Shown here: positions 1 through 64,000 of the stretch, in pieces
Layout: every line of letters starts with the position of its first letter
Position numbering within the stretch: the first letter of the stretch is position 1
DNA from: Candidatus Saccharimonadota bacterium
Lineage (GTDB): Bacteria > Patescibacteriota > Saccharimonadia > Saccharimonadales > Saccharimonadaceae
Length of the DNA stretch: 64,000 bases
Direction: 5' to 3'
Assembly (NCBI GenBank): GCA_009992235.1
Contig: JAACVZ010000003.1
Coordinates: 1 to 64,000, forward strand
The notes under the pieces: model-generated
What the model was told of the DNA's origin: nothing
The model's database searches: none
Seen by the model: the letters and a program-made list of their open reading frames with translations, nothing else
Position numbers and translations under genes: made by a program

Positions 1-36
1 CATTCATCCTGAGCCAGGATCAAACTCTCCATAAAA
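1..36 (-). rRNA. rrs: 16S rRNA gene, 5' end only (partial)
   Basis: Reading the minus strand, the first bases contain AGAGTTTGATCCTGGCTCAG, the universally conserved 5' segment of bacterial 16S rRNA (the classic 27F priming site). Only about 36 nt of the gene lie in the window; the rest runs off the left edge. The 5' boundary is set roughly eight bases upstream of AGAGTTTG by analogy with E. coli. The gene is divergent from nothing nearby and follows its own promoter about 200 nt upstream. Confidence 0.95.
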
Positions 37-240
37 ATGTGTTTCTATTTTCAAAACACAAGACTCAATATACATAATTAACTGACGATGATAATTTCTA
101 ACGGAAATTATACAAGGCGCGAAGCCCGTATAACTTTTTGTTAAAAATAATTTGTTTGCACTACTAAATTGTCAAAGTTCATATCTGATCAACTCCACGT
201 TGGTGTTGTCTACGATTTCCGTAACAACCAGACTTAGATA

Positions 241-269
241 ATCATACTCTCTTACAGAGTAGAGGTCAA
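241..269 (-). promoter_or_regulatory. rRNA operon promoter
   Basis: On the minus strand TTGACC (269-264) and TATGAT (246-241) are separated by exactly 17 nt, a near-consensus sigma70-type promoter reading into the 16S gene. The predicted leader of about 200 nt holds a short hairpin (TATACAAGGCG / CCCGTATA near 107-133) that could take part in rRNA processing. Confidence 0.85.
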
Positions 270-287
270 GTGTATTCTTGAATAAAT

Positions 288-308
288 TTGATGTTAATAA
301 GACATCAA
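288..308 (-). terminator. Hairpin directly after the PAP2-like gene stop
   Basis: TTGATGT and ACATCAA form a 7-bp inverted repeat beginning at the base after the stop codon of the PAP2-like gene, followed on the minus strand by AATTTATT. It is a weak intrinsic-terminator candidate separating the gyrase operon from the rRNA promoter. Confidence 0.45.
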
Positions 309-746
309 CTACGAGCCAAGGCCCAAAACAATCACAACAAGGCCAACAACGACACCTAAACAGGCCCCGACGGCAACTTCCGTTGGCGTGTGGCCCTTGG
401 CTACTCGAGGCAACGGCACCTTGCTTTTTTGTTCTGCAATCATCTCTGTTAGCGCACGTCCCTGCTCGCCAGATGAACGACGCACCATCATTGCGTCATA
501 TAGCACAACACTTGCAAACACGAGCGCAAGACCGAAGAGCCCCGATTGCACGCCATCGTATACTCCGATGACTACTAATACCGCTATAGTTGTTGCACTA
601 TGGGCGCTTGGCATATTTCCAGAGAAATATAGCTGGCGTGCTGGAACAAATTGCTTCTTTCGAATACTAAGTAACATGTACTTCACAAGCTGCGCGCTCA
701 ACCACCCAAGCGCTCCCGCTATGATGTAGGGCGAGATAGCCTCCAT
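309..746 (-). CDS. Divergent PAP2 family membrane protein (YuiD/DUF212-like)
   Basis: A 145-residue membrane protein with the hallmark segments of the divergent PAP2 (acid phosphatase/vanadium haloperoxidase-related, YuiD) family: GNMPSAHSA near residues 43-51, YDAMMVRRSSGEQ near 83-95, and GHTPTEVAVGACLG near 118-131. Three to four hydrophobic helices flank them. Family members are small integral membrane proteins of unproven phosphatase activity; the histidines in PSAH and GHTP are kept here. It starts two bases after the gyrA stop, so it is probably the last gene of the gyrB-gyrA operon. A link to lipid or undecaprenyl phosphate turnover would be inference only. Confidence 0.85.
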   Translation of the reverse strand: MEAISPYIIAGALGWLSAQLVKYMLLSIRKKQFVPARQLYFSGNMPSAHSATTIAVLVVIGVYDGVQSGLFGLALVFASVVLYDAMMVRRSSGEQGRALTEMIAEQKSKVPLPRVAKGHTPTEVAVGACLGVVVGLVVIVLGLGS

Positions 747-748
747 GA

Positions 749-3256
749 CTAGTCCTCTACCGCTTCCTCGACTTGTGCTGGCACAAATCCGAATGACGAA
801 ACCTTATCTCCGTCGCTGGTCCTCATAATACGAACACCTTGTGTTGTGCGACCAAGCGTTGGTACGTCCTTAAGTCCGACACGAATAGCCTGTCCCTTGT
901 TTGAGATCAGAAGGATTTCCTCGGTGTCTTCTTCAAGACAGCGCACCGCCACAATTGGTCCAGTCTTCGAGCTAACAACCGCCGCCTTAATACCTACTCC
1001 GCCTCGTTTGTGTGGAGGGAAGTGCGACGATTTGGTCAATTTTCCGAATCCATTTTCGCTAATAACCAGGAAGCTCCCCTTGTCGTCAGACAGAACGTCC
1101 ATACCAACAACTGCGTCATTCGGTCGCAAGCGGACACCACGGACACCGCGAGCACTTCGGCCCATTGGACGAGCGTCGGTCTCCTTGAAGCGAATGGCTT
1201 GGCCTGCAGAAGTAGAGACAATAATGTCATCGTCGCCACTAGTTCGCTTAATCCAGCGAAGTTCGTCACCATCATCAAGTTTAATCGCAATTAGTCCGTT
1301 CGTACGAATGTTTGCGTAATCCTTCACTGGCGTCTTCTTCACAGTTCCCTTCATGGTGGCCATAAATAGATAGCCTGCTTCATCAGCGTCTTTTTCGTGC
1401 TTAATAATAGACGTAATGCGTTCTTCTGGTTGCAGCGCGAGAAGATTCACAGCTGCGACCCCCTTGGCCTGCAAACTAGCCGCCGGCACTTCATATGCCT
1501 TCAAGCGGAAGACGCGGCCTCGGTTAGTAAAGAACAGTAGCCAGTCGTGAGTACTTGTTGGAATAAGCTGATCGATGACATCTTCTTCCTTGGTAGTCAT
1601 GCCTCGTTTGCCTTTTCCGCCCCGGTGTTGACGACGGTATTCGGTCACCAATGTTCGCTTAATGTAGTTACCTGCTGTAAGCAATACAACAGATTCCTCT
1701 TCTGGGATAAGCTCCTCGTCGCTGAATTTACCCATCTCGTGATTAATTATCTTCGAACGACGCTTATCGCCATACTTCTCTTTCATTTCAAGAAGTTCCG
1801 CCCTAATAATCTTGAGGATTTCGTGCTCGTCGGACAAAATAGCTTCGAGTTTGGCGATTATTTCAAGCAGTGTCTTCAGTTCATTCTCAATTGCCTCGCG
1901 CTCAAGACCGGTCAAACGACGCAGTTGCATAGCAAGAATAGCCTTGGCTTGAATAACACTAAGATTAAACTGTTTAACAAGTGCTGCTTCGGCGACTTCC
2001 TGGTTCTTGCTGGCGCGAATCGTTTTAATTACTTCATCGATATGATCGAGAGCAATTTTGTACCCCTCGAGGATGTGTGCGCGTTCTTTGGCTTTTCGCA
2101 ACTCGTATTCCGTGCGACGACGGACGACGACCTGTCGATGCTTAATGAACTCTTGCAAAATTTCTGAAAGTCCAAGCACTCTTGGCTGAATACCATCAAT
2201 TAGAGCCAACATATTATAGTGGAAGCTTGTTTGGAGTGTCGTCATTTTATAAAGCTGGTTAAGAACCTTCTTCGGATAGGCGTCCTTCTTAAGTTCGATA
2301 ACGATGCGAACCGCTCCACGCGCACTTTCATCGCGTAAGTCGCTAACCGATGTTAATTTTTTATCTTTAACTAGGTCGGCAATTTTTTCAATAAGTGTTG
2401 CTTTATTTACAGCATAAGGCATTTCGGTCACAACAATTTGGTGTCGGCCCTTCTTGCTTTCCTCGATATCAGCAACGGCTCGAATAGTGACGCTTCCGCG
2501 GCCAGTTTGGTAGGCTTGCTTCATTGGAGAGCCACCATAAACAACAGCACCTGTCGGGAAGTCGGGGCCCTTCACGTGCTTAAGGAGGTCATCGACTGTC
2601 GCCTCTGGATTGTCGATAAGCTCAACTGTAGCATCAACCAACTCACCCATGTTGTGTGGTGGGATACTGGTTGCCATACCAACAGCAATACCAATTTGTC
2701 CGTTCAAAAGCAGGTTTGGCAACTTGGCCGGCAAAACACTTGGTTCTTGTTCGGAGCCATCGTAGTTATCGCGAAAATCAACCGTCTCTTTGTCGAGATC
2801 GTCCAAAAGCTCGTTTCCGGCACGACCAAGGCGAGCCTCGGTATATCGACTGGCGGCCGCTGGGTCACCATCCATTGAGCCAAAGTTACCCTGACCCTGG
2901 ACAAGCGGATACCGCATAACCCAGTCTTGAGCTAAACGAACCATCGAATCATAAATAGAACTGTCACCGTGAGGGTGATACTTACCCATTACTTCACCGG
3001 CGATACGCGCTGACTTCGCAAATTTACCGCCTGGGCGAAGACCTTGCTCGCCCATGGTATATAGAATTCGACGGTGAACCGGCTTCATGCCATCACGAAC
3101 GTCTGGGAGCGCACGATCGATAATAACGCTCATCGAGTACAGCAAGAAGCTGTCTTCCATAACGTTCTCGACAGTACGATGCTCGAGTGTTTTTGAGTGG
3201 GTCTGCGGGATTTCTACAATCTCGCCTTCAAGTGGTGTTGTATTTTCGTCATCCAT
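749..3256 (-). CDS. gyrA: DNA gyrase subunit A
   Basis: 835-residue breakage-reunion subunit of DNA gyrase, the A2B2 enzyme that introduces negative supercoils. Visible features: N-terminal domain with [17 protein letters not shown] (quinolone-resistance region with Ser and Asp at the usual sites), the catalytic Tyr in [13 protein letters not shown], and a C-terminal beta-pinwheel with repeated [10 protein letters not shown] / [12 protein letters not shown] / [11 protein letters not shown] blades. I chose ATG at 3256 (MDDENTTP) because it follows the gyrB stop by one base and uses GAGGAA inside gyrB as ribosome-binding site; a TTG 21 nt upstream overlaps gyrB and is less likely. Co-transcribed with gyrB. 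The QRDR residues look susceptible-type by comparison with E. coli. Confidence 0.97.
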
Positions 3257-3257
3257 A

Positions 3258-5255
<1,998 letters not shown>

Positions 5256-5293
5256 CTATGTTCGGCCATCCACCTGGCGTTTACTTTACTCCT

Positions 5294-5302
5294 AATATAC
5301 CA
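5294..5302 (-). promoter_or_regulatory. Extended -10 element for gyrB
   Basis: TGGTATATT on the minus strand is an extended -10 (TGn-TATATT). The -35 at 17 nt is poor (TTTTAA). TTGACC lies too close (10 nt) to serve as its partner. The leader to the GTG start would be about 50 nt. Confidence 0.55.
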
Positions 5303-5328
5303 CATTACAGGTCAAATTAAAAAGGTGC

Positions 5329-5358
5329 TTGTACTGAACATATTTTTTATGCTATCTT
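5329..5358 (+). promoter_or_regulatory. Promoter of the LPXTG protein gene
   Basis: TTGTAC, 18-nt spacer, TATCTT. Start of transcription near 5365 would give a ~27-nt leader with AAGAGG partly inside; the gene starts at 5392. Confidence 0.5.
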
Positions 5359-5391
5359 TAACATAAGAGGTAAACAAAAAACAAAAACATT

Positions 5392-6666
5392 ATGTTCAGA
5401 AATATCGTATCTCGGCTCTCATTTAGTCCCGCACTCGTCGGGCAACTTAGCTTTTATGCGAAACGTCTCCGTAAAGAGCAGGTCACCCGTCGTCTTGGTC
5501 TTATATTTACAGCGCTGGCACTAGTTGTTCAGTCACTTGTAGTCTTTCAGGCCCCCGAACCAGCAAACGCAGCTAGTAATAATGACTTCGTATACGGGGG
5601 TCTTGGCTATGGTTCGAACAAATCAATTAATAACTTTTTAAGTCCCTACGACAACAATAATAAGAACCTTAAGAGCATCATGACCTCATTCGGCATTACT
5701 CGCGCCGAAATAGCCGCAGCAACCTACGGTAGTTTCAAGACAAAAGGCGTCTACAGCTGGGGACGTCATGAACGATCAATCGACGCCGGTTCACTGAAAG
5801 CCTACAGTAGCAGCTGGCAATACGTTGAAACTGTTCACGGTCGCCCTATGTCCAAGCTTTATGGGTCAGACAACAGTACTATCTACGGTTACATCGGCTA
5901 CTCTCAGGCAGTTGGATGGTTCGCCATTATGCAAAACTGCGGAAACTTGGTTACAACCTATATACCAAAAAGCCCTACCCCTCCAAGAGACATCGTCGTA
6001 TGTAGACTAGGTGACTTTGAAATAATTACTATTAAAGAAGATGAGTTCGATGAAAACAAGCACTCAAAAGACCAGTCCGACTGTGTCATACCAGGTGAGT
6101 TAGAGTTATCTAAATACGCAAAGAACATTTCGCAAGGCAACATCGACGCTACAACAACCACTGCCCACGCCAATGATCGCATTGTCTATACCCTTACTAT
6201 TCGCAACAATGGCGGCTCGGCTATCGATGCTACTTTCGTTGACTACCTAGATGACGTTGTAGAATACGCCACGCTCATAGACAACGGCGGCGGAACCTTT
6301 GACGAAGAGAAGAAGACACTCAGCTGGCCGACCATCTCGCTTGAAGCGGGTGCTAAGACTTCACGAACGTACACCGTGCGTCTACTATCGACCATTCCAG
6401 TAACACCGGTCGGACAAAGCGACGCCACCTCATACGACTGTCAGATGGATAACGTATTCGGTAGTGGGACACTTATTCCGGTTCAGTGCGAAACACCAAA
6501 AGTAGTTGAGAAAGTCGTAGCCGAGCTTCCTCGCACCGGTCCAGGCGAGAACATGGCCTTTGCTGCGATTGTACTTGCAGTAGTCACCTTCTTCTACTAC
6601 CGATCGAAGCAAATGAATAAAGAAGTCCGCCTCATTCGACGCGACCTAAACACAGGAACCTTATAG
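5392..6666 (+). CDS. Secreted LPXTG-type surface protein with DUF11-like domain
   Basis: 424 residues. A long basic N-terminus leads into a hydrophobic stretch (LGLIFTALALVVQSLVV, about 35-51) and an ANA-A signal-peptidase site near residue 60. The middle (65-200) is of unknown fold and Tyr/Ser/Asn rich. Residues about 230-325 look like a DUF11/conserved-repeat immunoglobulin-like domain (DRIVYTLTIRNNGGSAID...ATFVDYLDD...WPTISLEAGAKTSRTYTV). The C-terminus has LPRTG (about 380-384), a hydrophobic helix (MAFAAIVLAVVTFFYY) and a basic tail, the layout of sortase substrates, though the cytoplasmic tail is longer than usual. Probably displayed on the cell envelope, perhaps for host contact (inference). 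No sortase gene is in the window. The next gene follows after two bases. Confidence 0.8.
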   Translation: MFRNIVSRLSFSPALVGQLSFYAKRLRKEQVTRRLGLIFTALALVVQSLVVFQAPEPANAASNNDFVYGGLGYGSNKSINNFLSPYDNNNKNLKSIMTSFGITRAEIAAATYGSFKTKGVYSWGRHERSIDAGSLKAYSSSWQYVETVHGRPMSKLYGSDNSTIYGYIGYSQAVGWFAIMQNCGNLVTTYIPKSPTPPRDIVVCRLGDFEIITIKEDEFDENKHSKDQSDCVIPGELELSKYAKNISQGNIDATTTTAHANDRIVYTLTIRNNGGSAIDATFVDYLDDVVEYATLIDNGGGTFDEEKKTLSWPTISLEAGAKTSRTYTVRLLSTIPVTPVGQSDATSYDCQMDNVFGSGTLIPVQCETPKVVEKVVAELPRTGPGENMAFAAIVLAVVTFFYYRSKQMNKEVRLIRRDLNTGTL

Positions 6667-6668
6667 CC

Positions 6669-7235
6669 ATGAGTGAAAAGTTAAACGATAGTAACAACGA
6701 ACGCCTACCAACGCCTGAAGTTGCCGACGAACAATACGAAAAAGCAGGTGAAGACATCGAGAAGCGCGCCGAAAGGTCTATTGAAAACGCTGAAACACGA
6801 ACCGAGAAGGCAAAGGTTGAAGCACTTGAACAGGCCATTAGCGTCGAAAGAGGTGGAGCGGAAAAGAAGAAAGCACGAAACGCCGCAGCGCCAAAACGAC
6901 GCAATATAAGCAAAAAAGAACGCGATGCTAGTTTCCAGCACCGTATGACCCACGTTCGCAGCAACCTTTCAGCTCCTGAACGTGCCTTCAGTAAGTTTAT
7001 ACACGCCAAGCCAATTGAAAAAACGAGCGAAGTACTTGGATCAACAATTGCCCGGCCGAATGCTATACTCGCAGGCTCTGTCGTCGCCTTCTTCGCCGTA
7101 CTCGGCGTCTACCTTATCGCCAAAAACCTTGGTTACGCTCTTTCGGGCTTCGAGACAATTGGTGCATTCATTGTCGGCTGGGTACTGGGCGTTCTCTACG
7201 ACTTCTTCCGAGTTATGATTACCGGCAAAAAATAA
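6669..7235 (+). CDS. Hypothetical membrane protein with charged helical N-terminus
   Basis: 188 residues, family not recognised. Residues 1-95 are highly charged and helical (EKAGEDIEKRAERSIENAETRTEKAK, then a Lys/Arg-rich block KKKARNAAAPKRRNISKKER), suggesting a coiled coil with a nucleic-acid or membrane-surface binding patch. Two hydrophobic helices near the C-terminus (AILAGSVVAFFAVLGVYLIA and TIGAFIVGWVLGVLYDFF) form a hairpin in the membrane. It begins two bases after the stop of the LPXTG gene and is surely co-transcribed with it, so the two may act together at the envelope. Ends convergently against the ATPase gene. Confidence 0.75.
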   Translation: MSEKLNDSNNERLPTPEVADEQYEKAGEDIEKRAERSIENAETRTEKAKVEALEQAISVERGGAEKKKARNAAAPKRRNISKKERDASFQHRMTHVRSNLSAPERAFSKFIHAKPIEKTSEVLGSTIARPNAILAGSVVAFFAVLGVYLIAKNLGYALSGFETIGAFIVGWVLGVLYDFFRVMITGKK

Positions 7236-7238
7236 TTA

Positions 7239-10055
7239 TTATCGCAGTTTAACTGATACACCTGGGTGATCATCACCACTTTCCCGCACGTTCAAATCGT
7301 GCGGGTCGGTTGTTTCTTGTGGTGTATGTGGCGCCTGAGGCTTCGGTTGACCTACCGTAGGTCCAAACGCTGGATTCTTTTCAGGAGCAGCCTTCTGTGT
7401 TTGAGTTTGAGCAATTTGCTGTCTCTTCTGAAGCCAATCGTCAAGGAATGACGGTGCCTTAGGCGCCTGAGGAGCGCTCTGAGGAGCTGGTTGCAACGAG
7501 CTAGCAATTGGTGCATCCTGTGCCGCCAAAGGCGCCTGAGGAGCCGCTGCGCCCTCCTGGAAGCGTGCCATCCGCTCCTGCTGTGCCTGCTTCATGGCCT
7601 CCATCTTTGCCTTACGTGCAACATCACCGGCGCTCATGCGGTTAAAGAAATCTCGTTCGACTTCCGCGCGAGGCTTTCCGTACTTTGCGGCCGATAGTTT
7701 CTTAAGAGCGTCACGAAGCTGTGGGTTCGATCGACCGAGTGGCGGAATAAGCGACATGCTAAACGCTGCAGACGGAACGTCTTGAATCATTACCGACGCA
7801 ACCGTTTGGAAATTCGGTAGCCGCGTTAAGTCTTCAGTATCAAAGGTTGGTGAGAATTTCTTTACGAGAATTTCAGCATCGGTAATACCTATACGTCCAC
7901 TAATAACTGTTCCAATGTTTCCTAGAATAGCCTCCCGTATTTGGTCGGTTAACTGCGTCATGAACTGGTTAGCAAGAATAAGGCTCAAACGGTACTTTCT
8001 GGCCTCAGACAAGATGGTAGCGAACGAGTCAGTCGCAAAGTTTTGGAACTCATCAACATAGAGGCTGAAGTCATTTCGCTCTGCTTCGGGAACGTCGGCT
8101 CGACCCATGGCGGCGGCCTGGAACTTCATCACGAATATCATTCCTAGGAGCTGCGAGTTGAGTTCGCCTACCCTTCCCTTGGAGAGGTTCACTAGAAGAA
8201 TCTTCTTGTTGTCCATAATTTCACGAAGATCAAAGCCGCTCTTTGTCTGGCCTATGATATTACGCATCATGTCGTTTGCAAGAAACGCACCAAACTTGCT
8301 GGCAAACCATCCAAGAATTTCACCCTTAGCCGACTCGGGTGTTTGAGCCATTTCTTTGTTCCAGAAATCGAGCACCGACTGAGTCTTGACGTGTTTGATC
8401 TTCTCATCGGCAAACGGTTGGTCAATAAATACTTGTTGAACATCGAGAAATGAGGAGCCCGCAGGGTCGGACATAACCGTAAGTGCACCGTAGCGGAACC
8501 ACGACTCAAAGCGCGGCCCAATAATACCAGTGTGGCCAGGGTCGTATAACTTATAGAGCATTGCGATTGTTTCTTGCACCAAGAAGTCACGCTGGTCTTG
8601 GCTGTCGAACTCAAACAGGTTAAGCCCAACCGGCATTTCCATATCGCCCGGGTTGAAATAAATAACATCCTCAACTCGCTCCTTTGGTACCATACCAAGC
8701 AGCTCTTCAGCCGAGTCACCATGCGGGTCAATAAACGCGAAGCCACGACCATCCATCATGTCCTGGAAGGCAAGGTTCTCAAGCAATTTAGACTTACCTG
8801 TACCAGTTTGTCCAATGACGTAGGTGTGGCGACGACGGTCGGTCTCGCCAAGACGAATTTGTTTTTTCACGCCCCGGAATTCGTTATACCCAAGCAAAAA
8901 GCCCTCTTCCATAGTGTGGGTTGGCCCGTCCACCTGCTTACTTGCCTGGCGTTTTACCTGTGAGTTTGGAATAGATGCTTGGTCTGGAAGGTGAAAAATA
9001 GTTGCCAGTTCAATAGTATTTAAGATATTTTGAGTAATCTCCTGCGGGAAGAACCGGAAAATATAGGCCGTAACAAACTCATCGATGTTTTTAGAAACGG
9101 TAAACTTGAAGCCATTGTTAGATGACGAGTCGAAAAGCGAGAAGGCCGATACGACACCATTCATAAGCGCCTGCGAGCGAGCGGAAGTGTTAGATGAAGC
9201 GACAACCCTAATGAGGGTTTCGTATCCCGGGTATCGCGTCTTCTCGTCTATCGAGTCGACCTCGGCTTGTTCAGCCGAACTCATTTGGCGGTCTTCCGGC
9301 TTCACGTCTTCAACCTCTGGTGGTTTCCATAGCGCCTCAAACATACCCTTAGTTTGAAACCCGCCGCCCGAACTCTTACCTTTGTTCTTGCGTATACCAT
9401 CTGCAATTGAACGTGCGTTCTTAGCCCAACCCTCACCAGCCGGTCGAATAAGAATTTGCACACCTATGCCGTCTTCCTTGGTCGCCTTAGACAAGGCATC
9501 CAGAAGGGCTCGAGACGCATCGCGTTTCGATTCTTGGTAGGTCGCAATAGAATAGGCAAAGTCTTTCTTTAATGTGAACTCACCACCAATAGTACCGCTC
9601 ATTTTTCCGGCAGGATTGAAGATATTGCGCTCACTCACCTCTTCTAGACGCGCCGACGGATAGGCAGCCGATACGGCCTGCTGAATAAGATCGATTAATG
9701 ATACTGGGACAATTGCGTAATAGTGCACTAGACCTTCATGAGCAACAATCTCAAACGACATATGCCGCTGACCATATATCTTACTCTTAAAGCCCTTTAC
9801 TGCAGTGCTGGCAATAATGTTATACATAACCTGCGCTTGAGAAATAACTTCTTCGGTAATATCACGTTCATCGCGACCATTGCCTTCAATGTCGGAGCTG
9901 ACCGGAGGTATGTGTATATAGAGTGGCACCATCTTAAGGCCACGTTCATAATTCTTAGCCTCACGAAGGACCTTACGGTACTGAGAAAAAGCGAAAAAGC
10001 CAACACCGCCTGCGATAAGCAGAATAACGACTATGGTGATGATTGTCCCTAACAC
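7239..10055 (-). CDS. VirD4/TraG-like membrane ATPase
   Basis: 938 residues, GTG start with GAGGGAATGAG upstream. An N-terminal TM helix (IITIVVILLIAGGVGFFAFS) is followed by a 370-residue domain with MVPLYIHIPPVSSDIEG, then a HerA/FtsK-superfamily ATPase core: Walker A GQTGTGKS near 415, FIDPHGDSAEELL, Walker B LYVDEFQNF near 665, ARKYRLSLILANQ and a conserved Gln/Arg sensor region. The C-terminal ~130 residues are Gln/Ala/Pro rich and probably disordered. The core matches type IV secretion coupling proteins (VirD4/TraG/TraD, HerA-like), but no VirB or relaxase genes are adjacent, so it may be an isolated CPR translocase moving DNA or protein. It lies downstream of a small Pro/Gln-rich gene in the same operon. 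Confidence 0.85.
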   Translation of the reverse strand: MLGTIITIVVILLIAGGVGFFAFSQYRKVLREAKNYERGLKMVPLYIHIPPVSSDIEGNGRDERDITEEVISQAQVMYNIIASTAVKGFKSKIYGQRHMSFEIVAHEGLVHYYAIVPVSLIDLIQQAVSAAYPSARLEEVSERNIFNPAGKMSGTIGGEFTLKKDFAYSIATYQESKRDASRALLDALSKATKEDGIGVQILIRPAGEGWAKNARSIADGIRKNKGKSSGGGFQTKGMFEALWKPPEVEDVKPEDRQMSSAEQAEVDSIDEKTRYPGYETLIRVVASSNTSARSQALMNGVVSAFSLFDSSSNNGFKFTVSKNIDEFVTAYIFRFFPQEITQNILNTIELATIFHLPDQASIPNSQVKRQASKQVDGPTHTMEEGFLLGYNEFRGVKKQIRLGETDRRRHTYVIGQTGTGKSKLLENLAFQDMMDGRGFAFIDPHGDSAEELLGMVPKERVEDVIYFNPGDMEMPVGLNLFEFDSQDQRDFLVQETIAMLYKLYDPGHTGIIGPRFESWFRYGALTVMSDPAGSSFLDVQQVFIDQPFADEKIKHVKTQSVLDFWNKEMAQTPESAKGEILGWFASKFGAFLANDMMRNIIGQTKSGFDLREIMDNKKILLVNLSKGRVGELNSQLLGMIFVMKFQAAAMGRADVPEAERNDFSLYVDEFQNFATDSFATILSEARKYRLSLILANQFMTQLTDQIREAILGNIGTVISGRIGITDAEILVKKFSPTFDTEDLTRLPNFQTVASVMIQDVPSAAFSMSLIPPLGRSNPQLRDALKKLSAAKYGKPRAEVERDFFNRMSAGDVARKAKMEAMKQAQQERMARFQEGAAAPQAPLAAQDAPIASSLQPAPQSAPQAPKAPSFLDDWLQKRQQIAQTQTQKAAPEKNPAFGPTVGQPKPQAPHTPQETTDPHDLNVRESGDDHPGVSVKLR

Positions 10056-10085
10056 CTCATTCCCTCTTCTTTGCTCTCTCTACGT

Positions 10086-10508
10086 TTACTCGGCGCCTAC
10101 TGTTTTGCCGTAGCGCTTCTGAATATAATCTCTCTGCAGTTGATTCACTTTATTTGTACGCACATATGGATCGTCCTTTGTAGCCTGGACAATTTCTTTC
10201 GACTTGTCGATCCACTCTTTCTCGATGACATCCTCGTCGGCGGCAACAGTTGGACCAGTAACGTTAGTGTCGTCCTGTGCCGATGTAGCACCGGACGCTA
10301 CCGGCTGAACCGGCACCTGAGGTTGCGCCACCTGGCTGAGGTCGTTAACCACCGCACTTGCTTCGGCGACCTGTTCGTTTCGCTCTACTCCCTTTTGAAT
10401 TCCTTGCTCGACTGGAGGTATGACTGGTCCATGCTCACCAGTTTGGGATGGCGGCATAGGAGATTGCTCAAAACCTTCGAGAGGTCGCTGTGAATTCTCT
10501 GGTTGCAT
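10086..10508 (-). CDS. Hypothetical Pro/Gln-rich protein, likely leaderless
   Basis: 140 residues, no recognised family. The first 90 residues are rich in Pro, Gln, Ser and Val and look disordered; the last 50 (EDVIEKEWIDKSKEIVQATKDDPYVRTNKVNQLQ...) form a charged helical segment with a YIQKRYG ending. It heads the operon containing the TraG-like ATPase, whose own C-terminus is also Pro/Gln rich, so it may be an accessory factor of that ATPase (inference). TATAAT ends 8 nt before the ATG, so the mRNA probably starts at or one or two bases before the start codon. Confidence 0.75.
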   Translation of the reverse strand: MQPENSQRPLEGFEQSPMPPSQTGEHGPVIPPVEQGIQKGVERNEQVAEASAVVNDLSQVAQPQVPVQPVASGATSAQDDTNVTGPTVAADEDVIEKEWIDKSKEIVQATKDDPYVRTNKVNQLQRDYIQKRYGKTVGAE

Positions 10509-10516
10509 ACCCTAAA

Positions 10517-10525
10517 ATTATAGCA
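10517..10525 (-). promoter_or_regulatory. Extended -10 (TGCTATAAT) for the ATPase operon
   Basis: Minus-strand TGC-TATAAT, perfect -10 hexamer with an extended TGn. Eight bases separate it from the ATG at 10508, predicting a leaderless transcript. Confidence 0.75.
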
Positions 10526-10552
10526 TGATTAAAAGGGCCATGCATAAGCTTT

Positions 10553-10939
10553 TTACGGTATTCGACGTGAAATATAAACACAGGCGACCACCTCGAAGGC
10601 AATCACTAAAATAATTTCATACAGCCCAACGGATCCGACGGACTGGAGTCCAATTAGCATGACCGGAGCCATGGCGAGCACTGAACTGTAGTAATAGGCG
10701 CGTTTGAAAGGCAACGGATAGATAGGGCGTGAGGTCGCAAGACTAACCGAGAAAAAAGCTATGAGTCTGCTGGCGGCAGACAAAAAAAGGCTTATGACTC
10801 CCACCAGGAATACATAAGCCGATATAAAAATTGCAAGAAGACCGAGTGGACCCGCGGTGGCGGGAGTCGTAAAGGTCACAAGCGTCAAAAGTACCGCAAG
10901 CGATACGACTGAAACAGTGGTGACAATACGTGGTAACAT
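10553..10939 (-). CDS. Hypothetical four-TM membrane protein
   Basis: 128 residues from ATG 10939 (MLPRIVTTVSVV); an upstream in-frame ATG at 10990 gives a longer 145-residue product without improving the N-terminus. Four hydrophobic helices: residues about 5-25, 30-55, 80-97 and 105-122, joined by short basic loops (SRPIYPLPFKRAYYY). No family is recognised. TGGTATAGT (952-947 plus TGG) ends 7 nt before ATG 10939, which supports that start and a leaderless mRNA. It stands alone between the ATPase operon and the RNA-rich region. Confidence 0.65.
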   Translation of the reverse strand: MLPRIVTTVSVVSLAVLLTLVTFTTPATAGPLGLLAIFISAYVFLVGVISLFLSAASRLIAFFSVSLATSRPIYPLPFKRAYYYSSVLAMAPVMLIGLQSVGSVGLYEIILVIAFEVVACVYISRRIP

Positions 10940-11037
10940 CCCTGTTACTATACCATAGTCGTGAAATGAAATGGAGCCCGAGCGATACACTTAAATGTTC
11001 CGGTTGCAGCAAACGCTACCTAATAAATTATTGAGCG

Positions 11038-11345
11038 TGTGAACCAAGAACAGCGTACCGCTGCGGACTATCTGACCGCTCCGGGAAAACCCAGAGCAAC
11101 CGTTTGCTCATAGTCCTCTGTTCCGGCGATACGCCACGTAGTTTCATTGCTTTTTCTGGAAAAGAAAACAAGGATTAACGTGACGTATCGGTACTAACAG
11201 GACAAACGCTTTTGGCGGAGCATCGGTCCCGCCAACTAGAATGTAAAAAGGTGCGTGTACCTCAAGGTGAGGATACAGTTTCATTCTCCGGACGGTACCG
11301 ACTTTCCGTCAAAAGGACGGTCAGTGAAGATACAAGATTTTATGA
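11038..11345 (+). ncRNA. Candidate large structured RNA, family unknown
   Basis: No convincing ORF, but nested inverted repeats fill the segment: GAACAG...CTGTTC enclosing GGACTAT...ATAGTCC, itself enclosing GGG-AAAA-CCC and GAGCAA-CCG-TTTGCTC; CGATACG..ACGT...ACGT..CGTATCG around a TTTTC/GAAAA hairpin; GGCGG...CCGCC; TGTA-CCTCA-AGG-TGAGG-A-TACA; CCGTC-AAAAG-GACGG. Loops are A-rich on the plus strand, favouring plus-strand transcription. A weak promoter (TTGCAG, 17 nt, ATTATT at 11004-11032) precedes it. The 3' end is uncertain; T-rich sequence follows at 11360-11400. Not RNase P, tmRNA or SRP RNA by motif. Confidence 0.55.
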
Positions 11346-12066
11346 TGTTAAGGTGTGTGGTGGCTTTTGTTTGTTTTGTTTAAAAGCTTGTTTTTACTCT
11401 AGCATAACCTCTTTGGTAGGTCAACCGTTTTTAACGGGTATATTGTAGTAGTATTCACAATAGCGTGCTTAATGTATTAGCTATTACAGATGAGAGTACG
11501 TACTCGATGTTATAAATACTACGTTGTAGCATGTACTTCTGACATGCGCCATTGTGCCGTCATTACGACAAAATCACATATAAATGATCCTCATCTCCAC
11601 TAGCCTGTCGCTATTTTCAGCCGCCCGTGCGCTAACGGACATTGCACGTATACACACTAAGTCGGACATGCCCACATAAATCATCCCGCGCTCGAACCGC
11701 GAGGCCATAACACTACGTACGTGAAATGTGCACCACAAAAGTATCTGACTGACTTTGGGCCGCACAGGTCCAAGCTCGAACTAACACGCACGTTATGTCG
11801 TAGCGCTATGAAGCCGAACGTATATATCGACGTACCCGCAACGACCCGATTCTAGACCCATTGCTGCGACGCCAGCCTGTTCTGCGCACAGCCTACAATC
11901 GCCCAGCTAGAATCCAAGCCCGCACAACCCACCCATAGCGTACGAAGACGACCGATTAACACAAGAAAAACGAACATACCCTTTCCGCTAGCTGAACACA
12001 TAGACGTTGCCGGCAATTATTACTTTTTTGTGACGTATTTTCTATAAAAAATGTATGAAAAAGTTA
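11346..12066. other. ORF-free region with small palindromes
   Basis: About 720 bases without a credible gene on either strand. After a T-rich stretch (11360-11400) there are several short palindromes: GAGTACGTACTC, CTAC-gtt-GTAG and GCATGT...ACATGC between about 11488 and 11552, and CGTGC...GCACG near 11630. They could extend the upstream RNA or be remnants of decayed sequence. Short reading frames here have no ribosome-binding sites or recognisable domains. Confidence 0.5.
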
Positions 12067-12095
12067 TTGACACAAGCGGAATTTCGTCATACTAT
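12067..12095 (+). promoter_or_regulatory. Strong promoter of a small RNA
   Basis: TTGACA, 17-nt spacer, TACTAT: consensus -35 and good -10. It drives a short transcript that ends at a terminator about 100 nt on, with no ORF between. Confidence 0.8.
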
Positions 12096-12101
12096 AGGGG
12101 T

Positions 12102-12198
12102 AGTTCCTGAATAAATAAATTGTCCAGGGGCCCAAAACAAAAAACAACGAAAAACTCCACAATAGACGACCGTTCCTCGCAGGCGGTCGTCTTGTTTT
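12102..12198 (+). ncRNA. Putative ~97-nt small RNA
   Basis: Bounded by the promoter at 12067-12095 and by an intrinsic terminator (AGACGACCG, 11-nt loop, CGGTCGTCT, then TGTTTT, 12164-12198). The body is unstructured and A-rich (CCAAAACAAAAAACAACG), like a trans-acting or protein-binding sRNA. No ATG occurs in it. It is convergent with tmRNA, whose terminator is 27 bases further on. Confidence 0.65.
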
Positions 12199-12224
12199 AT
12201 GCCTTATGCCACTGAAACGGCAAC

Positions 12225-12249
12225 AAAAAACCGCCCTTACATGGGCGGC
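12225..12249 (-). terminator. tmRNA terminator
   Basis: On the minus strand CCGCCC-ATGTAA-GGGCGG followed by TTTTTTG, a textbook intrinsic terminator beginning 12 nt after the CCA end of tmRNA. Confidence 0.9.
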
Positions 12250-12260
12250 GTTTATATTCA

Positions 12261-12665
12261 TGGTGGAGCTGTCGGGTACTGCCCCCGAGTCCAAAAGGTA
12301 ACCGGTTATTCGTCTTCAAGCATAGTCACATGATTCTTTTTAGAACTCCCAGACCTTCGTATGTGACGCACATGGTCCGTTCGTTCCGCCAGGAAATGTC
12401 CCCCTACAACCCTGACTGCACAGATGTATGGGTAAGAAGCATGAGTATAACACCAGATCTCCTATGCTTCCTGAGAGAATCTGATGGTTGCGGCAACTAG
12501 GCTACAACTGGCGCAAAAACAGGGACACGGAAAGCGTTAGCCAACTGTGCGAATCCTGATTTTACTTTAGCAAATGTGTTTGCAATTAAATAAACACCTT
12601 ACGAGTGTAAAACGGCTTGCAGAATAACTTGTTAAATTCCTCTTGTCGAAAGCTAATTCAGCCCC
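12261..12665 (-). ncRNA. ssrA: Transfer-messenger RNA
   Basis: 405-nt tmRNA that rescues stalled ribosomes with SmpB. The 5' end GGGGCTG pairs with CAGCTCC before the encoded ACCA 3' end to form the acceptor stem, and the 3' T-arm-like segment (GGACTCGGGGGCAGTACCC) is present. The resume codon is GCA at 12583 and the tag reading frame ends at TAG (12499-12497), giving a 28-residue tag that begins ANTFAK and ends FAPVVA. That is much longer than the ~10 residues of E. coli (ANDENYALAA) and lacks the usual LAA end. The remaining sequence carries the pseudoknot region. An extended -10 promoter and a strong terminator frame it. Confidence 0.93.
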
Positions 12666-12676
12666 ACAATCATTCC

Positions 12677-12685
12677 ATTATAGCA
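12677..12685 (-). promoter_or_regulatory. Extended -10 promoter of ssrA
   Basis: TGC-TATAAT on the minus strand; a weak -35 TTCCAT lies 17 nt upstream. Transcription would start a few bases before the mature 5' end at 12665, leaving a short 5' precursor for RNase P. Confidence 0.8.
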
Positions 12686-12694
12686 CATTGACCC

Positions 12695-12724
12695 TTGTTA
12701 TGGAACCATTTCTGAGAATATACT
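12695..12724 (+). promoter_or_regulatory. comM promoter
   Basis: TTGTTA, 18-nt spacer, TATACT. The -10 ends only six bases before the comM ATG, so the transcript probably begins at the A of ATG. Confidence 0.75.
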
Positions 12725-12730
12725 GAGAGG

Positions 12731-14251
12731 ATGATTGCAACTATTCACACAGCCGCCCTTCGTGGCTATACCGGCACGCTTATCGATGTTGAGACTGACA
12801 TGCGTACAGGCCTTCCCGGGGTGCGAATCGTCGGCATGGGCAACAAGTCCATAGATGAAGCTCGCGAGCGCGTCAGAAGTGCCATACGACACGCCTCCCT
12901 TGAGTTTCCGCCCCGTAAACTCACTGTCAATCTGTCACCAGCCGAGTTACCGAAAGAAGGAGCCTACTTCGACCTGCCTATCGCACTTGGCATCCTTACG
13001 GCATCCGGACAACTAAGGCCTGCCGATGTATCCGAAGCAGTGTTCGCCGGCGAACTGGCTCTCGACGGTCGCCTGCGGCCTATTCGCGGGGCAATTATCA
13101 TCGCCGAAACAGCTAAACAGTCCGGGCTGACCAAGGTTTACCTACCCGTCGAGAACGTTCCTCAGGCACAACTGGTTGAGGGTGTAGATGTATACGGCGT
13201 AAGTCATCTCAAGGAGTTATTTCAGCACCTAAAAGGTGTCCACCCCCTCCAACCTTATCGCCAGCAGCTAGCAATAGCAGACAAGCCAACAGAGGTGCAT
13301 GCGTCTCTCGATGAAATCCAAGGGCACGAGCACGCCAAGCGAGCGCTGGCTATCGCCGCTGCCGGTCGGCATAATCTCCTGCTCTCGGGTTCACCCGGAA
13401 CCGGTAAAACGCTGCTCGCCCGAGCTCTTGCCGATCTCCTACCCGGCCTATCGCCCCAAGAAATACGTGAGGCAACAACCCTTCACAGCCTCCGTTACGG
13501 TGAATCTGGCTCTTTACTCACGACACCGCCCTTCAGAATGCCCCATCACAGCACAACCCTCACTGCCCTAATTGGTGGAGGCGCCAGGCCACAGCCGGGT
13601 GAAGTCAGCCTCGCCCATAAGGGGGTGCTGTTTCTTGATGAGCTCCCCGAGTTCTCCCAGGCCTCTCTAGAGGCACTACGCCAACCAATCGAAGATCGAG
13701 TTGTTAGCATCACCCGTGTCTACGAGCGTATCAGCTACCCAGCAGACGTCCTGCTTGTTGCTGCAATGAACCCCTGCCCGTGCGGTTATTACGGCGACGA
13801 GCAAAAAGCCTGTCGATGCCAGCCGTATCATGTCGAAAAATATCAAAAGAAAATATCTGGACCCTTGCGTGATCGTTTTGATATCCATATAAGTGTCAGA
13901 AAGGTGCCTTTCGAACAACTCGTTAACTCTAATACGAAGACATTATCACAACACCACAAGGTGTTAGAGGCAATCATAATGGCAAGAAAACGACAAAAGG
14001 ATAGATATAATCGTAGCGATATATACAACGCGCATGCAACACCCGAAATCATCATGAACACCTTTTTAATCACCCGTGAAGCCGTAGCTTTAGCTCGTCA
14101 GGCAGCGAAGACGCTACAAGTATCTACCCGCGCTTACTATCGCCTGCTTCGAGTCGCAAGAACTATTGCCGACCTTGAAAACGAAGCGAAGGTTGAGGCC
14201 TATCACGTAGCCGAGGCCCTCCAATTTCGAGACCATTCGCCTACCCGATAA
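12731..14251 (+). CDS. comM: ComM/YifB-family Mg-chelatase-like ATPase
   Basis: 506 residues, full length for the YifB/ComM family, AAA+ helicase-like ATPases that promote branch migration of the incoming strand in natural transformation (known for Haemophilus and Vibrio ComM). Domains in order: N-terminal Lon-like ChlI domain (TGLPGVRIVGMGNKSIDEARERVRSAI, SPAELPKEGAYFDLPIALG), AAA+ core with Walker A GSPGTGKT near residue 222, GARPQPGEVSLAHKGVLFLDELPEF (Walker B), a Cys cluster PCPCGYYGDEQKACRC, and the C-terminal helical domain (STRAYYRLLRVARTIADLE). The GAGAGG before ATG overlaps the end of the promoter and may not be transcribed. The presence of a full pilus cluster in the window makes a role in DNA uptake plausible. 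Confidence 0.93.
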   Translation: MIATIHTAALRGYTGTLIDVETDMRTGLPGVRIVGMGNKSIDEARERVRSAIRHASLEFPPRKLTVNLSPAELPKEGAYFDLPIALGILTASGQLRPADVSEAVFAGELALDGRLRPIRGAIIIAETAKQSGLTKVYLPVENVPQAQLVEGVDVYGVSHLKELFQHLKGVHPLQPYRQQLAIADKPTEVHASLDEIQGHEHAKRALAIAAAGRHNLLLSGSPGTGKTLLARALADLLPGLSPQEIREATTLHSLRYGESGSLLTTPPFRMPHHSTTLTALIGGGARPQPGEVSLAHKGVLFLDELPEFSQASLEALRQPIEDRVVSITRVYERISYPADVLLVAAMNPCPCGYYGDEQKACRCQPYHVEKYQKKISGPLRDRFDIHISVRKVPFEQLVNSNTKTLSQHHKVLEAIIMARKRQKDRYNRSDIYNAHATPEIIMNTFLITREAVALARQAAKTLQVSTRAYYRLLRVARTIADLENEAKVEAYHVAEALQFRDHSPTR

Positions 14252-14282
14252 CTAAAACTAATGCGGAAAGGGGTTCTACCCC

Positions 14283-14311
14283 TTGTATTACTGCCCAATA
14301 TTTGATAAAAT
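14283..14311 (+). promoter_or_regulatory. infC operon promoter
   Basis: TTGTAT, 17-nt spacer, TAAAAT, just after a GC-rich hairpin (AAGGGG-TTCTA-CCCCTT, 14268-14284) that may end comM transcription. The leader to the infC start is about 50 nt. Confidence 0.7.
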
Positions 14312-14369
14312 AATCGCTGAGTAACCGCTCATGTGGCACATCTAGCCCACTATAAGCTAAGGAGAGTAT

Positions 14370-14876
14370 ATAAACCAATCAATTCGCATCAACGGGCAGA
14401 TTCGTGCAAATGAACTGCGTGTTATCGGTGAGTCGGGTGAACAACTTGGCGTCCTGAGTCGCAGCGATGCTCTCAAGGCTGCCGAAGAAGCGGGACTTGA
14501 TTTGGTAGAAATCTCTCCAAACGCAGACCCTCCTGTAGCTAAAATCGTCGACTGGGGTAAATTCCAGTATCAGAAGATGAAGGAAGCGAAGAAAAATCGC
14601 CAAAGCAACAAGGCAGGAGAACTCAAACAAATGCGATTTGGTATGAAGATTGGACAGGGCGACCTGGACATCAAGCTTCGCAAAGTACGTGGGTTCCTCG
14701 AAGAGGGTCACAAGGTCCGTCTCCAAGTATTCTACCGCGGTCGCGAGAACGCGCACAGAGAACTCGGATACGTTATGATTAACCGGATCCTTGGATTACT
14801 AGAAGAAGTTGCCGTAAAAGAACATGAGCCACAAATGGCAGGACGAGCGCTTAGCGTCGTCGTAAGGAGTAAGTAA
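14370..14876 (+). CDS. infC: Translation initiation factor IF-3, ATA start codon
   Basis: 168 residues. The IF-3 N-terminal domain (SIRINGQIRANELRVIGESG...LGVLSRSDALKAAEEAGLDLVEISPNADPPV) and C-terminal domain (IKLRKVRGFLEEGHKVRLQVFYRGRENAHRELG) are complete. Translating upstream, the frame is closed by TAA at 14358 and contains no ATG, GTG or TTG before the conserved domain; the only start with a proper Shine-Dalgarno (AAGGAG, 5 nt away) is ATA at 14370. Rare start codons are a known feature of infC (AUU in E. coli) and allow IF-3 to repress its own synthesis. Followed by rpmI and rplT, the canonical operon order. Confidence 0.9.
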   Translation: MNQSIRINGQIRANELRVIGESGEQLGVLSRSDALKAAEEAGLDLVEISPNADPPVAKIVDWGKFQYQKMKEAKKNRQSNKAGELKQMRFGMKIGQGDLDIKLRKVRGFLEEGHKVRLQVFYRGRENAHRELGYVMINRILGLLEEVAVKEHEPQMAGRALSVVVRSK

Positions 14877-14878
14877 TA

Positions 14879-15073
14879 ATGCCCAAAATGAAGACCCACA
14901 AGGGAACTGCAAAGCGTATAAAGATTACCAGTACTGGTAAACTAACGCGTCGCCGTGCATTTGGCGCTCACCTTCTTGCTAAAAAGAGCAAAGGCCGCAA
15001 GCGTCGAATCAACACCACCGCTACCGTCACCGGTGGCACAGCAAAGAACATTAAGCGAGCACTAGGAGTATAG
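14879..15073 (+). CDS. rpmI: 50S ribosomal protein L35
   Basis: 64 residues, very basic, with the L35 signature [29 protein letters not shown] and KSKGRKRRI. Starts two bases after the infC stop; the site AAGGAGTAAGTAAT lies within the infC end. Component of the large subunit; usual partner of L20 in this operon. Confidence 0.96.
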
Positions 15074-15074
15074 T

Positions 15075-15416
15075 ATGCGAGTAAAGAAAAGCGTCACCGC
15101 TCGAAATCGTCACAAAAAGATTTTGAAGCAAGCAAAGGGCATGCAACACAACCGCACCCGTAGTTACCGCCTTGCCAAGCAAGCGGTCACCCGTGCACTT
15201 GAATACGCCTACCGCGACCGCCGCAACAAGCGACGCGACTTCCGTTCTTTGTGGATTACCCGCATCAACGCAGCGGCTCGCCTCGAAGGAACCACCTATG
15301 GCAAGCTTATTGCTGGTCTTAAAGGCGCAAACATCGAACTCGATCGCAAGATCCTCTCTGAACTCGCCGTATCTGAGCCAAAAGCCTTCAGCGCAGTTGT
15401 TAAAAGCGCAAAGTAA
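15075..15416 (+). CDS. rplT: 50S ribosomal protein L20
   Basis: 113 residues with typical L20 sequence ([82 protein letters not shown]). Early assembly protein of the 50S subunit; in several bacteria it represses its own operon by binding the leader or the infC-rpmI junction, but no clear mimic of its rRNA site was identified here. One base separates it from rpmI. A bidirectional terminator follows. Confidence 0.96.
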
Positions 15417-15443
15417 TCTTTTTACACACGCGTAAACTAAAAG

Positions 15444-15468
15444 CCACCCCTTCATGGGGTGGTTCTTT
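15444..15468 (+). terminator. Bidirectional terminator between rplT and rnpB
   Basis: CCACCCC-TTCAT-GGGGTGG followed by TTCTTT on the plus strand, and by CTTTTAGTTT on the minus strand, so it can end both rplT and the convergent rnpB transcript. Confidence 0.85.
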
Positions 15469-15469
15469 A

Positions 15470-15804
15470 GTAGCAGCCAGCCTGTAAGCCGGGTTTTGTC
15501 GAGGACGACCATCTATCTAGTCATGCCATTGCTGGCACGATCAAGCGGGTATCGGCCAACGAACGGATCGTTCTTTAATGTTGACCTCCTTGCAGCCGAC
15601 AGGGTTTACCTTCTCCATATGTCACCATATGACGCTGTGGGCTCTTACCCCACTCATTTCACCCTTACCGCTTGCGCGGCGGTTTTGTTTCTGTGGCACT
15701 TTCCCTAGGGTTGCCCCCGGTCGCGGTTAGCGACTGTCGTATCCTGTGCTGCCCGGACTTTCCTCTTGTCAATAAAGACAAGCGGTCGTCTAGCTGACTG
15801 CCAC
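15470..15804 (-). ncRNA. rnpB: RNase P RNA (type A)
   Basis: 335-nt catalytic RNA of RNase P, which matures tRNA 5' ends. Minus-strand landmarks: GAGGAAAGTCCGGGC (CR I), AGGGTGAAATGAGTGGGGTAAGAGCCCAC (in two parts, CR II/III region, given here only as landmarks), and ACAAAACCCGGCTTACAGGC (CR V). P1 is formed by GTGGCAGTCAGC at the 5' end and GCTGGCTGCTAC at the 3' end. The extended -10 TGC-TATAAT (15815-15810) predicts transcription start at 15803, in agreement with P1. It ends at the shared hairpin at 15444-15468. Confidence 0.96.
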
Positions 15805-15846
15805 TTGTAATTATAGCACCTAACCGGGTAACCTTTTACTATCCTT

Positions 15847-15918
15847 CGAAACCGCTTCACGCAGGGTTCGATAAGGGCCTCAGCGCCTTATCTCACTCTG
15901 GCTCCAGATGGTGTTCTC
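15847..15918 (-). repeat. Dispersed palindromic repeat, copy A
   Basis: Minus-oriented copy of a ~72-bp family. Shared elements, read on the minus strand: ACACCATCTG.AGCC, a stem around AAGGCGCTGAGGCCCTT, and GCGTGAAGCGGTTTCG. It faces copy B in inverted orientation; the two are separated by 45 bases of unrelated sequence, so the whole 15840-16040 block is also one large imperfect palindrome. Confidence 0.8.
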
Positions 15919-15963
15919 AGGATAGAAAAGCTTTCCCTTGCAGGTAAACCATCTAATGCTTTT

Positions 15964-16036
15964 GAAGGACACCATCTGCAACCGGGAATATATAAGGCGT
16001 TGAGACCCTTATATATTCCCGCGTGAAGCGGTTCCG
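15964..16036 (+). repeat. Dispersed palindromic repeat, copy B
   Basis: Plus-oriented copy with ACACCATCTGCAACC, a long perfect stem GGAATATATAAGG / CCTTATATATTCC around the conserved loop region CGTTGAGAC, and GCGTGAAGCGGTTCCG. It ends 16 bases from the stop of the Nudix-RNase H gene, i.e. just downstream of that minus-strand gene. Confidence 0.8.
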
Positions 16037-16052
16037 AAAAAGTATTAGGTGG

Positions 16053-16928
16053 TTAACCATTATCCGTATGGGTATCAAGCGTCTTGTTAACCATACCATC
16101 GGCGAGCTGATTTTGTTCCCGGGGAACGTGAGAAAAAGTAACAAGTGTGAAGAATTTCATGAGTTCGCGTATCCGCTCGTGTATGGGCCATAGCTCACGA
16201 TTTTTAATTTTATAATGACCGTTCATTTGATTAACTACGAGCATGCTGTCAATTTTGAAATGCGCTTTCTTAAAACCGAGCTCTTTAGCCGCCTCAAGTC
16301 CCAGTCGGACTCCATGGTATTCGGCTTGATTATTAGTCGTAATACCAAGGAACTCGCCGCCTTCAGCAATAACCTCGCGAGAATTATCAACAATGATAAA
16401 TCCAGCCGCCGACGGCCCAGGATTGCCTCTCGAGCCTCCGTCGGTATATACAATCACCTCATTTTCTGTAGACATTTTAACATCGTTGTCAGAAATATTG
16501 GCAAGGCTTTCATCTGTTATGGTCTCTTGTTTAACGATCCCCAGAAGTAACTGTGTTAAATCGGTGAGTTCGTTCTGCTGTAACGAAGTCATCGGTTTCC
16601 ACAGGTACTTATTATAGTTTCCGCTCAGGCTAACAGGTCGTTGGTCTGGTGTTAACGTCACGGTATAGACAATTACGCCGTATTGAATTGCCCGGTCATC
16701 ATGATCAATATATGTCACAGCATCAAACAGTTGAGCTGCTTGAACATGAAGTCCAGCGTCATCGTGGAGGTAACGTCGAAGCGCATCCTCGGGCTGTTCA
16801 CCGTACGCCAACTTGCCGCCTGGTAATTCATACTTCCCCAGAATGGTCTCGCGACCAGTCGCTCTTTTAAGAATCAGCACTTTGCCGTTATCGTTGATAA
16901 TTGCACGGACCGATAGGCGTTGTTTCAT
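16053..16928 (-). CDS. Nudix domain fused to RNase HI
   Basis: 291 residues. Residues 1-125 are a Nudix fold; the Nudix box reads GGKLAYGEQPEDALRRYLHDDAGL split as G-x5-E-x7-R-Y-L-x-D-D-x-G, so the REx2EE catalytic core has become RY..DD and hydrolysis is doubtful. Residues about 155-285 are RNase H: YTDGGSRGNPGP (first Asp), NNQAEYHG (Glu), KIDSMLVVNQ (Asp) and NQLADGMVN (last Asp) keep the DEDD site, so cleavage of RNA in RNA:DNA hybrids is likely. The leader has TGGTATACT about 28 nt upstream. Fusion could couple RNase H to nucleotide recognition (inference). Confidence 0.88.
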   Translation of the reverse strand: MKQRLSVRAIINDNGKVLILKRATGRETILGKYELPGGKLAYGEQPEDALRRYLHDDAGLHVQAAQLFDAVTYIDHDDRAIQYGVIVYTVTLTPDQRPVSLSGNYNKYLWKPMTSLQQNELTDLTQLLLGIVKQETITDESLANISDNDVKMSTENEVIVYTDGGSRGNPGPSAAGFIIVDNSREVIAEGGEFLGITTNNQAEYHGVRLGLEAAKELGFKKAHFKIDSMLVVNQMNGHYKIKNRELWPIHERIRELMKFFTLVTFSHVPREQNQLADGMVNKTLDTHTDNG

Positions 16929-17043
16929 GTGTTTGTATTGCCCTGTTTACTTTTTCAGTATACCACGCCGTTTTTTCTTCATTAACCCAATATCATACGC
17001 AAAGTTCAAGACTATTTAATGATTAAAGAGGATAATAAAACCT

Positions 17044-17463
17044 ATGACTAGTGAGCAATATAATGGACTTTTTGAGCGGCTTGATGGATTGTCAGGCAAT
17101 ATTGATGCACTGACAGTACGCGTTGATGCGCTAACGGTGCGCGTTAATGCACTGACATTACGTGTAAATGAACTAACGGATCAAGTAAGCTCCCTCACCA
17201 CAATCGCATTAAAGCTGCACGATGAAGTCATTGATCTGAAGAAGATAGCCTTAAAACACAGCGAAGATATTTTCGAACTCAAGGAAGAGTCGCGCGCAAA
17301 CCGTAAGGCGCTTATTGAACATATCGACTCAAGTCGCGAAGAGCATGCGCTCATTCAAAAAAGTATCGAAACGTATATGCTGAATGAACACCAGACCTTC
17401 AAAACGCAATTAAAAAACCACGACTCGCGCATCGCCTCAATAGAGAGAGTCGCCATCTCGTAG
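17044..17463 (+). CDS. Coiled-coil protein with 7-residue repeats
   Basis: 139 residues, entirely helical, no TM or signal. Residues about 20-55 are four near-identical heptads (ALTVRVD/ALTVRVN/ALTLRVN/ELTDQVS) encoded by 21-bp tandem DNA repeats at 17104-17190, followed by more heptads (DEVIDLKKIALKHSEDIFELKE). This pattern is typical of a parallel trimeric or tetrameric coiled coil as in tail-fibre or DUF-type scaffold proteins. AGAGGATAATAAAACCT precedes the ATG. Function unknown; repeats may vary in number between strains. Confidence 0.75.
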   Translation: MTSEQYNGLFERLDGLSGNIDALTVRVDALTVRVNALTLRVNELTDQVSSLTTIALKLHDEVIDLKKIALKHSEDIFELKEESRANRKALIEHIDSSREEHALIQKSIETYMLNEHQTFKTQLKNHDSRIASIERVAIS

Positions 17464-17488
17464 TTATACCGCTAGGCCATAAAGACAC

Positions 17489-17643
17489 AAAAAACCCAGG
17501 AAAGGTACCTTGGGCGAGATGATGTTCCCCGCGTATATGCAAGGTGGATAACCGCAGAACACCTCCTCGGAGATGAACCATTAGGTTTTCCTCATCTATG
17601 ATATCGGAAAATCATTTACGCCTAGGTGGTCCTTACCTGGGTA
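17489..17643 (-). ncRNA. Candidate ~155-nt structured RNA
   Basis: TGGTATAAT (17657-17649 on the minus strand) is an extended -10; transcription from about 17643 would give an RNA whose ends pair (ACCCAGGTAAGG with CCTTTCCTGGGT) and is followed by TTTTTT, so the closing stem doubles as terminator. Inside are GCGTAAATG/CATATACGC, GATG..AACC-TAAT-GGTT-CATC and AGGTG...CACCT. Size and end-pairing recall 6S RNA or a small SRP RNA, but the branched interior and the lack of the SRP GGAAG..AGCA motif argue against both. Confidence 0.6.
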
Positions 17644-17682
17644 TCCTTATTATACCACGCAGATTCTGATGATTCGCTTAAG

Positions 17683-18321
17683 CTAGATGCGAAAAATATT
17701 ACTAAACGCCTGCAAAAAGAAGCCGATGAGTTCAGACATCACCGAACCAATAACCGACCCTGCAAGCAAAATGATCGCAAAGACAAATATAATGCCGAAC
17801 TGCTCAATAAACCGCATTCCGGACCGAACGAACTCAGGTGCGAGGGCATAAATAACTCGGGAACCATCGAGTGGCGGTATCGGAAACATGTTGAAAACGA
17901 AGAATCCTAGGTTTACGAGAACTGCTGTCTGCAAGATACTACCCATAATGTCTCCGCCACCGGGTGCGCCGACGACTATCCATATACCATAGACCACGAA
18001 AGCTATAAGTAAGTTCGTCAGAGGTCCAGCCAGTGCAACAAGGGCCGCGCCCCAATCACCCCAACGGACTCTATCTGGGCGAAACGGCACCGGTTTGGCT
18101 CCACCGAATATCGGTCCACCAATAACCGCCAACATAAGTGGCAATAGAATCGTCAAGAATGGGTCGATGTGTTTTCTTGGGTTAAGGGTTAGCCTTCCCT
18201 CGAGCTTCGCCGTGTCGTCACCAAGCCAGAAACCCATAAAGGCGTGCATTGCCTCGTGAAGAGTCATTGAAATCAAAATGACACCAAGAATAATCGCTAG
18301 CCCAAGTATATCTATTTCCAT
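17683..18321 (-). CDS. Site-2-protease-type M50 membrane peptidase
   Basis: 212 residues, a short rhomboid-sized M50B (RseP/SpoIVFB-like) intramembrane zinc protease. The active-site helix has HEAMHAF (HExxH) near residue 22, and the third zinc ligand lies in the NMFPIPPLDGSRV motif (NPxxxLDG-like) near residue 160. Five or so hydrophobic helices; GAKPVPFRPDRVRWGDWGAALVALAGPLTN is typical. Such enzymes cut TM substrates, for instance anti-sigma factors; the substrate is unknown. I chose ATG 18321 (MEIDILGLAI) over 18345 because TATAAT ends 7 nt before it, implying a leaderless transcript. Confidence 0.88.
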   Translation of the reverse strand: MEIDILGLAIILGVILISMTLHEAMHAFMGFWLGDDTAKLEGRLTLNPRKHIDPFLTILLPLMLAVIGGPIFGGAKPVPFRPDRVRWGDWGAALVALAGPLTNLLIAFVVYGIWIVVGAPGGGDIMGSILQTAVLVNLGFFVFNMFPIPPLDGSRVIYALAPEFVRSGMRFIEQFGIIFVFAIILLAGSVIGSVMSELIGFFLQAFSNIFRI

Positions 18322-18382
18322 ATCTATTATTATACAGACTCGCAACCATATACCGAAATACCCTACTCGCAGTTCTCACCTC

Positions 18383-18411
18383 TTGACTCTAGGGGTAAAA
18401 AAAGGTAAAAT
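18383..18411 (+). promoter_or_regulatory. rpmB promoter
   Basis: TTGACT, 17-nt spacer, TAAAAT. Only nine bases lie between the -10 and the ATG, so at most two or three untranslated nucleotides are expected and no Shine-Dalgarno is present. Confidence 0.85.
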
Positions 18412-18420
18412 GGATAAATT

Positions 18421-18618
18421 ATGACAGCACGATGTGAACTCACCGGTAAAGGAAAGCAATTTGGCAACAACGTTAGCTTTTCTTTGCGTCGCACCAACCG
18501 TGTCTTCAAGCCAAACCTACAGAAGAAGACCTTCATGGTAGATGGCCAAAAAGTAACCATGGTTATTAGCACGCAGGCTATCCGTACGCTTAAGAAAAAA
18601 GGTATCATTACCGCCTAA
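18421..18618 (+). CDS. rpmB: 50S ribosomal protein L28
   Basis: 65 residues with the L28 core CELTGKGKQFGNNVSFSLRRTNRVFKPNLQKK and a basic C-terminus. Single-gene unit with a near-consensus promoter and an intrinsic terminator. The start codon is almost at the transcription start; a leaderless mRNA for a highly expressed ribosomal gene is unusual outside Actinobacteria, Deinococcus and archaea. Confidence 0.94.
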   Translation: MTARCELTGKGKQFGNNVSFSLRRTNRVFKPNLQKKTFMVDGQKVTMVISTQAIRTLKKKGIITA

Positions 18619-18640
18619 GCTACAGCCGCCCTTCACCATA

Positions 18641-18675
18641 AATAGACCCCTGCTTCAGCAAGGGCCTATTTTTTA
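18641..18675 (+). terminator. rpmB terminator
   Basis: AATAG-A-CCC ... GGG-C-CTATT hairpin followed by TTTTTT. Confidence 0.85.
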
Positions 18676-18691
18676 CTGTCTAAATTACCCG

Positions 18692-19327
18692 CTATGATCG
18701 AGCAAGCTTCACAATGGTCAATCCGGCAGGGATCGATGACAGCTGTTTCAACTTATATTTCTCGACTTCTTCGACTGTTACGCCCAGCTCTTTGATGAAC
18801 TCATCAGCTGGCGCCTGTGGCACCTCATACTTTAGCCCGTCATCGGCATAATGAACAGGAATAACGACTCGTGGATCGATCTGTCGCGTCACTGCAACAG
18901 CACCCGTTGAATCGAGAGTGTAGCCACCGCCGCCAACAGGAATAATCAGAATATCGATGATCCCGACTTCCTCGAGCTGCTCTTCAGAAAGCTTTCCAAA
19001 CATGTTTCCAGCAACCGCAATTCGAAATCCGTTAACAACAATGCGATAAACAGTGCCCCGTTTTGGGTCTTGGTCGGTATCAAGGTGACGTTGCACAGCA
19101 ACGCCGCGAATATCAAAGTCGGCAACGCCATATTCGCCCGGACCTTCAATTTGAAGACGCGCGCTGTCGGCCTTAAGCGCAAATCGCTCTTCAGTGGCCA
19201 CCTCGACTGCATCTTTTACATTCATGTCTTTCAACCCGATGGCTGAAAGCTTTGGATCAACAACAAGGTTAGCCTTTTTTGTCGAAAGAACAATACCATT
19301 TCCACCTTTATACTCTATTTCTAACAT
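18692..19327 (-). CDS. Metallo-beta-lactamase-fold protein lacking metal ligands
   Basis: 211 residues resembling the UlaG/UPF0173-type MBL-fold branch (MLEIEYKGGNGIVLSTKKANLVVDPK, AGNMFGKLSEEQLEEVGIIDILIIPVGGG.YTLD, PRVVIPVHYAD). The zinc-binding HxHxDH motif that should follow the second strand pair is absent: that segment reads EGPGEYGVADFDIRGV, and only the His of IPVHY is left. Catalysis as a hydrolase is therefore unlikely; a structural or ligand-binding role is inferred. It starts four bases after the stop of the HTH gene, hence co-transcribed with it. Confidence 0.8.
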   Translation of the reverse strand: MLEIEYKGGNGIVLSTKKANLVVDPKLSAIGLKDMNVKDAVEVATEERFALKADSARLQIEGPGEYGVADFDIRGVAVQRHLDTDQDPKRGTVYRIVVNGFRIAVAGNMFGKLSEEQLEEVGIIDILIIPVGGGGYTLDSTGAVAVTRQIDPRVVIPVHYADDGLKYEVPQAPADEFIKELGVTVEEVEKYKLKQLSSIPAGLTIVKLARS

Positions 19328-19331
19328 ACTC

Positions 19332-19949
19332 TTATTCTCCTTGCTCTGAACTACTCAGGACGTTATCTTTATCAATAGCCACACTGTACTTGTTTGAAAG
19401 TATTTCAGTAATAAACTTATCACGAACACTTAACCGATAGTAAAAGTCATCATAGGACAGCACGGAATAGTTTAACTCGCGTCCTTCAAGTTTTTCAATA
19501 ACGGTTATTGCCGCTTTAACCTTCGCCACAGGAACATTACCAACTAGCAGAACGTCAACCGATGACGTCGATCCACGAACAAGTACCCCAGAAAGAAGCG
19601 CCAAACGAAGCGCCGGAATGCCGCTTACTACGTCTATATACTGCGAGTTAACTCCCCGCTTATCGTCAACAGCTGCGTTAGCCGGAATAATTGACTCTCC
19701 GGCGAACATAGCTCGAAGCGCCGAATAGAACTCGTAGCGCTGATTCACTTCGTAGTACAGCTTGTTATCCGCGCTGTCGCTGGTGATAACCCCTATTTCT
19801 AGCATGTTCGATAATTCACGACGAACGGAATTAATTTGCTCATCAATAAGTCGCGTAATTTCGCGCACGTAAAAAGATTGTCCAGGGTGGTTCATAAAAA
19901 GATGCAACAATTTGACACGCGTCTTCGATCCGAACAATTTATCAATCAT
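19332..19949 (-). CDS. Winged-helix protein with nucleotidyltransferase-like C-terminus
   Basis: 205 residues. Residues 1-75 form an ArsR/MarR-like winged helix (SKTRVKLLHLFMNHPGQSFYVREITRLIDEQINSVRRELSNML, in two helices plus wing). Residues 105-195 resemble a minimal nucleotidyltransferase (LLSGVLVRGSTSSVDVLLVGN), with the GS motif kept but only one of the acidic residues, so likely inactive. Such HTH-MNT hybrids are frequent in CPR and archaea and are presumed transcription regulators. AAGGGGAG lies at 8 nt before the ATG. It precedes the MBL-fold gene in an operon. Confidence 0.75.
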   Translation of the reverse strand: MIDKLFGSKTRVKLLHLFMNHPGQSFYVREITRLIDEQINSVRRELSNMLEIGVITSDSADNKLYYEVNQRYEFYSALRAMFAGESIIPANAAVDDKRGVNSQYIDVVSGIPALRLALLSGVLVRGSTSSVDVLLVGNVPVAKVKAAITVIEKLEGRELNYSVLSYDDFYYRLSVRDKFITEILSNKYSVAIDKDNVLSSSEQGE

Positions 19950-20032
19950 ACACGCTCCCCTTCAGTACTTTTGTTGTTCTTATCATATCATATAGTGGTT
20001 CGGCCTAACAGAGACTGTATCGTCTATTTCCT

Positions 20033-20104
20033 CAGACGGCTTCACGCCATATAAAATAAGGGTCCCTACGCCTTATTTTATTTGGGTTGCAGATGTCGTT
20101 CGGA
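20033..20104 (-). repeat. Dispersed palindromic repeat, copy C
   Basis: Minus-oriented copy: ACATCTGCAACCC, stem AAATAAAATAAGG / CCCTTATTTTAT around CGTAGGGA, and GCGTGAAGCCGTCTG. Stem bases differ from copies B and D but remain paired. It sits 20 bases downstream of the miaA stop, between miaA and the HTH gene. Confidence 0.75.
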
Positions 20105-20123
20105 AACAGCCAATAACAGTTCT

Positions 20124-20993
20124 TTATGCCGATAATATATTGTCCAGATAAGCATGAAGTTCTGCAGGTGTCCCCCAATGTATATCAGGGTTTCGCTTAA
20201 ACCAGGTGCGCTGCTTTTTAGCGAGACGCCAGTCAGATGTCACGAATTTCTGTAGAAGCTCGGCTTCGTCAAACTCACCGTCTAAATATTTACGGGCTAA
20301 TTTGTAGATATTTCCGGTCATTGCCTCACTATCCCAGCCGTACTTTTCGCCCAACAATATTGCTTCCTGTACCACTCCATTTGCAAATAGTTGTTCGGCC
20401 CTTGCCTCAATCCTAGCCTTGAGTTCTTCGGGGTTTGTTGCAATTCCTACAACGAGGGTATTGGGTATAAGCGCTGATAACCTTTTAGAATTGATGCCAT
20501 TTTGTTCTATGGCCCGAATCACATATCGACGGTTTTTATCGTTTTCGGGCAATTCGATGTTGTTGTTTACACAATAGTTTTTTAAGTCGTCGTCCGACAA
20601 GCTGGAAAGCGCTTCCCGTAGTTCAGGCCTGGCCTGGCCGAAGTTGTAGTCGTATACCACGCCGTCAATATAGAGCCCAGTTCCACCGACCATAAGTGGT
20701 ATATTACCCCTGCTGCGGATCTCCTCCACCTTCTTCTTAGCATAACTCTGGAAGTCTGCAGCGCTAAACTGCTCCCCTGGTTCGACGATATCGAGCCCCC
20801 AATGGGGCACTTTTGCCCTATCTTCCCTACTTGGCTTGGCGGTTCCAATATCCATACCCTTATAGATGGTACGTGAGTCTGAACAAATAATTTCTCCATT
20901 GTATTGACTCGCTATCTCCATAGCAAGAGACGACTTACCGCTAGCCGTTGGGCCGACAATAACGATCAGTGGAAGGGGTTGAGCGTTAGGCAT
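20124..20993 (-). CDS. miaA: tRNA dimethylallyltransferase
   Basis: 289 residues. Transfers a dimethylallyl group to A37 of tRNAs reading UNN codons. P-loop GPTASGKSSLA near residue 10, the substrate loop DSRTIYKGMDIGTAKP, PHWGLDIVEPGEQFSAADF and GGTGLYIDGVVYD are all present. ATG 20993 overlaps the atl stop (TAATG), so translation is coupled; the ATG 15 nt upstream is possible but lies inside atl. Third gene of the thrS-atl-miaA operon, a grouping around tRNA function. Confidence 0.95.
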   Translation of the reverse strand: MPNAQPLPLIVIVGPTASGKSSLAMEIASQYNGEIICSDSRTIYKGMDIGTAKPSREDRAKVPHWGLDIVEPGEQFSAADFQSYAKKKVEEIRSRGNIPLMVGGTGLYIDGVVYDYNFGQARPELREALSSLSDDDLKNYCVNNNIELPENDKNRRYVIRAIEQNGINSKRLSALIPNTLVVGIATNPEELKARIEARAEQLFANGVVQEAILLGEKYGWDSEAMTGNIYKLARKYLDGEFDEAELLQKFVTSDWRLAKKQRTWFKRNPDIHWGTPAELHAYLDNILSA

Positions 20994-21304
20994 TACCGTG
21001 GCCTCCAACGCCGAAGATCAAAATCATCAACCAGAAAATCTGTACATGAAACACCTTCTTTTTCGAGAAGCTGTTGCTGGGTTCGCCTACCACCTGGATA
21101 TCCAGCAGCGAGTTTTCCTCTGGAGTTGACCAATCGGTGCCATGGAAGCTGCTCGTTTCCAGTATGCGCGATACCGCCAACCAAGCGTGCGGCTGTTGGC
21201 TGACCAGCAAGCGCCGCTAAGTCGCCATAGGTCGTAACCGCACCGGCTGGCACGCGCGCCATATACGCTTCAACTACTTGTCGTAATGATAGATTATCTG
21301 CCAT
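20993..21304 (-). CDS. Alkyltransferase-like DNA repair protein (ATL)
   Basis: 103 residues of the DNA-binding domain of O6-alkylguanine-DNA alkyltransferases (VEAYMARVPAGAVTTYGDLAALAGQPTAARLVGGIAH). The active-site PCHRV motif is PWHRLV near residue 54: the alkyl-accepting Cys is Trp, the mark of ATL proteins, which bind alkylated guanines and hand them to nucleotide excision repair rather than reversing them. The final LRRWRPR is basic. Lies between thrS and miaA on one transcript. Confidence 0.9.
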   Translation of the reverse strand: MADNLSLRQVVEAYMARVPAGAVTTYGDLAALAGQPTAARLVGGIAHTGNEQLPWHRLVNSRGKLAAGYPGGRRTQQQLLEKEGVSCTDFLVDDFDLRRWRPR

Positions 21305-21340
21305 AAGCTGGCCTCGCCTTATATTTCATTGTTTGAATTA

Positions 21341-23149
21341 CTACAAATTGTGCAGATATTCTGCAAGTGCAGTCAAAGCGACCTTCTCTTCACCGGCTTG
21401 GGTACGAACGCTCACCTCACCGGCTTCACGGTCTCTCGGGCCGACAATAAGCTGTACGGGGATCTTCATACCGGCAGCTTCACGTATTTTCTTACCAAGA
21501 CTTTCGTGTCGATCATCGACCGTATAGCGAAGTTCGTTGTAACGAACCGGCTGCATTAGCACGACATCATCGAGGACTTTACGGATATCGGTGACATAAT
21601 CGTCTACGGTGTCATTAATTGTCAGAATACGCACTTGCTCGGGCGCTGCCCATAACGGGAACCATCCTGCAGTATGCTCAATAAAGACGCTAAGGAATCG
21701 CTCGATAGATCCTAGTAATGCACAGTGAATCATCACCGGTTGCGCAGCGTTCCCCTCTTGGTCGGTGTATGATAGCCCAAACCTTTGTGGTTGGACGAAA
21801 TCAAGCTGAATAGTCGCCACCTGATGCTCACGCCCAATAGCGTCAGTTGCCATAAAGTCGACCTTTGGTCCGTAGAAGGCAGCTTCACCCGTTTCTTCGA
21901 GGAAATCGAGCCCATTTCCCTCAACCGCCACCTTAAGTTGCGCCTGAGCGGTCTCCCATAGAGCCATGCCACCCAAGTATCCTTCGCTGTCATCACGATA
22001 CGACAAACGAACACGAAGACTCATGCCGATGCGCTCATAAAGCTCCCTGGCCGCAATAAGTAGATTGTTAATTTCTGCTTCAATTTGGTCTGGTCGCGCA
22101 AAAACGTGACTGTCGTCTTGCGTAAGTGAACGAACTCGGTTCAAGCCACCAAGCTCACCAGTCTTTTCATCGCGGTAATCGGTGGTTGTCTCGAGGAAGC
22201 GCACCGGCATGTCACGGTAACTACGTGGAGAACTGGCATAAATTTGAGTGTGGTGCGGACAATTCATTGGCTTAAGAGCAAAATCATCGCTGGTTTCTTG
22301 GCTTTTCACCAAAAATAGCTCGTCGCCAAACTTTGCCCAGTGCCCAGAGGTTTCGTAAAGCTCTTTCTTGGTGATGTGTGGCGTCCAGACCTTCTGGAAA
22401 CCATAGCGCTGACGAAGTTGGTTCGAATAAGTGCTCATAATGTCGCGTAGTACAGTTCCCCGAGGCGTAAACAACGGAAGCCCCGGCCCAACAAGTGGCG
22501 ATACGGTGTAAAGATCGAGTTCACGGCCAAGCTTGCGGTGGTCACGGGCTTTACCTTCTTCAAGCTGCACCAGGTAGGCGTCGAGATCGGTCTGATTCTC
22601 AAAAGCTACCCCGTAAAGACGCTGCATTTGAGGGTTCGTCTCCTTGCCTCGCCAGTAGGCACCGGCAACGCGAAGTAGTTTAAATGCACCAACTTCAGAT
22701 GTCTTTTCAACGTGTGGGCCGCGGCATAAGTCAACAAAGTCGCCGTTTTTGTAGAAAGAAACGCTTTCAAGCGCCGATTCACCGTCGGCTGCAAGGCCAA
22801 GCTCGTCACTGTCGAGGTCTTTAGCTACTGTTGTACCGGCTCGCTTGAGGTCGTTAAGTAGCTCTTCCTTGTAGGGCTGTTGGTTCTCTTGCGCCCAGGA
22901 AATAGCCTGATCGATGGGCATTTCAAATCGCTCGAAAGGTTGCCCCTGGTTGATAATTGTTCGCATCTCTTTTTCAATGCGCTTAAAATCAGCTTCGGAA
23001 ATTTTCTGCTGACCAAGGTCAATATCGTAATAAAAGCCGTTCTCTACGACGGGACCAACCCCAAATTTCGCCTCTGGCCATAGCCGTTTAACCGCACTAG
23101 CGGTGATGTGTGCCAAGCTGTGGCGCATTGCATGAAGGTTTTCACTCAT
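21341..23149 (-). CDS. thrS: Threonyl-tRNA synthetase without TGS domain
   Basis: 602 residues from ATG 23149 (MSENLHAMRHSLAHI). The editing domain is intact (HSLAH and DLCRGPHV, whose His and Cys act in Ser-tRNA hydrolysis), as are the class II catalytic motifs (PLFTPRGTVLRD, FALKPMNCPHHTQIYASSPRSYRDMPVRF, FETTTDYRDE-like, motif 3 in HCALLGSIERFLSVFIEH) and the anticodon-binding domain. The usual N-terminal TGS domain (~60 residues) is missing. A longer 630-residue frame is open, but TGC-TATAAT ends 9 nt before ATG 23149, supporting the short form as a leaderless product. No T-box is possible with such a leader. First gene of thrS-atl-miaA. Confidence 0.94.
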   Translation of the reverse strand: MSENLHAMRHSLAHITASAVKRLWPEAKFGVGPVVENGFYYDIDLGQQKISEADFKRIEKEMRTIINQGQPFERFEMPIDQAISWAQENQQPYKEELLNDLKRAGTTVAKDLDSDELGLAADGESALESVSFYKNGDFVDLCRGPHVEKTSEVGAFKLLRVAGAYWRGKETNPQMQRLYGVAFENQTDLDAYLVQLEEGKARDHRKLGRELDLYTVSPLVGPGLPLFTPRGTVLRDIMSTYSNQLRQRYGFQKVWTPHITKKELYETSGHWAKFGDELFLVKSQETSDDFALKPMNCPHHTQIYASSPRSYRDMPVRFLETTTDYRDEKTGELGGLNRVRSLTQDDSHVFARPDQIEAEINNLLIAARELYERIGMSLRVRLSYRDDSEGYLGGMALWETAQAQLKVAVEGNGLDFLEETGEAAFYGPKVDFMATDAIGREHQVATIQLDFVQPQRFGLSYTDQEGNAAQPVMIHCALLGSIERFLSVFIEHTAGWFPLWAAPEQVRILTINDTVDDYVTDIRKVLDDVVLMQPVRYNELRYTVDDRHESLGKKIREAAGMKIPVQLIVGPRDREAGEVSVRTQAGEEKVALTALAEYLHNL

Positions 23150-23158
23150 ATATTGGTG

Positions 23159-23167
23159 ATTATAGCA
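23159..23167 (-). promoter_or_regulatory. thrS extended -10
   Basis: TGC-TATAAT on the minus strand, nine bases before ATG 23149. Confidence 0.75.
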
Positions 23168-23199
23168 CGCTATCGCCTCCACCACCACCGATACGCCTC

Positions 23200-23228
23200 T
23201 TGAGAATGTCCCCTGTTTCCTGTATACT
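23200..23228 (+). promoter_or_regulatory. tRNA-Val promoter
   Basis: TTGAGA, 17-nt spacer, TATACT; 15 bases before the tRNA. Confidence 0.85.
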
Positions 23229-23243
23229 CTCATCTGTACCCAC

Positions 23244-23320
23244 GGGTCCTTAGCTCATTTGGCTAGAGCGCGTCATTGACGTTGACGAGGTGAGAGGTTC
23301 GAATCCTCTAGGACCCACCA
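23244..23320 (+). tRNA. tRNA-Val (GAC)
   Basis: Complete cloverleaf: acceptor GGGTCCT/AGGACCC, D-arm GCTC/GAGC, anticodon arm CGTCA-TTGACGT-TGACG with anticodon GAC, T-arm AGAGG-TTCGAAT-CCTCT, CCA encoded. Own promoter and terminator. Confidence 0.95.
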
Positions 23321-23333
23321 TATAGCGCCTTCA

Positions 23334-23362
23334 AACACTCCATTTAACAGGGGTGTTTTTTG
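23334..23362 (+). terminator. tRNA-Val terminator
   Basis: ACAC-T-CC ... GG-G-GTGT hairpin followed by TTTTTTG. Confidence 0.8.
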
Positions 23363-23427
23363 TTTCCCCACATACCCCCAATAGTTTTCCACGGGGCATT
23401 TTGACTCCTCTAGCCCATTTGTATATC

Positions 23428-23455
23428 ACAGGCGGTATTTCACGTGAATGCCTGT
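23428..23455 (+). promoter_or_regulatory. Palindromic operator candidate before the 44-residue gene
   Basis: ACAGGC ... GCCTGT arms enclose the perfect 10-bp palindrome TTCACGTGAA. The block ends four bases before the -35 of the next promoter, a position typical of activator or repressor sites. The arms and the central palindrome are offset by about two bases, so they may be separate signals. Confidence 0.45.
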
Positions 23456-23459
23456 TCTA

Positions 23460-23488
23460 TTGACAATTTATGCTGTTTATGCTAATAT
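23460..23488 (+). promoter_or_regulatory. Promoter of the 44-residue gene
   Basis: TTGACA, 17-nt spacer, TAATAT; six bases before ATG 23495. Confidence 0.85.
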
Positions 23489-23494
23489 GAACAC

Positions 23495-23629
23495 ATGGCT
23501 ACAGTACAACAGATCAAAAGTCGCCCACAAGTATCAGAACTAGAGAAGTTTACGCTTGGTTTTGAATACAATAAGACCCTTACTGAAATTAAGCGAGAGG
23601 TCCGTCATCGTACCGATCGCACCAACTAG
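23495..23629 (+). CDS. 44-residue basic protein, leaderless gene
   Basis: Small protein starting MATVQQIKSR and ending VRHRTDRTN, with a charged helical middle (SELEKFTLGFEYNKTLTEIKREV). No family is recognised. The evidence that it is real is its setting: a consensus promoter whose -10 ends six bases before the ATG, an upstream palindrome, and a strong terminator 18 bases after the stop, with nothing else in the unit. Basic charge and size would fit a nucleic-acid or ribosome-associated protein (inference). Confidence 0.75.
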   Translation: MATVQQIKSRPQVSELEKFTLGFEYNKTLTEIKREVRHRTDRTN

Positions 23630-23646
23630 TTAGTTATTCCTATAGC

Positions 23647-23684
23647 AAAACCCTCCCCTTGTGAAAAGCGGGAGGGTTTTTATT
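23647..23684 (+). terminator. Terminator after the 44-residue gene
   Basis: AAACCCTCCC ... GGGAGGGTTT with TTTTATTT; GC-rich 7-bp core. A-rich sequence on the other side lets it also end the convergent glycosyltransferase transcript. Confidence 0.9.
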
Positions 23685-23702
23685 TACCCCTAAGACTTCT
23701 GT

Positions 23703-25415
23703 TTACTTACGGCGGCGTCCAAACCTAGGCTTAAGCTGACTGGGGTGAGTTTTTAATTTCTCCATGCGAGCGAGTTCACGAGACTCAAGTGTTGCCTTGG
23801 TAGTTACATCGAACTTCACTAGATACCGGCCAAAGAACAATCGCGCCTGAGAGTTAAGGGCAGCAAATGACAGATACCCTATGGCCGTAAGGGGCATAAG
23901 CACCCACTGAAGCACCATCCATACCGTCTTTGTACGCTTATAGCGTGCGGGGCGCGGTGGAAGCATCCGCATAGATAAGAATACGATAATGATTAGACCA
24001 AGGAGCGCAACCCTCTGGAACATACTGACGACGTCTGGTAGCTGATGCGCCACCATATCGTTGTAGGCGTCGGGGTTTACAAGAAGCGGCACCCATCCCC
24101 CAACAGCAACAATAATTGCCATGCAGCCAGCAGTCACGTAACCATCAAGGGCTCGAATAAACCAAACAAACGCCGGCCAAAACGGAACGGTTCGCTTACG
24201 CGTAAAAATACGCACCGCAATAAAGGCAATGTCAGACACACCATACATCCAACGCCGAAGCTGAATAAACTGGGCCTTAAAAGTTTTTGCGTAGGTGTTG
24301 TCGAGTACAGCGTCCTGATAGACAGGAATGTACACCGGGTGCACCGAATAGTTACCGTTAAAGTAGAAATAGCTCCGCCAGAAGTGGTGGCCGTCCTCAA
24401 CAATCGATCGTCGGCTCCAGAAGTTCATCTCGACTAATGCGTCCATAGACTGTGAGTGAGAGGCAAAATTACGCATGGCATAGGGGCGCATTGAGCTAAT
24501 AATATTCCAAAAGGTATTTCCGGTTGCCACTACTCGCATAGGGGCTGGAACGTCCCAGATGTTATTCAGGAACAACGCAATCGGTTGATACGCCAAGTGC
24601 TTTCGGTCGATGTTAATAATGTACTCATAGGTAACGTAATCGAAGTAGGCGGCATGCGGTCGATTGTCGGCATCCAAAGTGGTGATAATAACGTTCTTGT
24701 AGGCAAGTTTTTCTTTGTCACACCACTCTTTAAGACGCTCACCAGCATAAGAAATGTTCGGCCCTTTACCAACGACCTCATCAGGAAGGTCACGTGGGTG
24801 CTTAATGATCATAAACTCTTTAAACTTACCCTTAAATTCCTTCTCGAGGCGTCTGGCGGTCGCCTCCATCTCTTCACCACCACGCTCTTCATAAGCAAGC
24901 GCTACAATCATCCGTTGGGCATCATAGGTCACTTTTGTCAGCGTACGAAGGGTTGGCTGAAGCACGTCGTAGCCTTCGTTATAAGCGGCAACAATGACCA
25001 TATTATAGAGCTCCGATGGCTTTGGAAATGACGCTGAATCGGCTTGTACGAGGCGCAAATTCTCTAGATGAGTCCTCATGCCAAATTGCTTGCCAGCCGT
25101 GCTGTAATGGCGGTTATACGCCTCCTCAGGGGTATCAAGATCTGCCAGACGAGCTGCCCAGTCGACCTTTTGCGCCAGCATCAAGCGACGGTGGCCAAGT
25201 ATAGTGTGAAAAGCCACCCTTACGGCACGAACTAGCACAGAGGTCAAAATAATCAACAAATAAATAGCCGCCCATAGCGGCGACACGAACGAAAGAATGA
25301 TAAGCAAAATGAACGCACCGTAGGTTATAACAGCCGGTACCATCTCAAACAGACGGTACATTGGTGTTCGTTTGCCAAGAGGTATCTCTAAGTCAATTGA
25401 TGGTTTCTTTGTCAT
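23703..25415 (-). CDS. Membrane family 2 glycosyltransferase
   Basis: 570 residues. Two TM helices near residues 28-70, then a GT-A domain: VIVAAYNEG near 147, TLDADNRPH near 260 (DxD-type metal site), FNFW-like acceptor region with SIVEDGHHFWRSYF (ED motif) near 335, and QLRRWMYG (QxxRW) near 395, followed by four further TM helices. This is the architecture of processive membrane GT2 enzymes (cellulose/hyaluronan synthase-like), so it likely builds a cell-surface glycan at the membrane. SD GAGAAGAGG lies before the ATG; the 126-residue membrane protein upstream is in the same operon. Confidence 0.87.
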   Translation of the reverse strand: MTKKPSIDLEIPLGKRTPMYRLFEMVPAVITYGAFILLIILSFVSPLWAAIYLLIILTSVLVRAVRVAFHTILGHRRLMLAQKVDWAARLADLDTPEEAYNRHYSTAGKQFGMRTHLENLRLVQADSASFPKPSELYNMVIVAAYNEGYDVLQPTLRTLTKVTYDAQRMIVALAYEERGGEEMEATARRLEKEFKGKFKEFMIIKHPRDLPDEVVGKGPNISYAGERLKEWCDKEKLAYKNVIITTLDADNRPHAAYFDYVTYEYIINIDRKHLAYQPIALFLNNIWDVPAPMRVVATGNTFWNIISSMRPYAMRNFASHSQSMDALVEMNFWSRRSIVEDGHHFWRSYFYFNGNYSVHPVYIPVYQDAVLDNTYAKTFKAQFIQLRRWMYGVSDIAFIAVRIFTRKRTVPFWPAFVWFIRALDGYVTAGCMAIIVAVGGWVPLLVNPDAYNDMVAHQLPDVVSMFQRVALLGLIIIVFLSMRMLPPRPARYKRTKTVWMVLQWVLMPLTAIGYLSFAALNSQARLFFGRYLVKFDVTTKATLESRELARMEKLKTHPSQLKPRFGRRRK

Positions 25416-25431
25416 AGAGCCTCTTCTCCGC

Positions 25432-25812
25432 CTACAGCGGCGACCAAATAGTAATAATTGAAAAACTGGTTATCCAGGCGAAAAGAACGACGCCAATACC
25501 AACCCACAAATACAATATTGCCAGGGGGTGCCCCTTAACGAGGAAAAGCTTCAAGGCTATAGCGATATGGAAGAACGCAATTAACGCTCCGAGAACCGCA
25601 AAGGACAAAAGATACCACCACTGGCTACGATACAACTGCGTTACCCCGTAAGCCGTATAGTGCGTCACTAGCTGCAGGTCACTCGGTCTAACGGCAAATG
25701 CAATATAAACGATAAACGCGACACTAAGAAGTGTCAGTACAATCGACAATATAGCAATATACCGATTGGTAAAGAGTTCTGTGAATATATTCTTGAAAGT
25801 ATTTTTTAGCAT
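25432..25812 (-). CDS. Hypothetical three-TM membrane protein
   Basis: 126 residues, three or four hydrophobic helices (residues about 18-38, 65-90, 95-120) and a short Lys-rich N-terminus. Family not recognised. It lies 16 bases before the GT2 gene in the same direction, so a role with that glycosyltransferase, such as complex assembly or substrate access, is possible. Confidence 0.7.
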   Translation of the reverse strand: MLKNTFKNIFTELFTNRYIAILSIVLTLLSVAFIVYIAFAVRPSDLQLVTHYTAYGVTQLYRSQWWYLLSFAVLGALIAFFHIAIALKLFLVKGHPLAILYLWVGIGVVLFAWITSFSIITIWSPL

Positions 25813-25827
25813 AATAGATTACATTTG

Positions 25828-25903
25828 TGGAGCCGATGTCCGGGTTTGAACCGGAGGCCTACGCTTTACGAAAGCGTCGCTCTACCAACTGAGCTACATC
25901 GGC
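25828..25903 (-). tRNA. tRNA-Thr (CGT)
   Basis: Acceptor GCCGATG/CATCGGC, D-arm GCTC/GAGC, anticodon arm ACGCT-TTCGTAA-AGCGT with anticodon CGT, T-arm CCGGTTCAAACCCGG, CCA encoded. Confidence 0.94.
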
Positions 25904-25935
25904 GTGCACCAAGCTTCTTCAGGTATTATAGCAGG

Positions 25936-25964
25936 TTGCATAACGGGGGTAAACATGCTATCAT
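25936..25964 (+). promoter_or_regulatory. tRNA-Asp promoter
   Basis: TTGCAT, 17-nt spacer, TATCAT. Confidence 0.75.
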
Positions 25965-25991
25965 CGGATGAGCTTAGGCAAAGCACCGCGA

Positions 25992-26069
25992 GGGCTCGTA
26001 GTGAAGCTGGCCTATCACGTCTCCCTGTCACGGAGAAGATCGCCGGTTCGAATCCGGTCGGGCCCGCCA
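25992..26069 (+). tRNA. tRNA-Asp (GTC)
   Basis: Acceptor GGGCTCG/CGGGCCC, anticodon arm TCTCC-CTGTCAC-GGAGA with anticodon GTC, T-arm CCGG-TTCGAAT-CCGG, CCA encoded. Confidence 0.94.
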
Positions 26070-26086
26070 AGAACTCATTATTTACA

Positions 26087-26116
26087 AATACCACGAAATG
26101 TGGTATTGTTTTTATT
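26087..26116 (+). terminator. tRNA-Asp terminator
   Basis: AATACCAC-GAAAT-GTGGTATT followed by GTTTTTATT. Confidence 0.9.
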
Positions 26117-26168
26117 ATCGTACCCTTCCGGGTGTGTGTAAGAGTTCTTTGAAACTTAGGATGGTGTC

Positions 26169-26605
26169 ATGCCCCTTCCGGAAAAACCTCGGGCCATTCA
26201 GATGGCTATGCCCTTCGGCATCCCGCAGATCAGCGACGAGCTACTCGAGACGCTCGCGACAAGATCCACCCCGTCGTTGTGCGCGAAGGTAAACTTCGCT
26301 ACATTGAGCGAGGCGATCTGCGTTATGGCGCTTTCTCGCGGTATCCATCACTCGCCGAAGAGGCCGAAAACCTCGAGGTAGTAGCGGTACTTCCGACGCT
26401 CCATACATACGAAGCATCGGCGATCTTCAGGCCCACGATTGCCGAGGTGCTTGCGCAGGTTCCCGCCGGCTACACCGACGACGTCGTTGCCTTCCAAACC
26501 AACTGCAACACAGAGCCAGTTTTCACCTGGCCCGAAGAAGAACGCAGTGCGATGCACTGGGGGTACCACCTGGCCCGCACCACCCTATACAAAGTTGCCG
26601 AATAA
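26169..26605 (+). pseudogene. GC-rich hypothetical gene interrupted by a frameshift
   Basis: Two overlapping frames join into one plausible product. The first starts at ATG 26169 (MPLPEKPRAIQMAMPFGIPQ...LLETL) with AGGA upstream; near 26255 the sensible reading moves to the -1 frame (RDKIHPVVVREGKLRYIERG...) and runs to TAA 26605, in all about 145 residues. Adding one C in CTCGCG (to CTCCGCG) restores continuity. No slippery heptamer is seen, so this is a mutation or sequencing/assembly error rather than evident programmed shifting. Family not recognised. The gene is richer in G+C than its neighbours and has its own terminator, suggesting later acquisition. Confidence 0.65.
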
Positions 26606-26643
26606 GGCGACCCTCCTCCCCCGCATAGCGCGTCGAGCTCCAC

Positions 26644-26672
26644 GTGAGCCCCGCAGCCAGCGGGGTTTTCAC
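26644..26672 (+). terminator. Terminator after the frameshifted gene
   Basis: CCCCGC-AGCCA-GCGGGG followed by TTTT, with outer GTGA/TTCAC pairing. Confidence 0.85.
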
Positions 26673-26723
26673 TTTATTGAACAAAATAGTTCCCTGCTTT
26701 CTCCGCTTCGGCCCGCCAGAGTT

Positions 26724-26755
26724 AAAAAAGACCCTTACTTCGGGTCGTTTTTTAT
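26724..26755 (-). terminator. sodA terminator (symmetric)
   Basis: GACCC-TTACTTC-GGGTC flanked by A6 on the left and T6 on the right, so it works in both directions; it begins at the sodA stop codon. Confidence 0.85.
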
Positions 26756-27348
26756 TGCTTATGCATTCGCCGACTCACAAAATCCCAGCTCACAACGTTC
26801 CACCACGCCTTAATATATTCAGGGCGTTGATTTTTATAATCCAAGTAATAGGCGTGTTCCCAGACATCAAGCCCAAGCAGTGGCTCGCCCTGCCCGCTCA
26901 TAAGCGGCGAATCTTGATTAGGTGTTGTCAAAATGTCCATATTTGGCTGAAGCCACACCCAACCACTTCCGAATACGCCTGTTGCCTGTGTTGTAAATTC
27001 GTCAACAAATGCCTGAAAGCTTCCGTACCTCTGTATAATCTTCTCTTTTAGCTCACCTTCTGGCTCGCCGCCACCATTCGGGGACATCCATTGCCAGAAA
27101 AGACTGTGGTTATAGTGGCCGCCGCCATCATCCCTAACAATCTCTCGGATGTCCTCAGGCAGTGACGCAAGATCAGATAGTAGCGACTCGATAGATCGTC
27201 CTTGAAGCTCAGGGTGTTGCTCGAGTGCGCCGTTTAGCTTATCGACGTACGTGCGGTGGTGCTTGTCGTGGTGCAACTCCATAATATCTGCACTAATGTG
27301 TGGGCCAAGCGCGTCGTAGGCGTATGGTAAATCTGGAAGTTTGAACAT
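26752..27348 (-). CDS. sodA: Fe/Mn superoxide dismutase
   Basis: 198 residues. Dismutates superoxide. Metal ligands are visible: His in ELHHDKHH near 26, His in GGGHYNHSLFW near 78, Asp and His in GLDVWEHAYY near 163-167. QPN, GSGWVWL and DYKNQRPEYIKAWW.VVSWDF are conserved. The Gly-rich GNHxxH region and MSPNGGG are of the Mn/cambialistic type; metal choice cannot be fixed from sequence alone. Starts one base after the stop of the foldase gene, hence in its operon. Protects an episymbiont of oxygen-exposed hosts (inference). Confidence 0.95.
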   Translation of the reverse strand: MFKLPDLPYAYDALGPHISADIMELHHDKHHRTYVDKLNGALEQHPELQGRSIESLLSDLASLPEDIREIVRDDGGGHYNHSLFWQWMSPNGGGEPEGELKEKIIQRYGSFQAFVDEFTTQATGVFGSGWVWLQPNMDILTTPNQDSPLMSGQGEPLLGLDVWEHAYYLDYKNQRPEYIKAWWNVVSWDFVSRRMHKQ

Positions 27349-27349
27349 A

Positions 27350-28411
27350 CTACTCTTCTCCTTCGAGTCCAGATACTTCAATATACTCGTTTATGCGATT
27401 GTTCTCTCGTAGTTCGGTGAGCTTTTCGGTGAATGCGGTCAGCGGAACGCGTAGGAATTCATATTGGACCTGAGCTGTGTTGCTGTCAACAAGCCGGACG
27501 AAGTAGTACCCATTACCGGTGACAAGCTGAAGCGCACCAGACACCTCACCCTTTTTTAGTTTAGCCGCAGCGGCCGCTAAACCATTGTCCTGATTGTCTC
27601 GAGGCACCCAAATAGCCGGTGAATACACAACCCCACCGCCAACACCTGCATTGACAGAGCTCGCAACGGAATTAAGACTCTTCTCGCCACCATCGAGTGC
27701 TTTTTGTACTCGAGATGATACCTCGCGCGCCTTTTCGTCCATGTCGTAAGCGACTTTTTGGCGCAATAGCTTACTCTTCATAGCGTGGCGGTACTCTTCT
27801 GGAGACCAACCGTAGTAATCAAGAATGACGGCGTTGTACACGCTCTCGGACACTTCTCCGTCGCTCGACTCACGTTGCTGAATAAGAAAAGTCTCTAGCT
27901 CTGTGTCGGTTACCGAAATACCCCGCTCTTTAGCGATAGATGCCGCATAGGTATCGGCAATCGCCCCTTCGAGTTCACGACGCTTGACGTAATCTGCCTG
28001 AATTTTTCCGTCTTCACTGTTAAGATCGATTTGGTCTCGCTCGACTAGGTACTGAATTGAGCTTTTATATCGCATAAGATAGTCGCTATAGCGAACAGGA
28101 TTTCCGTCGACCGTCGCTACCGGTAGTGGCAACACTTTTGTCACGCGGTACATGAAGTCACTAGTGTTCTGAGCGGGGTAAAGCTGCCACCATCCAACAA
28201 GAATTAGAAGAGCCAGCGCGGCAATCGTAATAACAATCGCGTTAATAACAACTTTATGTTTGGCGTACTGAACTGGGTACTTAAACTTTCGCCCGCCAGC
28301 AAGTACCCGCTCGCGGTGTTCGGCTAGTGTATCGGTGGTGATGCGACCAGAAGGAGAGACAGGCTCTTTCTTCTTACGGCGAAAAGGAATGCTAGGTGAT
28401 ATTTTCTTCAT
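27350..28411 (-). CDS. SurA/PrsA-like membrane-anchored foldase
   Basis: 353 residues from ATG 28411 (MKKISPSIPF) with AAGGA five bases upstream. A basic cytoplasmic N-terminus, one TM helix near residues 50-72 (VVINAIVITIAALALLILVGWW), then a SurA-N-like helical domain (LPVATVDGNPVRYSDYLMRY; VTDTELETFLIQ; EYRHAMKSKLLRQKVA) and a C-terminal rotamase-like region (LKKGEVSGALQLVTGNGYYFVRLVD). It likely assists folding of exported proteins on the outer face. Its first 20 bases overlap the upstream PH-domain gene, so translation is coupled. Confidence 0.85.
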   Translation of the reverse strand: MKKISPSIPFRRKKKEPVSPSGRITTDTLAEHRERVLAGGRKFKYPVQYAKHKVVINAIVITIAALALLILVGWWQLYPAQNTSDFMYRVTKVLPLPVATVDGNPVRYSDYLMRYKSSIQYLVERDQIDLNSEDGKIQADYVKRRELEGAIADTYAASIAKERGISVTDTELETFLIQQRESSDGEVSESVYNAVILDYYGWSPEEYRHAMKSKLLRQKVAYDMDEKAREVSSRVQKALDGGEKSLNSVASSVNAGVGGGVVYSPAIWVPRDNQDNGLAAAAAKLKKGEVSGALQLVTGNGYYFVRLVDSNTAQVQYEFLRVPLTAFTEKLTELRENNRINEYIEVSGLEGEE

Positions 28412-28931
28412 GGAGTCCTTGTGGTGTTTCAACGACCGAACTAACGACGTCTTGCAACTTATTATAGGTTTTCTCTGGGTGATCGACTTGTCGAATGACT
28501 AGGTCGCCAACAAAGGTCTGAATGACGATGGTACCAAAACCAAAAACTTCGCCACTAAACCCTGGTATATTATAGCTTATGTTTTGAATCTTTGACAGCC
28601 GCAGCTCGACGACGTCCTTACCAAACAACCCCCTTTGCGTAACCTGTCGAATGCGCTCGGTGGTCACAATGTATACGGTAAAATACCACATCATAAAGTG
28701 GTAGAAGAAAAGCGTAAGCCCAAGAACTAGCCCTCCAAGCGGTAACAAGAACAATTCAAGGTTTGATTGCCAGATAAGCGGCGGAATTGCACTCAACGCA
28801 AACGGAATAAGCAGCAAATAAAACCCTTTTCGCATTGCAATAATATGTCGGCGGAATATAAACACCACCTCTTCACCAGCCCGCTGGCCTTCGAAATCCT
28901 GGCCCTCTACTGAAATCTTCTTGCTGCTCAT
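28392..28931 (-). CDS. Bacterial PH-domain membrane protein (YdbS-like)
   Basis: 179 residues. Two TM helices (about 33-52 and 58-82) precede a bPH2 domain (MWYFTVYIVTTERIRQVTQRGLFGKDVVELRLSKIQNISYNIPG, seen here as successive strands; VFGFGTIVIQTFVGDLVIRQVDHPEK). Such proteins are inner-membrane components of unknown exact role. GGGGAT lies upstream of ATG. First gene of the PH-foldase-sodA operon. Confidence 0.85.
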   Translation of the reverse strand: MSSKKISVEGQDFEGQRAGEEVVFIFRRHIIAMRKGFYLLLIPFALSAIPPLIWQSNLELFLLPLGGLVLGLTLFFYHFMMWYFTVYIVTTERIRQVTQRGLFGKDVVELRLSKIQNISYNIPGFSGEVFGFGTIVIQTFVGDLVIRQVDHPEKTYNKLQDVVSSVVETPQGLHEENIT

Positions 28932-28953
28932 CGCCGTATATCCCCTATATTAG

Positions 28954-29030
28954 TGGTACCCCGGGCAGGAGTCGAACCTGCAACCTTATCCTTAGGACGG
29001 ATCTGCTCTATCCAGTTGAGCTACCGGGGC
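28954..29030 (-). tRNA. tRNA-Arg (CCT)
   Basis: Acceptor GCCCCGG/CCGGGGT, D-arm GCTC/GAGC, anticodon loop GTCCTAA with anticodon CCT, T-arm CAGG-TTCGACT-CCTG, CCA encoded. The outermost anticodon-stem pair (27-43) appears as G-A. Confidence 0.93.
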
Positions 29031-29101
29031 ATGCTACCATTCTAGCAGATAGACTATCTAAGAGGTTGCGGATGCTTATTTTCCTGATTCTGCAGCCCAA
29101 G

Positions 29102-29150
29102 AAAAAGACCCCGCTGACGAGTCGTATAGCTCTCGTTCGCAGACGGCTCT
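29102..29150 (-). terminator. ndk terminator
   Basis: Minus-strand imperfect stem GAGCCGTCTGCGAACGAG / CTCGTCAGCGGGGTC followed by TTTTTC, starting at the ndk stop. Confidence 0.7.
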
Positions 29151-29654
29151 TTAGCGAGTAAACTTCTCATGAAGAACACTATAATCATACAGCTCTTCAT
29201 CACTAAACCAGTGTGGAATTTCCTTTTCAGCGTCTGCAAGATCGCCCGAAGCATGAATCAGGTTTGGGATTCCCTTGTGCGTGCTGTCGCCGTAACCGTA
29301 GCTCATGTGCGAGTAGTCACCACGAATAGTACCAGGAGCAGACGACTTGGGCTCGGTCGAGCCAACCAATTTACGCACTAGCTCAACCGCCTCAACACCT
29401 TCAAGCACCATAGCAATAACCGGCCCTTGGTTCATCATTGCAAGGACATTATTAAATGTCGCCTCACCGCGTCGAGTAATTACCTGTCCAATTTCCTCGT
29501 AGTGCTTGTGATAGTGGGCTTCATCGGGTGCAATCATCTTAGTACCGATGATCTTAAGACCGACTCGCTCGAACCGAGTAAGAATCTCCCCTACGACTCC
29601 GCGCTGAACAGCGTCGGGTTTAAACAAAATAAGTGTTCGTTGAATGTGTTCCAT
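29151..29654 (-). CDS. ndk: Nucleoside-diphosphate kinase
   Basis: 167 residues, slightly longer than the usual 140-150. Balances NTP pools via a phospho-His intermediate: TLILFKPDAVQRG at the N-terminus, RGDYSHMSYGYGDSTHKGIPNLIHASGD with the catalytic His near residue 133. The insertion SHMSYGYGDSTHKGIP between RGDY and NLIHASD is longer than in E. coli Ndk. GGAGAAATA precedes ATG; it follows uppP by 21 bases and is likely co-transcribed. Confidence 0.95.
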   Translation of the reverse strand: MEHIQRTLILFKPDAVQRGVVGEILTRFERVGLKIIGTKMIAPDEAHYHKHYEEIGQVITRRGEATFNNVLAMMNQGPVIAMVLEGVEAVELVRKLVGSTEPKSSAPGTIRGDYSHMSYGYGDSTHKGIPNLIHASGDLADAEKEIPHWFSDEELYDYSVLHEKFTR

Positions 29655-29675
29655 TATTTCTCCTTAATTTACTGT

Positions 29676-30464
29676 CTATTGTACCAAAAGAATCGTCGCA
29701 ACAACGACTGATAGCGCTACTCTGTACCACCCGAACAAAGCGAGCGAATGTTTCGACAAGTACCGCATCAAAAAACCAACCGCGAACATACCACTTATAA
29801 AGGCGGCTGCGTTGGAGACGATAAAAATACCCGCATTGGCACTGAGGTACTCAAAATCGAATAAAAATAGCTTCAGCGTTACGCCGAGCATAATAGGTAT
29901 TGAAACGAGAAAGCTATATTCGGCAGCCTGGGTTGACGAAAGGCCCATAAAACGACCGGCAAGAATTGTTGCTCCGGAACGAGACGTACCAGGAATAAAA
30001 GCAAGCGTCTGCGCGACACCAATAATTAGTGCCCGACGAATTGAAAGCTTTTCGCCGGTCTCAACCTTCGACGCCTGAGGTAGTCTATCTATTAGAATCA
30101 TTACTACCCCGACAATAGCAAGAGTGAACACCACAGTAGCAGCACTAGAGAAAAACGGTGTTGAGCTAATAATGTGCGCAAACGAAAACCCGACAACACC
30201 GGCTGGTATAGCGGTCAGTATGATGTTTCTAGCCAGGCGGTACTGACGGTGTATGAATACACCTTTCACGAGTTGAACAATCCGGTGACGGAAGAAAACA
30301 ATTAGTGCCAGCACGGTTCCAACATTAATAAATTCAATAAATAAGTGGTCCGAAGCGCCAGATATGAATGTCTGAGCAACCACAATATGGCCCGAACTGC
30401 TGATCGGTATAAATTCTGTGAGACCCTGTATAAGCCCCAGAATGATCGCTTCAAGCCATTCCAT
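29676..30464 (-). CDS. uppP: Undecaprenyl-diphosphatase
   Basis: 262 residues, eight hydrophobic segments. Recycles undecaprenyl diphosphate, the lipid carrier of cell-wall synthesis. BacA/UppP signatures: GLIQGLTEFIPISSSGHIVV near residue 12 and FIPGTSRSGATILAGRF near 155. ATG 30464 (MEWLEAIILGL) is chosen because TACAAT ends 7 nt before it; it is divergent from the Xer gene, the two -10 elements being about 20 bp apart. Confidence 0.95.
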   Translation of the reverse strand: MEWLEAIILGLIQGLTEFIPISSSGHIVVAQTFISGASDHLFIEFINVGTVLALIVFFRHRIVQLVKGVFIHRQYRLARNIILTAIPAGVVGFSFAHIISSTPFFSSAATVVFTLAIVGVVMILIDRLPQASKVETGEKLSIRRALIIGVAQTLAFIPGTSRSGATILAGRFMGLSSTQAAEYSFLVSIPIMLGVTLKLFLFDFEYLSANAGIFIVSNAAAFISGMFAVGFLMRYLSKHSLALFGWYRVALSVVVATILLVQ

Positions 30465-30510
30465 TGCCTCTATTGTATCGTTCACGGGCCTTTTAGGCTA
30501 TGCTTAATGT

Positions 30511-31452
30511 ATGGTTATGCAAGAAGAAAAGTTTGTATCTGACTACATCCTCGATTACGTTGAGCATATTGAAGTCGAAGGTGGACGTATGCCGAAGACG
30601 GCTGAAAATTATCGATTCTACTTAGAGCGTTTTGTTGAGTTCACTGGTGACATTCGCGTAAAGGACATTACCGCCGAAGTAGTGCGCAAATATCGCCTCT
30701 GGCTGAACCGCCACATAAACGACCACGGCGATGAACTAGCAACCATCACTCAGTCGTACCACCTTATCGCCCTACGTGGCTTCCTCACCTATCTTTCAAA
30801 ACGCGACATCTCATCATTAAGTCCTGAAAAAATTGAACTTCCTAAAGTTGCCCGCAAACAAGTAACCTTCCTGCACTACGATGAAGTTGCCAGGCTTATT
30901 GAACAAGTTGATATTTCATCACCAAGCGGCCTACGTGACCGAGCAATTATTGAGCTGCTATTCTCGAGCGGACTCCGTGTATCTGAACTAGTCAATCTGA
31001 ACCGCGACCATATTAATACCAAGCGTCGTGAGTTCATGGTGCGCGGAAAGGGACAGAAGGACCGCCCGGTATTTATTAGCGAATCGGCGGCCGACTGGGT
31101 CGACCGCTACCTAGATGCAAGACAAGACACGCTCACGCCACTGTTTATTAGCTATAGCCGTAACGTTGAGCCATCGACCAGCGGTGATTTTCGTCGACTC
31201 ACCCCTCGCAGTATTCAACGAATGGTTAACCAGTATGCAAAACTAGCCGGTATAACTAAACATGTTAGCCCTCACACCATGAGACACAGCTTTGCAACCG
31301 ACCTGCTAATGAACGGTGCCGACCTTCGAAGCGTGCAAGGCATGCTAGGTCACAGCAATATTTCAACGACGCAAATATATACACACGTCACCGATGCGCA
31401 CCTTCGCGATGTCTATGAAAAATTTCACAGTGAACGAGGCTCGAAAGACTAG
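30511..31452 (+). CDS. XerC/XerD-type tyrosine recombinase
   Basis: 313 residues. SAM-like N-terminal core-binding domain (EHIEVEGGRMPKTAENYRFYLERF) and catalytic domain with Arg in SSGLRVSELVNL, Lys in VRGKGQKDRPV, HxxR in PHTMRHSFATDLL, His in GHSNISTTQIYTH and the Tyr nucleophile in that motif. Probably resolves chromosome dimers at dif with FtsK (encoded at 49-51 kb). No second xer gene is in the window. TATGCT ends 6 nt before ATG 30511, another leaderless candidate; a second ATG lies six bases later. Confidence 0.93.
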   Translation: MVMQEEKFVSDYILDYVEHIEVEGGRMPKTAENYRFYLERFVEFTGDIRVKDITAEVVRKYRLWLNRHINDHGDELATITQSYHLIALRGFLTYLSKRDISSLSPEKIELPKVARKQVTFLHYDEVARLIEQVDISSPSGLRDRAIIELLFSSGLRVSELVNLNRDHINTKRREFMVRGKGQKDRPVFISESAADWVDRYLDARQDTLTPLFISYSRNVEPSTSGDFRRLTPRSIQRMVNQYAKLAGITKHVSPHTMRHSFATDLLMNGADLRSVQGMLGHSNISTTQIYTHVTDAHLRDVYEKFHSERGSKD

Positions 31453-31465
31453 CCTGATAATCCTG

Positions 31466-32695
31466 TTACGGAGTACAGGCACCCTCAAGGAACTCTGTAT
31501 CGGTCACACCGAAATCCTTACAAAAGTCGCCACCCCTTAGGTCAACCGCTGCGTCTGGATACGCTAGCCCGGTATTATACATGTCAACTCGGGTTTCAAT
31601 ACGCTTGAACACATCGCTTGCTCGGCCTGTTGAATCGATTTTGGGCTGAACTGCTTTAAACTGGACCAGACTCGATGAGCCACCGTTTTGCATAGTAACT
31701 CGGAAATGTGCAGCTCCGTAATATGACGTCAGCCGAAGATAGGCCGTCCGGTCATCTCCCCCTCCGACGGGCTCAGGAAGAACAAGCGTTGCTTTGCAAG
31801 CATATCCTCCAGCAGACAGAGTAGCCTGGCAACGAATACCTAGCGGTTCACTGTTGGCTGAAGCCGCAGGAGACTCGCTGTCGGTAGTCGTTTTTCGCGG
31901 ATCACGAGCCGTAAACGCTTGCGGAGTTTGTACTCCGTTTGAAGTCGGATACAAAAATACCGTGTTTGTATTACTCTGACCTGATGGCGTGGTCGTATCA
32001 AAGCTCTCAAGAGTAAAACTCTCGCCAACTTGCATCATTTGCGCCCCCATAACCGGTGGGCGGCTAGTCGGCCATGAATCAAACATTCGTTTATTAGTTG
32101 GGGTATCGTTTAAGAGGTCGACAGTAGCTTCAGGATCAGACGATGAAATGTCATCTCGGCTGAACCATTCAACCGTTACTCTATCGTAATCAGCAACCCC
32201 AATGAGCGGAACAAGCTGCGTCATATTCGGTGCAATCGATCCAAGATAGTCGTCGGTATCGAGCTTCATCGTGACGCAAGTGTAGGCCTGGTCAAGCAGC
32301 GTATCGTCTTCATTAACACTTTGTTGCACTAATATTTCACCGGGTTGCGTTGCTGTTCCTCCTGAGACGTCACCGCTTCCAATGACATTGCCCACTCGGA
32401 CAACCTCGTTACACACGTCAGTAGTTAACTGCTGCTCAAGTGCGGCACAGTCGGCTTCTGAGTTTGCCTGACAGTACTGGGTGTAACGAAGTAGCGCCCG
32501 CTTGGCATCTTCAACACCAGCCATAGCAGAGTTGCGCGCTCCTTCAGCAAGACTAGCATTGCTTGCTTGGTTCTGATCGCTTATCATAAGCCGCAAAAAG
32601 CTAATGGTGATAACCGTAATAATCAGCATTGCAAAAATGACCACGAACAGCGATACCGCTCCGCGCTCACTACTGGTCCTGTTTATGCTTTTCAT
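31466..32695 (-). CDS. PilX-like pilus-associated protein
   Basis: 409 residues with the N-terminus MKSINRTSSERGAVSLFVVIFAMLIITVITISF: a basic leader, RGAVSLFVV and one hydrophobic helix, as in PilX/minor-pilin-like proteins, although the +5 Glu is absent. The long Ser/Thr/Asp-rich ectodomain (about 60-409) contains Cys pairs (CQANSEADCAALEQ, ...DFCKDFGV...EGACTP) suggesting disulphides. Last gene of the five-gene prepilin set, four bases after the PilW-like gene; likely a tip or adhesin subunit (inference). Confidence 0.75.
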   Translation of the reverse strand: MKSINRTSSERGAVSLFVVIFAMLIITVITISFLRLMISDQNQASNASLAEGARNSAMAGVEDAKRALLRYTQYCQANSEADCAALEQQLTTDVCNEVVRVGNVIGSGDVSGGTATQPGEILVQQSVNEDDTLLDQAYTCVTMKLDTDDYLGSIAPNMTQLVPLIGVADYDRVTVEWFSRDDISSSDPEATVDLLNDTPTNKRMFDSWPTSRPPVMGAQMMQVGESFTLESFDTTTPSGQSNTNTVFLYPTSNGVQTPQAFTARDPRKTTTDSESPAASANSEPLGIRCQATLSAGGYACKATLVLPEPVGGGDDRTAYLRLTSYYGAAHFRVTMQNGGSSSLVQFKAVQPKIDSTGRASDVFKRIETRVDMYNTGLAYPDAAVDLRGGDFCKDFGVTDTEFLEGACTP

Positions 32696-32699
32696 ATAC

Positions 32700-33437
32700 C
32701 TAGTTAACCCTATTCCCTGTCCTTATTACAATAGTAAACTCTTGCACCGCACAGTATGCGACGTCTGCATCGGGGTCACCCGGTGGCAAACATTTTTCCT
32801 GTGCGTCATCCATCGCATCAATATCTCCGGCGCCAATAGCAAATGATACCTCAAGCAATCGCTGCCCTGTCGTATTATCGACCGCACCGTCATTAGATAC
32901 AACGTTGAAGCTATGAATCGCAAGCTGTCGGTCACCTTTTCGTAACAGTTCTTGAGAAAGGTCGGTATCGATACTACGAATGGTTCGATGCACTGGTTGC
33001 CCATCATCTTCATCAACAGCGCAATATATTTTGCCAGGGTCGCTAACCTTAACGAAATATACCTCTCCGTTACTATTTTGAGGAGCGGTCGCGAACGTTA
33101 TTCTATCGGATGACGTCGCGCTACGACCATAATTCCATACATACGAAAAGTTTCCGAGGCATAAACGGCCACCAATGTCCTTACCCCCGACCGATACGGG
33201 CAAAAAGCCGTCAGCACTCGATGAGAAGCCTTGACCGGCCGCAACGTTATAACGAACGTCTTCAGCTATAGCCCTTCCGGTTTGATTAATTTCTTTTAGG
33301 GTAATGCCTCGATTGTATGTCGTGCCAATTTGAATAATTGTCATAGCAATAGCAAGCAACAAAATCGAAATGAATGACATCGATAGAAGTAGCTCTACGA
33401 GCGTGAATCCCCTAGAAACCTTACCCGCGCGGTTCAT
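32700..33437 (-). CDS. PilW-like prepilin
   Basis: 245 residues. Class III-type signal MNRAGKVSRG/FTLVELLLSMSFISILLLAIAMTI with Gly at -1, Phe at +1 and Glu at +5, cleaved and methylated by PilD. The ectodomain has Cys near residues 93 and 140. It overlaps the preceding prepilin gene by 17 bases, so translation is coupled. Likely a minor pilin that primes pilus assembly. Confidence 0.85.
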   Translation of the reverse strand: MNRAGKVSRGFTLVELLLSMSFISILLLAIAMTIIQIGTTYNRGITLKEINQTGRAIAEDVRYNVAAGQGFSSSADGFLPVSVGGKDIGGRLCLGNFSYVWNYGRSATSSDRITFATAPQNSNGEVYFVKVSDPGKIYCAVDEDDGQPVHRTIRSIDTDLSQELLRKGDRQLAIHSFNVVSNDGAVDNTTGQRLLEVSFAIGAGDIDAMDDAQEKCLPPGDPDADVAYCAVQEFTIVIRTGNRVN

Positions 33438-34083
33438 ACAACCTCACAATTGTCCCAAGGTGCATTGGCGTCTGAAGGCCTATTGAATCCCAGCAACTAC
33501 GAATATGAAAATCTACATACCCCGTTAGTTGGTTAGGGTCGGGGCTGACCTCTGAACGCACCGCTTCAATCCACAGACCGTAACCGGTCGCTTGGTCAGA
33601 ATCATCGTACGTTACCTGGGACCATGTTTCGGCCGACTTCATAGCATCAGGAAACTGTACTGGCGTCACGACACGTGCGGTCCGTGAGTTGAGCAGGAAA
33701 CTCCCCTGCGGGATGGCGTACGACGACGGTGAGTCCGGGTCGTATACCGGACAATAGCCAAATGTGGTTGCCGTATTCTCACCAGTACTCCGAACATAGG
33801 TCATCATTTTGTGCCATTCTTCTGCTGGCGACGACGCGCCATCGGTCGTGTCGTAAGTAATTCCAGACTGATATACCGAGACATAAGAGTCATGCAAAAA
33901 ACGAAGCGTTTCTGCCTGAGCATCCATCTGTTGCCGAACAAGCGTTATCTCAAGTGCCCGCTGAGACGTTGCCGACCCCTGACTCATCAGGCTTAATGCC
34001 CCGACGACAACCAAGGCAAACACGGCAACAGCAAATAGAACCTCAACAATTGTATCGCCTCTGTCGTGGCGTCGCCTTAGCAT
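33421..34083 (-). CDS. PilV-like prepilin
   Basis: 220 residues. Leader MLRRRHDRG/DTIVEVLFAVAVFALVVVGALSLM: Gly -1, Asp +1 (unusual instead of Phe or Met), Glu +5. The C-terminal half contains paired Cys (FGYCPVYD..., SCWDS). Overlaps the upstream prepilin gene by 7 bases and the downstream one by 17. Confidence 0.83.
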   Translation of the reverse strand: MLRRRHDRGDTIVEVLFAVAVFALVVVGALSLMSQGSATSQRALEITLVRQQMDAQAETLRFLHDSYVSVYQSGITYDTTDGASSPAEEWHKMMTYVRSTGENTATTFGYCPVYDPDSPSSYAIPQGSFLLNSRTARVVTPVQFPDAMKSAETWSQVTYDDSDQATGYGLWIEAVRSEVSPDPNQLTGYVDFHIRSCWDSIGLQTPMHLGTIVRLYEPRG

Positions 34084-34895
34084 TGCACCTCCAGCCCGAG
34101 TGACTGCATGTAGTCGTTTGTCCGCGTTTCAACAGCGTTGGAACCAGTTGCATAGGCATTGAGATATATTGAAAAGTCGTTGTTCAAGGTAAGGCCCTGG
34201 GAGTCAACGCACAGTGTTCTAGCCCCTTGCCCAGGAACCGCACTACCGGCGACAATCATTGCCCGAAGCACTTCAGGAGTAATAGTTGCTGCGTCTCCAG
34301 GTACAAGGTCGCGAGTAAAGGTGTACACCTGCCCACTATCAGGCGAGCGGACAAACAAAATGCCTACTGCTCGAGGAGTCGTTGGAGATCTAGCTTCATT
34401 GCCAGCTGTAGGCCACGCCAGTTGCGATCCCCATTCTAGCCCGCGAGATTCGACAGATGCCGTGTCGATAGCAATATCTATGTATCCAGTGTCTTGCATA
34501 TACTCAATGTCTGTACCGGCTGCCGGCTTGGCGCTTTCTGTGCGATGCCCGAGAACCGAATAGGTTGAAATTTCATCCTGGTCGATAACCATGTATCGCC
34601 CAATAAGTTCACACGAGCTTTGCCCAACGGTCTGCTCCGCACCTCCTTGAGCCTGCGGCACGGCTGTTCCACTTATTCCACAGCGCAGTTCGCCGGATCG
34701 ATTGTTTTGCGTACTAGAAAGTTGAGCATACTGCTCCTGTACAACAGTCTTAAGCGAAACCACCGAATCGCTATAGCGCTGCCTGTTCAGTGAAGCGCTG
34801 ACGCCAACAATCATTGTGGCAATCATCAACCCGCTAATTGCGAGAAAAAGCAGTGATTCGATTACAGTAAACCCTTTTGATGTTGAAGCGCCCAT
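34077..34895 (-). CDS. Type IV prepilin, leaderless start
   Basis: 272 residues from ATG 34895 (MGASTSKG/FTVIESLLFLAISGLMIATMIVG), with a canonical prepilin peptidase site and Glu at +5. An ATG four codons upstream lies inside the -10 element (TATAATG), so it cannot be at the start of the transcript; TATAAT to ATG 34895 is ten bases. Cys near residues 63, 79 and at the C-terminus (LGLEVQC) suggest disulphides. First gene of the minor-pilin set. Confidence 0.83.
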   Translation of the reverse strand: MGASTSKGFTVIESLLFLAISGLMIATMIVGVSASLNRQRYSDSVVSLKTVVQEQYAQLSSTQNNRSGELRCGISGTAVPQAQGGAEQTVGQSSCELIGRYMVIDQDEISTYSVLGHRTESAKPAAGTDIEYMQDTGYIDIAIDTASVESRGLEWGSQLAWPTAGNEARSPTTPRAVGILFVRSPDSGQVYTFTRDLVPGDAATITPEVLRAMIVAGSAVPGQGARTLCVDSQGLTLNNDFSIYLNAYATGSNAVETRTNDYMQSLGLEVQC

Positions 34896-34905
34896 CTTGG
34901 GGTTC

Positions 34906-34914
34906 ATTATAGCA
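34906..34914 (-). promoter_or_regulatory. Extended -10 of the minor-pilin genes
   Basis: TGC-TATAAT on the minus strand, overlapping the upstream in-frame ATG and ten bases before ATG 34895; no good -35. Confidence 0.6.
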
Positions 34915-34928
34915 TAATCGGTATCTGT

Positions 34929-35810
34929 TTAGACACCGAGGAGTCCGACATACCAATCCAGAATTGGTGGGCCGATAAACCAGGCAAGTATTGCACCGAG
35001 AATCAGAAGTGGCCCAAAAGGAACATGTGAGGTACGGGTCATTTTCTTTGCTATGAGCAGCGGTGTCACCAATATGGTTCCAATGAAATTTGCCATAAAA
35101 AGCGCAAAGAGCGCAAGCTGCCAATCAATAAGTAGCAGCCCGAGGCCAATGCCAAGCTTCACATCACCAAAACCAACCCACTTACCTTGAGAAACAAAGT
35201 ATAGCACGAAGTAAAGCCCTCCAAGAGCACCCACAGCACCAAGCGCCGAAAGTACCGTCTCGACGTACTCCCCTGTCTGAAGGGCCACGAGAACAACGGT
35301 CGCAACACCGACTAGCGCCAGAAGGAGAGTCTCCCTGCTAGGAAGCAAGAACCACTTAGTGTCGTAGGCAAACAGTATGGCCATAATTACCCCAGCAACA
35401 AGCCATAGAATAAACTGAGCAATAGCCAACGCCGTATCGAGCGGTAGCGGCCAGTACATATACGAAAGGGCGAAAAATGCGATAAGTCCAAGCTCAATAA
35501 GAAGTTCGAACTTGCCTATTGGCTTCTCACACTGTCGGCATCGTCCTCGAAGTGTAATCCAGCTGACGACCGGGATAAGATCATGCCAACGAAGCTGGTA
35601 CGAGCAATGAAGACATCGAGACCGATCTTGCATGAGCGATGCATTGGTGAGCTTTTTTAGCTGTTTGAGCTCGCGTCCGTCTACCTTCTCTCCGTGAGCT
35701 TTGTCATCGACCAGCTGCCTGGCTCGAATCCGCCACACCATCGCACCAGCAAAACTCCCCAGGGTTGCCCCGAATAGCACAAGTGCGATATATATAACAA
35801 TCAATTCCAT
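34929..35810 (-). CDS. pilD: Prepilin peptidase
   Basis: 293 residues, eight hydrophobic helices. Cleaves and N-methylates prepilins. N-terminal domain with GSFAGAMVWRI and two CxxC pairs (RSRCLHCSYQL, RGRCRQCEKPIG) that bind zinc; catalytic Asp in YDTKWFLLP and in GFGDVKLG. A 20-residue charged insertion (DDKAHGEKVDGRELKQLKKLTN) lies between the first TM and the CxxC pair. Three bases separate it from the pilin gene upstream. Confidence 0.93.
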   Translation of the reverse strand: MELIVIYIALVLFGATLGSFAGAMVWRIRARQLVDDKAHGEKVDGRELKQLKKLTNASLMQDRSRCLHCSYQLRWHDLIPVVSWITLRGRCRQCEKPIGKFELLIELGLIAFFALSYMYWPLPLDTALAIAQFILWLVAGVIMAILFAYDTKWFLLPSRETLLLALVGVATVVLVALQTGEYVETVLSALGAVGALGGLYFVLYFVSQGKWVGFGDVKLGIGLGLLLIDWQLALFALFMANFIGTILVTPLLIAKKMTRTSHVPFGPLLILGAILAWFIGPPILDWYVGLLGV

Positions 35811-35813
35811 ATA

Positions 35814-36329
35814 CTATGAGTTTTGACAATAAACAGTTCCGGTACTTCCGCCCGACTCTTGAATAGTTACGACTGCCGCCTGTCGACGAGTACCCGATAC
35901 AAGCTGTCCGTTCGTGTCTCCACACTTATATCCAAAGAAGACAGCGATTTCATCAAAGGCAATTGTTCTGTCTGAGTTAATGTCGGCGGAAACGTCTGGA
36001 GTAAGGGTCACTGTATTACCGCTAGTAGAAACTATCTGCACTTCAGCGCCACTATCGAGCTCTGTTGCATCTGCGGCACTTGCACTTTTTCCGTTAACAA
36101 TAATAGCAAGCTGTGCGGCCGACGACGGTGTTCGTCCGTTGTTCATTGATGCGTAGGTACCGATAGCACCCACAACTGCGCCAACTTCACTCTGCCTTGC
36201 CGAGTCGCGCTGCCCGCGCTGCAACGCAGGAAGGGCAATAAATACCATTAAGAAGATGAGGCCAGCGATTGCCAGCACCAGGACGACCTCAATAATTGAG
36301 AATCCTTTTTGTTGTTTACGTGCGTCCAT
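35814..36329 (-). CDS. Major-pilin-like prepilin
   Basis: 171 residues, MDARKQQKG/FSIIEVVLVLAIAGLIFLMVFIALP: a short leader with Gly -1, Phe +1, Glu +5, the standard pilin N-helix. A Ser/Ala/Thr-rich head follows (NNGRTPSSAAQLA...) and a C-terminal Cys pair (YKCGDTN ... VYCQNS) likely closes the D-loop. Size and position next to pilD and pilC make it the best candidate for the main pilus subunit. A 77-nt leader region separates it from pilC, so it may have extra expression. Confidence 0.85.
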   Translation of the reverse strand: MDARKQQKGFSIIEVVLVLAIAGLIFLMVFIALPALQRGQRDSARQSEVGAVVGAIGTYASMNNGRTPSSAAQLAIIVNGKSASAADATELDSGAEVQIVSTSGNTVTLTPDVSADINSDRTIAFDEIAVFFGYKCGDTNGQLVSGTRRQAAVVTIQESGGSTGTVYCQNS

Positions 36330-36406
36330 GAAATTTTCCCACCTTTCGGATGAACTTATAACCGTCTATGCTTATCATTAATGCTATATCAAACTGTTGA
36401 AAATGT

Positions 36407-37618
36407 CTAGACATTCACGCTGTTCACTAGCCCATAAATAGGCAGGAGAATAGCCCCAACCATACCGCCAGCAACAATCGCGAGAACAACCATGAGGATT
36501 GGCTCAATGGCGGTTGAGATGGTGCGAATTTCTTCATCGAGCTCATCTTCATATACCTGCGCAACCTTGCCCATCATTTCGTCGATCTTTCCGGACTGCT
36601 CGCCGATTTTAATCATTTGTGGCACAAGGCTAGTAATAACCGGCTCAGCCTCAAGGGCTGTCGAGAGTGGTTTTCCGCCCTGGACCTTATCGGCCGATCG
36701 AAGAATACTTTTTTCGACAATCGTATTTCCCACCGAGTGACCAGAAACCCGAAGCATGTCTAGCATACTTACGCCTGTTGAAAGAAGTGTTTGTCCAGTG
36801 CGAGCAAACCGCGCCATGTATAGCTTTCGAAACATTTTACCAAACACCGGCACCTTAAGCTTAAACGTATCTTTCACGGTTATTCCTGATTCTGTTTTCG
36901 AGTACTGGACAAGGAAATACCCGCCAAGTGTAAGAAGAATGATGATAAGCCACCAATACGTGGCCATGAAAGAAGCCGTCGACACCATAATCTGCGTCAA
37001 GAATGGAAGCTCTTTACCGAGATCTTCATATAACTTCTGCACCTGTGGCACAACGGTCACCATCATAAATATAATGACGCCAATAATGACAAAAATAACA
37101 ATAATTGGGTACGTAAGCGCACCTCGAATCTTACTCATTGTTGCCGCGTCTTTTTCTTGTTGATTTGCAACACGCTGTAACGATTCGTCGAGCGTACCCG
37201 AAAGCTCACCAGCCGACACAAGCGCCAGGAATACCTCACCAAACACCTCGGGGTGTTTCTTGAACGATTCGGAAAGTGACTTACCCCCTTCAACCGAAGC
37301 GATAACATCCTGAATAACCATTTGCATGTGCTTGTTTTCTGTTTGCTCGACAACCGTGTGGAGGCTTTGGCTCAACGGTAGCCCGGCACCAAGCAACGTA
37401 GCTAACTGACGAGTGAACATGACCTTATCTTTGGTGGTAATGCGCCCTCTGAGGCGGCCAAAGAAGCTTGTATCGCTTCCCTGCTCGCGTACCGACAAAG
37501 GCACGAAACCTTGTTTAATAAGTAGCTGGGCCGCAAGTCGCTCCGACTCGGCTTGAATAGTCGACTTAACGATTTTGTTCGTAGCTTGGTCTCGGGCCTC
37601 GTAGGTAAACTTCTTCAC
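36407..37618 (-). CDS. pilC: Type IV pilus inner-membrane platform protein
   Basis: 403 residues of the GspF/PilC family: N-terminal region FTYEARDQATNKIVKSTIQAES, two T2SSF repeats (FTRQLATLLGAGLPLSQSLHTVVEQTENK and FARTGQTLLSTGVSMLDMLRVSGHS) and three TM helices (about 165-190, 215-238, 375-397). It couples motor ATPases PilB and PilT to the pilus. Three bases after pilT. Confidence 0.94.
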   Translation of the reverse strand: MKKFTYEARDQATNKIVKSTIQAESERLAAQLLIKQGFVPLSVREQGSDTSFFGRLRGRITTKDKVMFTRQLATLLGAGLPLSQSLHTVVEQTENKHMQMVIQDVIASVEGGKSLSESFKKHPEVFGEVFLALVSAGELSGTLDESLQRVANQQEKDAATMSKIRGALTYPIIVIFVIIGVIIFMMVTVVPQVQKLYEDLGKELPFLTQIMVSTASFMATYWWLIIILLTLGGYFLVQYSKTESGITVKDTFKLKVPVFGKMFRKLYMARFARTGQTLLSTGVSMLDMLRVSGHSVGNTIVEKSILRSADKVQGGKPLSTALEAEPVITSLVPQMIKIGEQSGKIDEMMGKVAQVYEDELDEEIRTISTAIEPILMVVLAIVAGGMVGAILLPIYGLVNSVNV

Positions 37619-37621
37619 GCC

Positions 37622-38752
37622 CTATCCCCTCATGAGCCTTTCGAACTCGACAAGATCAACTGCAAATTCTCGGGCATTTTCATAGGTAACCGTTCCAGCC
37701 TGAACCAGCCCAACGAGCGTGCGGTCCATTGTCTGCATTCCTTGGTCGGCGCCAGTTTGAATAACCGCGTCAAGTTGATGCGCTTTGCCTTCACGAATAA
37801 TATTTCGAACGGCTGGGTTGGTCATAAGAATTTCAGCTGCCGCTACACGTCCGCCTCCAATAGTTGGGATGAGTCGCTGTGAACAGATGGCCATAAGAAT
37901 GTTAGCTAACTGCGAACGAACCTGTGGCTGCTGGTGCGGCGGGAAGACGTCGATCATACGGTCAATAGACTGCGCAGCACTGTTGGTGTGGAGTGTCGCG
38001 AACACAAGGTGTCCGGTTTCTGCAATCGTAATAGCCGCTGAGATGGTTTCGAGGTCACGCATCTCACCAATTAGTACGACATCGGGGTCTTGGCGAAGGC
38101 TTGAGCGAAGGGCCGCCGAGAAGCTGTAGGTGTCATAATGGACTTCTCGTTGCACCACAACCGATTTCTTCGAATGGTGCGTAAACTCAATTGGATCCTC
38201 AATAGTAATAATGTGCTGCGAACGTTCAGTGTTAATTTTATCAACCAGTGAGGCAAGTGTTGTCGACTTACCACTTCCAGTTGGTCCGGTCACTAGCACT
38301 AGGCCACGGGGGTAGTCGGCGAAATTCATCACGACGCTTGGAAGCCCAAGTTCAGTGACGGTCTTAATTTCATTTGGAATAAGACGAAGTGCGGCGGCTA
38401 AATTGCCCCGCTCGTGAAAGGCGTTAACTCGGAAGCGTCCAAGCGTACCAAACGCAAAGCTAAAGTCGAACTCTTTGTCCTTGAGTAGAATCTGGCGCTG
38501 GTCTTGATCAAGAATGGCAAACACTAAAGTCTCAACCGCTTCTTCGTCCAACGGGTTGAAGCCAGCAATCGGAACAAGAGAGCCATCAATACGAATCATT
38601 GGCGGCAGACTAACCTGAAGGTGAAGGTCAGACGCATGACGTCGAACTACTTCTTCGAGTAGTACCTCAATCCTCAACTGCTGCGGCTGTGCCGGTTGTT
38701 GCGGCGCCGTTGGTTGTGGCTGTTGTTGCGGTTGTTGTTGCTTCTCTTCCAT
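37622..38752 (-). CDS. pilT: Pilus retraction ATPase
   Basis: 376 residues. PilT signatures: ASDLHLQVSLPP, Walker A GPTGSGKSTTLAS near residue 155, Asp box ITIEDPIEFTH, His box HLVFATLHTNSAAQSIDRMIDVFP and the AIRNLIREGK-like motif (VRNIIREGKAHQ). The first 40 residues are Gln/Pro-rich and atypical. It powers pilus retraction, so twitching or DNA uptake is expected. ATG 38752 is chosen (MEEKQQQ) with GGGGAATATGG upstream. Confidence 0.95.
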   Translation of the reverse strand: MEEKQQQPQQQPQPTAPQQPAQPQQLRIEVLLEEVVRRHASDLHLQVSLPPMIRIDGSLVPIAGFNPLDEEAVETLVFAILDQDQRQILLKDKEFDFSFAFGTLGRFRVNAFHERGNLAAALRLIPNEIKTVTELGLPSVVMNFADYPRGLVLVTGPTGSGKSTTLASLVDKINTERSQHIITIEDPIEFTHHSKKSVVVQREVHYDTYSFSAALRSSLRQDPDVVLIGEMRDLETISAAITIAETGHLVFATLHTNSAAQSIDRMIDVFPPHQQPQVRSQLANILMAICSQRLIPTIGGGRVAAAEILMTNPAVRNIIREGKAHQLDAVIQTGADQGMQTMDRTLVGLVQAGTVTYENAREFAVDLVEFERLMRG

Positions 38753-38762
38753 ATTCCCCACC

Positions 38763-40526
38763 TTATGCTGTGTCTGATGTCACGCGGTTAACTTCTTCTA
38801 GTGTTGTGAGTCCCGACAAGGCCTTCAGGTAGCCATCTTGTCGCATTGTAATCATTCCCTGAGAAACTGCTAGTCGCTGAATCTCTGAACTTGTTGCGTG
38901 GTTCACGATCATTTTCTGGATATCTGAGTTAACGTCCATGACCTCATACAATCCAGCTCGCCCGCTATAACCACGAGGAGACTGAGGTGTATCGATACCT
39001 CTGACTAAAGTATAAGCTTTTTGGCCAGCTAACGGAAGGTCTTTATATCCTAGGTCAGCCGAGACACGGGCAACGTCCTCCTTAGTCTTCGGCAGCAAGT
39101 GCCCAACAGTCGCAAGAATGTTCTGTGTTTCAATAGGTGTCGACTGGTACGTCTCTCGCCTTTCGGCAACTCGTCGAACCAAACGTTGACCAATAATTGT
39201 ATTCACGGTGCTAGCAATAAGGAATGGCTCGACCTTCATGTCGAGAAGCCGCGGAAGCACCCCTGCCGCACTGTTGGTGTGGAGTGTGCTAAAGACGAGG
39301 TGGCCAGTAAGTGCTGCTTGCACCGCAAGGTTAGCTGTTTCAGCGTCACGAATCTCTCCAACCATAACGACGTCGGGGTCTTGACGGAGAATTGACCGCA
39401 GTCCACTGGCAAACGTCAATCCAACCTCGTTGTTCACCTGTATTTGGTTAACGCCGTTCATCTTATACTCAACTGGGTCTTCAAGCGTAACAATGTTAAC
39501 CGTATCATTTTTGATTTCCTTAATAAGTGCGTAGAGACTGGTAGACTTACCGCTACCGGTTGGACCCGAGGTAAGCACCATGCCGTTTGGCCGCTTTACG
39601 CCACGACGAATAACCCGAAGTGCGCGCCCAGCGTAGCCCATATCTTCAATATCGAAACTATTACCCGATTTATCGAGAAGACGAATCACAATTTGCTCAC
39701 CCCAAACAACAGGACTAATGGCGATACGAAGGTCAACCTCTTTATCGGCAATTTTTACCGTAAACTGACCGTCCTGAGGAATGCGGTGTTCGTCAATTTT
39801 TAGGTTTGAAAGGATTTTCACGCGGCTGACAAGCGCCGGCTCAATGCTCTTTGGGAGTTGCATAATTTCTCGAAGCACACCATCAATACGGCAGCGAATC
39901 TTTAAGGCGTTTTCAAGCGGTTCAACGTGCACATCGCTGGCGTGTGATTTAACGGCGTACTCAAGAATTTTGCTTAACGCCTGAGAAATTGGCGAATCCT
40001 GAACGATTGTCTTAACTTCGCTCGCCTCTTCGGCTCTAGCCTCATCCTGCGAAGCCTGTGCTGCTTGGTCGACACTAGAAAGGTCGGTCTTATATTGATC
40101 AAGAACATGGCGGACACCCGACTCGGATGCCATAAACACCTTCAGCGGACGCTGAATGCGATTAGCCAGGTAGTCGACCGCCTGAACGTTGTTGGCATCA
40201 ATCATAGCAACAGCCAGGCGGTTTTGGACTTCAGCTAACGGAACCGCCATGAAACGCTCGGCGACATCTTCTGGAAGTAAACCTAAAATATTTTGATCGA
40301 TAATTGTATTAGACAGATTGACGTAAGGCACGCCAGAGACCTGAGCGATGGCGTGAGTAAGTAACTCATCATCGACAATATTCTTTTCGCTCATTAACGA
40401 AAAGAGTGGTTTACCGGTTTTTGCGGCTTCAGCCTGAACACCCTCAAGCACCTCAGGCGCAACAAGACCCTCATTAATAAGGAGTGCGAGTAGTTTTGTG
40501 TGCGTATCTTCAGTTAATAGTGCCAT
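38763..40526 (-). CDS. pilB: Pilus extension ATPase
   Basis: 587 residues. N-terminal MshEN/GspE-N domain (residues 10-150), then the secretion ATPase core: SHASDVHVEPLENALKIRCRIDG, Walker A GPTGSGKSTSLYALIKE near 335, Asp box TLEDPVEYKM, Walker B VVMVGEIRDAET, His box HLVFSTLHTNSAA. The zinc-binding CxxC insertion of many PilB/GspE proteins is absent. Drives pilus polymerisation. Eleven bases before pilT. Confidence 0.95.
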   Translation of the reverse strand: MALLTEDTHTKLLALLINEGLVAPEVLEGVQAEAAKTGKPLFSLMSEKNIVDDELLTHAIAQVSGVPYVNLSNTIIDQNILGLLPEDVAERFMAVPLAEVQNRLAVAMIDANNVQAVDYLANRIQRPLKVFMASESGVRHVLDQYKTDLSSVDQAAQASQDEARAEEASEVKTIVQDSPISQALSKILEYAVKSHASDVHVEPLENALKIRCRIDGVLREIMQLPKSIEPALVSRVKILSNLKIDEHRIPQDGQFTVKIADKEVDLRIAISPVVWGEQIVIRLLDKSGNSFDIEDMGYAGRALRVIRRGVKRPNGMVLTSGPTGSGKSTSLYALIKEIKNDTVNIVTLEDPVEYKMNGVNQIQVNNEVGLTFASGLRSILRQDPDVVMVGEIRDAETANLAVQAALTGHLVFSTLHTNSAAGVLPRLLDMKVEPFLIASTVNTIIGQRLVRRVAERRETYQSTPIETQNILATVGHLLPKTKEDVARVSADLGYKDLPLAGQKAYTLVRGIDTPQSPRGYSGRAGLYEVMDVNSDIQKMIVNHATSSEIQRLAVSQGMITMRQDGYLKALSGLTTLEEVNRVTSDTA

Positions 40527-40541
40527 GACCCTAAGACCTCG

Positions 40542-40766
40542 TTACTCGCCGTCCGCGTCAATTTGCACCTCGACTGTCGGATTGATAGCATCTTCATTAA
40601 AAATCGCTGGGTCCGGTTCGGCAATTTCTGTTGTCATTGGCTCAATGGTCCTGACTCTCACCTCTTCGGTCGCAATGTTCTCGAAAATGGTGTTTGTTGC
40701 AAAAAAAGCAACAATAACACTGGCGGCTGCAATTAGTACGATGGTTGCGATGTCGTTCTTTTTCAT
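40542..40766 (-). CDS. Small membrane-anchored acidic protein
   Basis: 74 residues: MKKNDIATIVLIAAASVIVAFFATN forms one TM helix, the rest (ENIATEEVRVRTIEPMTTEIAEPDPAIFNEDAINPTVEVQID) is acidic and extended. It overlaps the PilO-like gene by four bases (ATGA) and precedes pilB, a position held by PilP in classical pilMNOPQ operons. Possibly a reduced PilP-like alignment protein; there is no PilQ in this single-membrane organism. Confidence 0.75.
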   Translation of the reverse strand: MKKNDIATIVLIAAASVIVAFFATNTIFENIATEEVRVRTIEPMTTEIAEPDPAIFNEDAINPTVEVQIDADGE

Positions 40767-41449
40767 ACCTTTACCTCTGAAAATTCAAGCGTTCTTGCTG
40801 GTTCATAGAATGCACGTCCCTGTACCGACATTTCTTGTACGCCGTTACTTTGACCGTCAATACGAAGCGAGAGTACTTCAATGGTGCGGATTGATCTTTC
40901 GAGGTTCTCAAGCGCTTTCTTTAAGCTAGCCTGGTTACCCGATATGGTGAATGAAAAGCTTATTTGAGAGAAACCATCGCTACTCACGGCACCACTGGTC
41001 ATGCCGCTAGTATCAATTACCTCAACACCAGCAACTGGATCAACCTGTAGCGTTTGGAGCGTTAGGCCATCGACACCACTAAGAAGGCGGTTCTGAAGCG
41101 AGGCACCAAGAGCGAGTGAGTTAGCCTCGGAGGGAAGCGCGTCGAGGACTACCCGTACGGCTCGGTCATCATCCTTAGCGCGAGCAGCCAGCAAAGCAGC
41201 GTTTGCATCAAGTTTACGAATCTCCTGCTTCAAGCCATCAACAGCGGCAAGGTTCTTAATCAATGTCGTCACCGTCTCCTGCTTCTTCGCAAGCACCGCT
41301 TCATTGTAGAACAGTCGTTGCGCCAAGAAGATGCTCACCACAATACATACGCCAATGACCGCTGAGGAGACGGCGATCCAAAGGAACATAACGCGGTTCG
41401 TCTTGGCGATTTGAGCTCTTTTCCTAATTGCAGCGTCTGTCGATGGCAT
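40763..41449 (-). CDS. pilO: PilO-like pilus alignment protein
   Basis: 228 residues: cytoplasmic basic start, TM helix at about 22-45 (VMFLWIAVSSAVIGVCIVVSIFL), coiled coil (AKKQETVTTLIKNLAAVDGLKQEIRKLDANAALLAAR) and a C-terminal ferredoxin-like domain (LDALPSEANSLALGASLQNRLLSGVDGLTL...). The arrangement matches PilO. It pairs with PilN in the alignment complex. Overlaps the next gene by four bases. Confidence 0.8.
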   Translation of the reverse strand: MPSTDAAIRKRAQIAKTNRVMFLWIAVSSAVIGVCIVVSIFLAQRLFYNEAVLAKKQETVTTLIKNLAAVDGLKQEIRKLDANAALLAARAKDDDRAVRVVLDALPSEANSLALGASLQNRLLSGVDGLTLQTLQVDPVAGVEVIDTSGMTSGAVSSDGFSQISFSFTISGNQASLKKALENLERSIRTIEVLSLRIDGQSNGVQEMSVQGRAFYEPARTLEFSEVKV

Positions 41450-41451
41450 AA

Positions 41452-42174
41452 TTACTCCCCTCCCTGAATGTCTTGAGCGGCTTCAGTGAATATACTCTTT
41501 GGTATGCCTAAGTATGAGTCAGTTACGTTGCCGTTAATGACCAGCTTAAAAGCGACAGATTGTATTGACGATGTATACAGCTCCTCTGGATAGACAAAGC
41601 TAAGTACAAAACGAAAAGTTTTGTTGCCATCAGCGTCTTCGCCGAAGCTCGTATCGCCAGTACTAATATCCTCGGCAAGCTTCACCTGAACCTCTTCGTC
41701 GTCGACATCATAAACCAATACGGCAGCGTCGACTGTCTTTTTGAAGGTTTCCATAGAGTCGAACGAACGCGTCTGTCCTTCAAGCCGAATCGTCGAGGTC
41801 TCAGAGTCAATTGATAGCTGAGAAATACGGGCCTCATTTGGGGATGGCGGGATAACGGCAGCTAGCATGTCAAAAGTACGTGAAGTAATGTTTTTGTTGT
41901 CCTGAAGTTCAGAAATAACTTTTAATTGATTCTGTAAGGTCAACATCTCAGACAGATCTTCAACAGCGGCAAGCTCGTCACCCTTCTTGTCTATCTCACC
42001 GTCGGTAGCTCCACTCCGAAGCGCTTGGCCGCCAAATACATAAAGCGAAAGAAGAACCACAATACTAACGGCAACGATGCTTGCAATAATCGAGCTAGAA
42101 ATTACGGTTGCCCGAACACTTTGAGCGCGGATGAGCTCCTGTTTAACGTCAGGAATAAGGTTAATTTCGATCAT
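41452..42174 (-). CDS. pilN: PilN-like pilus alignment protein
   Basis: 240 residues. The conserved N-terminal motif IEINLIPDVKQE (binds the PilM groove; consensus INLLP) is followed by a TM helix (about 25-50), a coiled coil (LEDLSEMLTLQNQLKVISELQDNK in part) and a periplasmic-type domain. Overlaps pilM by four bases and precedes pilO by two. Confidence 0.85.
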   Translation of the reverse strand: MIEINLIPDVKQELIRAQSVRATVISSSIIASIVAVSIVVLLSLYVFGGQALRSGATDGEIDKKGDELAAVEDLSEMLTLQNQLKVISELQDNKNITSRTFDMLAAVIPPSPNEARISQLSIDSETSTIRLEGQTRSFDSMETFKKTVDAAVLVYDVDDEEVQVKLAEDISTGDTSFGEDADGNKTFRFVLSFVYPEELYTSSIQSVAFKLVINGNVTDSYLGIPKSIFTEAAQDIQGGE

Positions 42175-43217
42175 AGCTTATTCCTTCGCTGTGCGAGGCC
42201 AATGACCGTTGCAAATTCTGAAGCAACGCTAGTGAGCTGTTGTTGGTCAGCCTGTGACACACGAACTTTTTGCCATGGATTTGCTGGCGACGTTGCGATG
42301 CCAACCTTCGAACTAACATATTCACCAAACATTGGAATAACAGCACTGAATCCGGAAAGCATAATACCCCCAACGGCAGTGTTTGGGTACCTAGTTTGGA
42401 AGAATTTAATAGATTTCGTAAGTTCAGAGGCGAAGTTTTCAAGGGTTGGCTCAATAGCTCGATAGACCTGACCCTCAAGACGGTCTGGAGCGAGACCAAA
42501 CTTCAATATGAACTGACGGGCTTGATCTTCTTGAACGTTAAGATTTTGGACAGCCGCCTTAACAAGTGTTCGAATACCAGTAGGAATGGTGCGCACCAGG
42601 CGCGGGCTATCGCCAAATGTCACGGCAAGGTCAGTTGACTGCTCACCCATATCAATAAGTAGGCGGGCATCGGAAACGCTCGAGTTAAGCAGTGACCGGA
42701 CCATGGCCAGCGGGTCGGGTTCGGCGGCGATAACGTTCAAACCGAGGCTTTCAACAAATTCAAGTCGTTCCTCGGCGTAGTTAACGGCCGTACTTGCGAC
42801 AAGCACCTCTTGTTGCTTTGTGTCATGAAGCGAGGTTCCAAGAAGCGCCCAGTCTACCTTAGCCTCGTTTGCGGCCATAGGTATATATTGATCTACTTGA
42901 TACTTCAGCGTGTTGCGAAGCTCATTTTCCGGCATAAGGGGCACTTCAATGACGGTAGTAAACGTTTTTGCTGATGGTAGGCCGATGACCACGTTCTTGG
43001 TATGAATACCACTTTGTCCAACGGCGGTCATAATAACCTCGCCGAGACGTCGGCGGCTCTCTGGTGATGCCGAGCTACTCGTCTTCTCGTCAAGTGGTGC
43101 ATAACCAAAGTGAGCGAGGTTCCAGCTATCGGCACCCGAAGGAGACAGTTGCACAACTCGAACTGCGTTTGTTCCTATATCTAGTGCGAAAAAGTCGCCC
43201 ACGCCTTTTGATGCCAT
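42171..43217 (-). CDS. pilM: Pilus assembly ATPase-fold protein PilM
   Basis: 348 residues, actin/FtsA-like fold: FFALDIGTNAVRVVQLSPSG at the N-terminus, IEVPLMPENELRNTLKYQVDQYIPM, LLIDMGEQSTDLAVTFGD and GGIMLSGFSAVIPMFGEYVS. It binds the PilN tail on the cytoplasmic face. First gene of pilM-N-O-x-B-T-C; the -10 TATAAT ends ten bases before ATG, so the whole motor operon may be translated from a leader of about three bases. Confidence 0.92.
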   Translation of the reverse strand: MASKGVGDFFALDIGTNAVRVVQLSPSGADSWNLAHFGYAPLDEKTSSSASPESRRRLGEVIMTAVGQSGIHTKNVVIGLPSAKTFTTVIEVPLMPENELRNTLKYQVDQYIPMAANEAKVDWALLGTSLHDTKQQEVLVASTAVNYAEERLEFVESLGLNVIAAEPDPLAMVRSLLNSSVSDARLLIDMGEQSTDLAVTFGDSPRLVRTIPTGIRTLVKAAVQNLNVQEDQARQFILKFGLAPDRLEGQVYRAIEPTLENFASELTKSIKFFQTRYPNTAVGGIMLSGFSAVIPMFGEYVSSKVGIATSPANPWQKVRVSQADQQQLTSVASEFATVIGLAQRRNKL

Positions 43218-43227
43218 ATTAAACCCT

Positions 43228-43257
43228 ATTATAGCGAAAGCATGAGCATAAACGCAA
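43228..43257 (-). promoter_or_regulatory. pilM operon promoter
   Basis: Minus-strand TTGCGT, 18-nt spacer, TATAAT, ten bases upstream of ATG 43217. Confidence 0.8.
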
Positions 43258-43290
43258 GGTGTTTTCTTGTAGTCACTCTTTCAACCCGCA

Positions 43291-45228
43291 CTAGTAGCGC
43301 GGTGGAAGCTCTCGACTAAGGACGGTATTAATCTGTCCAGACTGAGAAGCGCGGTAGGTCGCCCACATGTAGGCGTCGGGGCGAAGATTAAATATTTCTG
43401 CAGGCTCACCGGCGGCATTACCAGGTCCAGCTCCGGCTGTACGCCTCAATAGAAGGTGGTTAGCGACAACTGGGCCGTTCACAGTCAGCCTTGTGGCGCA
43501 GACCTCTGCGTTAATACCGGCACCAACCGTCGTTTCATCCGTGCTACTTCTTCGACAGGTGTTCAGGCGCCCATTCGTACCAGTTCCTGAAGCGACTAAC
43601 CAAGCATCCACCCTAGACGCCGATTCATTAATCGATATATTACGCGCAATAATCACCACTTGTGGAATCTCCGAAACCGAGCCAAGTGCAGCATTCGTAT
43701 AGGTGATGTTGCCCGTTATTCGCACATCTGCATTCGGTGCATTGATTACGTACCATTTTCCGCCCTCGATCGTTGCGTCAGTAAGGTTCAACGTTCCAGA
43801 AGATGCTGTATAAATACCGCTAGGCCTATCGGATAACCTTACCGTACCGGACAGAGCAGGAGCGCCCTGCGAAACGGGAAACCGCGAGCCAAGCGACGCA
43901 CCGTTAGATGAAAGCTTGTTATAATTGCCTATCTCATTTGCCGTACACGACGTGTCGCTTGAGTTATTGAATGTCAAGAGACTCAACTGGCACAGATTAC
44001 TCGTTGAAGAACCGCCTGCATACCCAGAGCCCGATGCCATACCCACAACACTCCCGCTCGCAAGTAATCCATATTCAGAGTACGACCCATACGTTCGCGT
44101 AGGGCTAGGACTAGTAATAACCGATATGCCTGTTGATATATTGCTCGGCGTGCTCGATGAACGACCGACCCATAAATCGCCCCCCAAGACTTGCACCTTT
44201 GGCTTCTTAGAGACAACAACGCATCGAGAAGCCGAATGGGCCCATCGGCTGTCATCGTTCGCAGCAGCACGTACCGACACGGCAAAACAAATACGATCAC
44301 CAACGTCCACCTCGCCTATAGGAACATTGTTTTTCGTGACCGTCTGGCCATCCGTGCCAATACTGCCGCCCCCTCTTTGGAGGCTCTCGCAACTTTCGCC
44401 AAAGTTTGTACCGCTATAGACACCCTCACCCACACCTCCACACGGTGCTGTATTGTTTTTTGTTGCTGCCCTCTCCTCGCCAACATACATAGTCAACTGC
44501 CAAACAGTATCGTCGCGACTTTTCGTTGTGCCACTGTTATCAATGCGTCCAGAGATCGATGGAATAATCGTTCCGCTCTCGACGGTACTTGGTAAAGTCG
44601 ACGGTGGATTCGGTGTCAACTGATAGTCATATTCAATTGCGGCACGCGTAACGGTTATAGCGATGATTTCTGGGTAGCAAATACCAGTTGTAATCGTCGA
44701 GCTCGTACTAAAGCAGCGGTCTAGATCGATATAAATCGTCTGAGAGGTCGTTTTGCCAACCTGCGCCGGAGTCGCGAGACCCTTTACGTCCAAGGTAGCA
44801 CTAATTTGGCCTCCTTGCGTGCTCCAGTTTCGATAGCCCTCTGAATACCCCCTATAAAGCGTCGTTGTGTCTAGCTCCAGCCGCCAACCGCTAGAGCCCC
44901 CGGAGGAGACGTCTGTCGCATAGGTATCTCCCTTGCGTGGACTATCGCAGTTATAGACAGAGCCCCGAACGTATACCGTGACTGTGTCGCTCGCTGCCGC
45001 AACTTGCACGTCCGCGTTATAATAATCGCTCGAGCTACTGATCCATATCGCCCCTCGACGTGCGCTTGGTATATCAGGACAGAGCGCCTTGGCGCTCGCT
45101 TCTGGAGTATTATAGGGGTCCCTAACCACAGCATGCGCGCTGTTTGGCGAAAGCACACCTACCGCCACCGCACCTATAATTGCTGCAACGAAAAAGAGGC
45201 CAACTTTTTTCAACACACTAACCTCTGC
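43291..45228 (-). CDS. Large secreted surface protein, function unknown
   Basis: 645 residues from ATG 45228 (MAEVSVLKKVGLFFVAAIIGAVAVGVLSPNSAHA/V...), a signal peptide with cleavage after AHA. The mature part is Ser/Thr/Gly rich, with beta-sandwich-like stretches (TVESGTIIPSISGRIDNSGTTKSRDDTVWQLTMYVGEE) and at least a dozen Cys in pairs. The end ...EIFNLRPDAYMWATYRASQSGQINTVLSRELPPRY has no TM or LPXTG. Located directly downstream of the pilus motor genes and coupled to a 160-residue membrane gene by an 11-base overlap. An adhesin or envelope scaffold is plausible, but no domain is firmly identified. Confidence 0.75.
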   Translation of the reverse strand, partial: AEVSVLKKVGLFFVAAIIGAVAVGVLSPNSAHAVVRDPYNTPEASAKALCPDIPSARRGAIWISSSSDYYNADVQVAAASDTVTVYVRGSVYNCDSPRKGDTYATDVSSGGSSGWRLELDTTTLYRGYSEGYRNWSTQGGQISATLDVKGLATPAQVGKTTSQTIYIDLDRCFSTSSTITTGICYPEIIAITVTRAAIEYDYQLTPNPPSTLPSTVESGTIIPSISGRIDNSGTTKSRDDTVWQLTMYVGEERAATKNNTAPCGGVGEGVYSGTNFGESCESLQRGGGSIGTDGQTVTKNNVPIGEVDVGDRICFAVSVRAAANDDSRWAHSASRCVVVSKKPKVQVLGGDLWVGRSSSTPSNISTGISVITSPSPTRTYGSYSEYGLLASGSVVGMASGSGYAGGSSTSNLCQLSLLTFNNSSDTSCTANEIGNYNKLSSNGASLGSRFPVSQGAPALSGTVRLSDRPSGIYTASSGTLNLTDATIEGGKWYVINAPNADVRITGNITYTNAALGSVSEIPQVVIIARNISINESASRVDAWLVASGTGTNGRLNTCRRSSTDETTVGAGINAEVCATRLTVNGPVVANHLLLRRTAGAGPGNAAGEPAEIFNLRPDAYMWATYRASQSGQINTVLSRELPPRY

Positions 45229-45700
45229 CATCAATTTCTTCTCCACTCTCTTCTAAAGCGTTATTGTGCTCGAGGTTCTTAACGATCTGCTCCATTGAGT
45301 CAATAGACATAAAGGAAGTTATTAAAGAGTTTACCGTTTTATCTTGGCCGTAGAGGCTTTTAAATTTTTCAAATTCGCTTCGCGCTTTTACGGCATTGTT
45401 TGCATATACATAATCCTCATACGAAATAAACACGCAGTTTATATCGTTATTGTAGTCCGGTATGTTGCGTGCCGTTTTGGCGTGACCAGCAACTTCTTCT
45501 GCGTAGGACGCCGTATCCTTCGACTCATACACCGACTCGGCGTACAAAGTAACAAACCTATCGTCGCACGGCGCGAAGGTGCTTCCGTTGGTATCCTCAG
45601 ACGCTCCGTCTGTCGAAAAGAAATACCCATACGCGAAATATCCACCGACACCCAGACCTATGACTATAGCAATAATAAGAAGTAATTTTTTCTTACTCAT
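45218..45700 (-). CDS. Hypothetical single-TM protein
   Basis: 160 residues: MSKKKLLLIIAIVIGLGVGGYFAYGYFF is a membrane anchor, the rest a helical extracytoplasmic domain with two Cys (PCDDRF, INCVF). Helical repeats around residues 50-140 (YAEEVAGHAKTARNIPDY; AVKARSEFEKFKSLYG) recall TPR-like folds, not certain. Upstream partner of the large surface protein. TACTAT lies eight bases before the ATG but has no good -35, so leaderless status is uncertain. Confidence 0.7.
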   Translation of the reverse strand: MSKKKLLLIIAIVIGLGVGGYFAYGYFFSTDGASEDTNGSTFAPCDDRFVTLYAESVYESKDTASYAEEVAGHAKTARNIPDYNNDINCVFISYEDYVYANNAVKARSEFEKFKSLYGQDKTVNSLITSFMSIDSMEQIVKNLEHNNALEESGEEIDGRG

Positions 45701-45765
45701 ATACGTTTATAGTACCATAAGCACTATGTTAATTCAGTAAGGTTACGTATACTTATACGTAGGTT

Positions 45766-46845
45766 ATGGCACTTTCTATTGGTATCATTGGTCTCCCGAA
45801 CGTCGGCAAATCGACGCTTTTTAATGCGCTCACTGACAATAACATTCTGGCAGCGAACTACCCGTTCGCGACCATCGAACCGAACACCGGTATTATTGCG
45901 GTGCCAGACGCTCGACTCGACGTTTTGAAAAAGATGTATTCATCCGACAAAGTCATTCCAGCAACCGTTACTTTTGTCGATATTGCCGGGCTGGTATCTG
46001 GCGCAAGTAAGGGCGAAGGCTTGGGTAACAAATTCTTAGCGAACATTCGCGAATGTGATGCTATTGTTCACGTGGTGCGCGCCTTTGAAAACGACGATAT
46101 CTCGCACGTGCACAACAAGATAGATCCAAGCTACGATATTGAAGTTATCAACACGGAACTTATTCTTGCTGATATCCAGTCCCTGGAGCGACATATTCCG
46201 AAACTTGAAAAAGAGGCTAAGGCTAAACCGGGCGTACGTGCACAGATTGAAGAACTTCAAAGAATACGCGCCGGGCTTGAAGAAGGACGCCTAGTGTCTG
46301 ACCTTGAGGTGAACAACGAAATTATTCAAGACCTCCAGCTTCTCAGCGCAAAGCCGGTTATTTACGTTTTTAACGTTGATGAATTTACCCTCGATAACTC
46401 CGAACGAAAGAGCGAATTAGCCGAACTGGTTGCACCTTCGAGTATCGTCTACATCTGCGCCAAACTTGAAGAAGAATTGCGCGGGCTTACCGAAACAGAT
46501 GCGAATGAACTGCTTGCCAGCTACGGCGTAGAAGAGTCCGGATTATCCCAACTGGCACGTGTCGCCTACCAGACTCTCGGCCTTCAAAGCTATCTTACCG
46601 CTGGGCCGAAAGAAGTCCATGCCTGGACAATTCATCAAGGAGCAACCGCGCCCCAAGCAGCTGGCGTCATTCACACTGACTTTGAGAAAGGCTTTATAGC
46701 GGCACAGGTATTCGACTACGACGACCTTGTTGCCGCTGGAACAGAATCAGCCGCAAAAGCGGCCGGAAATATGCGGACTGAAGGTCGTGACTACGTAATG
46801 CGCCCAGGTGACGTTGTCGAGTTTCGATTCAACGTCAGCAAATAG
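45766..46845 (+). CDS. ychF: Ribosome-binding ATPase YchF
   Basis: 359 residues, complete. G1 GLPNVGKSTLFNAL, G3 DIAGLVSGASKGEGLGNKFLANIRE, and NVDE in place of NKxD, which explains the known ATP rather than GTP preference. The C-terminal TGS domain (YLTAGPKEVHAWTIHQGATAPQAAGVIHTDFEKGFI) is present. TATACT (45748-45753) ends 12 bases before ATG, so the leader is only about six bases. The last 55 bases are antisense to the end of tlyA. Confidence 0.95.
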   Translation: MALSIGIIGLPNVGKSTLFNALTDNNILAANYPFATIEPNTGIIAVPDARLDVLKKMYSSDKVIPATVTFVDIAGLVSGASKGEGLGNKFLANIRECDAIVHVVRAFENDDISHVHNKIDPSYDIEVINTELILADIQSLERHIPKLEKEAKAKPGVRAQIEELQRIRAGLEEGRLVSDLEVNNEIIQDLQLLSAKPVIYVFNVDEFTLDNSERKSELAELVAPSSIVYICAKLEEELRGLTETDANELLASYGVEESGLSQLARVAYQTLGLQSYLTAGPKEVHAWTIHQGATAPQAAGVIHTDFEKGFIAAQVFDYDDLVAAGTESAAKAAGNMRTEGRDYVMRPGDVVEFRFNVSK

Positions 46846-47540
46846 AAACGCTCTCTATTACCCTTCGCCCCTGAAATATCGCTATCTCGCTTGTCGCGTA
46901 TAACAAACAGGTCTTTAGCCCACATTTCGAAGTCTTTAAGAATTTGCCGGCGAACAGTTTCATTTTTTATGACGCCCTTATTCGTCTGTGACCGCCCTGC
47001 CTCAAATTGTGGCTTCACCATGGCAACAATGTACGTATGCGCACCAGCAACCTTTTGCGCCAAATGCGGCAAGATGTCACGAAGGCCAATAAATGATACG
47101 TCGATAAGGATAATATCCGGTTGCGTGTCGGGAACAAAATCGCGAATATCAGTTTTTTCGTGCAGAGCGATACGTGAGTCGCCTTGAAGCGACGGATGAA
47201 GTTGCTCGGTGCCGACATCGACGGCGTATACCTTCTTCGCCCCATGCTGCAGAGCATAATCAGTGAATCCACCGGTGCTACTGCCGACATCGAGGACGGT
47301 CTTATCTCGAAAATCGATACTAAGAAGTTGCGCCACACTGGCGAGCTTAAGTCCAGCTCGGCTTACATAGCGCTCGGTACTGGTAACCTGCACATCAGTG
47401 TCGTCGCGGACCATATGGCCAGCCTTCGTAACTACTCGACCATCAACCGTCACCTTACCAAGCTTAATCCAACTCTCTGCCTGAGAGCGAGAGACAACGA
47501 GTCCGCGACCAGCAAGCGCTGCATCAAGTCGCTGCTTCAT
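46791..47540 (-). CDS. tlyA: TlyA-type 23S/16S rRNA 2'-O-methyltransferase
   Basis: 249 residues. N-terminal S4 RNA-binding domain (RLDAALAGRGLVVSRSQAESWIKLGKVTVDGRVVTKAGH) and FtsJ-like SAM methyltransferase domain (VSRAGLKLASV, VLDVGSSTGGFTDYALQHGAKKVYAVDVG, IILIDVSFIGLRDILP, VKPQFEAGR). TlyA methylates rRNA in mycobacteria; the long form with S4 is kept here. The 3' end overlaps ychF on the opposite strand. Six bases after efp, so part of the rpsF-ssb-rpsR-efp-tlyA group. Confidence 0.93.
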   Translation of the reverse strand: MKQRLDAALAGRGLVVSRSQAESWIKLGKVTVDGRVVTKAGHMVRDDTDVQVTSTERYVSRAGLKLASVAQLLSIDFRDKTVLDVGSSTGGFTDYALQHGAKKVYAVDVGTEQLHPSLQGDSRIALHEKTDIRDFVPDTQPDIILIDVSFIGLRDILPHLAQKVAGAHTYIVAMVKPQFEAGRSQTNKGVIKNETVRRQILKDFEMWAKDLFVIRDKRDSDISGAKGNRERFYLLTLNRNSTTSPGRIT

Positions 47541-47546
47541 GGCTAA

Positions 47547-48116
47547 TTAATCCTTCTTTCGTTCGCGATATTCACCGGTAGCAGTATCGACAGAGATGAT
47601 ATCACCCTGTTTAATAAACGCCGGGACCTTCACAACGAAACCAGTTTCAAGCGTTGCGTCCTTCAAGACGTTACTTGTAGTGTCGCCTTTTACGACGTCC
47701 TCGGTGTAAGTCACCTCAAGATAGAGGTTCTTTGGAAGTTCAACGTTAATAACTCGTCCATCAAAAAACTGCAGCGCTAGCGTGTCGCCTTCTTTAAGGA
47801 ATGGTGCTGCATCTTCAACAATGTCTGGCGACAGCTCAAACTGCTCGAAGTTGGCTGGATCCATGAAATAAAACCTGTCCACGTCTTTGTACAGATACTG
47901 GACTGTTTGATTAGTTACTTCGGCAGATTCGATGCGTTCCTGGCCCTTGAAGGTCTTAGGAACAACACCACCATCAATAAGGTTCTTAAGTCGAACATTC
48001 ACGATGCTACCACCTCGGCCCATCACTTTTTGGTTATACTCAACCACACGGTAGGGCTTACCGTCTATTTGAACCACAGCACCTTTTTTGAGGTCGGTTG
48101 GTTGATAGTAGCCCAT
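47547..48116 (-). CDS. efp: Elongation factor P with Arg34
   Basis: 189 residues, three beta-barrel domains (TDLKKGAVVQIDGKPYRVVEYNQ; VKGDTTSNVLKDATLETGFVVKVPAFIKQGD; IISVDTATGEYRERKKD). EF-P relieves stalls at polyproline. The loop that carries the modified residue reads NQKVMGRGGSI: residue 34 is Arg (Lys34 in E. coli). Arg34 forms are rhamnosylated by EarP in some Proteobacteria, but earP is not in the window and modification is unknown in this lineage. Seven bases after rpsR. Confidence 0.95.
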   Translation of the reverse strand: MGYYQPTDLKKGAVVQIDGKPYRVVEYNQKVMGRGGSIVNVRLKNLIDGGVVPKTFKGQERIESAEVTNQTVQYLYKDVDRFYFMDPANFEQFELSPDIVEDAAPFLKEGDTLALQFFDGRVINVELPKNLYLEVTYTEDVVKGDTTSNVLKDATLETGFVVKVPAFIKQGDIISVDTATGEYRERKKD

Positions 48117-48123
48117 GGCTTGA

Positions 48124-48324
48124 CTACCCTTGAGCTACGAATGGAAGTAGGGCGAGGTGTCGAGCGCGCTTGATAGCACCGGCGAGCTGTCGCTGTTGCT
48201 TTGCGCTAAGACCGGTTTTACCGATAGGTTCAATTTGTCCGTACATATTTACAAATCGTTGAAGGGTTTTTACATCCTTGTAGTCAAAGTAAACTGGTGT
48301 ATCTTTTTTGAGTCGTTTTGCCAT
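48124..48324 (-). CDS. rpsR: 30S ribosomal protein S18
   Basis: 66 residues: [50 protein letters not shown] is the complete S18 core. No zinc-binding Cys motif. In the canonical rpsF-ssb-rpsR order; S18 pairs with S6 on the ribosome. Confidence 0.95.
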
Positions 48325-48333
48325 TATACTCTC

Positions 48334-48780
48334 CTAGAATGGAATTTCACTTAAATCAATTGGTTTGTCGTCGATGTCATCAATAACGACATCTTTCGAG
48401 TTTGAACTGCTCTTTTGTGGAGCAGAAGAAGTAGGCGCCGAAGAGCCTCCTTCGTTACTGTTTGGTCCGTCAAGGAAAGTAACGTCGGTTGCGGTGACTT
48501 CAACGCGTGAGCGCTTTTTGCCGGTTTCTTTGTCGTCCCAGCTGTCCTGGCGAAGTCGGCCCTGAACGAGGACACGTCGGCCCTTGGCGAGGTATTGAAC
48601 CACGAGATCACCGAGTTTTTCCCACGCAGTTACGTCGAAAAAGTCAGCTGCGTCGTCTTGTCCGCCACGGTCAACGGCAATGCTAAAGCTGGCAATAGTC
48701 TTACCTGTTGTGGTGGTACGTTGTTCGGGGTCGCGAGTTAAGCGTCCCATGAGAATTACTTGGTTAATACTTCGTGCCAT
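48334..48780 (-). CDS. ssb: Single-stranded DNA-binding protein
   Basis: 148 residues. OB-fold (INQVILMGRLTRDPEQRTTTTGKTIASFSIAVDR; FFDVTAWEKLGDLVVQYLAKGRRVLVQGRLRQD) with a Ser-rich linker and an acidic tail ending DLSEIPF, the SSB protein-interaction tip. Nine bases before rpsR; five after rpsF. Confidence 0.95.
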   Translation of the reverse strand: MARSINQVILMGRLTRDPEQRTTTTGKTIASFSIAVDRGGQDDAADFFDVTAWEKLGDLVVQYLAKGRRVLVQGRLRQDSWDDKETGKKRSRVEVTATDVTFLDGPNSNEGGSSAPTSSAPQKSSSNSKDVVIDDIDDKPIDLSEIPF

Positions 48781-48785
48781 ATACC

Positions 48786-49136
48786 CTACTCCTCTTCTTT
48801 TGTTGCCCTAGAAGCTTCGTCTTTCTTCGATTGCTCAACGAGGGCTCGCGCCTTAACGTCAACCTTCACGAGAAGATAACGAATAACTTCTTCAGTAATA
48901 TTAAGTGTATTGCTGATTTTTAGCGGTGCGTCCGCTGGAAGTTCGACATCCATGTACACGTACACGGCAAACTCTTCACGGTTAATTGGGTACGCCAATT
49001 TCTTTTTACCCCAGTTATCTTCACGAACGATGCTACCACCGGCATTCGTAATGATATCGCGCACTTTTTTTAGTGGCATTTCGAGGTCAGCCTCGAGGTC
49101 GGGGTGAATGAGAACGGTTAGTTCATATTCCTTCAC
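48786..49136 (-). CDS. rpsF: 30S ribosomal protein S6
   Basis: 116 residues, GTG start with AAAGGAG seven bases upstream. S6 core: YELTVLIHPDLEADLEMPLKKVRDIITNAGGSIVREDNWGKKKLAYPINREEFAVYVYMDVE, continuing to a Lys/Glu-rich tail. First gene of its operon, with a ~90-nt leader containing two hairpins (GCTTGCT...GAGCAAGC and ATCTATC-GTAAA-GATAGAT, 49152-49199), in the place where S6:S18 binds its own mRNA in other bacteria. Confidence 0.95.
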   Translation of the reverse strand: MKEYELTVLIHPDLEADLEMPLKKVRDIITNAGGSIVREDNWGKKKLAYPINREEFAVYVYMDVELPADAPLKISNTLNITEEVIRYLLVKVDVKARALVEQSKKDEASRATKEEE

Positions 49137-49217
49137 TAGTGTCTCCTTTTGGAATCTATCTTTACGATAGATGCTTGCTCAGTATCCAAACAGCAAGCTT
49201 GAGTTGATAACAGAGGT

Positions 49218-49246
49218 ATTATACCTCACTTTTCCACATATCGCAA
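49218..49246 (-). promoter_or_regulatory. rpsF operon promoter
   Basis: Minus-strand TTGCGA, 17-nt spacer, TATAAT. Confidence 0.85.
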
Positions 49247-49311
49247 GCAATACACCTCTAGTATGACAACCAAAAGTTAACTTGTCCTGGACCTAATATA
49301 TATCTCGCATC

Positions 49312-49386
49312 CGAGAACACCATCTGCAGCCAGAGTGAAATAAGGCGCAGAGGCCCTTATTGAACCCTGCGCGAAGCGGTTTCGAG
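49312..49386 (+). repeat. Dispersed palindromic repeat, copy D
   Basis: Plus-oriented copy: ACACCATCTGCAGCC, stem AATAAGG / CCCTTATT around CGCAGAGG, and GCGCGAAGCGGTTTCG. It is enclosed by an 17-bp inverted repeat, GACCTAATATATATCTC (49290-49306) and GAGATATATATTGGGTC (49391-49407), that ends at the ftsK stop codon. The whole is one ~118-nt hairpin directly downstream of ftsK. Confidence 0.8.
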
Positions 49387-49406
49387 GAGTGAGATATATA
49401 TTGGGT

Positions 49407-51683
49407 CTAGCCGAGATCTTCGTTTTCACTGTCACCAAAGTCGGCACCGGCATCGGTACGGGCAAAGACGTCATCTAGGCTGCTCACAAGGACATCTCGA
49501 GGCCGTGCACCGTCTGCGGGACCAATGATGCCCTGCTCTTCCATTGTCTCAATAAGACGGGCTGCACGGGCGTAGCCAACGCGAAGGCGTCGTTGCAACA
49601 TGCTAGCACTGGCCTTGCCACCTTCGATTACTACACGAACTGCGTCTCGGTACATATCGTCGTCGCCAGGCGAACTGTCGAAGTCCATAACCACGCCGCC
49701 GCGTCCATTTAGGGTTACTGGCTGGCTGACTACTTCATCGTTATACTGCGGTGGTGACTGGAGGCGAAGGTGATCGGTAATTTTCATAACCTCTTCATCG
49801 GTAACCCACGCGCCCTGAACACGCTTTGGCTTTGGCATGTTAGCAGTCGAAAGCAACATGTCACCCTGTCCAAGAAGCTTCTCTGCTCCAACCTGATCAA
49901 GAATAGTTCGCGAGTCAACCTGAGACGCAACCGTAAAGGCAATACGCGCCGGTATGTTGGCCTTAATGAGTCCGGTAATAACATCGACACTTGGACGCTG
50001 GGTCGCAAGCACAAGGTGAATACCAACCGCTCGGGCTTTTTGCGCAAGGCGGACAATCAGCGCCTCAACATCGCGAGCCGCAACCATCATAAGGTCAGCT
50101 AGCTCATCAATGACAATAATAATATATGGCATGGCACCACTTTCATGCTCTTGTGGGGCACCGTCTTCGTCCTGAACGGTTATATGGTGCTTACCTTCTT
50201 GCATGCGGGCGTTATACAAACTAATGTCACGGACCTTGTGTTCGGCAAGCAGCTTATAACGACGCTCCATCTCGTTCACCGCCCATTTCAGCGCGCTAAT
50301 TGTCTTTTCCGGCTCGTTAATAACCGGGGTAAGAAGATGAGGAATATCTTCGTACGGCGCCATTTCAACTTGCTTCGGGTCAACCAAGATAAGTTTCATC
50401 TCACTTGGGCTGTTGCGGTATAGAAGGCTGGAAAGTAAGGTGTTAATCATAACCGACTTACCAGACCCCGTCTGTCCGGCAATAAGAAGGTGCGGCATCT
50501 TATTCAGCTCGCCCACCATGGCTTTACCGGAAATATCTTTACCAATAGCAAATGACAGCGGTTCGTGGTCGTCGCGCCATTGCGGGCTGGTTAGGATAGA
50601 GTGCAGGCGTACATCGGCGGCTTTTCGGTTTGGCACCTCAATACCAACCAATTTTTCACCTGGAATTGGCGCTTCCATACGAAGGCTCTGTGCTGCAAGA
50701 TTAAGCGCGATGTTCGTTTCAAGTGCCGTAATACGCGCCAATTTCACGCCGCTTGGTGGTCGCAAGGTGTACTGAGTAACCTTCGGCCCAATGTTGGCGC
50801 CTTCCATATCAACCTTAATGTTGAACTCAGACAAAGTGTCTTTAATAATTTGAGCGTTTTGCTGAACGTCACCAGCGTTGGCAGGAGTTTGCTTCTTCTC
50901 GAGAAGATCGATACTCGGCGCCTTCCAGTTAGGGTCGCTAACAGTAACCAGTGCACTTCGGCCTTCGGCAGCCTTGTCGCGGGTTACACTGTTTTTCAGT
51001 GTCGACAGTTGACCCGACTTCATGTCGTCATCGTCCATATCCTGCATCGGGACGTTGGCCTTCAACTTAAAGTCGGCGATGGTGTTTCGTGGTGCGTCAA
51101 GCGTGGCGGCGTTACGCATAACCTTCACGTTCTGCTCTTGTTCGGATGTATCGCGGCGACTTAATTCCCATATCTTCTTAATAACCGTGAACGGTGAGAC
51201 ACGAATAATGAACAAAATAGTTATAAGAATGAGTAGGATGTACAAAAAGGCAGCTACACCTGTGTTTACAAGAAGCAAAACGCCACTGTTAATAAGTTCA
51301 CCGACAAACCCACCGGTCGACTCACCTGCGCTATTCTTCAATAGTCCGAATACACCCGAGAACCAGACCAGTGAAACACCGGTAGCAATCTTCATCGCAA
51401 CAGGTAGACGGTTGTCTTCGGCGCGGAATATCTCGATAGCAACGTAGGCGAACAGGAAAGGTACAACATACACGCTGTACCCAATGACCATCATGGTTGC
51501 TTGGTAAAGCCAATCAAGAACTGGTCCGCCGAGGCGGAACCAGCCAAGAATAAGCAAGAACGAGAACGTTAGAAGCAGAAGCGCGCCAACCTGCGCCCAG
51601 AACCCTGTTGGGAGGGCATGAGTTGGTGCGGTGTTTTGCACCTTCCTTCTACTTTTGACTGTTCGCTTCTTCTTTTTTGCCAT
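49407..51683 (-). CDS. ftsK: DNA translocase FtsK
   Basis: 758 residues. Four TM helices in the first 185 residues, a short linker, then the RecA-like motor: GKDISGKAMVGELNKMPHLLIAGQTGSGKSVMINTLL (Walker A near 412), LILVDPKQVEM, YIIIVIDELADLMM (Walker B near 530), LVLATQRPSVDVITGLIKANIP. The gamma winged-helix domain (GKASASMLQRRLRVGYARAARLIETMEEQGIIGPADG) that reads KOPS/SRS sites is present. Pumps chromosome termini at division and activates Xer recombination. Confidence 0.96.
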   Translation of the reverse strand: MAKKKKRTVKSRRKVQNTAPTHALPTGFWAQVGALLLLTFSFLLILGWFRLGGPVLDWLYQATMMVIGYSVYVVPFLFAYVAIEIFRAEDNRLPVAMKIATGVSLVWFSGVFGLLKNSAGESTGGFVGELINSGVLLLVNTGVAAFLYILLILITILFIIRVSPFTVIKKIWELSRRDTSEQEQNVKVMRNAATLDAPRNTIADFKLKANVPMQDMDDDDMKSGQLSTLKNSVTRDKAAEGRSALVTVSDPNWKAPSIDLLEKKQTPANAGDVQQNAQIIKDTLSEFNIKVDMEGANIGPKVTQYTLRPPSGVKLARITALETNIALNLAAQSLRMEAPIPGEKLVGIEVPNRKAADVRLHSILTSPQWRDDHEPLSFAIGKDISGKAMVGELNKMPHLLIAGQTGSGKSVMINTLLSSLLYRNSPSEMKLILVDPKQVEMAPYEDIPHLLTPVINEPEKTISALKWAVNEMERRYKLLAEHKVRDISLYNARMQEGKHHITVQDEDGAPQEHESGAMPYIIIVIDELADLMMVAARDVEALIVRLAQKARAVGIHLVLATQRPSVDVITGLIKANIPARIAFTVASQVDSRTILDQVGAEKLLGQGDMLLSTANMPKPKRVQGAWVTDEEVMKITDHLRLQSPPQYNDEVVSQPVTLNGRGGVVMDFDSSPGDDDMYRDAVRVVIEGGKASASMLQRRLRVGYARAARLIETMEEQGIIGPADGARPRDVLVSSLDDVFARTDAGADFGDSENEDLG

Positions 51684-51747
51684 AGTATTTATTTTACCGC
51701 TTTTTAGTTGGTATTATTATAGCAAAAATTACTACATTTTGCAAGTG

Positions 51748-53919
51748 CTAATAGCTTCGGTTCTCTACCTTCACGCGTGGTTCGGTGACGTCTGTGTCAG
51801 GAATAACGGGCGCTGGTATCTTTTGGGGTGGCAAATCGTGAATGTCGATAGGACGTTCGTCTTCAGTCTTATCGCGACGTTGGTTTTGTCCAGACCCCTG
51901 TTGTGGGCGAGGTCCGTTACCACCACCGCCAATTTCGTTAATCACAGGAATAACAATTGGTGTTCGACGAGTTTGGTCATAAAGGATATGAGTTAATTCG
52001 TCCTTGATTTCTTTCTTTACGGTGTCCAGGTCAACCTTACGGCCACTAAATGTCCTGGCAACTTTTTGCTTGAGGTACTGACGGATGATTCCCATAAGCT
52101 CTTCACTATCACGCAGGTAAATAAACCCTCGTGAAATAATGTCCGGACTAGTGAGAAGGCGTCCGTTACCACGAGCAACCGTCAACACAACAACGAACAT
52201 TCCCTCGTTTGCCATGTGGATACGATCTTTAATAACCACCTCCGAGACAATTGCACCAGAATCATCGTACATAACCCCACCGACCGGAATACGACCGGCT
52301 TTGCGGGCTGATTCACTAGTGATTTCCACAATGTCTCCTGCATCACATAGGAAGATGTTTTCACGCTTCATACCGGTTTCAGCTTCAGCAAGCTTAGCGT
52401 TGTGCGCAAGCATGTGAAATTCACCGTGAATTGGAAGGTAATATTTCGGGTTAAGAGCATTAATAAGCTTAACGTGATCGTCGTAATAGCCGTGTCCTGA
52501 AAGGTGGAGTGGGCCAACGCCCGTAAGGTGTGACTTGCCATTTTGAATGACTTCACTTCCCTCTCGCATAAGGCCATCGATTGTTCGGACAACATACTTT
52601 TCATTTCCTGGAATTGGGTTTGAGCTAAAGACTATAACGTCAGAGTTCTTAATCTTGAGGAACTTGTGAGAACCAGATGCCATACGGTTAAGCACGGCGT
52701 TAAACTCACCCTGAGATCCAGTACAGACGATGGTCACCTTGTCGTCGGGCATCTTGATGATGTCTTCCATCTTCATGACGACGTCTTTTGGCACCTTAAT
52801 TGTACCGGTACGAAGCGCGACTTCAACGTTCTGGATCATACTGTATCCGGCGAACGCTACCTTTCGGCCGTGCTTCTTGGCTTCATCGAGAATAAGCTGC
52901 ATACGGTGAATCTGGCTCGCAAATGAGCTAATAACCAAACGGCTACCCTTGTATTTCTCCATAATCTGGCCGATGCTTTCCTGAATGTCGAGCTCGCCGT
53001 GGGTATGTGTCCCTTCAGACTCACAGTTGGTCGAGTCACTCATGAGCATAAGAATGCCTTCTTTGGCGGAGATTTCCGTCAAACGTTCGAGGTCGAACTT
53101 CTGACCATCTACCGGGTTCTCTTCAAAACGCCAGTCACCAGTGTTAATAAGCACACCAAGTGGTGTCCGAATAATTGCCGCTGTCGCATCTGGAATGGAG
53201 TGGTTCACGCGAACTAGTTCTACAGAGAAACTGTCACCAAGTTGCACGCGTTCATGAGCGATTGGGTCGAGTACGTGGTACTCGGGCTCGTATCCGCTAG
53301 TGGCTTCATCCATTGTCTTTTGAACCATGGCAAGGGTAAATTTGCTTCCGTAAACCGGCGCAGGAATTTGATGCGCAAGGTGACGATAAGCACCAATGTG
53401 GTCAAGGTGACCGTGGGTAAACACGATACCGCGAATTTTGTGCTTGTTCTCAAGAAGATAGGTAACATCTGGGATGATGTAGTTAATGCCTGGATAGTCT
53501 GAACCTGGGAAAAGCAATCCGGCGTCGATGACAACGATGTCGTTATCGTATTCAATGGCCATCATGTTCTTACCAATGCTCATTTCACCAAGACCGCCCA
53601 CGGGGATAACCTTTAGGTGCGGACCAGTTGTTCGTGGCTGTTTCTTGAAATCGGCGATGCTAAACTGTTTACCGTTGTAACCGTTATATATCGACTTGTT
53701 CACCGGTACATTTATGATGTGTTGAGACGCCTGAGCATTAACGTCGTCGCTGGTGCGGCGCTGCGCACGGAACACTTCACCTCTTCGGGTTTGCGTGTTT
53801 GCAAGCACGGTATTTGTTTGCACCGGCTTTGGACGGTTGTTTCGATTGTTATTGTTATTGTTTCTTGGCGATTTCGAAGGATCGTTCGCCTTTGGTGTTG
53901 AGAGTCTTTGTTGACCCAT
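51748..53919 (-). CDS. rnj: Ribonuclease J
   Basis: 723 residues, about 160 longer than B. subtilis RNase J1. A disordered Asn/Arg-rich N-terminus (PRNNNNNNRNNRPKP) precedes the MBL/beta-CASP core: VIPVGGLGEMSIGKNMMAIEYDNDIVVIDAG, zinc motif FTHGHLDHIGA near residue 165, SDSTNCESEG, SGHGYYDD, PIHGEFHMLAHN. The C-terminal domain for dimerisation is kept, and a Pro/Arg-rich tail follows. Major mRNA decay and rRNA maturation nuclease (5'-3' exo and endo). The leader of ~140 nt holds an 8-bp hairpin against the Shine-Dalgarno. Confidence 0.95.
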   Translation of the reverse strand: MGQQRLSTPKANDPSKSPRNNNNNNRNNRPKPVQTNTVLANTQTRRGEVFRAQRRTSDDVNAQASQHIINVPVNKSIYNGYNGKQFSIADFKKQPRTTGPHLKVIPVGGLGEMSIGKNMMAIEYDNDIVVIDAGLLFPGSDYPGINYIIPDVTYLLENKHKIRGIVFTHGHLDHIGAYRHLAHQIPAPVYGSKFTLAMVQKTMDEATSGYEPEYHVLDPIAHERVQLGDSFSVELVRVNHSIPDATAAIIRTPLGVLINTGDWRFEENPVDGQKFDLERLTEISAKEGILMLMSDSTNCESEGTHTHGELDIQESIGQIMEKYKGSRLVISSFASQIHRMQLILDEAKKHGRKVAFAGYSMIQNVEVALRTGTIKVPKDVVMKMEDIIKMPDDKVTIVCTGSQGEFNAVLNRMASGSHKFLKIKNSDVIVFSSNPIPGNEKYVVRTIDGLMREGSEVIQNGKSHLTGVGPLHLSGHGYYDDHVKLINALNPKYYLPIHGEFHMLAHNAKLAEAETGMKRENIFLCDAGDIVEITSESARKAGRIPVGGVMYDDSGAIVSEVVIKDRIHMANEGMFVVVLTVARGNGRLLTSPDIISRGFIYLRDSEELMGIIRQYLKQKVARTFSGRKVDLDTVKKEIKDELTHILYDQTRRTPIVIPVINEIGGGGNGPRPQQGSGQNQRRDKTEDERPIDIHDLPPQKIPAPVIPDTDVTEPRVKVENRSY

Positions 53920-53936
53920 AGGTATTGTTATCTCCT

Positions 53937-53963
53937 AAGGAAGCACTTTCTTGTGGCTTCCTT
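53937..53963 (-). promoter_or_regulatory. Hairpin abutting the rnj ribosome-binding site
   Basis: AAGGAAGC and GCTTCCTT pair with an 11-nt loop; the second arm runs into AGGAG, the rnj Shine-Dalgarno. It could control access of ribosomes or act as a processing site. Confidence 0.5.
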
Positions 53964-54061
53964 CATTATTAATAATTACTATTTCTACTAAAGCGTGAAA
54001 CTATTTTCGTGGCATTCGGCCAATACGGTGTGCACAGAAGAGTCTCATTGAAAGTAGCTTT

Positions 54062-54090
54062 AGTATAGCACGTGTCCCATTGTTTGACAA
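54062..54090 (-). promoter_or_regulatory. rnj promoter
   Basis: Minus-strand TTGTCA, 17-nt spacer, TATACT. Predicted leader of about 135 nt. Confidence 0.8.
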
Positions 54091-54098
54091 TGCATAAG

Positions 54099-54127
54099 TT
54101 GACTATAGACGTATTTTATAGTATAAT
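54099..54127 (+). promoter_or_regulatory. Promoter of the GC-rich membrane gene
   Basis: TTGACT, 17-nt spacer, TATAAT: near-consensus, divergent from the rnj promoter with the two -35 elements nine bases apart. Confidence 0.85.
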
Positions 54128-54177
54128 TAATCTGTTGTTTCGCACCCGTGAAATAAAGAACCCTAAGGGAGAAATCA

Positions 54178-54635
54178 TGGCTAGCACGGTTCTCATGCAG
54201 TCAATCTTCACCGGCATCATCGTGGCGATAGTCCTCGTCTCAATTGCCATTCTCCTCCTCTGGCCCGCTTCGGCGCTGAGGAGTCGGTTGGCGGCAAGAC
54301 GCGAAGCCGAATACGCCAAACGCCTTGCCGTCAACCGAGTGCTCGCTGAGGTTCGCACAAGAACCTGGCTTGAAAGCGATGCGGTGTCTGCTATCCTCGC
54401 AAGAATGCACGCACGCTCCAACGAGCTCGTGCCTCACGTTGAGAAGTTTGTCTTCTACGGTATGATCGAAAAGATGACCGACGAGCACCTCAACACAATG
54501 CGCTGGTTATCTAGCCGGCGGCAACGCGATGAGTTCAAGGCAAGGCTCGAGGAGCAGGCCGAAGAGCACCGCGAGGCCATTAGCAATGCGGGGATTGACC
54601 CCGCAAAGCTGGAAGCGGATGTTCCCATCCGCTAG
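54178..54635 (+). CDS. Hypothetical single-TM protein, GC-rich
   Basis: 152 residues from ATG 54178 (MASTVLMQSI) with AAGGGAG eight bases upstream; an upstream in-frame ATG at 54072 lies before the promoter and is rejected. One TM helix (about 9-32, FTGIIVAIVLVSIAILLLWPAS), then a charged helical cytoplasmic domain of Arg/Glu/Ala-rich heptads. Family not recognised. Third-position G/C is much higher than in neighbours and it forms a self-contained unit with promoter and two terminator hairpins, as does the frameshifted gene at 26 kb; recent gain is possible. Confidence 0.75.
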
Positions 54636-54686
54636 GGGTTGAGGGGCGGCTGGACGCATTTTGTCCGGTCGCCCCTCCCCCGCACC

Positions 54687-54713
54687 AACACCAGAGAGAT
54701 CTGGTGTTATTTA
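54687..54713 (+). terminator. Terminator of the GC-rich gene
   Basis: AACACCAG-AGAGAT-CTGGTGTT then ATTT. A larger GAGGGGCG ... CGCCCCTC hairpin lies just before it (54641-54677). Confidence 0.75.
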
Positions 54714-54728
54714 ATACTCGAATTCCGG

Positions 54729-55313
54729 CTAGCCTTTTAGCAACTTGGGTAACGGATCGCCAAACTTCACCTCTGGAATGTTGCCGACGGTGTCTTTTTC
54801 AGAGAGGTGCGGATACTGCACCCGGTAGGCGGCCATAACATCGCCAAAGACCGCCTCGCTCCAGTTAAAGCCAAGTGCTTCAGCGGCGTCTTTGACTTCG
54901 TCCGCACTCCCCGCTTCAACTTCTATGTATGAGTTCAGCCACGGCCACTCGTCTATGACGATTTCGACATCGCCGTACATCCAGGTTTCTCGTTTCGATT
55001 CTTGGAATGACCGGTGGGGCAATCCAGCCGCCGCCAGCAGCGCAACTGCTTCGTCAAAGTCGCTGACAATAATTTCATGCTCTTTCGCACCCTCAACCGA
55101 TAGTGAATCGAACTGCTTGTAGGTAATGGTCACCCTATCGCCCTCGTCCCTGACGCGAATAAAGGCGTCTTTCTTTTTCAATTCGTCGGTGTCGATGGTG
55201 ACGCGTCGCATCAGCCGCATCGGTTTTTCAAGGGTTGCGCCCAGGTCTTGTAGCCGACGGCGAATGTCGTCGATATTGATGTTGAGGAATTTTGCTTCGT
55301 ATTCGGTGGTCAT
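54729..55313 (-). CDS. CYTH-domain phosphohydrolase/cyclase-like protein
   Basis: 194 residues. CYTH fold: the ExExK motif EYEAKF at residues 4-9, KDAFIRVRDEGDRVTITYKQF, KEHEIIV, YGDVEIVIDEWPWLNSYIEVE. Members act on triphosphate substrates (thiamine triphosphatase, class IV adenylate cyclase, tripolyphosphatase); which reaction applies here cannot be told. CAGGAG precedes the ATG. Last gene of the hsdR transcript group, 14 bases after the deoxyribosyltransferase-like gene. Confidence 0.85.
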   Translation of the reverse strand: MTTEYEAKFLNINIDDIRRRLQDLGATLEKPMRLMRRVTIDTDELKKKDAFIRVRDEGDRVTITYKQFDSLSVEGAKEHEIIVSDFDEAVALLAAAGLPHRSFQESKRETWMYGDVEIVIDEWPWLNSYIEVEAGSADEVKDAAEALGFNWSEAVFGDVMAAYRVQYPHLSEKDTVGNIPEVKFGDPLPKLLKG

Positions 55314-55326
55314 GTGACTCCTGTTT

Positions 55327-55731
55327 CTATGTAATTAGAGATAAATCGCCGTTAATAACGGTCGGGTTCATACCCAGCAGCTCGTCATAATAACCGCTTT
55401 CGGGTAAGGGGTTGAAGATAAACCGCTTTTTGTTTAATTCGAACGCCTTGAATAGCTCAAGAAAAGCGCTGGCCCCGACATAGTTTGGTTGGCCGTTCTT
55501 TTCATAATTTAACACTAAAATTGCATCGCACGACTCTACCAACCGTATGTCCTGACGAAGCATTTTTTCTTTCCAGGCCTGATGCGTATCGTTTTCGCGA
55601 ATGATGCTTTCATCCACGTTTTCGCCATAGCCATTTGGCGGTATGACGTCATGGCCCATAGACTTCAATTCTTGCATGACCGGCGCGACCTTGTTGTAGA
55701 ATGTTGCGGATGTACTGATGAAGATGATCAT
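55327..55731 (-). CDS. Nucleoside 2-deoxyribosyltransferase-like protein
   Basis: 134 residues, flavodoxin-like fold: MIIFISTSATFYNKVAPVMQEL at the N-terminus, QDIRLVESCDAILVLNYEKNGQPNYVGASAFLELFKAFELNKKRFIF, the layout of the nucleoside 2-deoxyribosyltransferase/DUF4406 superfamily (Asp in CDAILVL, Glu in FLELFKAF). Related Rossmann-type folds sense or cut nucleotide derivatives, and its place beside hsdR may point to defence, but a housekeeping role is equally open. AAAGGA lies 11 bases before ATG. Confidence 0.7.
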   Translation of the reverse strand: MIIFISTSATFYNKVAPVMQELKSMGHDVIPPNGYGENVDESIIRENDTHQAWKEKMLRQDIRLVESCDAILVLNYEKNGQPNYVGASAFLELFKAFELNKKRFIFNPLPESGYYDELLGMNPTVINGDLSLIT

Positions 55732-55801
55732 TTTATTTTATCCTTTCGAGTAGTTAATGGTGTACTGGAAATAGCATGTTCGCGTGAGGCTCTAGACTCA
55801 A

Positions 55802-58800
55802 CTACTCACGACTCCAATCATCCGCGAATAACTCAGCCTGCTTGAGAATATTGTCGGTGGCGAGGGCTTGTTGATCCGGTGGATAGCCGTATTGGTTGAG
55901 CAATTTTTTTACCTCAACACGGAGACGAGCTTGGGCGTTAGCGCGGAGCGTCCAGTCGACCCCAGCGCCGGTGCGTACTTTTTCAACGAGAAGTCGTGCG
56001 AGGTTCCGCAGTTGGTCATCCTCCATAACCTGCTTAGCGCTACCGTTTGCGAGTAAGGCATCATAAAAGGCGACCTCATCTTCTTCGAGACCTTCGACCT
56101 TTCCTTCTTCAAGGGTAACGCGCATCTTGAGAGCAATATCGATGAGCTCTTCAATAACCTGAGCGGCCTCAATGGTACCATTTCGGTAACTCACCAAAGC
56201 AGCTTCAAGCATGGTTGAAAAGTCGTCAGATTTTATTGCGTTGCGGCCAAAACGAACACGTACTTCATCGCGAAGTAATTTCTGCAGTGCCTCGACGGCA
56301 AGGTTCTTTCGCTCCATACCGCGCACTTCAGCCAAGAATTCATCGGATAAAATAGACAAGTTTGGCTTCTCAAGGCCAGCGGCAGCGAAGACGTCAACAA
56401 CACCAACTGGAGCAATCGCTTTATCGACAATTTGCTTCAGTGCCATACGATAATCAGCGTCGCTTGGGCCACCTTGTAGCGAGTCGTTAATTTTATCGAG
56501 GCGCGCTTTAATTGCCTGGAAGAATGCCACTTGCTCGCGCAGTTTCAGCGCTTCAGGGTGTGGCATAGACAGCGCAAAGGCCTTACTAAGCTCGGTGACG
56601 TGCTGTTTCAGCCGCTTGGCGCCGTCCTCTGAAGAAAGAATGTGTTCTTGGGCGTCGAGAATGGTTTGTAACTGCTGACGCGTCTCAGCACCAAAGTAGC
56701 GCATGTAGTCGAACCCATGGAAGAGGTCGCGAACAATTTCATAGCGGCGCTTCATCTCACCGACTGCTTCGTCTATATCGAGAGTCGGCTTACCTTCACC
56801 GCCACTTTGGGTGTAGGTTTCAAGCGCATCACGAAGAGCAGCGGCAACGCCAAGATAGTCCACCACCAGTCCACCCTCCTTGCCGGGATACACGCGGTTC
56901 ACGCGGGCGATGGCTTGCATAAGGTTGTGGCCTTTCAGTGGCTTATCGAGGTACATAGTGTGCATACTTGGAACGTCAAAGCCGGTAAGCCACATATCGC
57001 AGACAATCACCAACTTGAGGTCGGAGCTTGAGTCTTTAACGCGTTTTTCAATAGTTTGAATGCGCTGCTTCCCGCGAATGTGTCGCTGGAGCTTCTCTTC
57101 ATCCGACGCGCTTCCCGTAATAATAACTTTTATTGCGCCTTCGTCGTCGGCATCATTGTGCCAGTCGGGTCGAAGCTCAGTAATTTTGTCATACAGGTCA
57201 GCGGCAATATGACGGCTCATCGTTACCACCATCCCCTTGCCTTCTATAACGCTGAGGCGGTCTTCGAAATGCTCAATAATGTCCTTGGCAATGAGCCCGA
57301 GGCGCTCACTGTTTCCAACAATTGCTTCTTTTTGCGCGTACTCGGCCTTTAGTTTGTCTTGGCGAGTCATTTCTTCGCCTTCAAGCAAGTCATCGACTTC
57401 TTTGTCGAGCCACTGCTTGGTCGAGGCATCCATACCAAGGTCAATCAGGCGGCTTTCGTAATAAATCGGCACTGTTGCTTTGTCCTCAACCGCTCGCTGC
57501 ACGTCATAAATATCAATGTACTCACCAAAGACGGCCGAGGTACTCTTGTCTTCAAATTCAATTGGGGTGCCAGTAAAGCCAATGTAGCTCGCGTTTGGCA
57601 AAGCGTCACGCATGTATTTAGCGTTGCCGTAGACCATTTGCGCGTCACTTTCGCGGACACGGGCTTTAAGGCCGTACTGGCTGCGGTGCGCTTCGTCGGC
57701 CATGACAATGATGTTGGTGCGCTCACTAAGCATCGGGAAGGTATCGCCACCATCTTCAGGGTAGAACTTCTGAACGGTCGTAAAGATAACGCCACCCGAC
57801 TCTCGCTTTAGGAGGTCGCGAAGGTTTTCGCGACTTTCAGCGCGAACCGGCGTTTGTCGGAGTAAGTCTTTACAGGCCGAAAAGGTGTCGAACAACTGAC
57901 CGTCGAGGTCATTACGGTCGGTGATAACGACAATTGTTGGGTTGCCCAAAATTGGGTCAGTAATAAGTTTTCCGGTATAAAACATCATACTGAGCGACTT
58001 GCCTGAACCTTGAGTGTGCCAGACAACTCCGGCGCGGTGGTCACCATCTGGGCGAGATGCGGTGACGGTACTAAGCAGCGCCCTATTTACTGCCCAAAAT
58101 TGATGGTAAGCAGCAACTTTTTTAGTAAACGCCGTGTCGTCTTTACTGTCGCGCTCAAACACAATAAAGTTCCGGACAATGTCGAGAAGGCGCATTTTGT
58201 CGAACATACCCTGGGCGAGAATTTCAAGCTCCGGCACTATCCCCTCTTCGCGTTCGCCGTCGACCGTTCGCCATGACATGAACCGTTCTGCTTGTGCCGT
58301 GACGGTACCGACGCGAGCGTCGAGCCCATCGCTAATGACGCACAGTTCGTTAAAACGAAACAAGCTGCTAATTTGCTGCTTGTAGGTTTGAATCTGGTTA
58401 TAGGCAGCTGTTAAGTTTGCCTTGCTGTCGGTAGCATTCTTGAGCTCGACAACCACCAGAGGTAGCCCGTTCACATACAAAACAACATCCGGACGGCGGT
58501 TAATACCGTCCTGCACGACAGTCAATTGGTTGATGGCGACAAAATCATTGTTCAATGGGTCGTTAAAGTCGAACAGCTGCGCCTGGGCAGTGCGCACCGA
58601 ACCATCATAGTGACGATACTCGACATCGACGCCATCGGTTAACAAGGTGTGAAAATCTTGGTTATCTGCCAATAACTCAGCAGACGAGGTGCGGACGATG
58701 CGCCGCGCAACTTCTTCGCGCTGCTGCGGCGTGAGATCGGGGTTTAGTCGAGCCAGGGCAATTTCAAGCCGACGGTTTAATACGACATCAGTATACTCAC

Positions 58801-58933
58801 GCTCCATGGTGCCGTCGGGACCGATGCTCGGGCCGTTGACAACCTCCCAGCCAATGCTAGCGAGGGTGTCGAGGAGGGCTTGTTCGATTTTGTCTTCGGT
58901 CATGTTAAAACTATTGTAGCAGATGGGATCCAT
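55802..58933 (-). CDS. hsdR: Type I restriction endonuclease subunit R
   Basis: 1043 residues. N-terminal PD-(D/E)xK nuclease (RPDVVLYVNGLPLVVVELKN near 146-166), then SF2 translocase: Walker A HTQGSGKSLSMM near 309, ADEAHRSQYG near 411, FTGTPIEF, KLVIVCDMWLTGFDVPSMHTMYLDKPL and AIARVNRVYPGKEGG (motif VI), and a C-terminal helical domain for the methylase complex. Two starts compete: ATG 58933 has AGGAGG at eight bases; ATG 58903 (MTEDKIEQALL) has TGC-TACAAT nine bases before it and would be leaderless. With HsdS and HsdM nearby the type I system looks intact. Confidence 0.95.
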   Translation of the reverse strand: MDPICYNSFNMTEDKIEQALLDTLASIGWEVVNGPSIGPDGTMEREYTDVVLNRRLEIALARLNPDLTPQQREEVARRIVRTSSAELLADNQDFHTLLTDGVDVEYRHYDGSVRTAQAQLFDFNDPLNNDFVAINQLTVVQDGINRRPDVVLYVNGLPLVVVELKNATDSKANLTAAYNQIQTYKQQISSLFRFNELCVISDGLDARVGTVTAQAERFMSWRTVDGEREEGIVPELEILAQGMFDKMRLLDIVRNFIVFERDSKDDTAFTKKVAAYHQFWAVNRALLSTVTASRPDGDHRAGVVWHTQGSGKSLSMMFYTGKLITDPILGNPTIVVITDRNDLDGQLFDTFSACKDLLRQTPVRAESRENLRDLLKRESGGVIFTTVQKFYPEDGGDTFPMLSERTNIIVMADEAHRSQYGLKARVRESDAQMVYGNAKYMRDALPNASYIGFTGTPIEFEDKSTSAVFGEYIDIYDVQRAVEDKATVPIYYESRLIDLGMDASTKQWLDKEVDDLLEGEEMTRQDKLKAEYAQKEAIVGNSERLGLIAKDIIEHFEDRLSVIEGKGMVVTMSRHIAADLYDKITELRPDWHNDADDEGAIKVIITGSASDEEKLQRHIRGKQRIQTIEKRVKDSSSDLKLVIVCDMWLTGFDVPSMHTMYLDKPLKGHNLMQAIARVNRVYPGKEGGLVVDYLGVAAALRDALETYTQSGGEGKPTLDIDEAVGEMKRRYEIVRDLFHGFDYMRYFGAETRQQLQTILDAQEHILSSEDGAKRLKQHVTELSKAFALSMPHPEALKLREQVAFFQAIKARLDKINDSLQGGPSDADYRMALKQIVDKAIAPVGVVDVFAAAGLEKPNLSILSDEFLAEVRGMERKNLAVEALQKLLRDEVRVRFGRNAIKSDDFSTMLEAALVSYRNGTIEAAQVIEELIDIALKMRVTLEEGKVEGLEEDEVAFYDALLANGSAKQVMEDDQLRNLARLLVEKVRTGAGVDWTLRANAQARLRVEVKKLLNQYGYPPDQQALATDNILKQAELFADDWSRE

Positions 58934-58982
58934 GTACGATCCCTCCTGCTCCCTTGCGCTATATACCGTGCTTGTTCATGCA

Positions 58983-59654
58983 TTATTGATCTCCGCTCAT
59001 AATATAATCGACTTGCGGACGCGTCAGAACCTTATGCTCATGGCTCTCACCGCGCTTGCGAATGCGTACTTCTTTATGCCTCTCAACCATTGCTTCGTAA
59101 TAGGGTTCGGCACCATGTGAGTTTAGTATTGTGCCATGTACTGCTAACGATTCCCAGCGACCGTTTTTTATAAGGTGTCGCGCGTAACCAAGTCGCTCAT
59201 GGTCGTTATTCCCATCAAAACCTGGGAAAAGTACTTCTTCGGCCAACTTATCGTCTTTCAGTTCACGCGCAGCCCATTGCAGATCGCGATACATATCGAG
59301 AATATCATACACGGATCGCGTCACTTCTTTTGGTAACTCATCGCGGTTTATATATTCAAATACCTCAGGATACTCAATCTTATAGCCGTTTTTTAATACG
59401 TCGTACATGGTGCTCTTATGCCAGTCATCACCTTCGACCAAGCTCTTGTCGCCCACTAGCGTCTCCAACAGCTGATTGTTCCTTAACTGCAACACCATGG
59501 CAACACGCTCCCAATATTTCGGGTCGTCGTCATTGATTTTCTCCCGAATTGCATCTGTAACTAATGAGCTCAACGTTGAGTACCCATTATTCTCAGCAAA
59601 CTTTCGCAAGCTATGCTCTAGTTCATCACTAATCGAAACTGTAATTTGCGCCAT
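58983..59654 (-). CDS. Ribbon-helix-helix-YfbU fusion protein
   Basis: 223 residues. Residues 1-45 look like a CopG-type ribbon-helix-helix (AQITVSISDELEHSLRKFAENNGYSTLSSLVTDAIREKI), the rest a YfbU domain (YWERVAMVLQLRNNQLLETL; VYDILDMYRDLQWAARELKDD; FPGFDGNNDHERLGYARHLIKNGRWE). YfbU is of unknown function; free-standing E. coli YfbU has been linked to cell death phenotypes. The RHH part suggests DNA binding, so it may regulate hsdR, which it precedes by about 50-80 bases, or itself: an inverted repeat CTCTACCATAGAG overlaps its -10. AAGGAG lies before ATG. Confidence 0.85.
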   Translation of the reverse strand: MAQITVSISDELEHSLRKFAENNGYSTLSSLVTDAIREKINDDDPKYWERVAMVLQLRNNQLLETLVGDKSLVEGDDWHKSTMYDVLKNGYKIEYPEVFEYINRDELPKEVTRSVYDILDMYRDLQWAARELKDDKLAEEVLFPGFDGNNDHERLGYARHLIKNGRWESLAVHGTILNSHGAEPYYEAMVERHKEVRIRKRGESHEHKVLTRPQVDYIMSGDQ

Positions 59655-59685
59655 TGTTTATCTCCTTAAAGTCTTCTATACCTCT

Positions 59686-59714
59686 ATGGTAGAGAAAAAG
59701 CACCATCACGTCAA
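59686..59714 (-). promoter_or_regulatory. Promoter/operator of the RHH-YfbU gene
   Basis: Minus-strand TTGACG, 17-nt spacer, TACCAT. The -10 lies inside CTCTACCATAGAG, a palindrome suited to autorepression by the RHH protein. Confidence 0.75.
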
Positions 59715-59809
59715 GTGGTTTTCACTTTTTTACTTACTTTATTTTCACTTTGATGTATTTAATTCACGGAAGAGCGTTGTGTAGATTGCAGTAAATACAT
59801 GAGGGCAGC

Positions 59810-59828
59810 AAAATCCGCATAAAGCGGA
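59810..59828 (-). terminator. Terminator of the hsdM-hsdS transcript
   Basis: TCCGC-TTTAT-GCGGA followed by TTTTGC on the minus strand, directly after the HEPN gene stop. Confidence 0.75.
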
Positions 59829-59829
59829 A

Positions 59830-60600
59830 CTAGCTTGCGCCATATTGAAGCTTAAGCCTCTCAATCTCTGCGTCAAAAGCCTCGAATAGCACCGAGAGCA
59901 GACCGAAGCATTTATTATAATCATCTTTAGTTATCTCAAGCTTCTTACCGACAATATACCTGTCAGTCGGGAGCTTTGCACTGTTTAAGTTGTCAATCAT
60001 GCGCTGATCAACAACCGAGGAGTTATGGATAATGACATGACGCAGCTGAAGAAATTCGTGTATATCTCTCATAAGGTTGCCCTCTAGATTAATGCCTAGA
60101 TAGTCCCTCATGTTCCCCTGTATTTGCAGCGCGTTTTGAAAGTTTAACTTTTCGGCCGGGTTTCCGTTTGACTCTAGCAGCCCAAGTACAAACGTTGCCA
60201 GCTCGTCGTCATTAGATATACGGAGTACGTCCTTTAATGGGACGTTGATATCTTTCTTGATATTAAGTTTACGTATATTCGATTTCAGTAGGTCGTAGAA
60301 CATTTCGCGAATAATCGACTCTGCGCTGCCAACCAACAACACCAACCCTTGCGCGTAGAGTTGATTACTTATTTTCGCTTGACGGTTCTTGACCGTCGAA
60401 GAGGTGTTATTAAATGCCATTTTTGCATTATTAAGCTGCTGCATGTATTGGTGAGGCAAGCCATCGAGTGAGTCTTCAAGATTCTGGTATGCACTAGAGA
60501 AAATATCATGCAACTGTCTAAAGCTCACGAAAATTGTATCTATTTCTTGGGCCGCAGCCTGAAAGGTCTCAGACACTTTTTGGATTTGCGACGAAGTCAT
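59830..60600 (-). CDS. HEPN-family protein (RiboL-PSP-HEPN-like)
   Basis: 256 residues, all helical. A coiled-coil N-terminus (1-95), LVLLVGSAESIIREMFYDLL near 105-125, and LMRDIHEFLQLRHVIIHNSSVVD near 175-197 with RHVIIH, i.e. the Rx4-6H catalytic motif of HEPN ribonucleases. The order resembles the RiboL-PSP-HEPN/MAE_28990 families found beside restriction systems. It probably cuts RNA when triggered, or acts as a scaffold; sequence alone does not decide. Its ATG overlaps the hsdS stop by four bases, so it is translated with HsdS. Confidence 0.8.
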   Translation of the reverse strand: MTSSQIQKVSETFQAAAQEIDTIFVSFRQLHDIFSSAYQNLEDSLDGLPHQYMQQLNNAKMAFNNTSSTVKNRQAKISNQLYAQGLVLLVGSAESIIREMFYDLLKSNIRKLNIKKDINVPLKDVLRISNDDELATFVLGLLESNGNPAEKLNFQNALQIQGNMRDYLGINLEGNLMRDIHEFLQLRHVIIHNSSVVDQRMIDNLNSAKLPTDRYIVGKKLEITKDDYNKCFGLLSVLFEAFDAEIERLKLQYGAS

Positions 60601-61694
60601 GCCTTCACTTTTCCGCTTATCAGCTGCGGAAGCATAGTGTCTCGCAACTCTGTTAGTCTAAGAACTTCTTCGTTATTAGCTACCATCTTTTCAACCAACT
60701 TACCCGCAACTTGATTAAATTCAACAAGAATATGACTTGGAGGCGTCTTAATTTTGAGTTTCTTTGTCTCAATAGGGCTGAGGTTCATTTGTGCTGTACC
60801 TCGTGAGATACCCGACATCTTCTCCTTCATTTCGGTGGACCGGAATAGAAAATAAGCGTAAGCCTGGTGTCCATTCTTACCCGCAAGCTTCGCCACGCGT
60901 TGATTAAGCAAGTACTTGTCACCGACGACCAAGCATACACGACCAACATTACCCGTAAGTGAAAGTATGATATCGCCAGATGATAAATGTGCGTAATCGG
61001 GAGTTTTTGCCGGAAGCGGATCACCTAAATGATCGGTACAGGCCGAGATAAATGTGCCATCCTGGACATTCTTTATGGTCACCAGCCCATACTCTCCGTC
61101 CTGATTAAAATCAGCACTCTTAAATGCGAAGCCGGAGTAAATGTTTATCAGATCAGAAACAGCTCCTTCTTCCCACCCCCTCGCCTGAGGATTATCGATA
61201 AAATAATGCCGAAAGAGCGCCTGCCCCATCTGCTCGAGCGTTTCGTTCATCTTCCGATTCAGCTCAATCTTCTCGTCTATCGTCCCGAGAACATCTGCAA
61301 TTTTATCTTGTGTAGCCCGGACCGGTATCGCCACTTTCAGCGCCGACAAATGGTTTCGATTGAGAGTGGGCACCGCCGCCCCTGCGTTAAAGCTTGAAAA
61401 ATCAAGAGACTTGAGCAGATAGTATATAAATTTCTCGTTATTACCTTTGAAGTCTTTAACCCATAGCGTAGTATTGAGTGGCCAAAAATCATCCGTAATA
61501 TATTGTCCGCCACCGATACTGCCCGATCGGCCAATCACCACCCCCGGCCCTTTGACCTTGAACTCGTTGTGGGTTGTAGCCATGCCAGTAGATGTTACGA
61601 CTGGATATCGTCCAGATCGACGCTCTGGTGTAGGAAGGTCAAAACCGCGCTGCAGCACAATCGCTTCCGATAATGGGAGCGTCTTCATCATCAT
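60597..61694 (-). CDS. hsdS: Type I restriction specificity subunit S
   Basis: 365 residues, a little short. Two target-recognition domains: the first (residues 1-125: LPLSEAIVLQRGFDLPTPERR...YPVVTSTG; VVIGRSGSIGGGQYITDDFWPLNTTLWV) and the second (180-330: GWEEGAVSDLINIYSGFAFKSADF; LSSGDIILSLTGNVGRVCLV), each followed by a conserved helix (TQDKIADVLGTIDEKIELNRKMNETLEQMGQALF and the C-terminal ...LTELRDTMLPQLISGKV). These set the two half-sites of the methylated sequence. Overlaps both neighbours by four bases. Confidence 0.95.
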   Translation of the reverse strand: MMMKTLPLSEAIVLQRGFDLPTPERRSGRYPVVTSTGMATTHNEFKVKGPGVVIGRSGSIGGGQYITDDFWPLNTTLWVKDFKGNNEKFIYYLLKSLDFSSFNAGAAVPTLNRNHLSALKVAIPVRATQDKIADVLGTIDEKIELNRKMNETLEQMGQALFRHYFIDNPQARGWEEGAVSDLINIYSGFAFKSADFNQDGEYGLVTIKNVQDGTFISACTDHLGDPLPAKTPDYAHLSSGDIILSLTGNVGRVCLVVGDKYLLNQRVAKLAGKNGHQAYAYFLFRSTEMKEKMSGISRGTAQMNLSPIETKKLKIKTPPSHILVEFNQVAGKLVEKMVANNEEVLRLTELRDTMLPQLISGKVKA

Positions 61695-62299
61695 TGCGTC
61701 TTCTCCAGCACTTTTCTGATTTTTTTGACCTCACCGACCAGCTTCTTTTGATTTGAAGTCTCTTCCTTTGTAAACCTCATTTTAGGTAAACTATTAAAGT
61801 CTAGGTCAAAAACATCTTCATATTGCTTGGTTCCGTTCGAGTTAGCGTAGGTTACAGCAAGACTAGACTGAAGTGCTAAGATTTCATCGACTTGCCCTAT
61901 GGTGGAGAGCATGAAGTAGCTACGCGAAGCTTTTGCGGGTAAGACCTTAATCCCCTTTGATATTACATCAAAGTCTGACAACTGCTTATCCGATCCGTCA
62001 GAAAAACTCATTGGCGGATCATCTCCGGAAACTGTAAATCGAATATCCCTGGCCAGCCCTCCTCCTTCATTAAGTATTACTAAATCGACAAACGATATAT
62101 CTTGTTCTGAATTATCAACATAAACAACGACGCGAGGACGAACCATTTGTTCGTTCGTCTCGTTGTTCTGCTTTGCTGACCTATAAGATTGCACGGCCGC
62201 AACGACAGCCACCGTAGCTGCAGCCATTGTGCCGATGGCAGCTATGACCTGAGCCCAGTCGCTCACGCCTGCTTCTAAAACAATAGACTCAAGCATCAT
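61691..62299 (-). CDS. Membrane-anchored protein of unknown function
   Basis: 202 residues. One TM helix at about 13-38 (SDWAQVIAAIGTMAAATVAVVAAVQSYRSA) followed by a short charged stretch, then a soluble beta-rich domain (MVRPRVVVYVDNSEQDISFVDLVILNEGGGLARDIRFTVSG; TYANSNGTKQYEDVFDLDF) and a C-terminal basic helix. Proteins with this TM-plus-beta layout are common as hypothetical members of defence loci. It overlaps hsdS by four bases and the HEPN gene by eleven. Confidence 0.7.
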   Translation of the reverse strand: MMLESIVLEAGVSDWAQVIAAIGTMAAATVAVVAAVQSYRSAKQNNETNEQMVRPRVVVYVDNSEQDISFVDLVILNEGGGLARDIRFTVSGDDPPMSFSDGSDKQLSDFDVISKGIKVLPAKASRSYFMLSTIGQVDEILALQSSLAVTYANSNGTKQYEDVFDLDFNSLPKMRFTKEETSNQKKLVGEVKKIRKVLEKTQ

Positions 62300-62789
62300 C
62301 CGTCTCCGTTACTGGAAGGTTTCCAAAATATCTTCCTCGCAAATTAGAAAACCTATCAAGCACCGTGTTGATACGAACCTGTAGCTCAGCGTGTTTATTA
62401 GCCTGATCTTGGATATTATAATATTTACCATTATAAAGAAGTGCCCCATCAATCATTTTGCCGTGAGCGAATATATTGCGAACGTGAAGCCAGTCATCAA
62501 AGGCTTTTCTGTCGCCCGGCTTTACGCGCGCAAGGTCAACTCGACTGAAAACTTTAAATAAAATATCAACCTTCGTGCTGAGAGTAACGCCCTTGTGATT
62601 TAAGACATCAAACGTTAGCGTTAGATAAGAGTTTTGATAATCACCATCGGGACAATGGGTATAATATTCGGCTATACACGCGTCTATCAGCGTCTCCACT
62701 GCCGTTGCCTGCGCCATAACCCTACCAAGCAGCGCGTGGTTCATAATAATGTCGCTGATACTATTATTTTCGGAAGCCTTATCTGTCAT
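62289..62789 (-). CDS. HEPN-like protein
   Basis: 166 residues, helical. MNHALLGRVMAQATAVETLIDACIAEYY and ALRVKPGDRKAFDDWLHVRNIFAHGKM-type segment: RNIFAH near residue 105 is an Rx4H motif as in HEPN ribonucleases and DUF4145-like proteins. A short beta hairpin (GALLYNGKYYNI) and a last helix follow. Second HEPN-type gene of the operon. Translation is coupled to the preceding 31-residue ORF by ATGA. RNase or regulatory function is inferred. Confidence 0.75.
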   Translation of the reverse strand: MTDKASENNSISDIIMNHALLGRVMAQATAVETLIDACIAEYYTHCPDGDYQNSYLTLTFDVLNHKGVTLSTKVDILFKVFSRVDLARVKPGDRKAFDDWLHVRNIFAHGKMIDGALLYNGKYYNIQDQANKHAELQVRINTVLDRFSNLRGRYFGNLPVTETDDA

Positions 62790-62881
62790 CCCTCGCCCTC
62801 ATCTTCCGAAAACTCTTCTGGTAATATAATGTTCTCAACCGTAAGACTTTTTATTTCTCTGCTGTCGTCTCGTCCGCTCAT
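62786..62881 (-). CDS. 31-residue acidic peptide, coupled on both sides
   Basis: MSGRDDSREIKSLTVENIIL and then an acidic end PEEFSEDEGEG. Too small for family assignment. Its ATG overlaps the stop of the membrane-protein gene (ATGA at 62881-62878) and its stop overlaps the start of the HEPN gene (ATGA at 62789-62786), so it fits exactly between the two frames; by chance this double overlap is unlikely. An acidic small protein next to a HEPN protein could be an antidote or adaptor (inference). Confidence 0.7.
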   Translation of the reverse strand: MSGRDDSREIKSLTVENIILPEEFSEDEGEG

Positions 62882-63357
62882 CCCTGTAGTCCTCCAATAT
62901 AAATCACCATCAACGCAACAAAAAGCACCATACCAAGAATGAATAAGGTTACGCTGATGGCATTGATCCACTTAGTAACCTTTGCGTATTTCGCATTCTT
63001 AATGCCTTTACCTAGCGGCGTATTGAGAGACTTCTTAAAGTTATTCGTAATGATATTCTGAGCATCAACCAGCAGGGCTCTAGAGAAATAGTACCCAAGA
63101 ATAACAGCTACCACGACAGCGACAAAGCATGAAAGCGTTAGAATTGATAACCACCCATAAGGCTCAAAGATGTTGGTATTGAGTACAGCAAGCGCAGCCA
63201 GGGTGGCAATTGAGAAGGTCATGAGCGCGCGATCCATCTCAAGTGTTACTTGCGCTAAAAGTTCTTGGTTGCGTAGGTGACTCAATCGATAGTCGCTGGC
63301 ACGCCCATCAACTACCTGCTTCGCTAGCGCTATAACAATATCTTTTAGCCAGTTCAT
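62878..63357 (-). CDS. Three-TM membrane protein (possible effector)
   Basis: 159 residues. An amphipathic N-terminus (NWLKDIVIALAKQVVDGRASDYRLSHLRNQELLAQVTLEMDR), a TM pair (TFSIATLAALAVLNTNIF and WLSILTLSCFVAVVVAVILGYYF), a basic loop (KKSLNTPLGKGIKNAKYAKVTK) and a third TM near the C-terminus (WINAISVTLFILGMVLFVALMVIYIGG). No family assigned. Layout recalls SLATT-like or other pore-type effectors of anti-phage systems, but this is only resemblance. Four-base overlaps with both neighbours. Confidence 0.7.
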   Translation of the reverse strand: MNWLKDIVIALAKQVVDGRASDYRLSHLRNQELLAQVTLEMDRALMTFSIATLAALAVLNTNIFEPYGWLSILTLSCFVAVVVAVILGYYFSRALLVDAQNIITNNFKKSLNTPLGKGIKNAKYAKVTKWINAISVTLFILGMVLFVALMVIYIGGLQG

Positions 63358-63917
63358 TCGGTATCTCCTGAATCAATCGTATGGCGAGTTCCGTCGCGAA
63401 ATGTAGCTTCAAGTTTAACGAAAACATCTGCAGGGTTGAGGTCGTTTTGGTCAAAAGACATTTTTTTGTGCTCAGGGTCTATGGAAATCTGTGCTCTATC
63501 CTTACTGCCCTTTTTACCAGCATACACAACAACTTGATCCCCGCGCTTGCCATTCTTAACCTGCGAAGTCACAAAATAGTCTGTTCCCCCGGCTGAAATC
63601 TTCTCTTTCTTACTCACCGGAACAAGCAGTCCATCGAGGTCAATGAGTTTCGCATCAGAAAAGGCTTTTGATCTGATTTTCTTTGATATGTAGGCCTGAA
63701 TCTCATCAAGTCTCGACGGAAGTTTAATGATGTGCGGGCCTTCAAGACACAAAAGATTAGAGGCGTATCCTTCACCAAACGAAGGCGCACCCCACTCCCG
63801 ACCGTCCCAAGCCACTCCATCGAGCTCAAAACCATGCTCCCTGCATATGGGCTGATGCCTCACCTTTGTCCACCTAACGTCAGGGATAGCCTTCAGAACT
63901 ATGAGCTCATTGGTCAT
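63354..63917 (-). CDS. Hypothetical soluble protein between hsdM and the membrane gene
   Basis: 187 residues, no TM, not recognised. Features: PICREHGFELDGVAWDGREWGAPSFGEGYASNLLCLEGPHIIKLPSRLDEIQAYISKKI in the first half (two Cys, several Trp), then a basic strand-rich part (VPVSKKEKISAGGTDYFVTSQVKNGKRGDQVVVYAGKKG) and an acidic end. It overlaps the hsdM stop by 11 bases and the membrane gene by four. Confidence 0.7.
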   Translation of the reverse strand: MTNELIVLKAIPDVRWTKVRHQPICREHGFELDGVAWDGREWGAPSFGEGYASNLLCLEGPHIIKLPSRLDEIQAYISKKIRSKAFSDAKLIDLDGLLVPVSKKEKISAGGTDYFVTSQVKNGKRGDQVVVYAGKKGSKDRAQISIDPEHKKMSFDQNDLNPADVFVKLEATFRDGTRHTIDSGDTE

Positions 63918-64000
63918 TTATATGCCTCAGGTTTTCTTTTATCTTCTCTTCAAGCTCCTTGCTCTTCGCAAATTGCTCGTCAAGTTCTGCCGTCAGCCGT
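63907..64000 (-). CDS. hsdM: Type I methyltransferase subunit M, C-terminus only (partial)
   Basis: The last 30 residues of a gene that continues past the right edge: RLTAELDEQFAKSKELEEKI... ending NLRHINDQ before TGA at 63907. The pattern RLTAEL..QF....LE..I..NL is the C-terminal helix of HsdM proteins. With hsdS and hsdR nearby the assignment is likely. The start, methylase motifs and promoter lie outside the window. Confidence 0.8.
   Translation of the reverse strand, partial: RLTAELDEQFAKSKELEEKIKENLRHINDQ

Follow-up and report, generated by a model that had tools for sequence, protein, structure and literature searches.

The window, that is, the whole stretch of 64,000 nucleotides analysed here, comes from contig 2 of a genome of 691 kb. 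It contains a spacer of about 1.3 kb that runs from the start of a small membrane-protein gene (position 10939, minus strand) to the tmRNA gene (12261–12665, minus strand), after which comes comM (12731, plus strand). Within this spacer we identified the gene for a structured noncoding RNA (Table 1). The RNA is followed, beyond the membrane-protein gene, by p140 and p938 (7239–10508, minus strand), which encode a proline-rich protein with a conserved COOH-terminus and a TraG/TraD-type coupling ATPase, respectively, and which also come after the RNA in the loci of the order that were read. The tmRNA was found with an Rfam match of 83 bits and missed by ARAGORN, and is therefore divergent. A candidate small RNA lies on the plus strand between the window RNA and the tmRNA (12035–12203) and is present in at least 11 genomes of the genus; it has a promoter (TTGACA, 17 nt, TACTAT; 12067–12095), a length of about 95 nt, and an intrinsic terminator (12164–12192). 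The roughly 600 bases between these two conserved RNA elements (11430–12034) lack similarity among the genus relatives compared.

Table 1 Features of the RNA gene and of the gene downstream of it (window positions).
Feature	Position	Strand	Details and basis
Structured noncoding RNA	10972–11389	–	418 nt; ortholog alignment, fold z –4.7, covariation, strand test; both ends inferred
Predicted RNA promoter	11396–11424	–	TTGACC (11419–11424), 17 nt, extended –10 TGC TAGAGT (11396–11401); consensus scan and aligned relatives
5' hairpin GCUUUU / AAAAGC with A-rich loop AAACAAAACAAAC	11363–11389	–	Kept in genus and order; A-rich tract test
Conserved motif ACCUUAACA	11344–11354	–	Alignment
Region closed by proposed long-range helix	11207–11314	–	RNAalifold on ortholog alignment; family f1 only
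Stem GAUACGUCACGU / ACGUGGCGUAUC, preceded by invariant AGUAC	11127–11197	–	Alignment and consensus fold
H3 hairpin with near-invariant GGAGCGGUCAG	11065–11096	–	Invariant columns and covariation
H4, long 3' hairpin with AU-rich loop CUCAAUAAUUUAUUA	10981–11062	–	Covariation; R2 and R3 searches
Downstream gene, 128-aa four-helix membrane protein	10553–10939	–	Linkage, model pLDDT 93, own promoter signal

The 5' end of the RNA was placed approximately 7 nt past the –10 element and the 3' end at the conserved CGGGCUCCA, both positions being estimates. Transcription is predicted to start from the conserved promoter, the consensus of which among minus-strand copies is TTGAC, 17 nt, and the extended –10 sequence TGnTAnnnT. 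Read along this strand, the copies present the promoter, the hairpin formed by GCUUUU, an A-rich loop and AAAAGC, and the motif ACCUUAACAAUU, followed further 3' by the long-range helix GACGG/CCGCC, the stem CACCUAGU/ACUAGGUG (the form taken in relatives by the stem at 11127–11197), and the near-invariant GAGCGGUCA. Their long 3' hairpin terminates in CGCUCGGGCACC, and the predicted 3' end of the RNA lies near the motif GGGCACC/GGGCUCCA. In the window, the proposed long-range helix would pair UUUUGACGGAAAGUCGG (11297–11314) with CCGAUGCUCCGCCAAAA (11207–11227), the length of its interior being variable. The fold z-score against shuffled sequences was –4.7 for the minus strand and –2.4 for the plus strand. 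Given that the 3' domain contains 66 G-U and 10 A-C cells among its non-Watson-Crick cells, counts that would be exchanged on the plus strand, the minus strand is the RNA strand, and a plus-strand RNA was rejected on the basis of the promoter, the z-scores, and this asymmetry.

Conservation was examined at the level of both sequence and pairing. At the DNA level the locus is conserved in 16 of 17 genomes of the genus, including that of the window itself, and when 61 related genomes were searched with the DNA sequence, similarity was seen to fade within the family. In the 3' domain, both-sided changes were apparent for 23 of 36 pairs and 92.4% of cells were able to pair, compared with 83.1% for shuffled sequences; the signal was destroyed when one strand was slid in a control. 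The helices of a covariance model built from more distant copies (R2, described below) likewise covary. Nothing at the RNA locus exceeded the Rfam 15 cut-off and nothing credible was found at E ≤ 10, the best chance match over the window RNA being a microRNA model far below cut-off. Scans at E ≤ 10 of the window, 18 short-form loci, and 3 other loci yielded only tRNAs beside the locus above cut-off, and scans of 13 further loci at E ≤ 1 yielded nothing above it except adjoining tRNAs. Neither Rfam 15 nor the open literature that we searched, a body with few subscription journals and no preprints, yielded a description of the RNA. There is hardly any doubt that a conserved RNA gene is present.

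An earlier note, made from the letters of the window, had proposed a large structured RNA outside the known classes at 11038–11345. We find that this interval contains no credible coding sequence and that the RNA folds beyond chance, matches no Rfam 15 family, and is, as the note held, distinct from the RNase P RNA and tmRNA, which are located elsewhere in the window (15469–15801 and 12261–12665, respectively). The Rfam scan that the note suggested matched the locus to no known family, and the covariation in relatives to which it referred is strong. The proposed interval lies within the RNA, but it leaves out the 5' hairpin as well as a large part of the 3' domain, the extent of the RNA being about 11389 to about 10972; an A-rich loop is indeed present in the 5' hairpin, whereas the stems had been read on the wrong strand. 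The note had also compared GTGTG near the start of its interval with the 5' consensus of group II introns. This sequence is present on the plus strand at about 11037–11041, but it is the complement of a conserved CACAC in the 3' hairpin and so is on the wrong strand for such an intron. The absence of domain V and of a reverse transcriptase, which the note had itself remarked on, was borne out, with no intron family matching either strand at E ≤ 10 and no reverse transcriptase in the spacer. Given also that the locus is fixed across the order, the chance that the RNA is a group II intron remnant is practically nil.

The distribution of the RNA was determined with two models, R1 (17 sequences) and R2 (12 short-form sequences), whose E-values are rough. 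R1 matched 38 of the 149 genomes of the Saccharibacteria order, its distant matches corresponding to a short form of the RNA. R2 matched 112 of these 149 genomes, in almost every case with a single match and mostly with E-values from 1e-8 to 1e-22. Together with 19 genomes of family f1 detected with R1, approximately 124 of the 149 genomes carry the RNA, usually as a single copy. The short form consists of the promoter, an A-rich-loop hairpin (GUAAG..CAAAAACAAAAA..CUUAC), a middle part reading UAUCGCUC..GAGCGGUCAGUCA, and H4 in the form GGACGGUAAGCGCU, AU-rich loop, AGCGGAUUUACCGUCC, with a terminator 20–60 nt past H4 in most instances; it thereby retains the modules of the 5' A-rich-loop hairpin, the GAGCGGUCA hairpin, and H4. 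When 84,980 species genomes were scanned with an exact pattern, 61 loci were found, each in a record titled Saccharibacteria, Saccharimonas, Saccharimonadales/-ia, Patescibacteria, or plain bacterium. Two R2 matches were discarded: that at L078 (E of 0.07), which by eye resembles a clpB-type coding sequence, and a spurious match on another contig of genome G015. The existence of the RNA and its conservation across the order are solid.

We also searched with R2 in 380 genomes of the phylum; genomes outside the order are known here by family label rather than class name. A clear match was obtained for G265 (L073), a genome of the same class that belongs to a different family and falls outside the order; there, the RNA includes the 5' hairpin and is accompanied by the membrane-protein gene. 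Weak matches were found in G298 and G418, per-genome E-values outside the class being 0.01–0.08. Each of these two weak matches proved to be the 3' hairpin of an intergenic RNA that has both a promoter and a terminator, the loci being arranged as recA–RNA–zinc finger–lspA or RNA–lgt–zinc finger (the zinc finger of G418 was read by eye, Pfam having given none), and the RNA of G418 is kept in all 14 genomes of its family that were searched. A model of H4 alone (R3) was built from 22 sequences, including the families of these other-class loci, matches in which are therefore by construction. R3 found H4 in the families f83, f167, f74, f64, f161, f61, and f103, none of which was used for training, as well as in f38 and f41 of the same class as the window. 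Altogether, the searches based on H4 extended to about ten additional families of other classes, and there H4 forms the end of intergenic, promoter-driven RNAs that are 300–500 nt long and carry ACAAAAACAAAAA tracts. H4 is the module common to the window RNA and these classes, and 9 of its 13 pairs covary across classes, as computed on the R3 training alignment.

It might be argued that the Saccharimonadia RNA and those of other classes are unrelated and have converged on a similar terminal hairpin, given that H4 matches beyond the class extend over a short stretch, that the R2 E-values there are 0.01–0.08 per genome, and that H4 doubles as a terminator in some lineages. However, the seven R2 matches in 67 kb of other-class loci were all at the H4-type 3' hairpin. 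Moreover, a composition test detected an A-rich tract in 11 of 12 RNAs found via H4 alone, against a mean of 1.6 for shuffled sequences; the corresponding values were 10 of 10 for f81/f97, 19 of 20 for the short form, and 11 of 18 for f1. Genome G470, of the same class, combines the A-rich 5' part with the CUACUGUUCG domain, and a downstream membrane-protein gene is common to five families. Convergence is therefore unlikely, and the RNAs of the different classes very probably constitute one family. A family that spans the CPR in shorter or longer forms is well supported.

Eight RNAs (from f83, f74, f41, f161, f61, and f97) contain a central strand B, with the sequence CUCUUACUGUU or CCCCUACUGUUCG, that is able to pair with either an upstream strand A or a downstream strand C, one helix forming at a time. 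For seven of the eight (L217, L223–L226, L230, and L231) both pairings surpassed nearly all shuffles, and A and C vary together with B; the pairing of the f97 copy was not significant relative to shuffles. No strand B was recognisable in the Saccharibacteria order containing the window. The regular expression used for this test missed B in f81 and f64, and its assignment in f81 (L122) was wrong. A two-shape switch in the related RNAs is thus a possibility arising from computation, and we are inclined to doubt, without much conviction, that it is functional.

The predicted model of the membrane protein encoded downstream of the window RNA is a confident four-helix bundle (pLDDT of 93), for which neither a Pfam relative nor a fold relative in a PDB search was found. 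BLAST detected the protein between the RNA and p140/p938 at 19 of 30 loci in the order, and a similar-sized hydrophobic open reading frame was visible at most of those missed. A small predicted four-helix membrane protein is the next gene in the order and in five further families; in f38, f39, f41, f64, and f74 a similar small protein follows the RNA and is itself followed by pheS (called by eye in f39, as were gene names elsewhere that lack a Pfam basis). Alignment of the protein between classes is weak. Other genes follow the RNA in f81, f97, f61, and f161, so that the membrane-protein gene does not adjoin it everywhere.

In the order and in five additional families, this gene lies immediately downstream of the RNA and reads in the same direction, as would be expected if the RNA were a cis-regulatory leader. 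An attenuator or riboswitch of this kind would govern expression of the membrane-protein gene and of the operon that follows it. Such a role is improbable, however, because the short form has a terminator of its own downstream and because a –10-like element is present just before the membrane-protein start codon at 16 of 20 loci, compared with 7.6 for shuffled sequences (in the window, TATAGT at 10947–10952). In other classes, furthermore, the downstream genes are unrelated (lgt, zinc finger, UPF0102). As judged from sequence, a constant downstream gene dependent on read-through was not found. The RNA is thus likely to act in trans.

To place the RNA among known systems, we compared it with several described RNAs. 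The OLE RNA (RF01071) is likewise a large structured RNA of unknown biochemical function present in many species, and the gene next to it likewise encodes a small protein, OapA, that has four membrane helices (PMC11332333, PMC12265935; the helices, PMC11332333). The two differ in phylum and in size range (190–680 nt), and RF01071 did not appear among the matches at E ≤ 10 for the window plus 21 further loci, or among those at E ≤ 1 for an additional 13. The four-helix neighbour protein also gave no CNNM/CorB match in Pfam or the PDB search, such kinship being a trait of OapA, and homology to OapA thus found no support from Pfam or fold comparison. By analogy with OLE and OapA, the RNA is plausibly membrane-associated. 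The raiA motif or ModT RNA (RF03072; PMC11706538) is also a free-standing, widely conserved structured RNA with a housekeeping promoter that lies near competence and translation-related genes, but it differs in phyla (Bacillota, Actinomycetota) and architecture and gave no match over the same loci at the same thresholds. The genes for tmRNA and RNase P RNA lie nearby on the same strand and likewise encode structured RNAs, but their models (RF00023 and RF00010) match elsewhere in the window and not at the RNA locus.

The main rival to a membrane-associated particle is a role in binding RNA polymerase, as do 6S or Ms1, or the ribosome. The RNA would then be a global regulator acting directly and without the membrane protein, with the hairpin and A-rich loop as docking sites and the alternative pairing releasing the RNA. 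Like 6S RNA (RF00013), it is a single-copy, widely distributed noncoding RNA, the short form of which is about 200 nt. Consistent with such a role are its near-universal occurrence as a single copy, the alternative helices, its position beside a DksA/TraR-type zinc finger gene in some other families, and the lack of a detected 6S RNA in the genome, although the control search also misses some genomes. The Rfam 6S model, on the other hand, matched neither the whole genome nor the RNA locus, nor any of the short-form and other loci scanned, and the several hairpins of our RNA contrast with the one long hairpin with a central bubble of 6S RNA. We regard direct polymerase or ribosome binding as possible but rather doubtful.

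No SRP RNA (RF00169) exceeded the cut-off in 41 genomes; Ffh is absent from the window's own genome and the SRP_SPB domain from 26 genomes of the order and other Patescibacteria. Loss of SRP in the CPR has been published (PMC4508563, PMC8080830). One strong SRP54 match, in the large genome G008, may represent contamination. Since neither SRP RNA nor Ffh was detected, a diverged SRP RNA was considered, and it was set aside because the SRP protein is also missing.

A trans-acting housekeeping RNA is the best supported interpretation, because the RNA is near-universal and usually single copy, possesses its own promoter and terminator, and has changing neighbours. In the mechanism that we propose, the gene would be transcribed independently on the minus strand from its conserved promoter, and the RNA would act within an RNA-protein particle, H4 and the A-rich loop presumably binding proteins, given that both are conserved. 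The likeliest partner would be the adjoining four-helix membrane protein, a possible partner outside the RNA itself that would tether the particle to the membrane. This partnership is suggested by the retention of the linkage while the genes beyond change and by the analogy with OLE and OapA; the linkage may also reflect gene-order stasis, given that comM, p140, and p938 are conserved around the RNA as well, and we consider the partnership only tentatively. In other classes the particle may switch between two shapes, with strand B paired to either flank. The proposal as a whole, an independently transcribed, trans-acting housekeeping RNA of Patescibacteria in a particle with a membrane partner, seems to us about evenly balanced between right and wrong. 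Far more speculatively, and with little likelihood, a membrane-bound, shape-switching particle that arose early in the radiation with a dedicated four-helix protein could replace part of the missing work of SRP, such as co-translational membrane targeting.

Patescibacteria form a very large bacterial radiation of ultrasmall, parasitic organisms whose tiny genomes contain little that is superfluous. The RNA is probably important to them, given that nearly all members of an order have retained it and that it can be recognised in other classes as well. Some Saccharibacteria have been cultured and are genetically tractable (PMC10633639), and the function of the RNA is therefore directly testable. 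Should it prove to form an RNA-protein particle at the membrane, a second system akin to OLE would have been identified.
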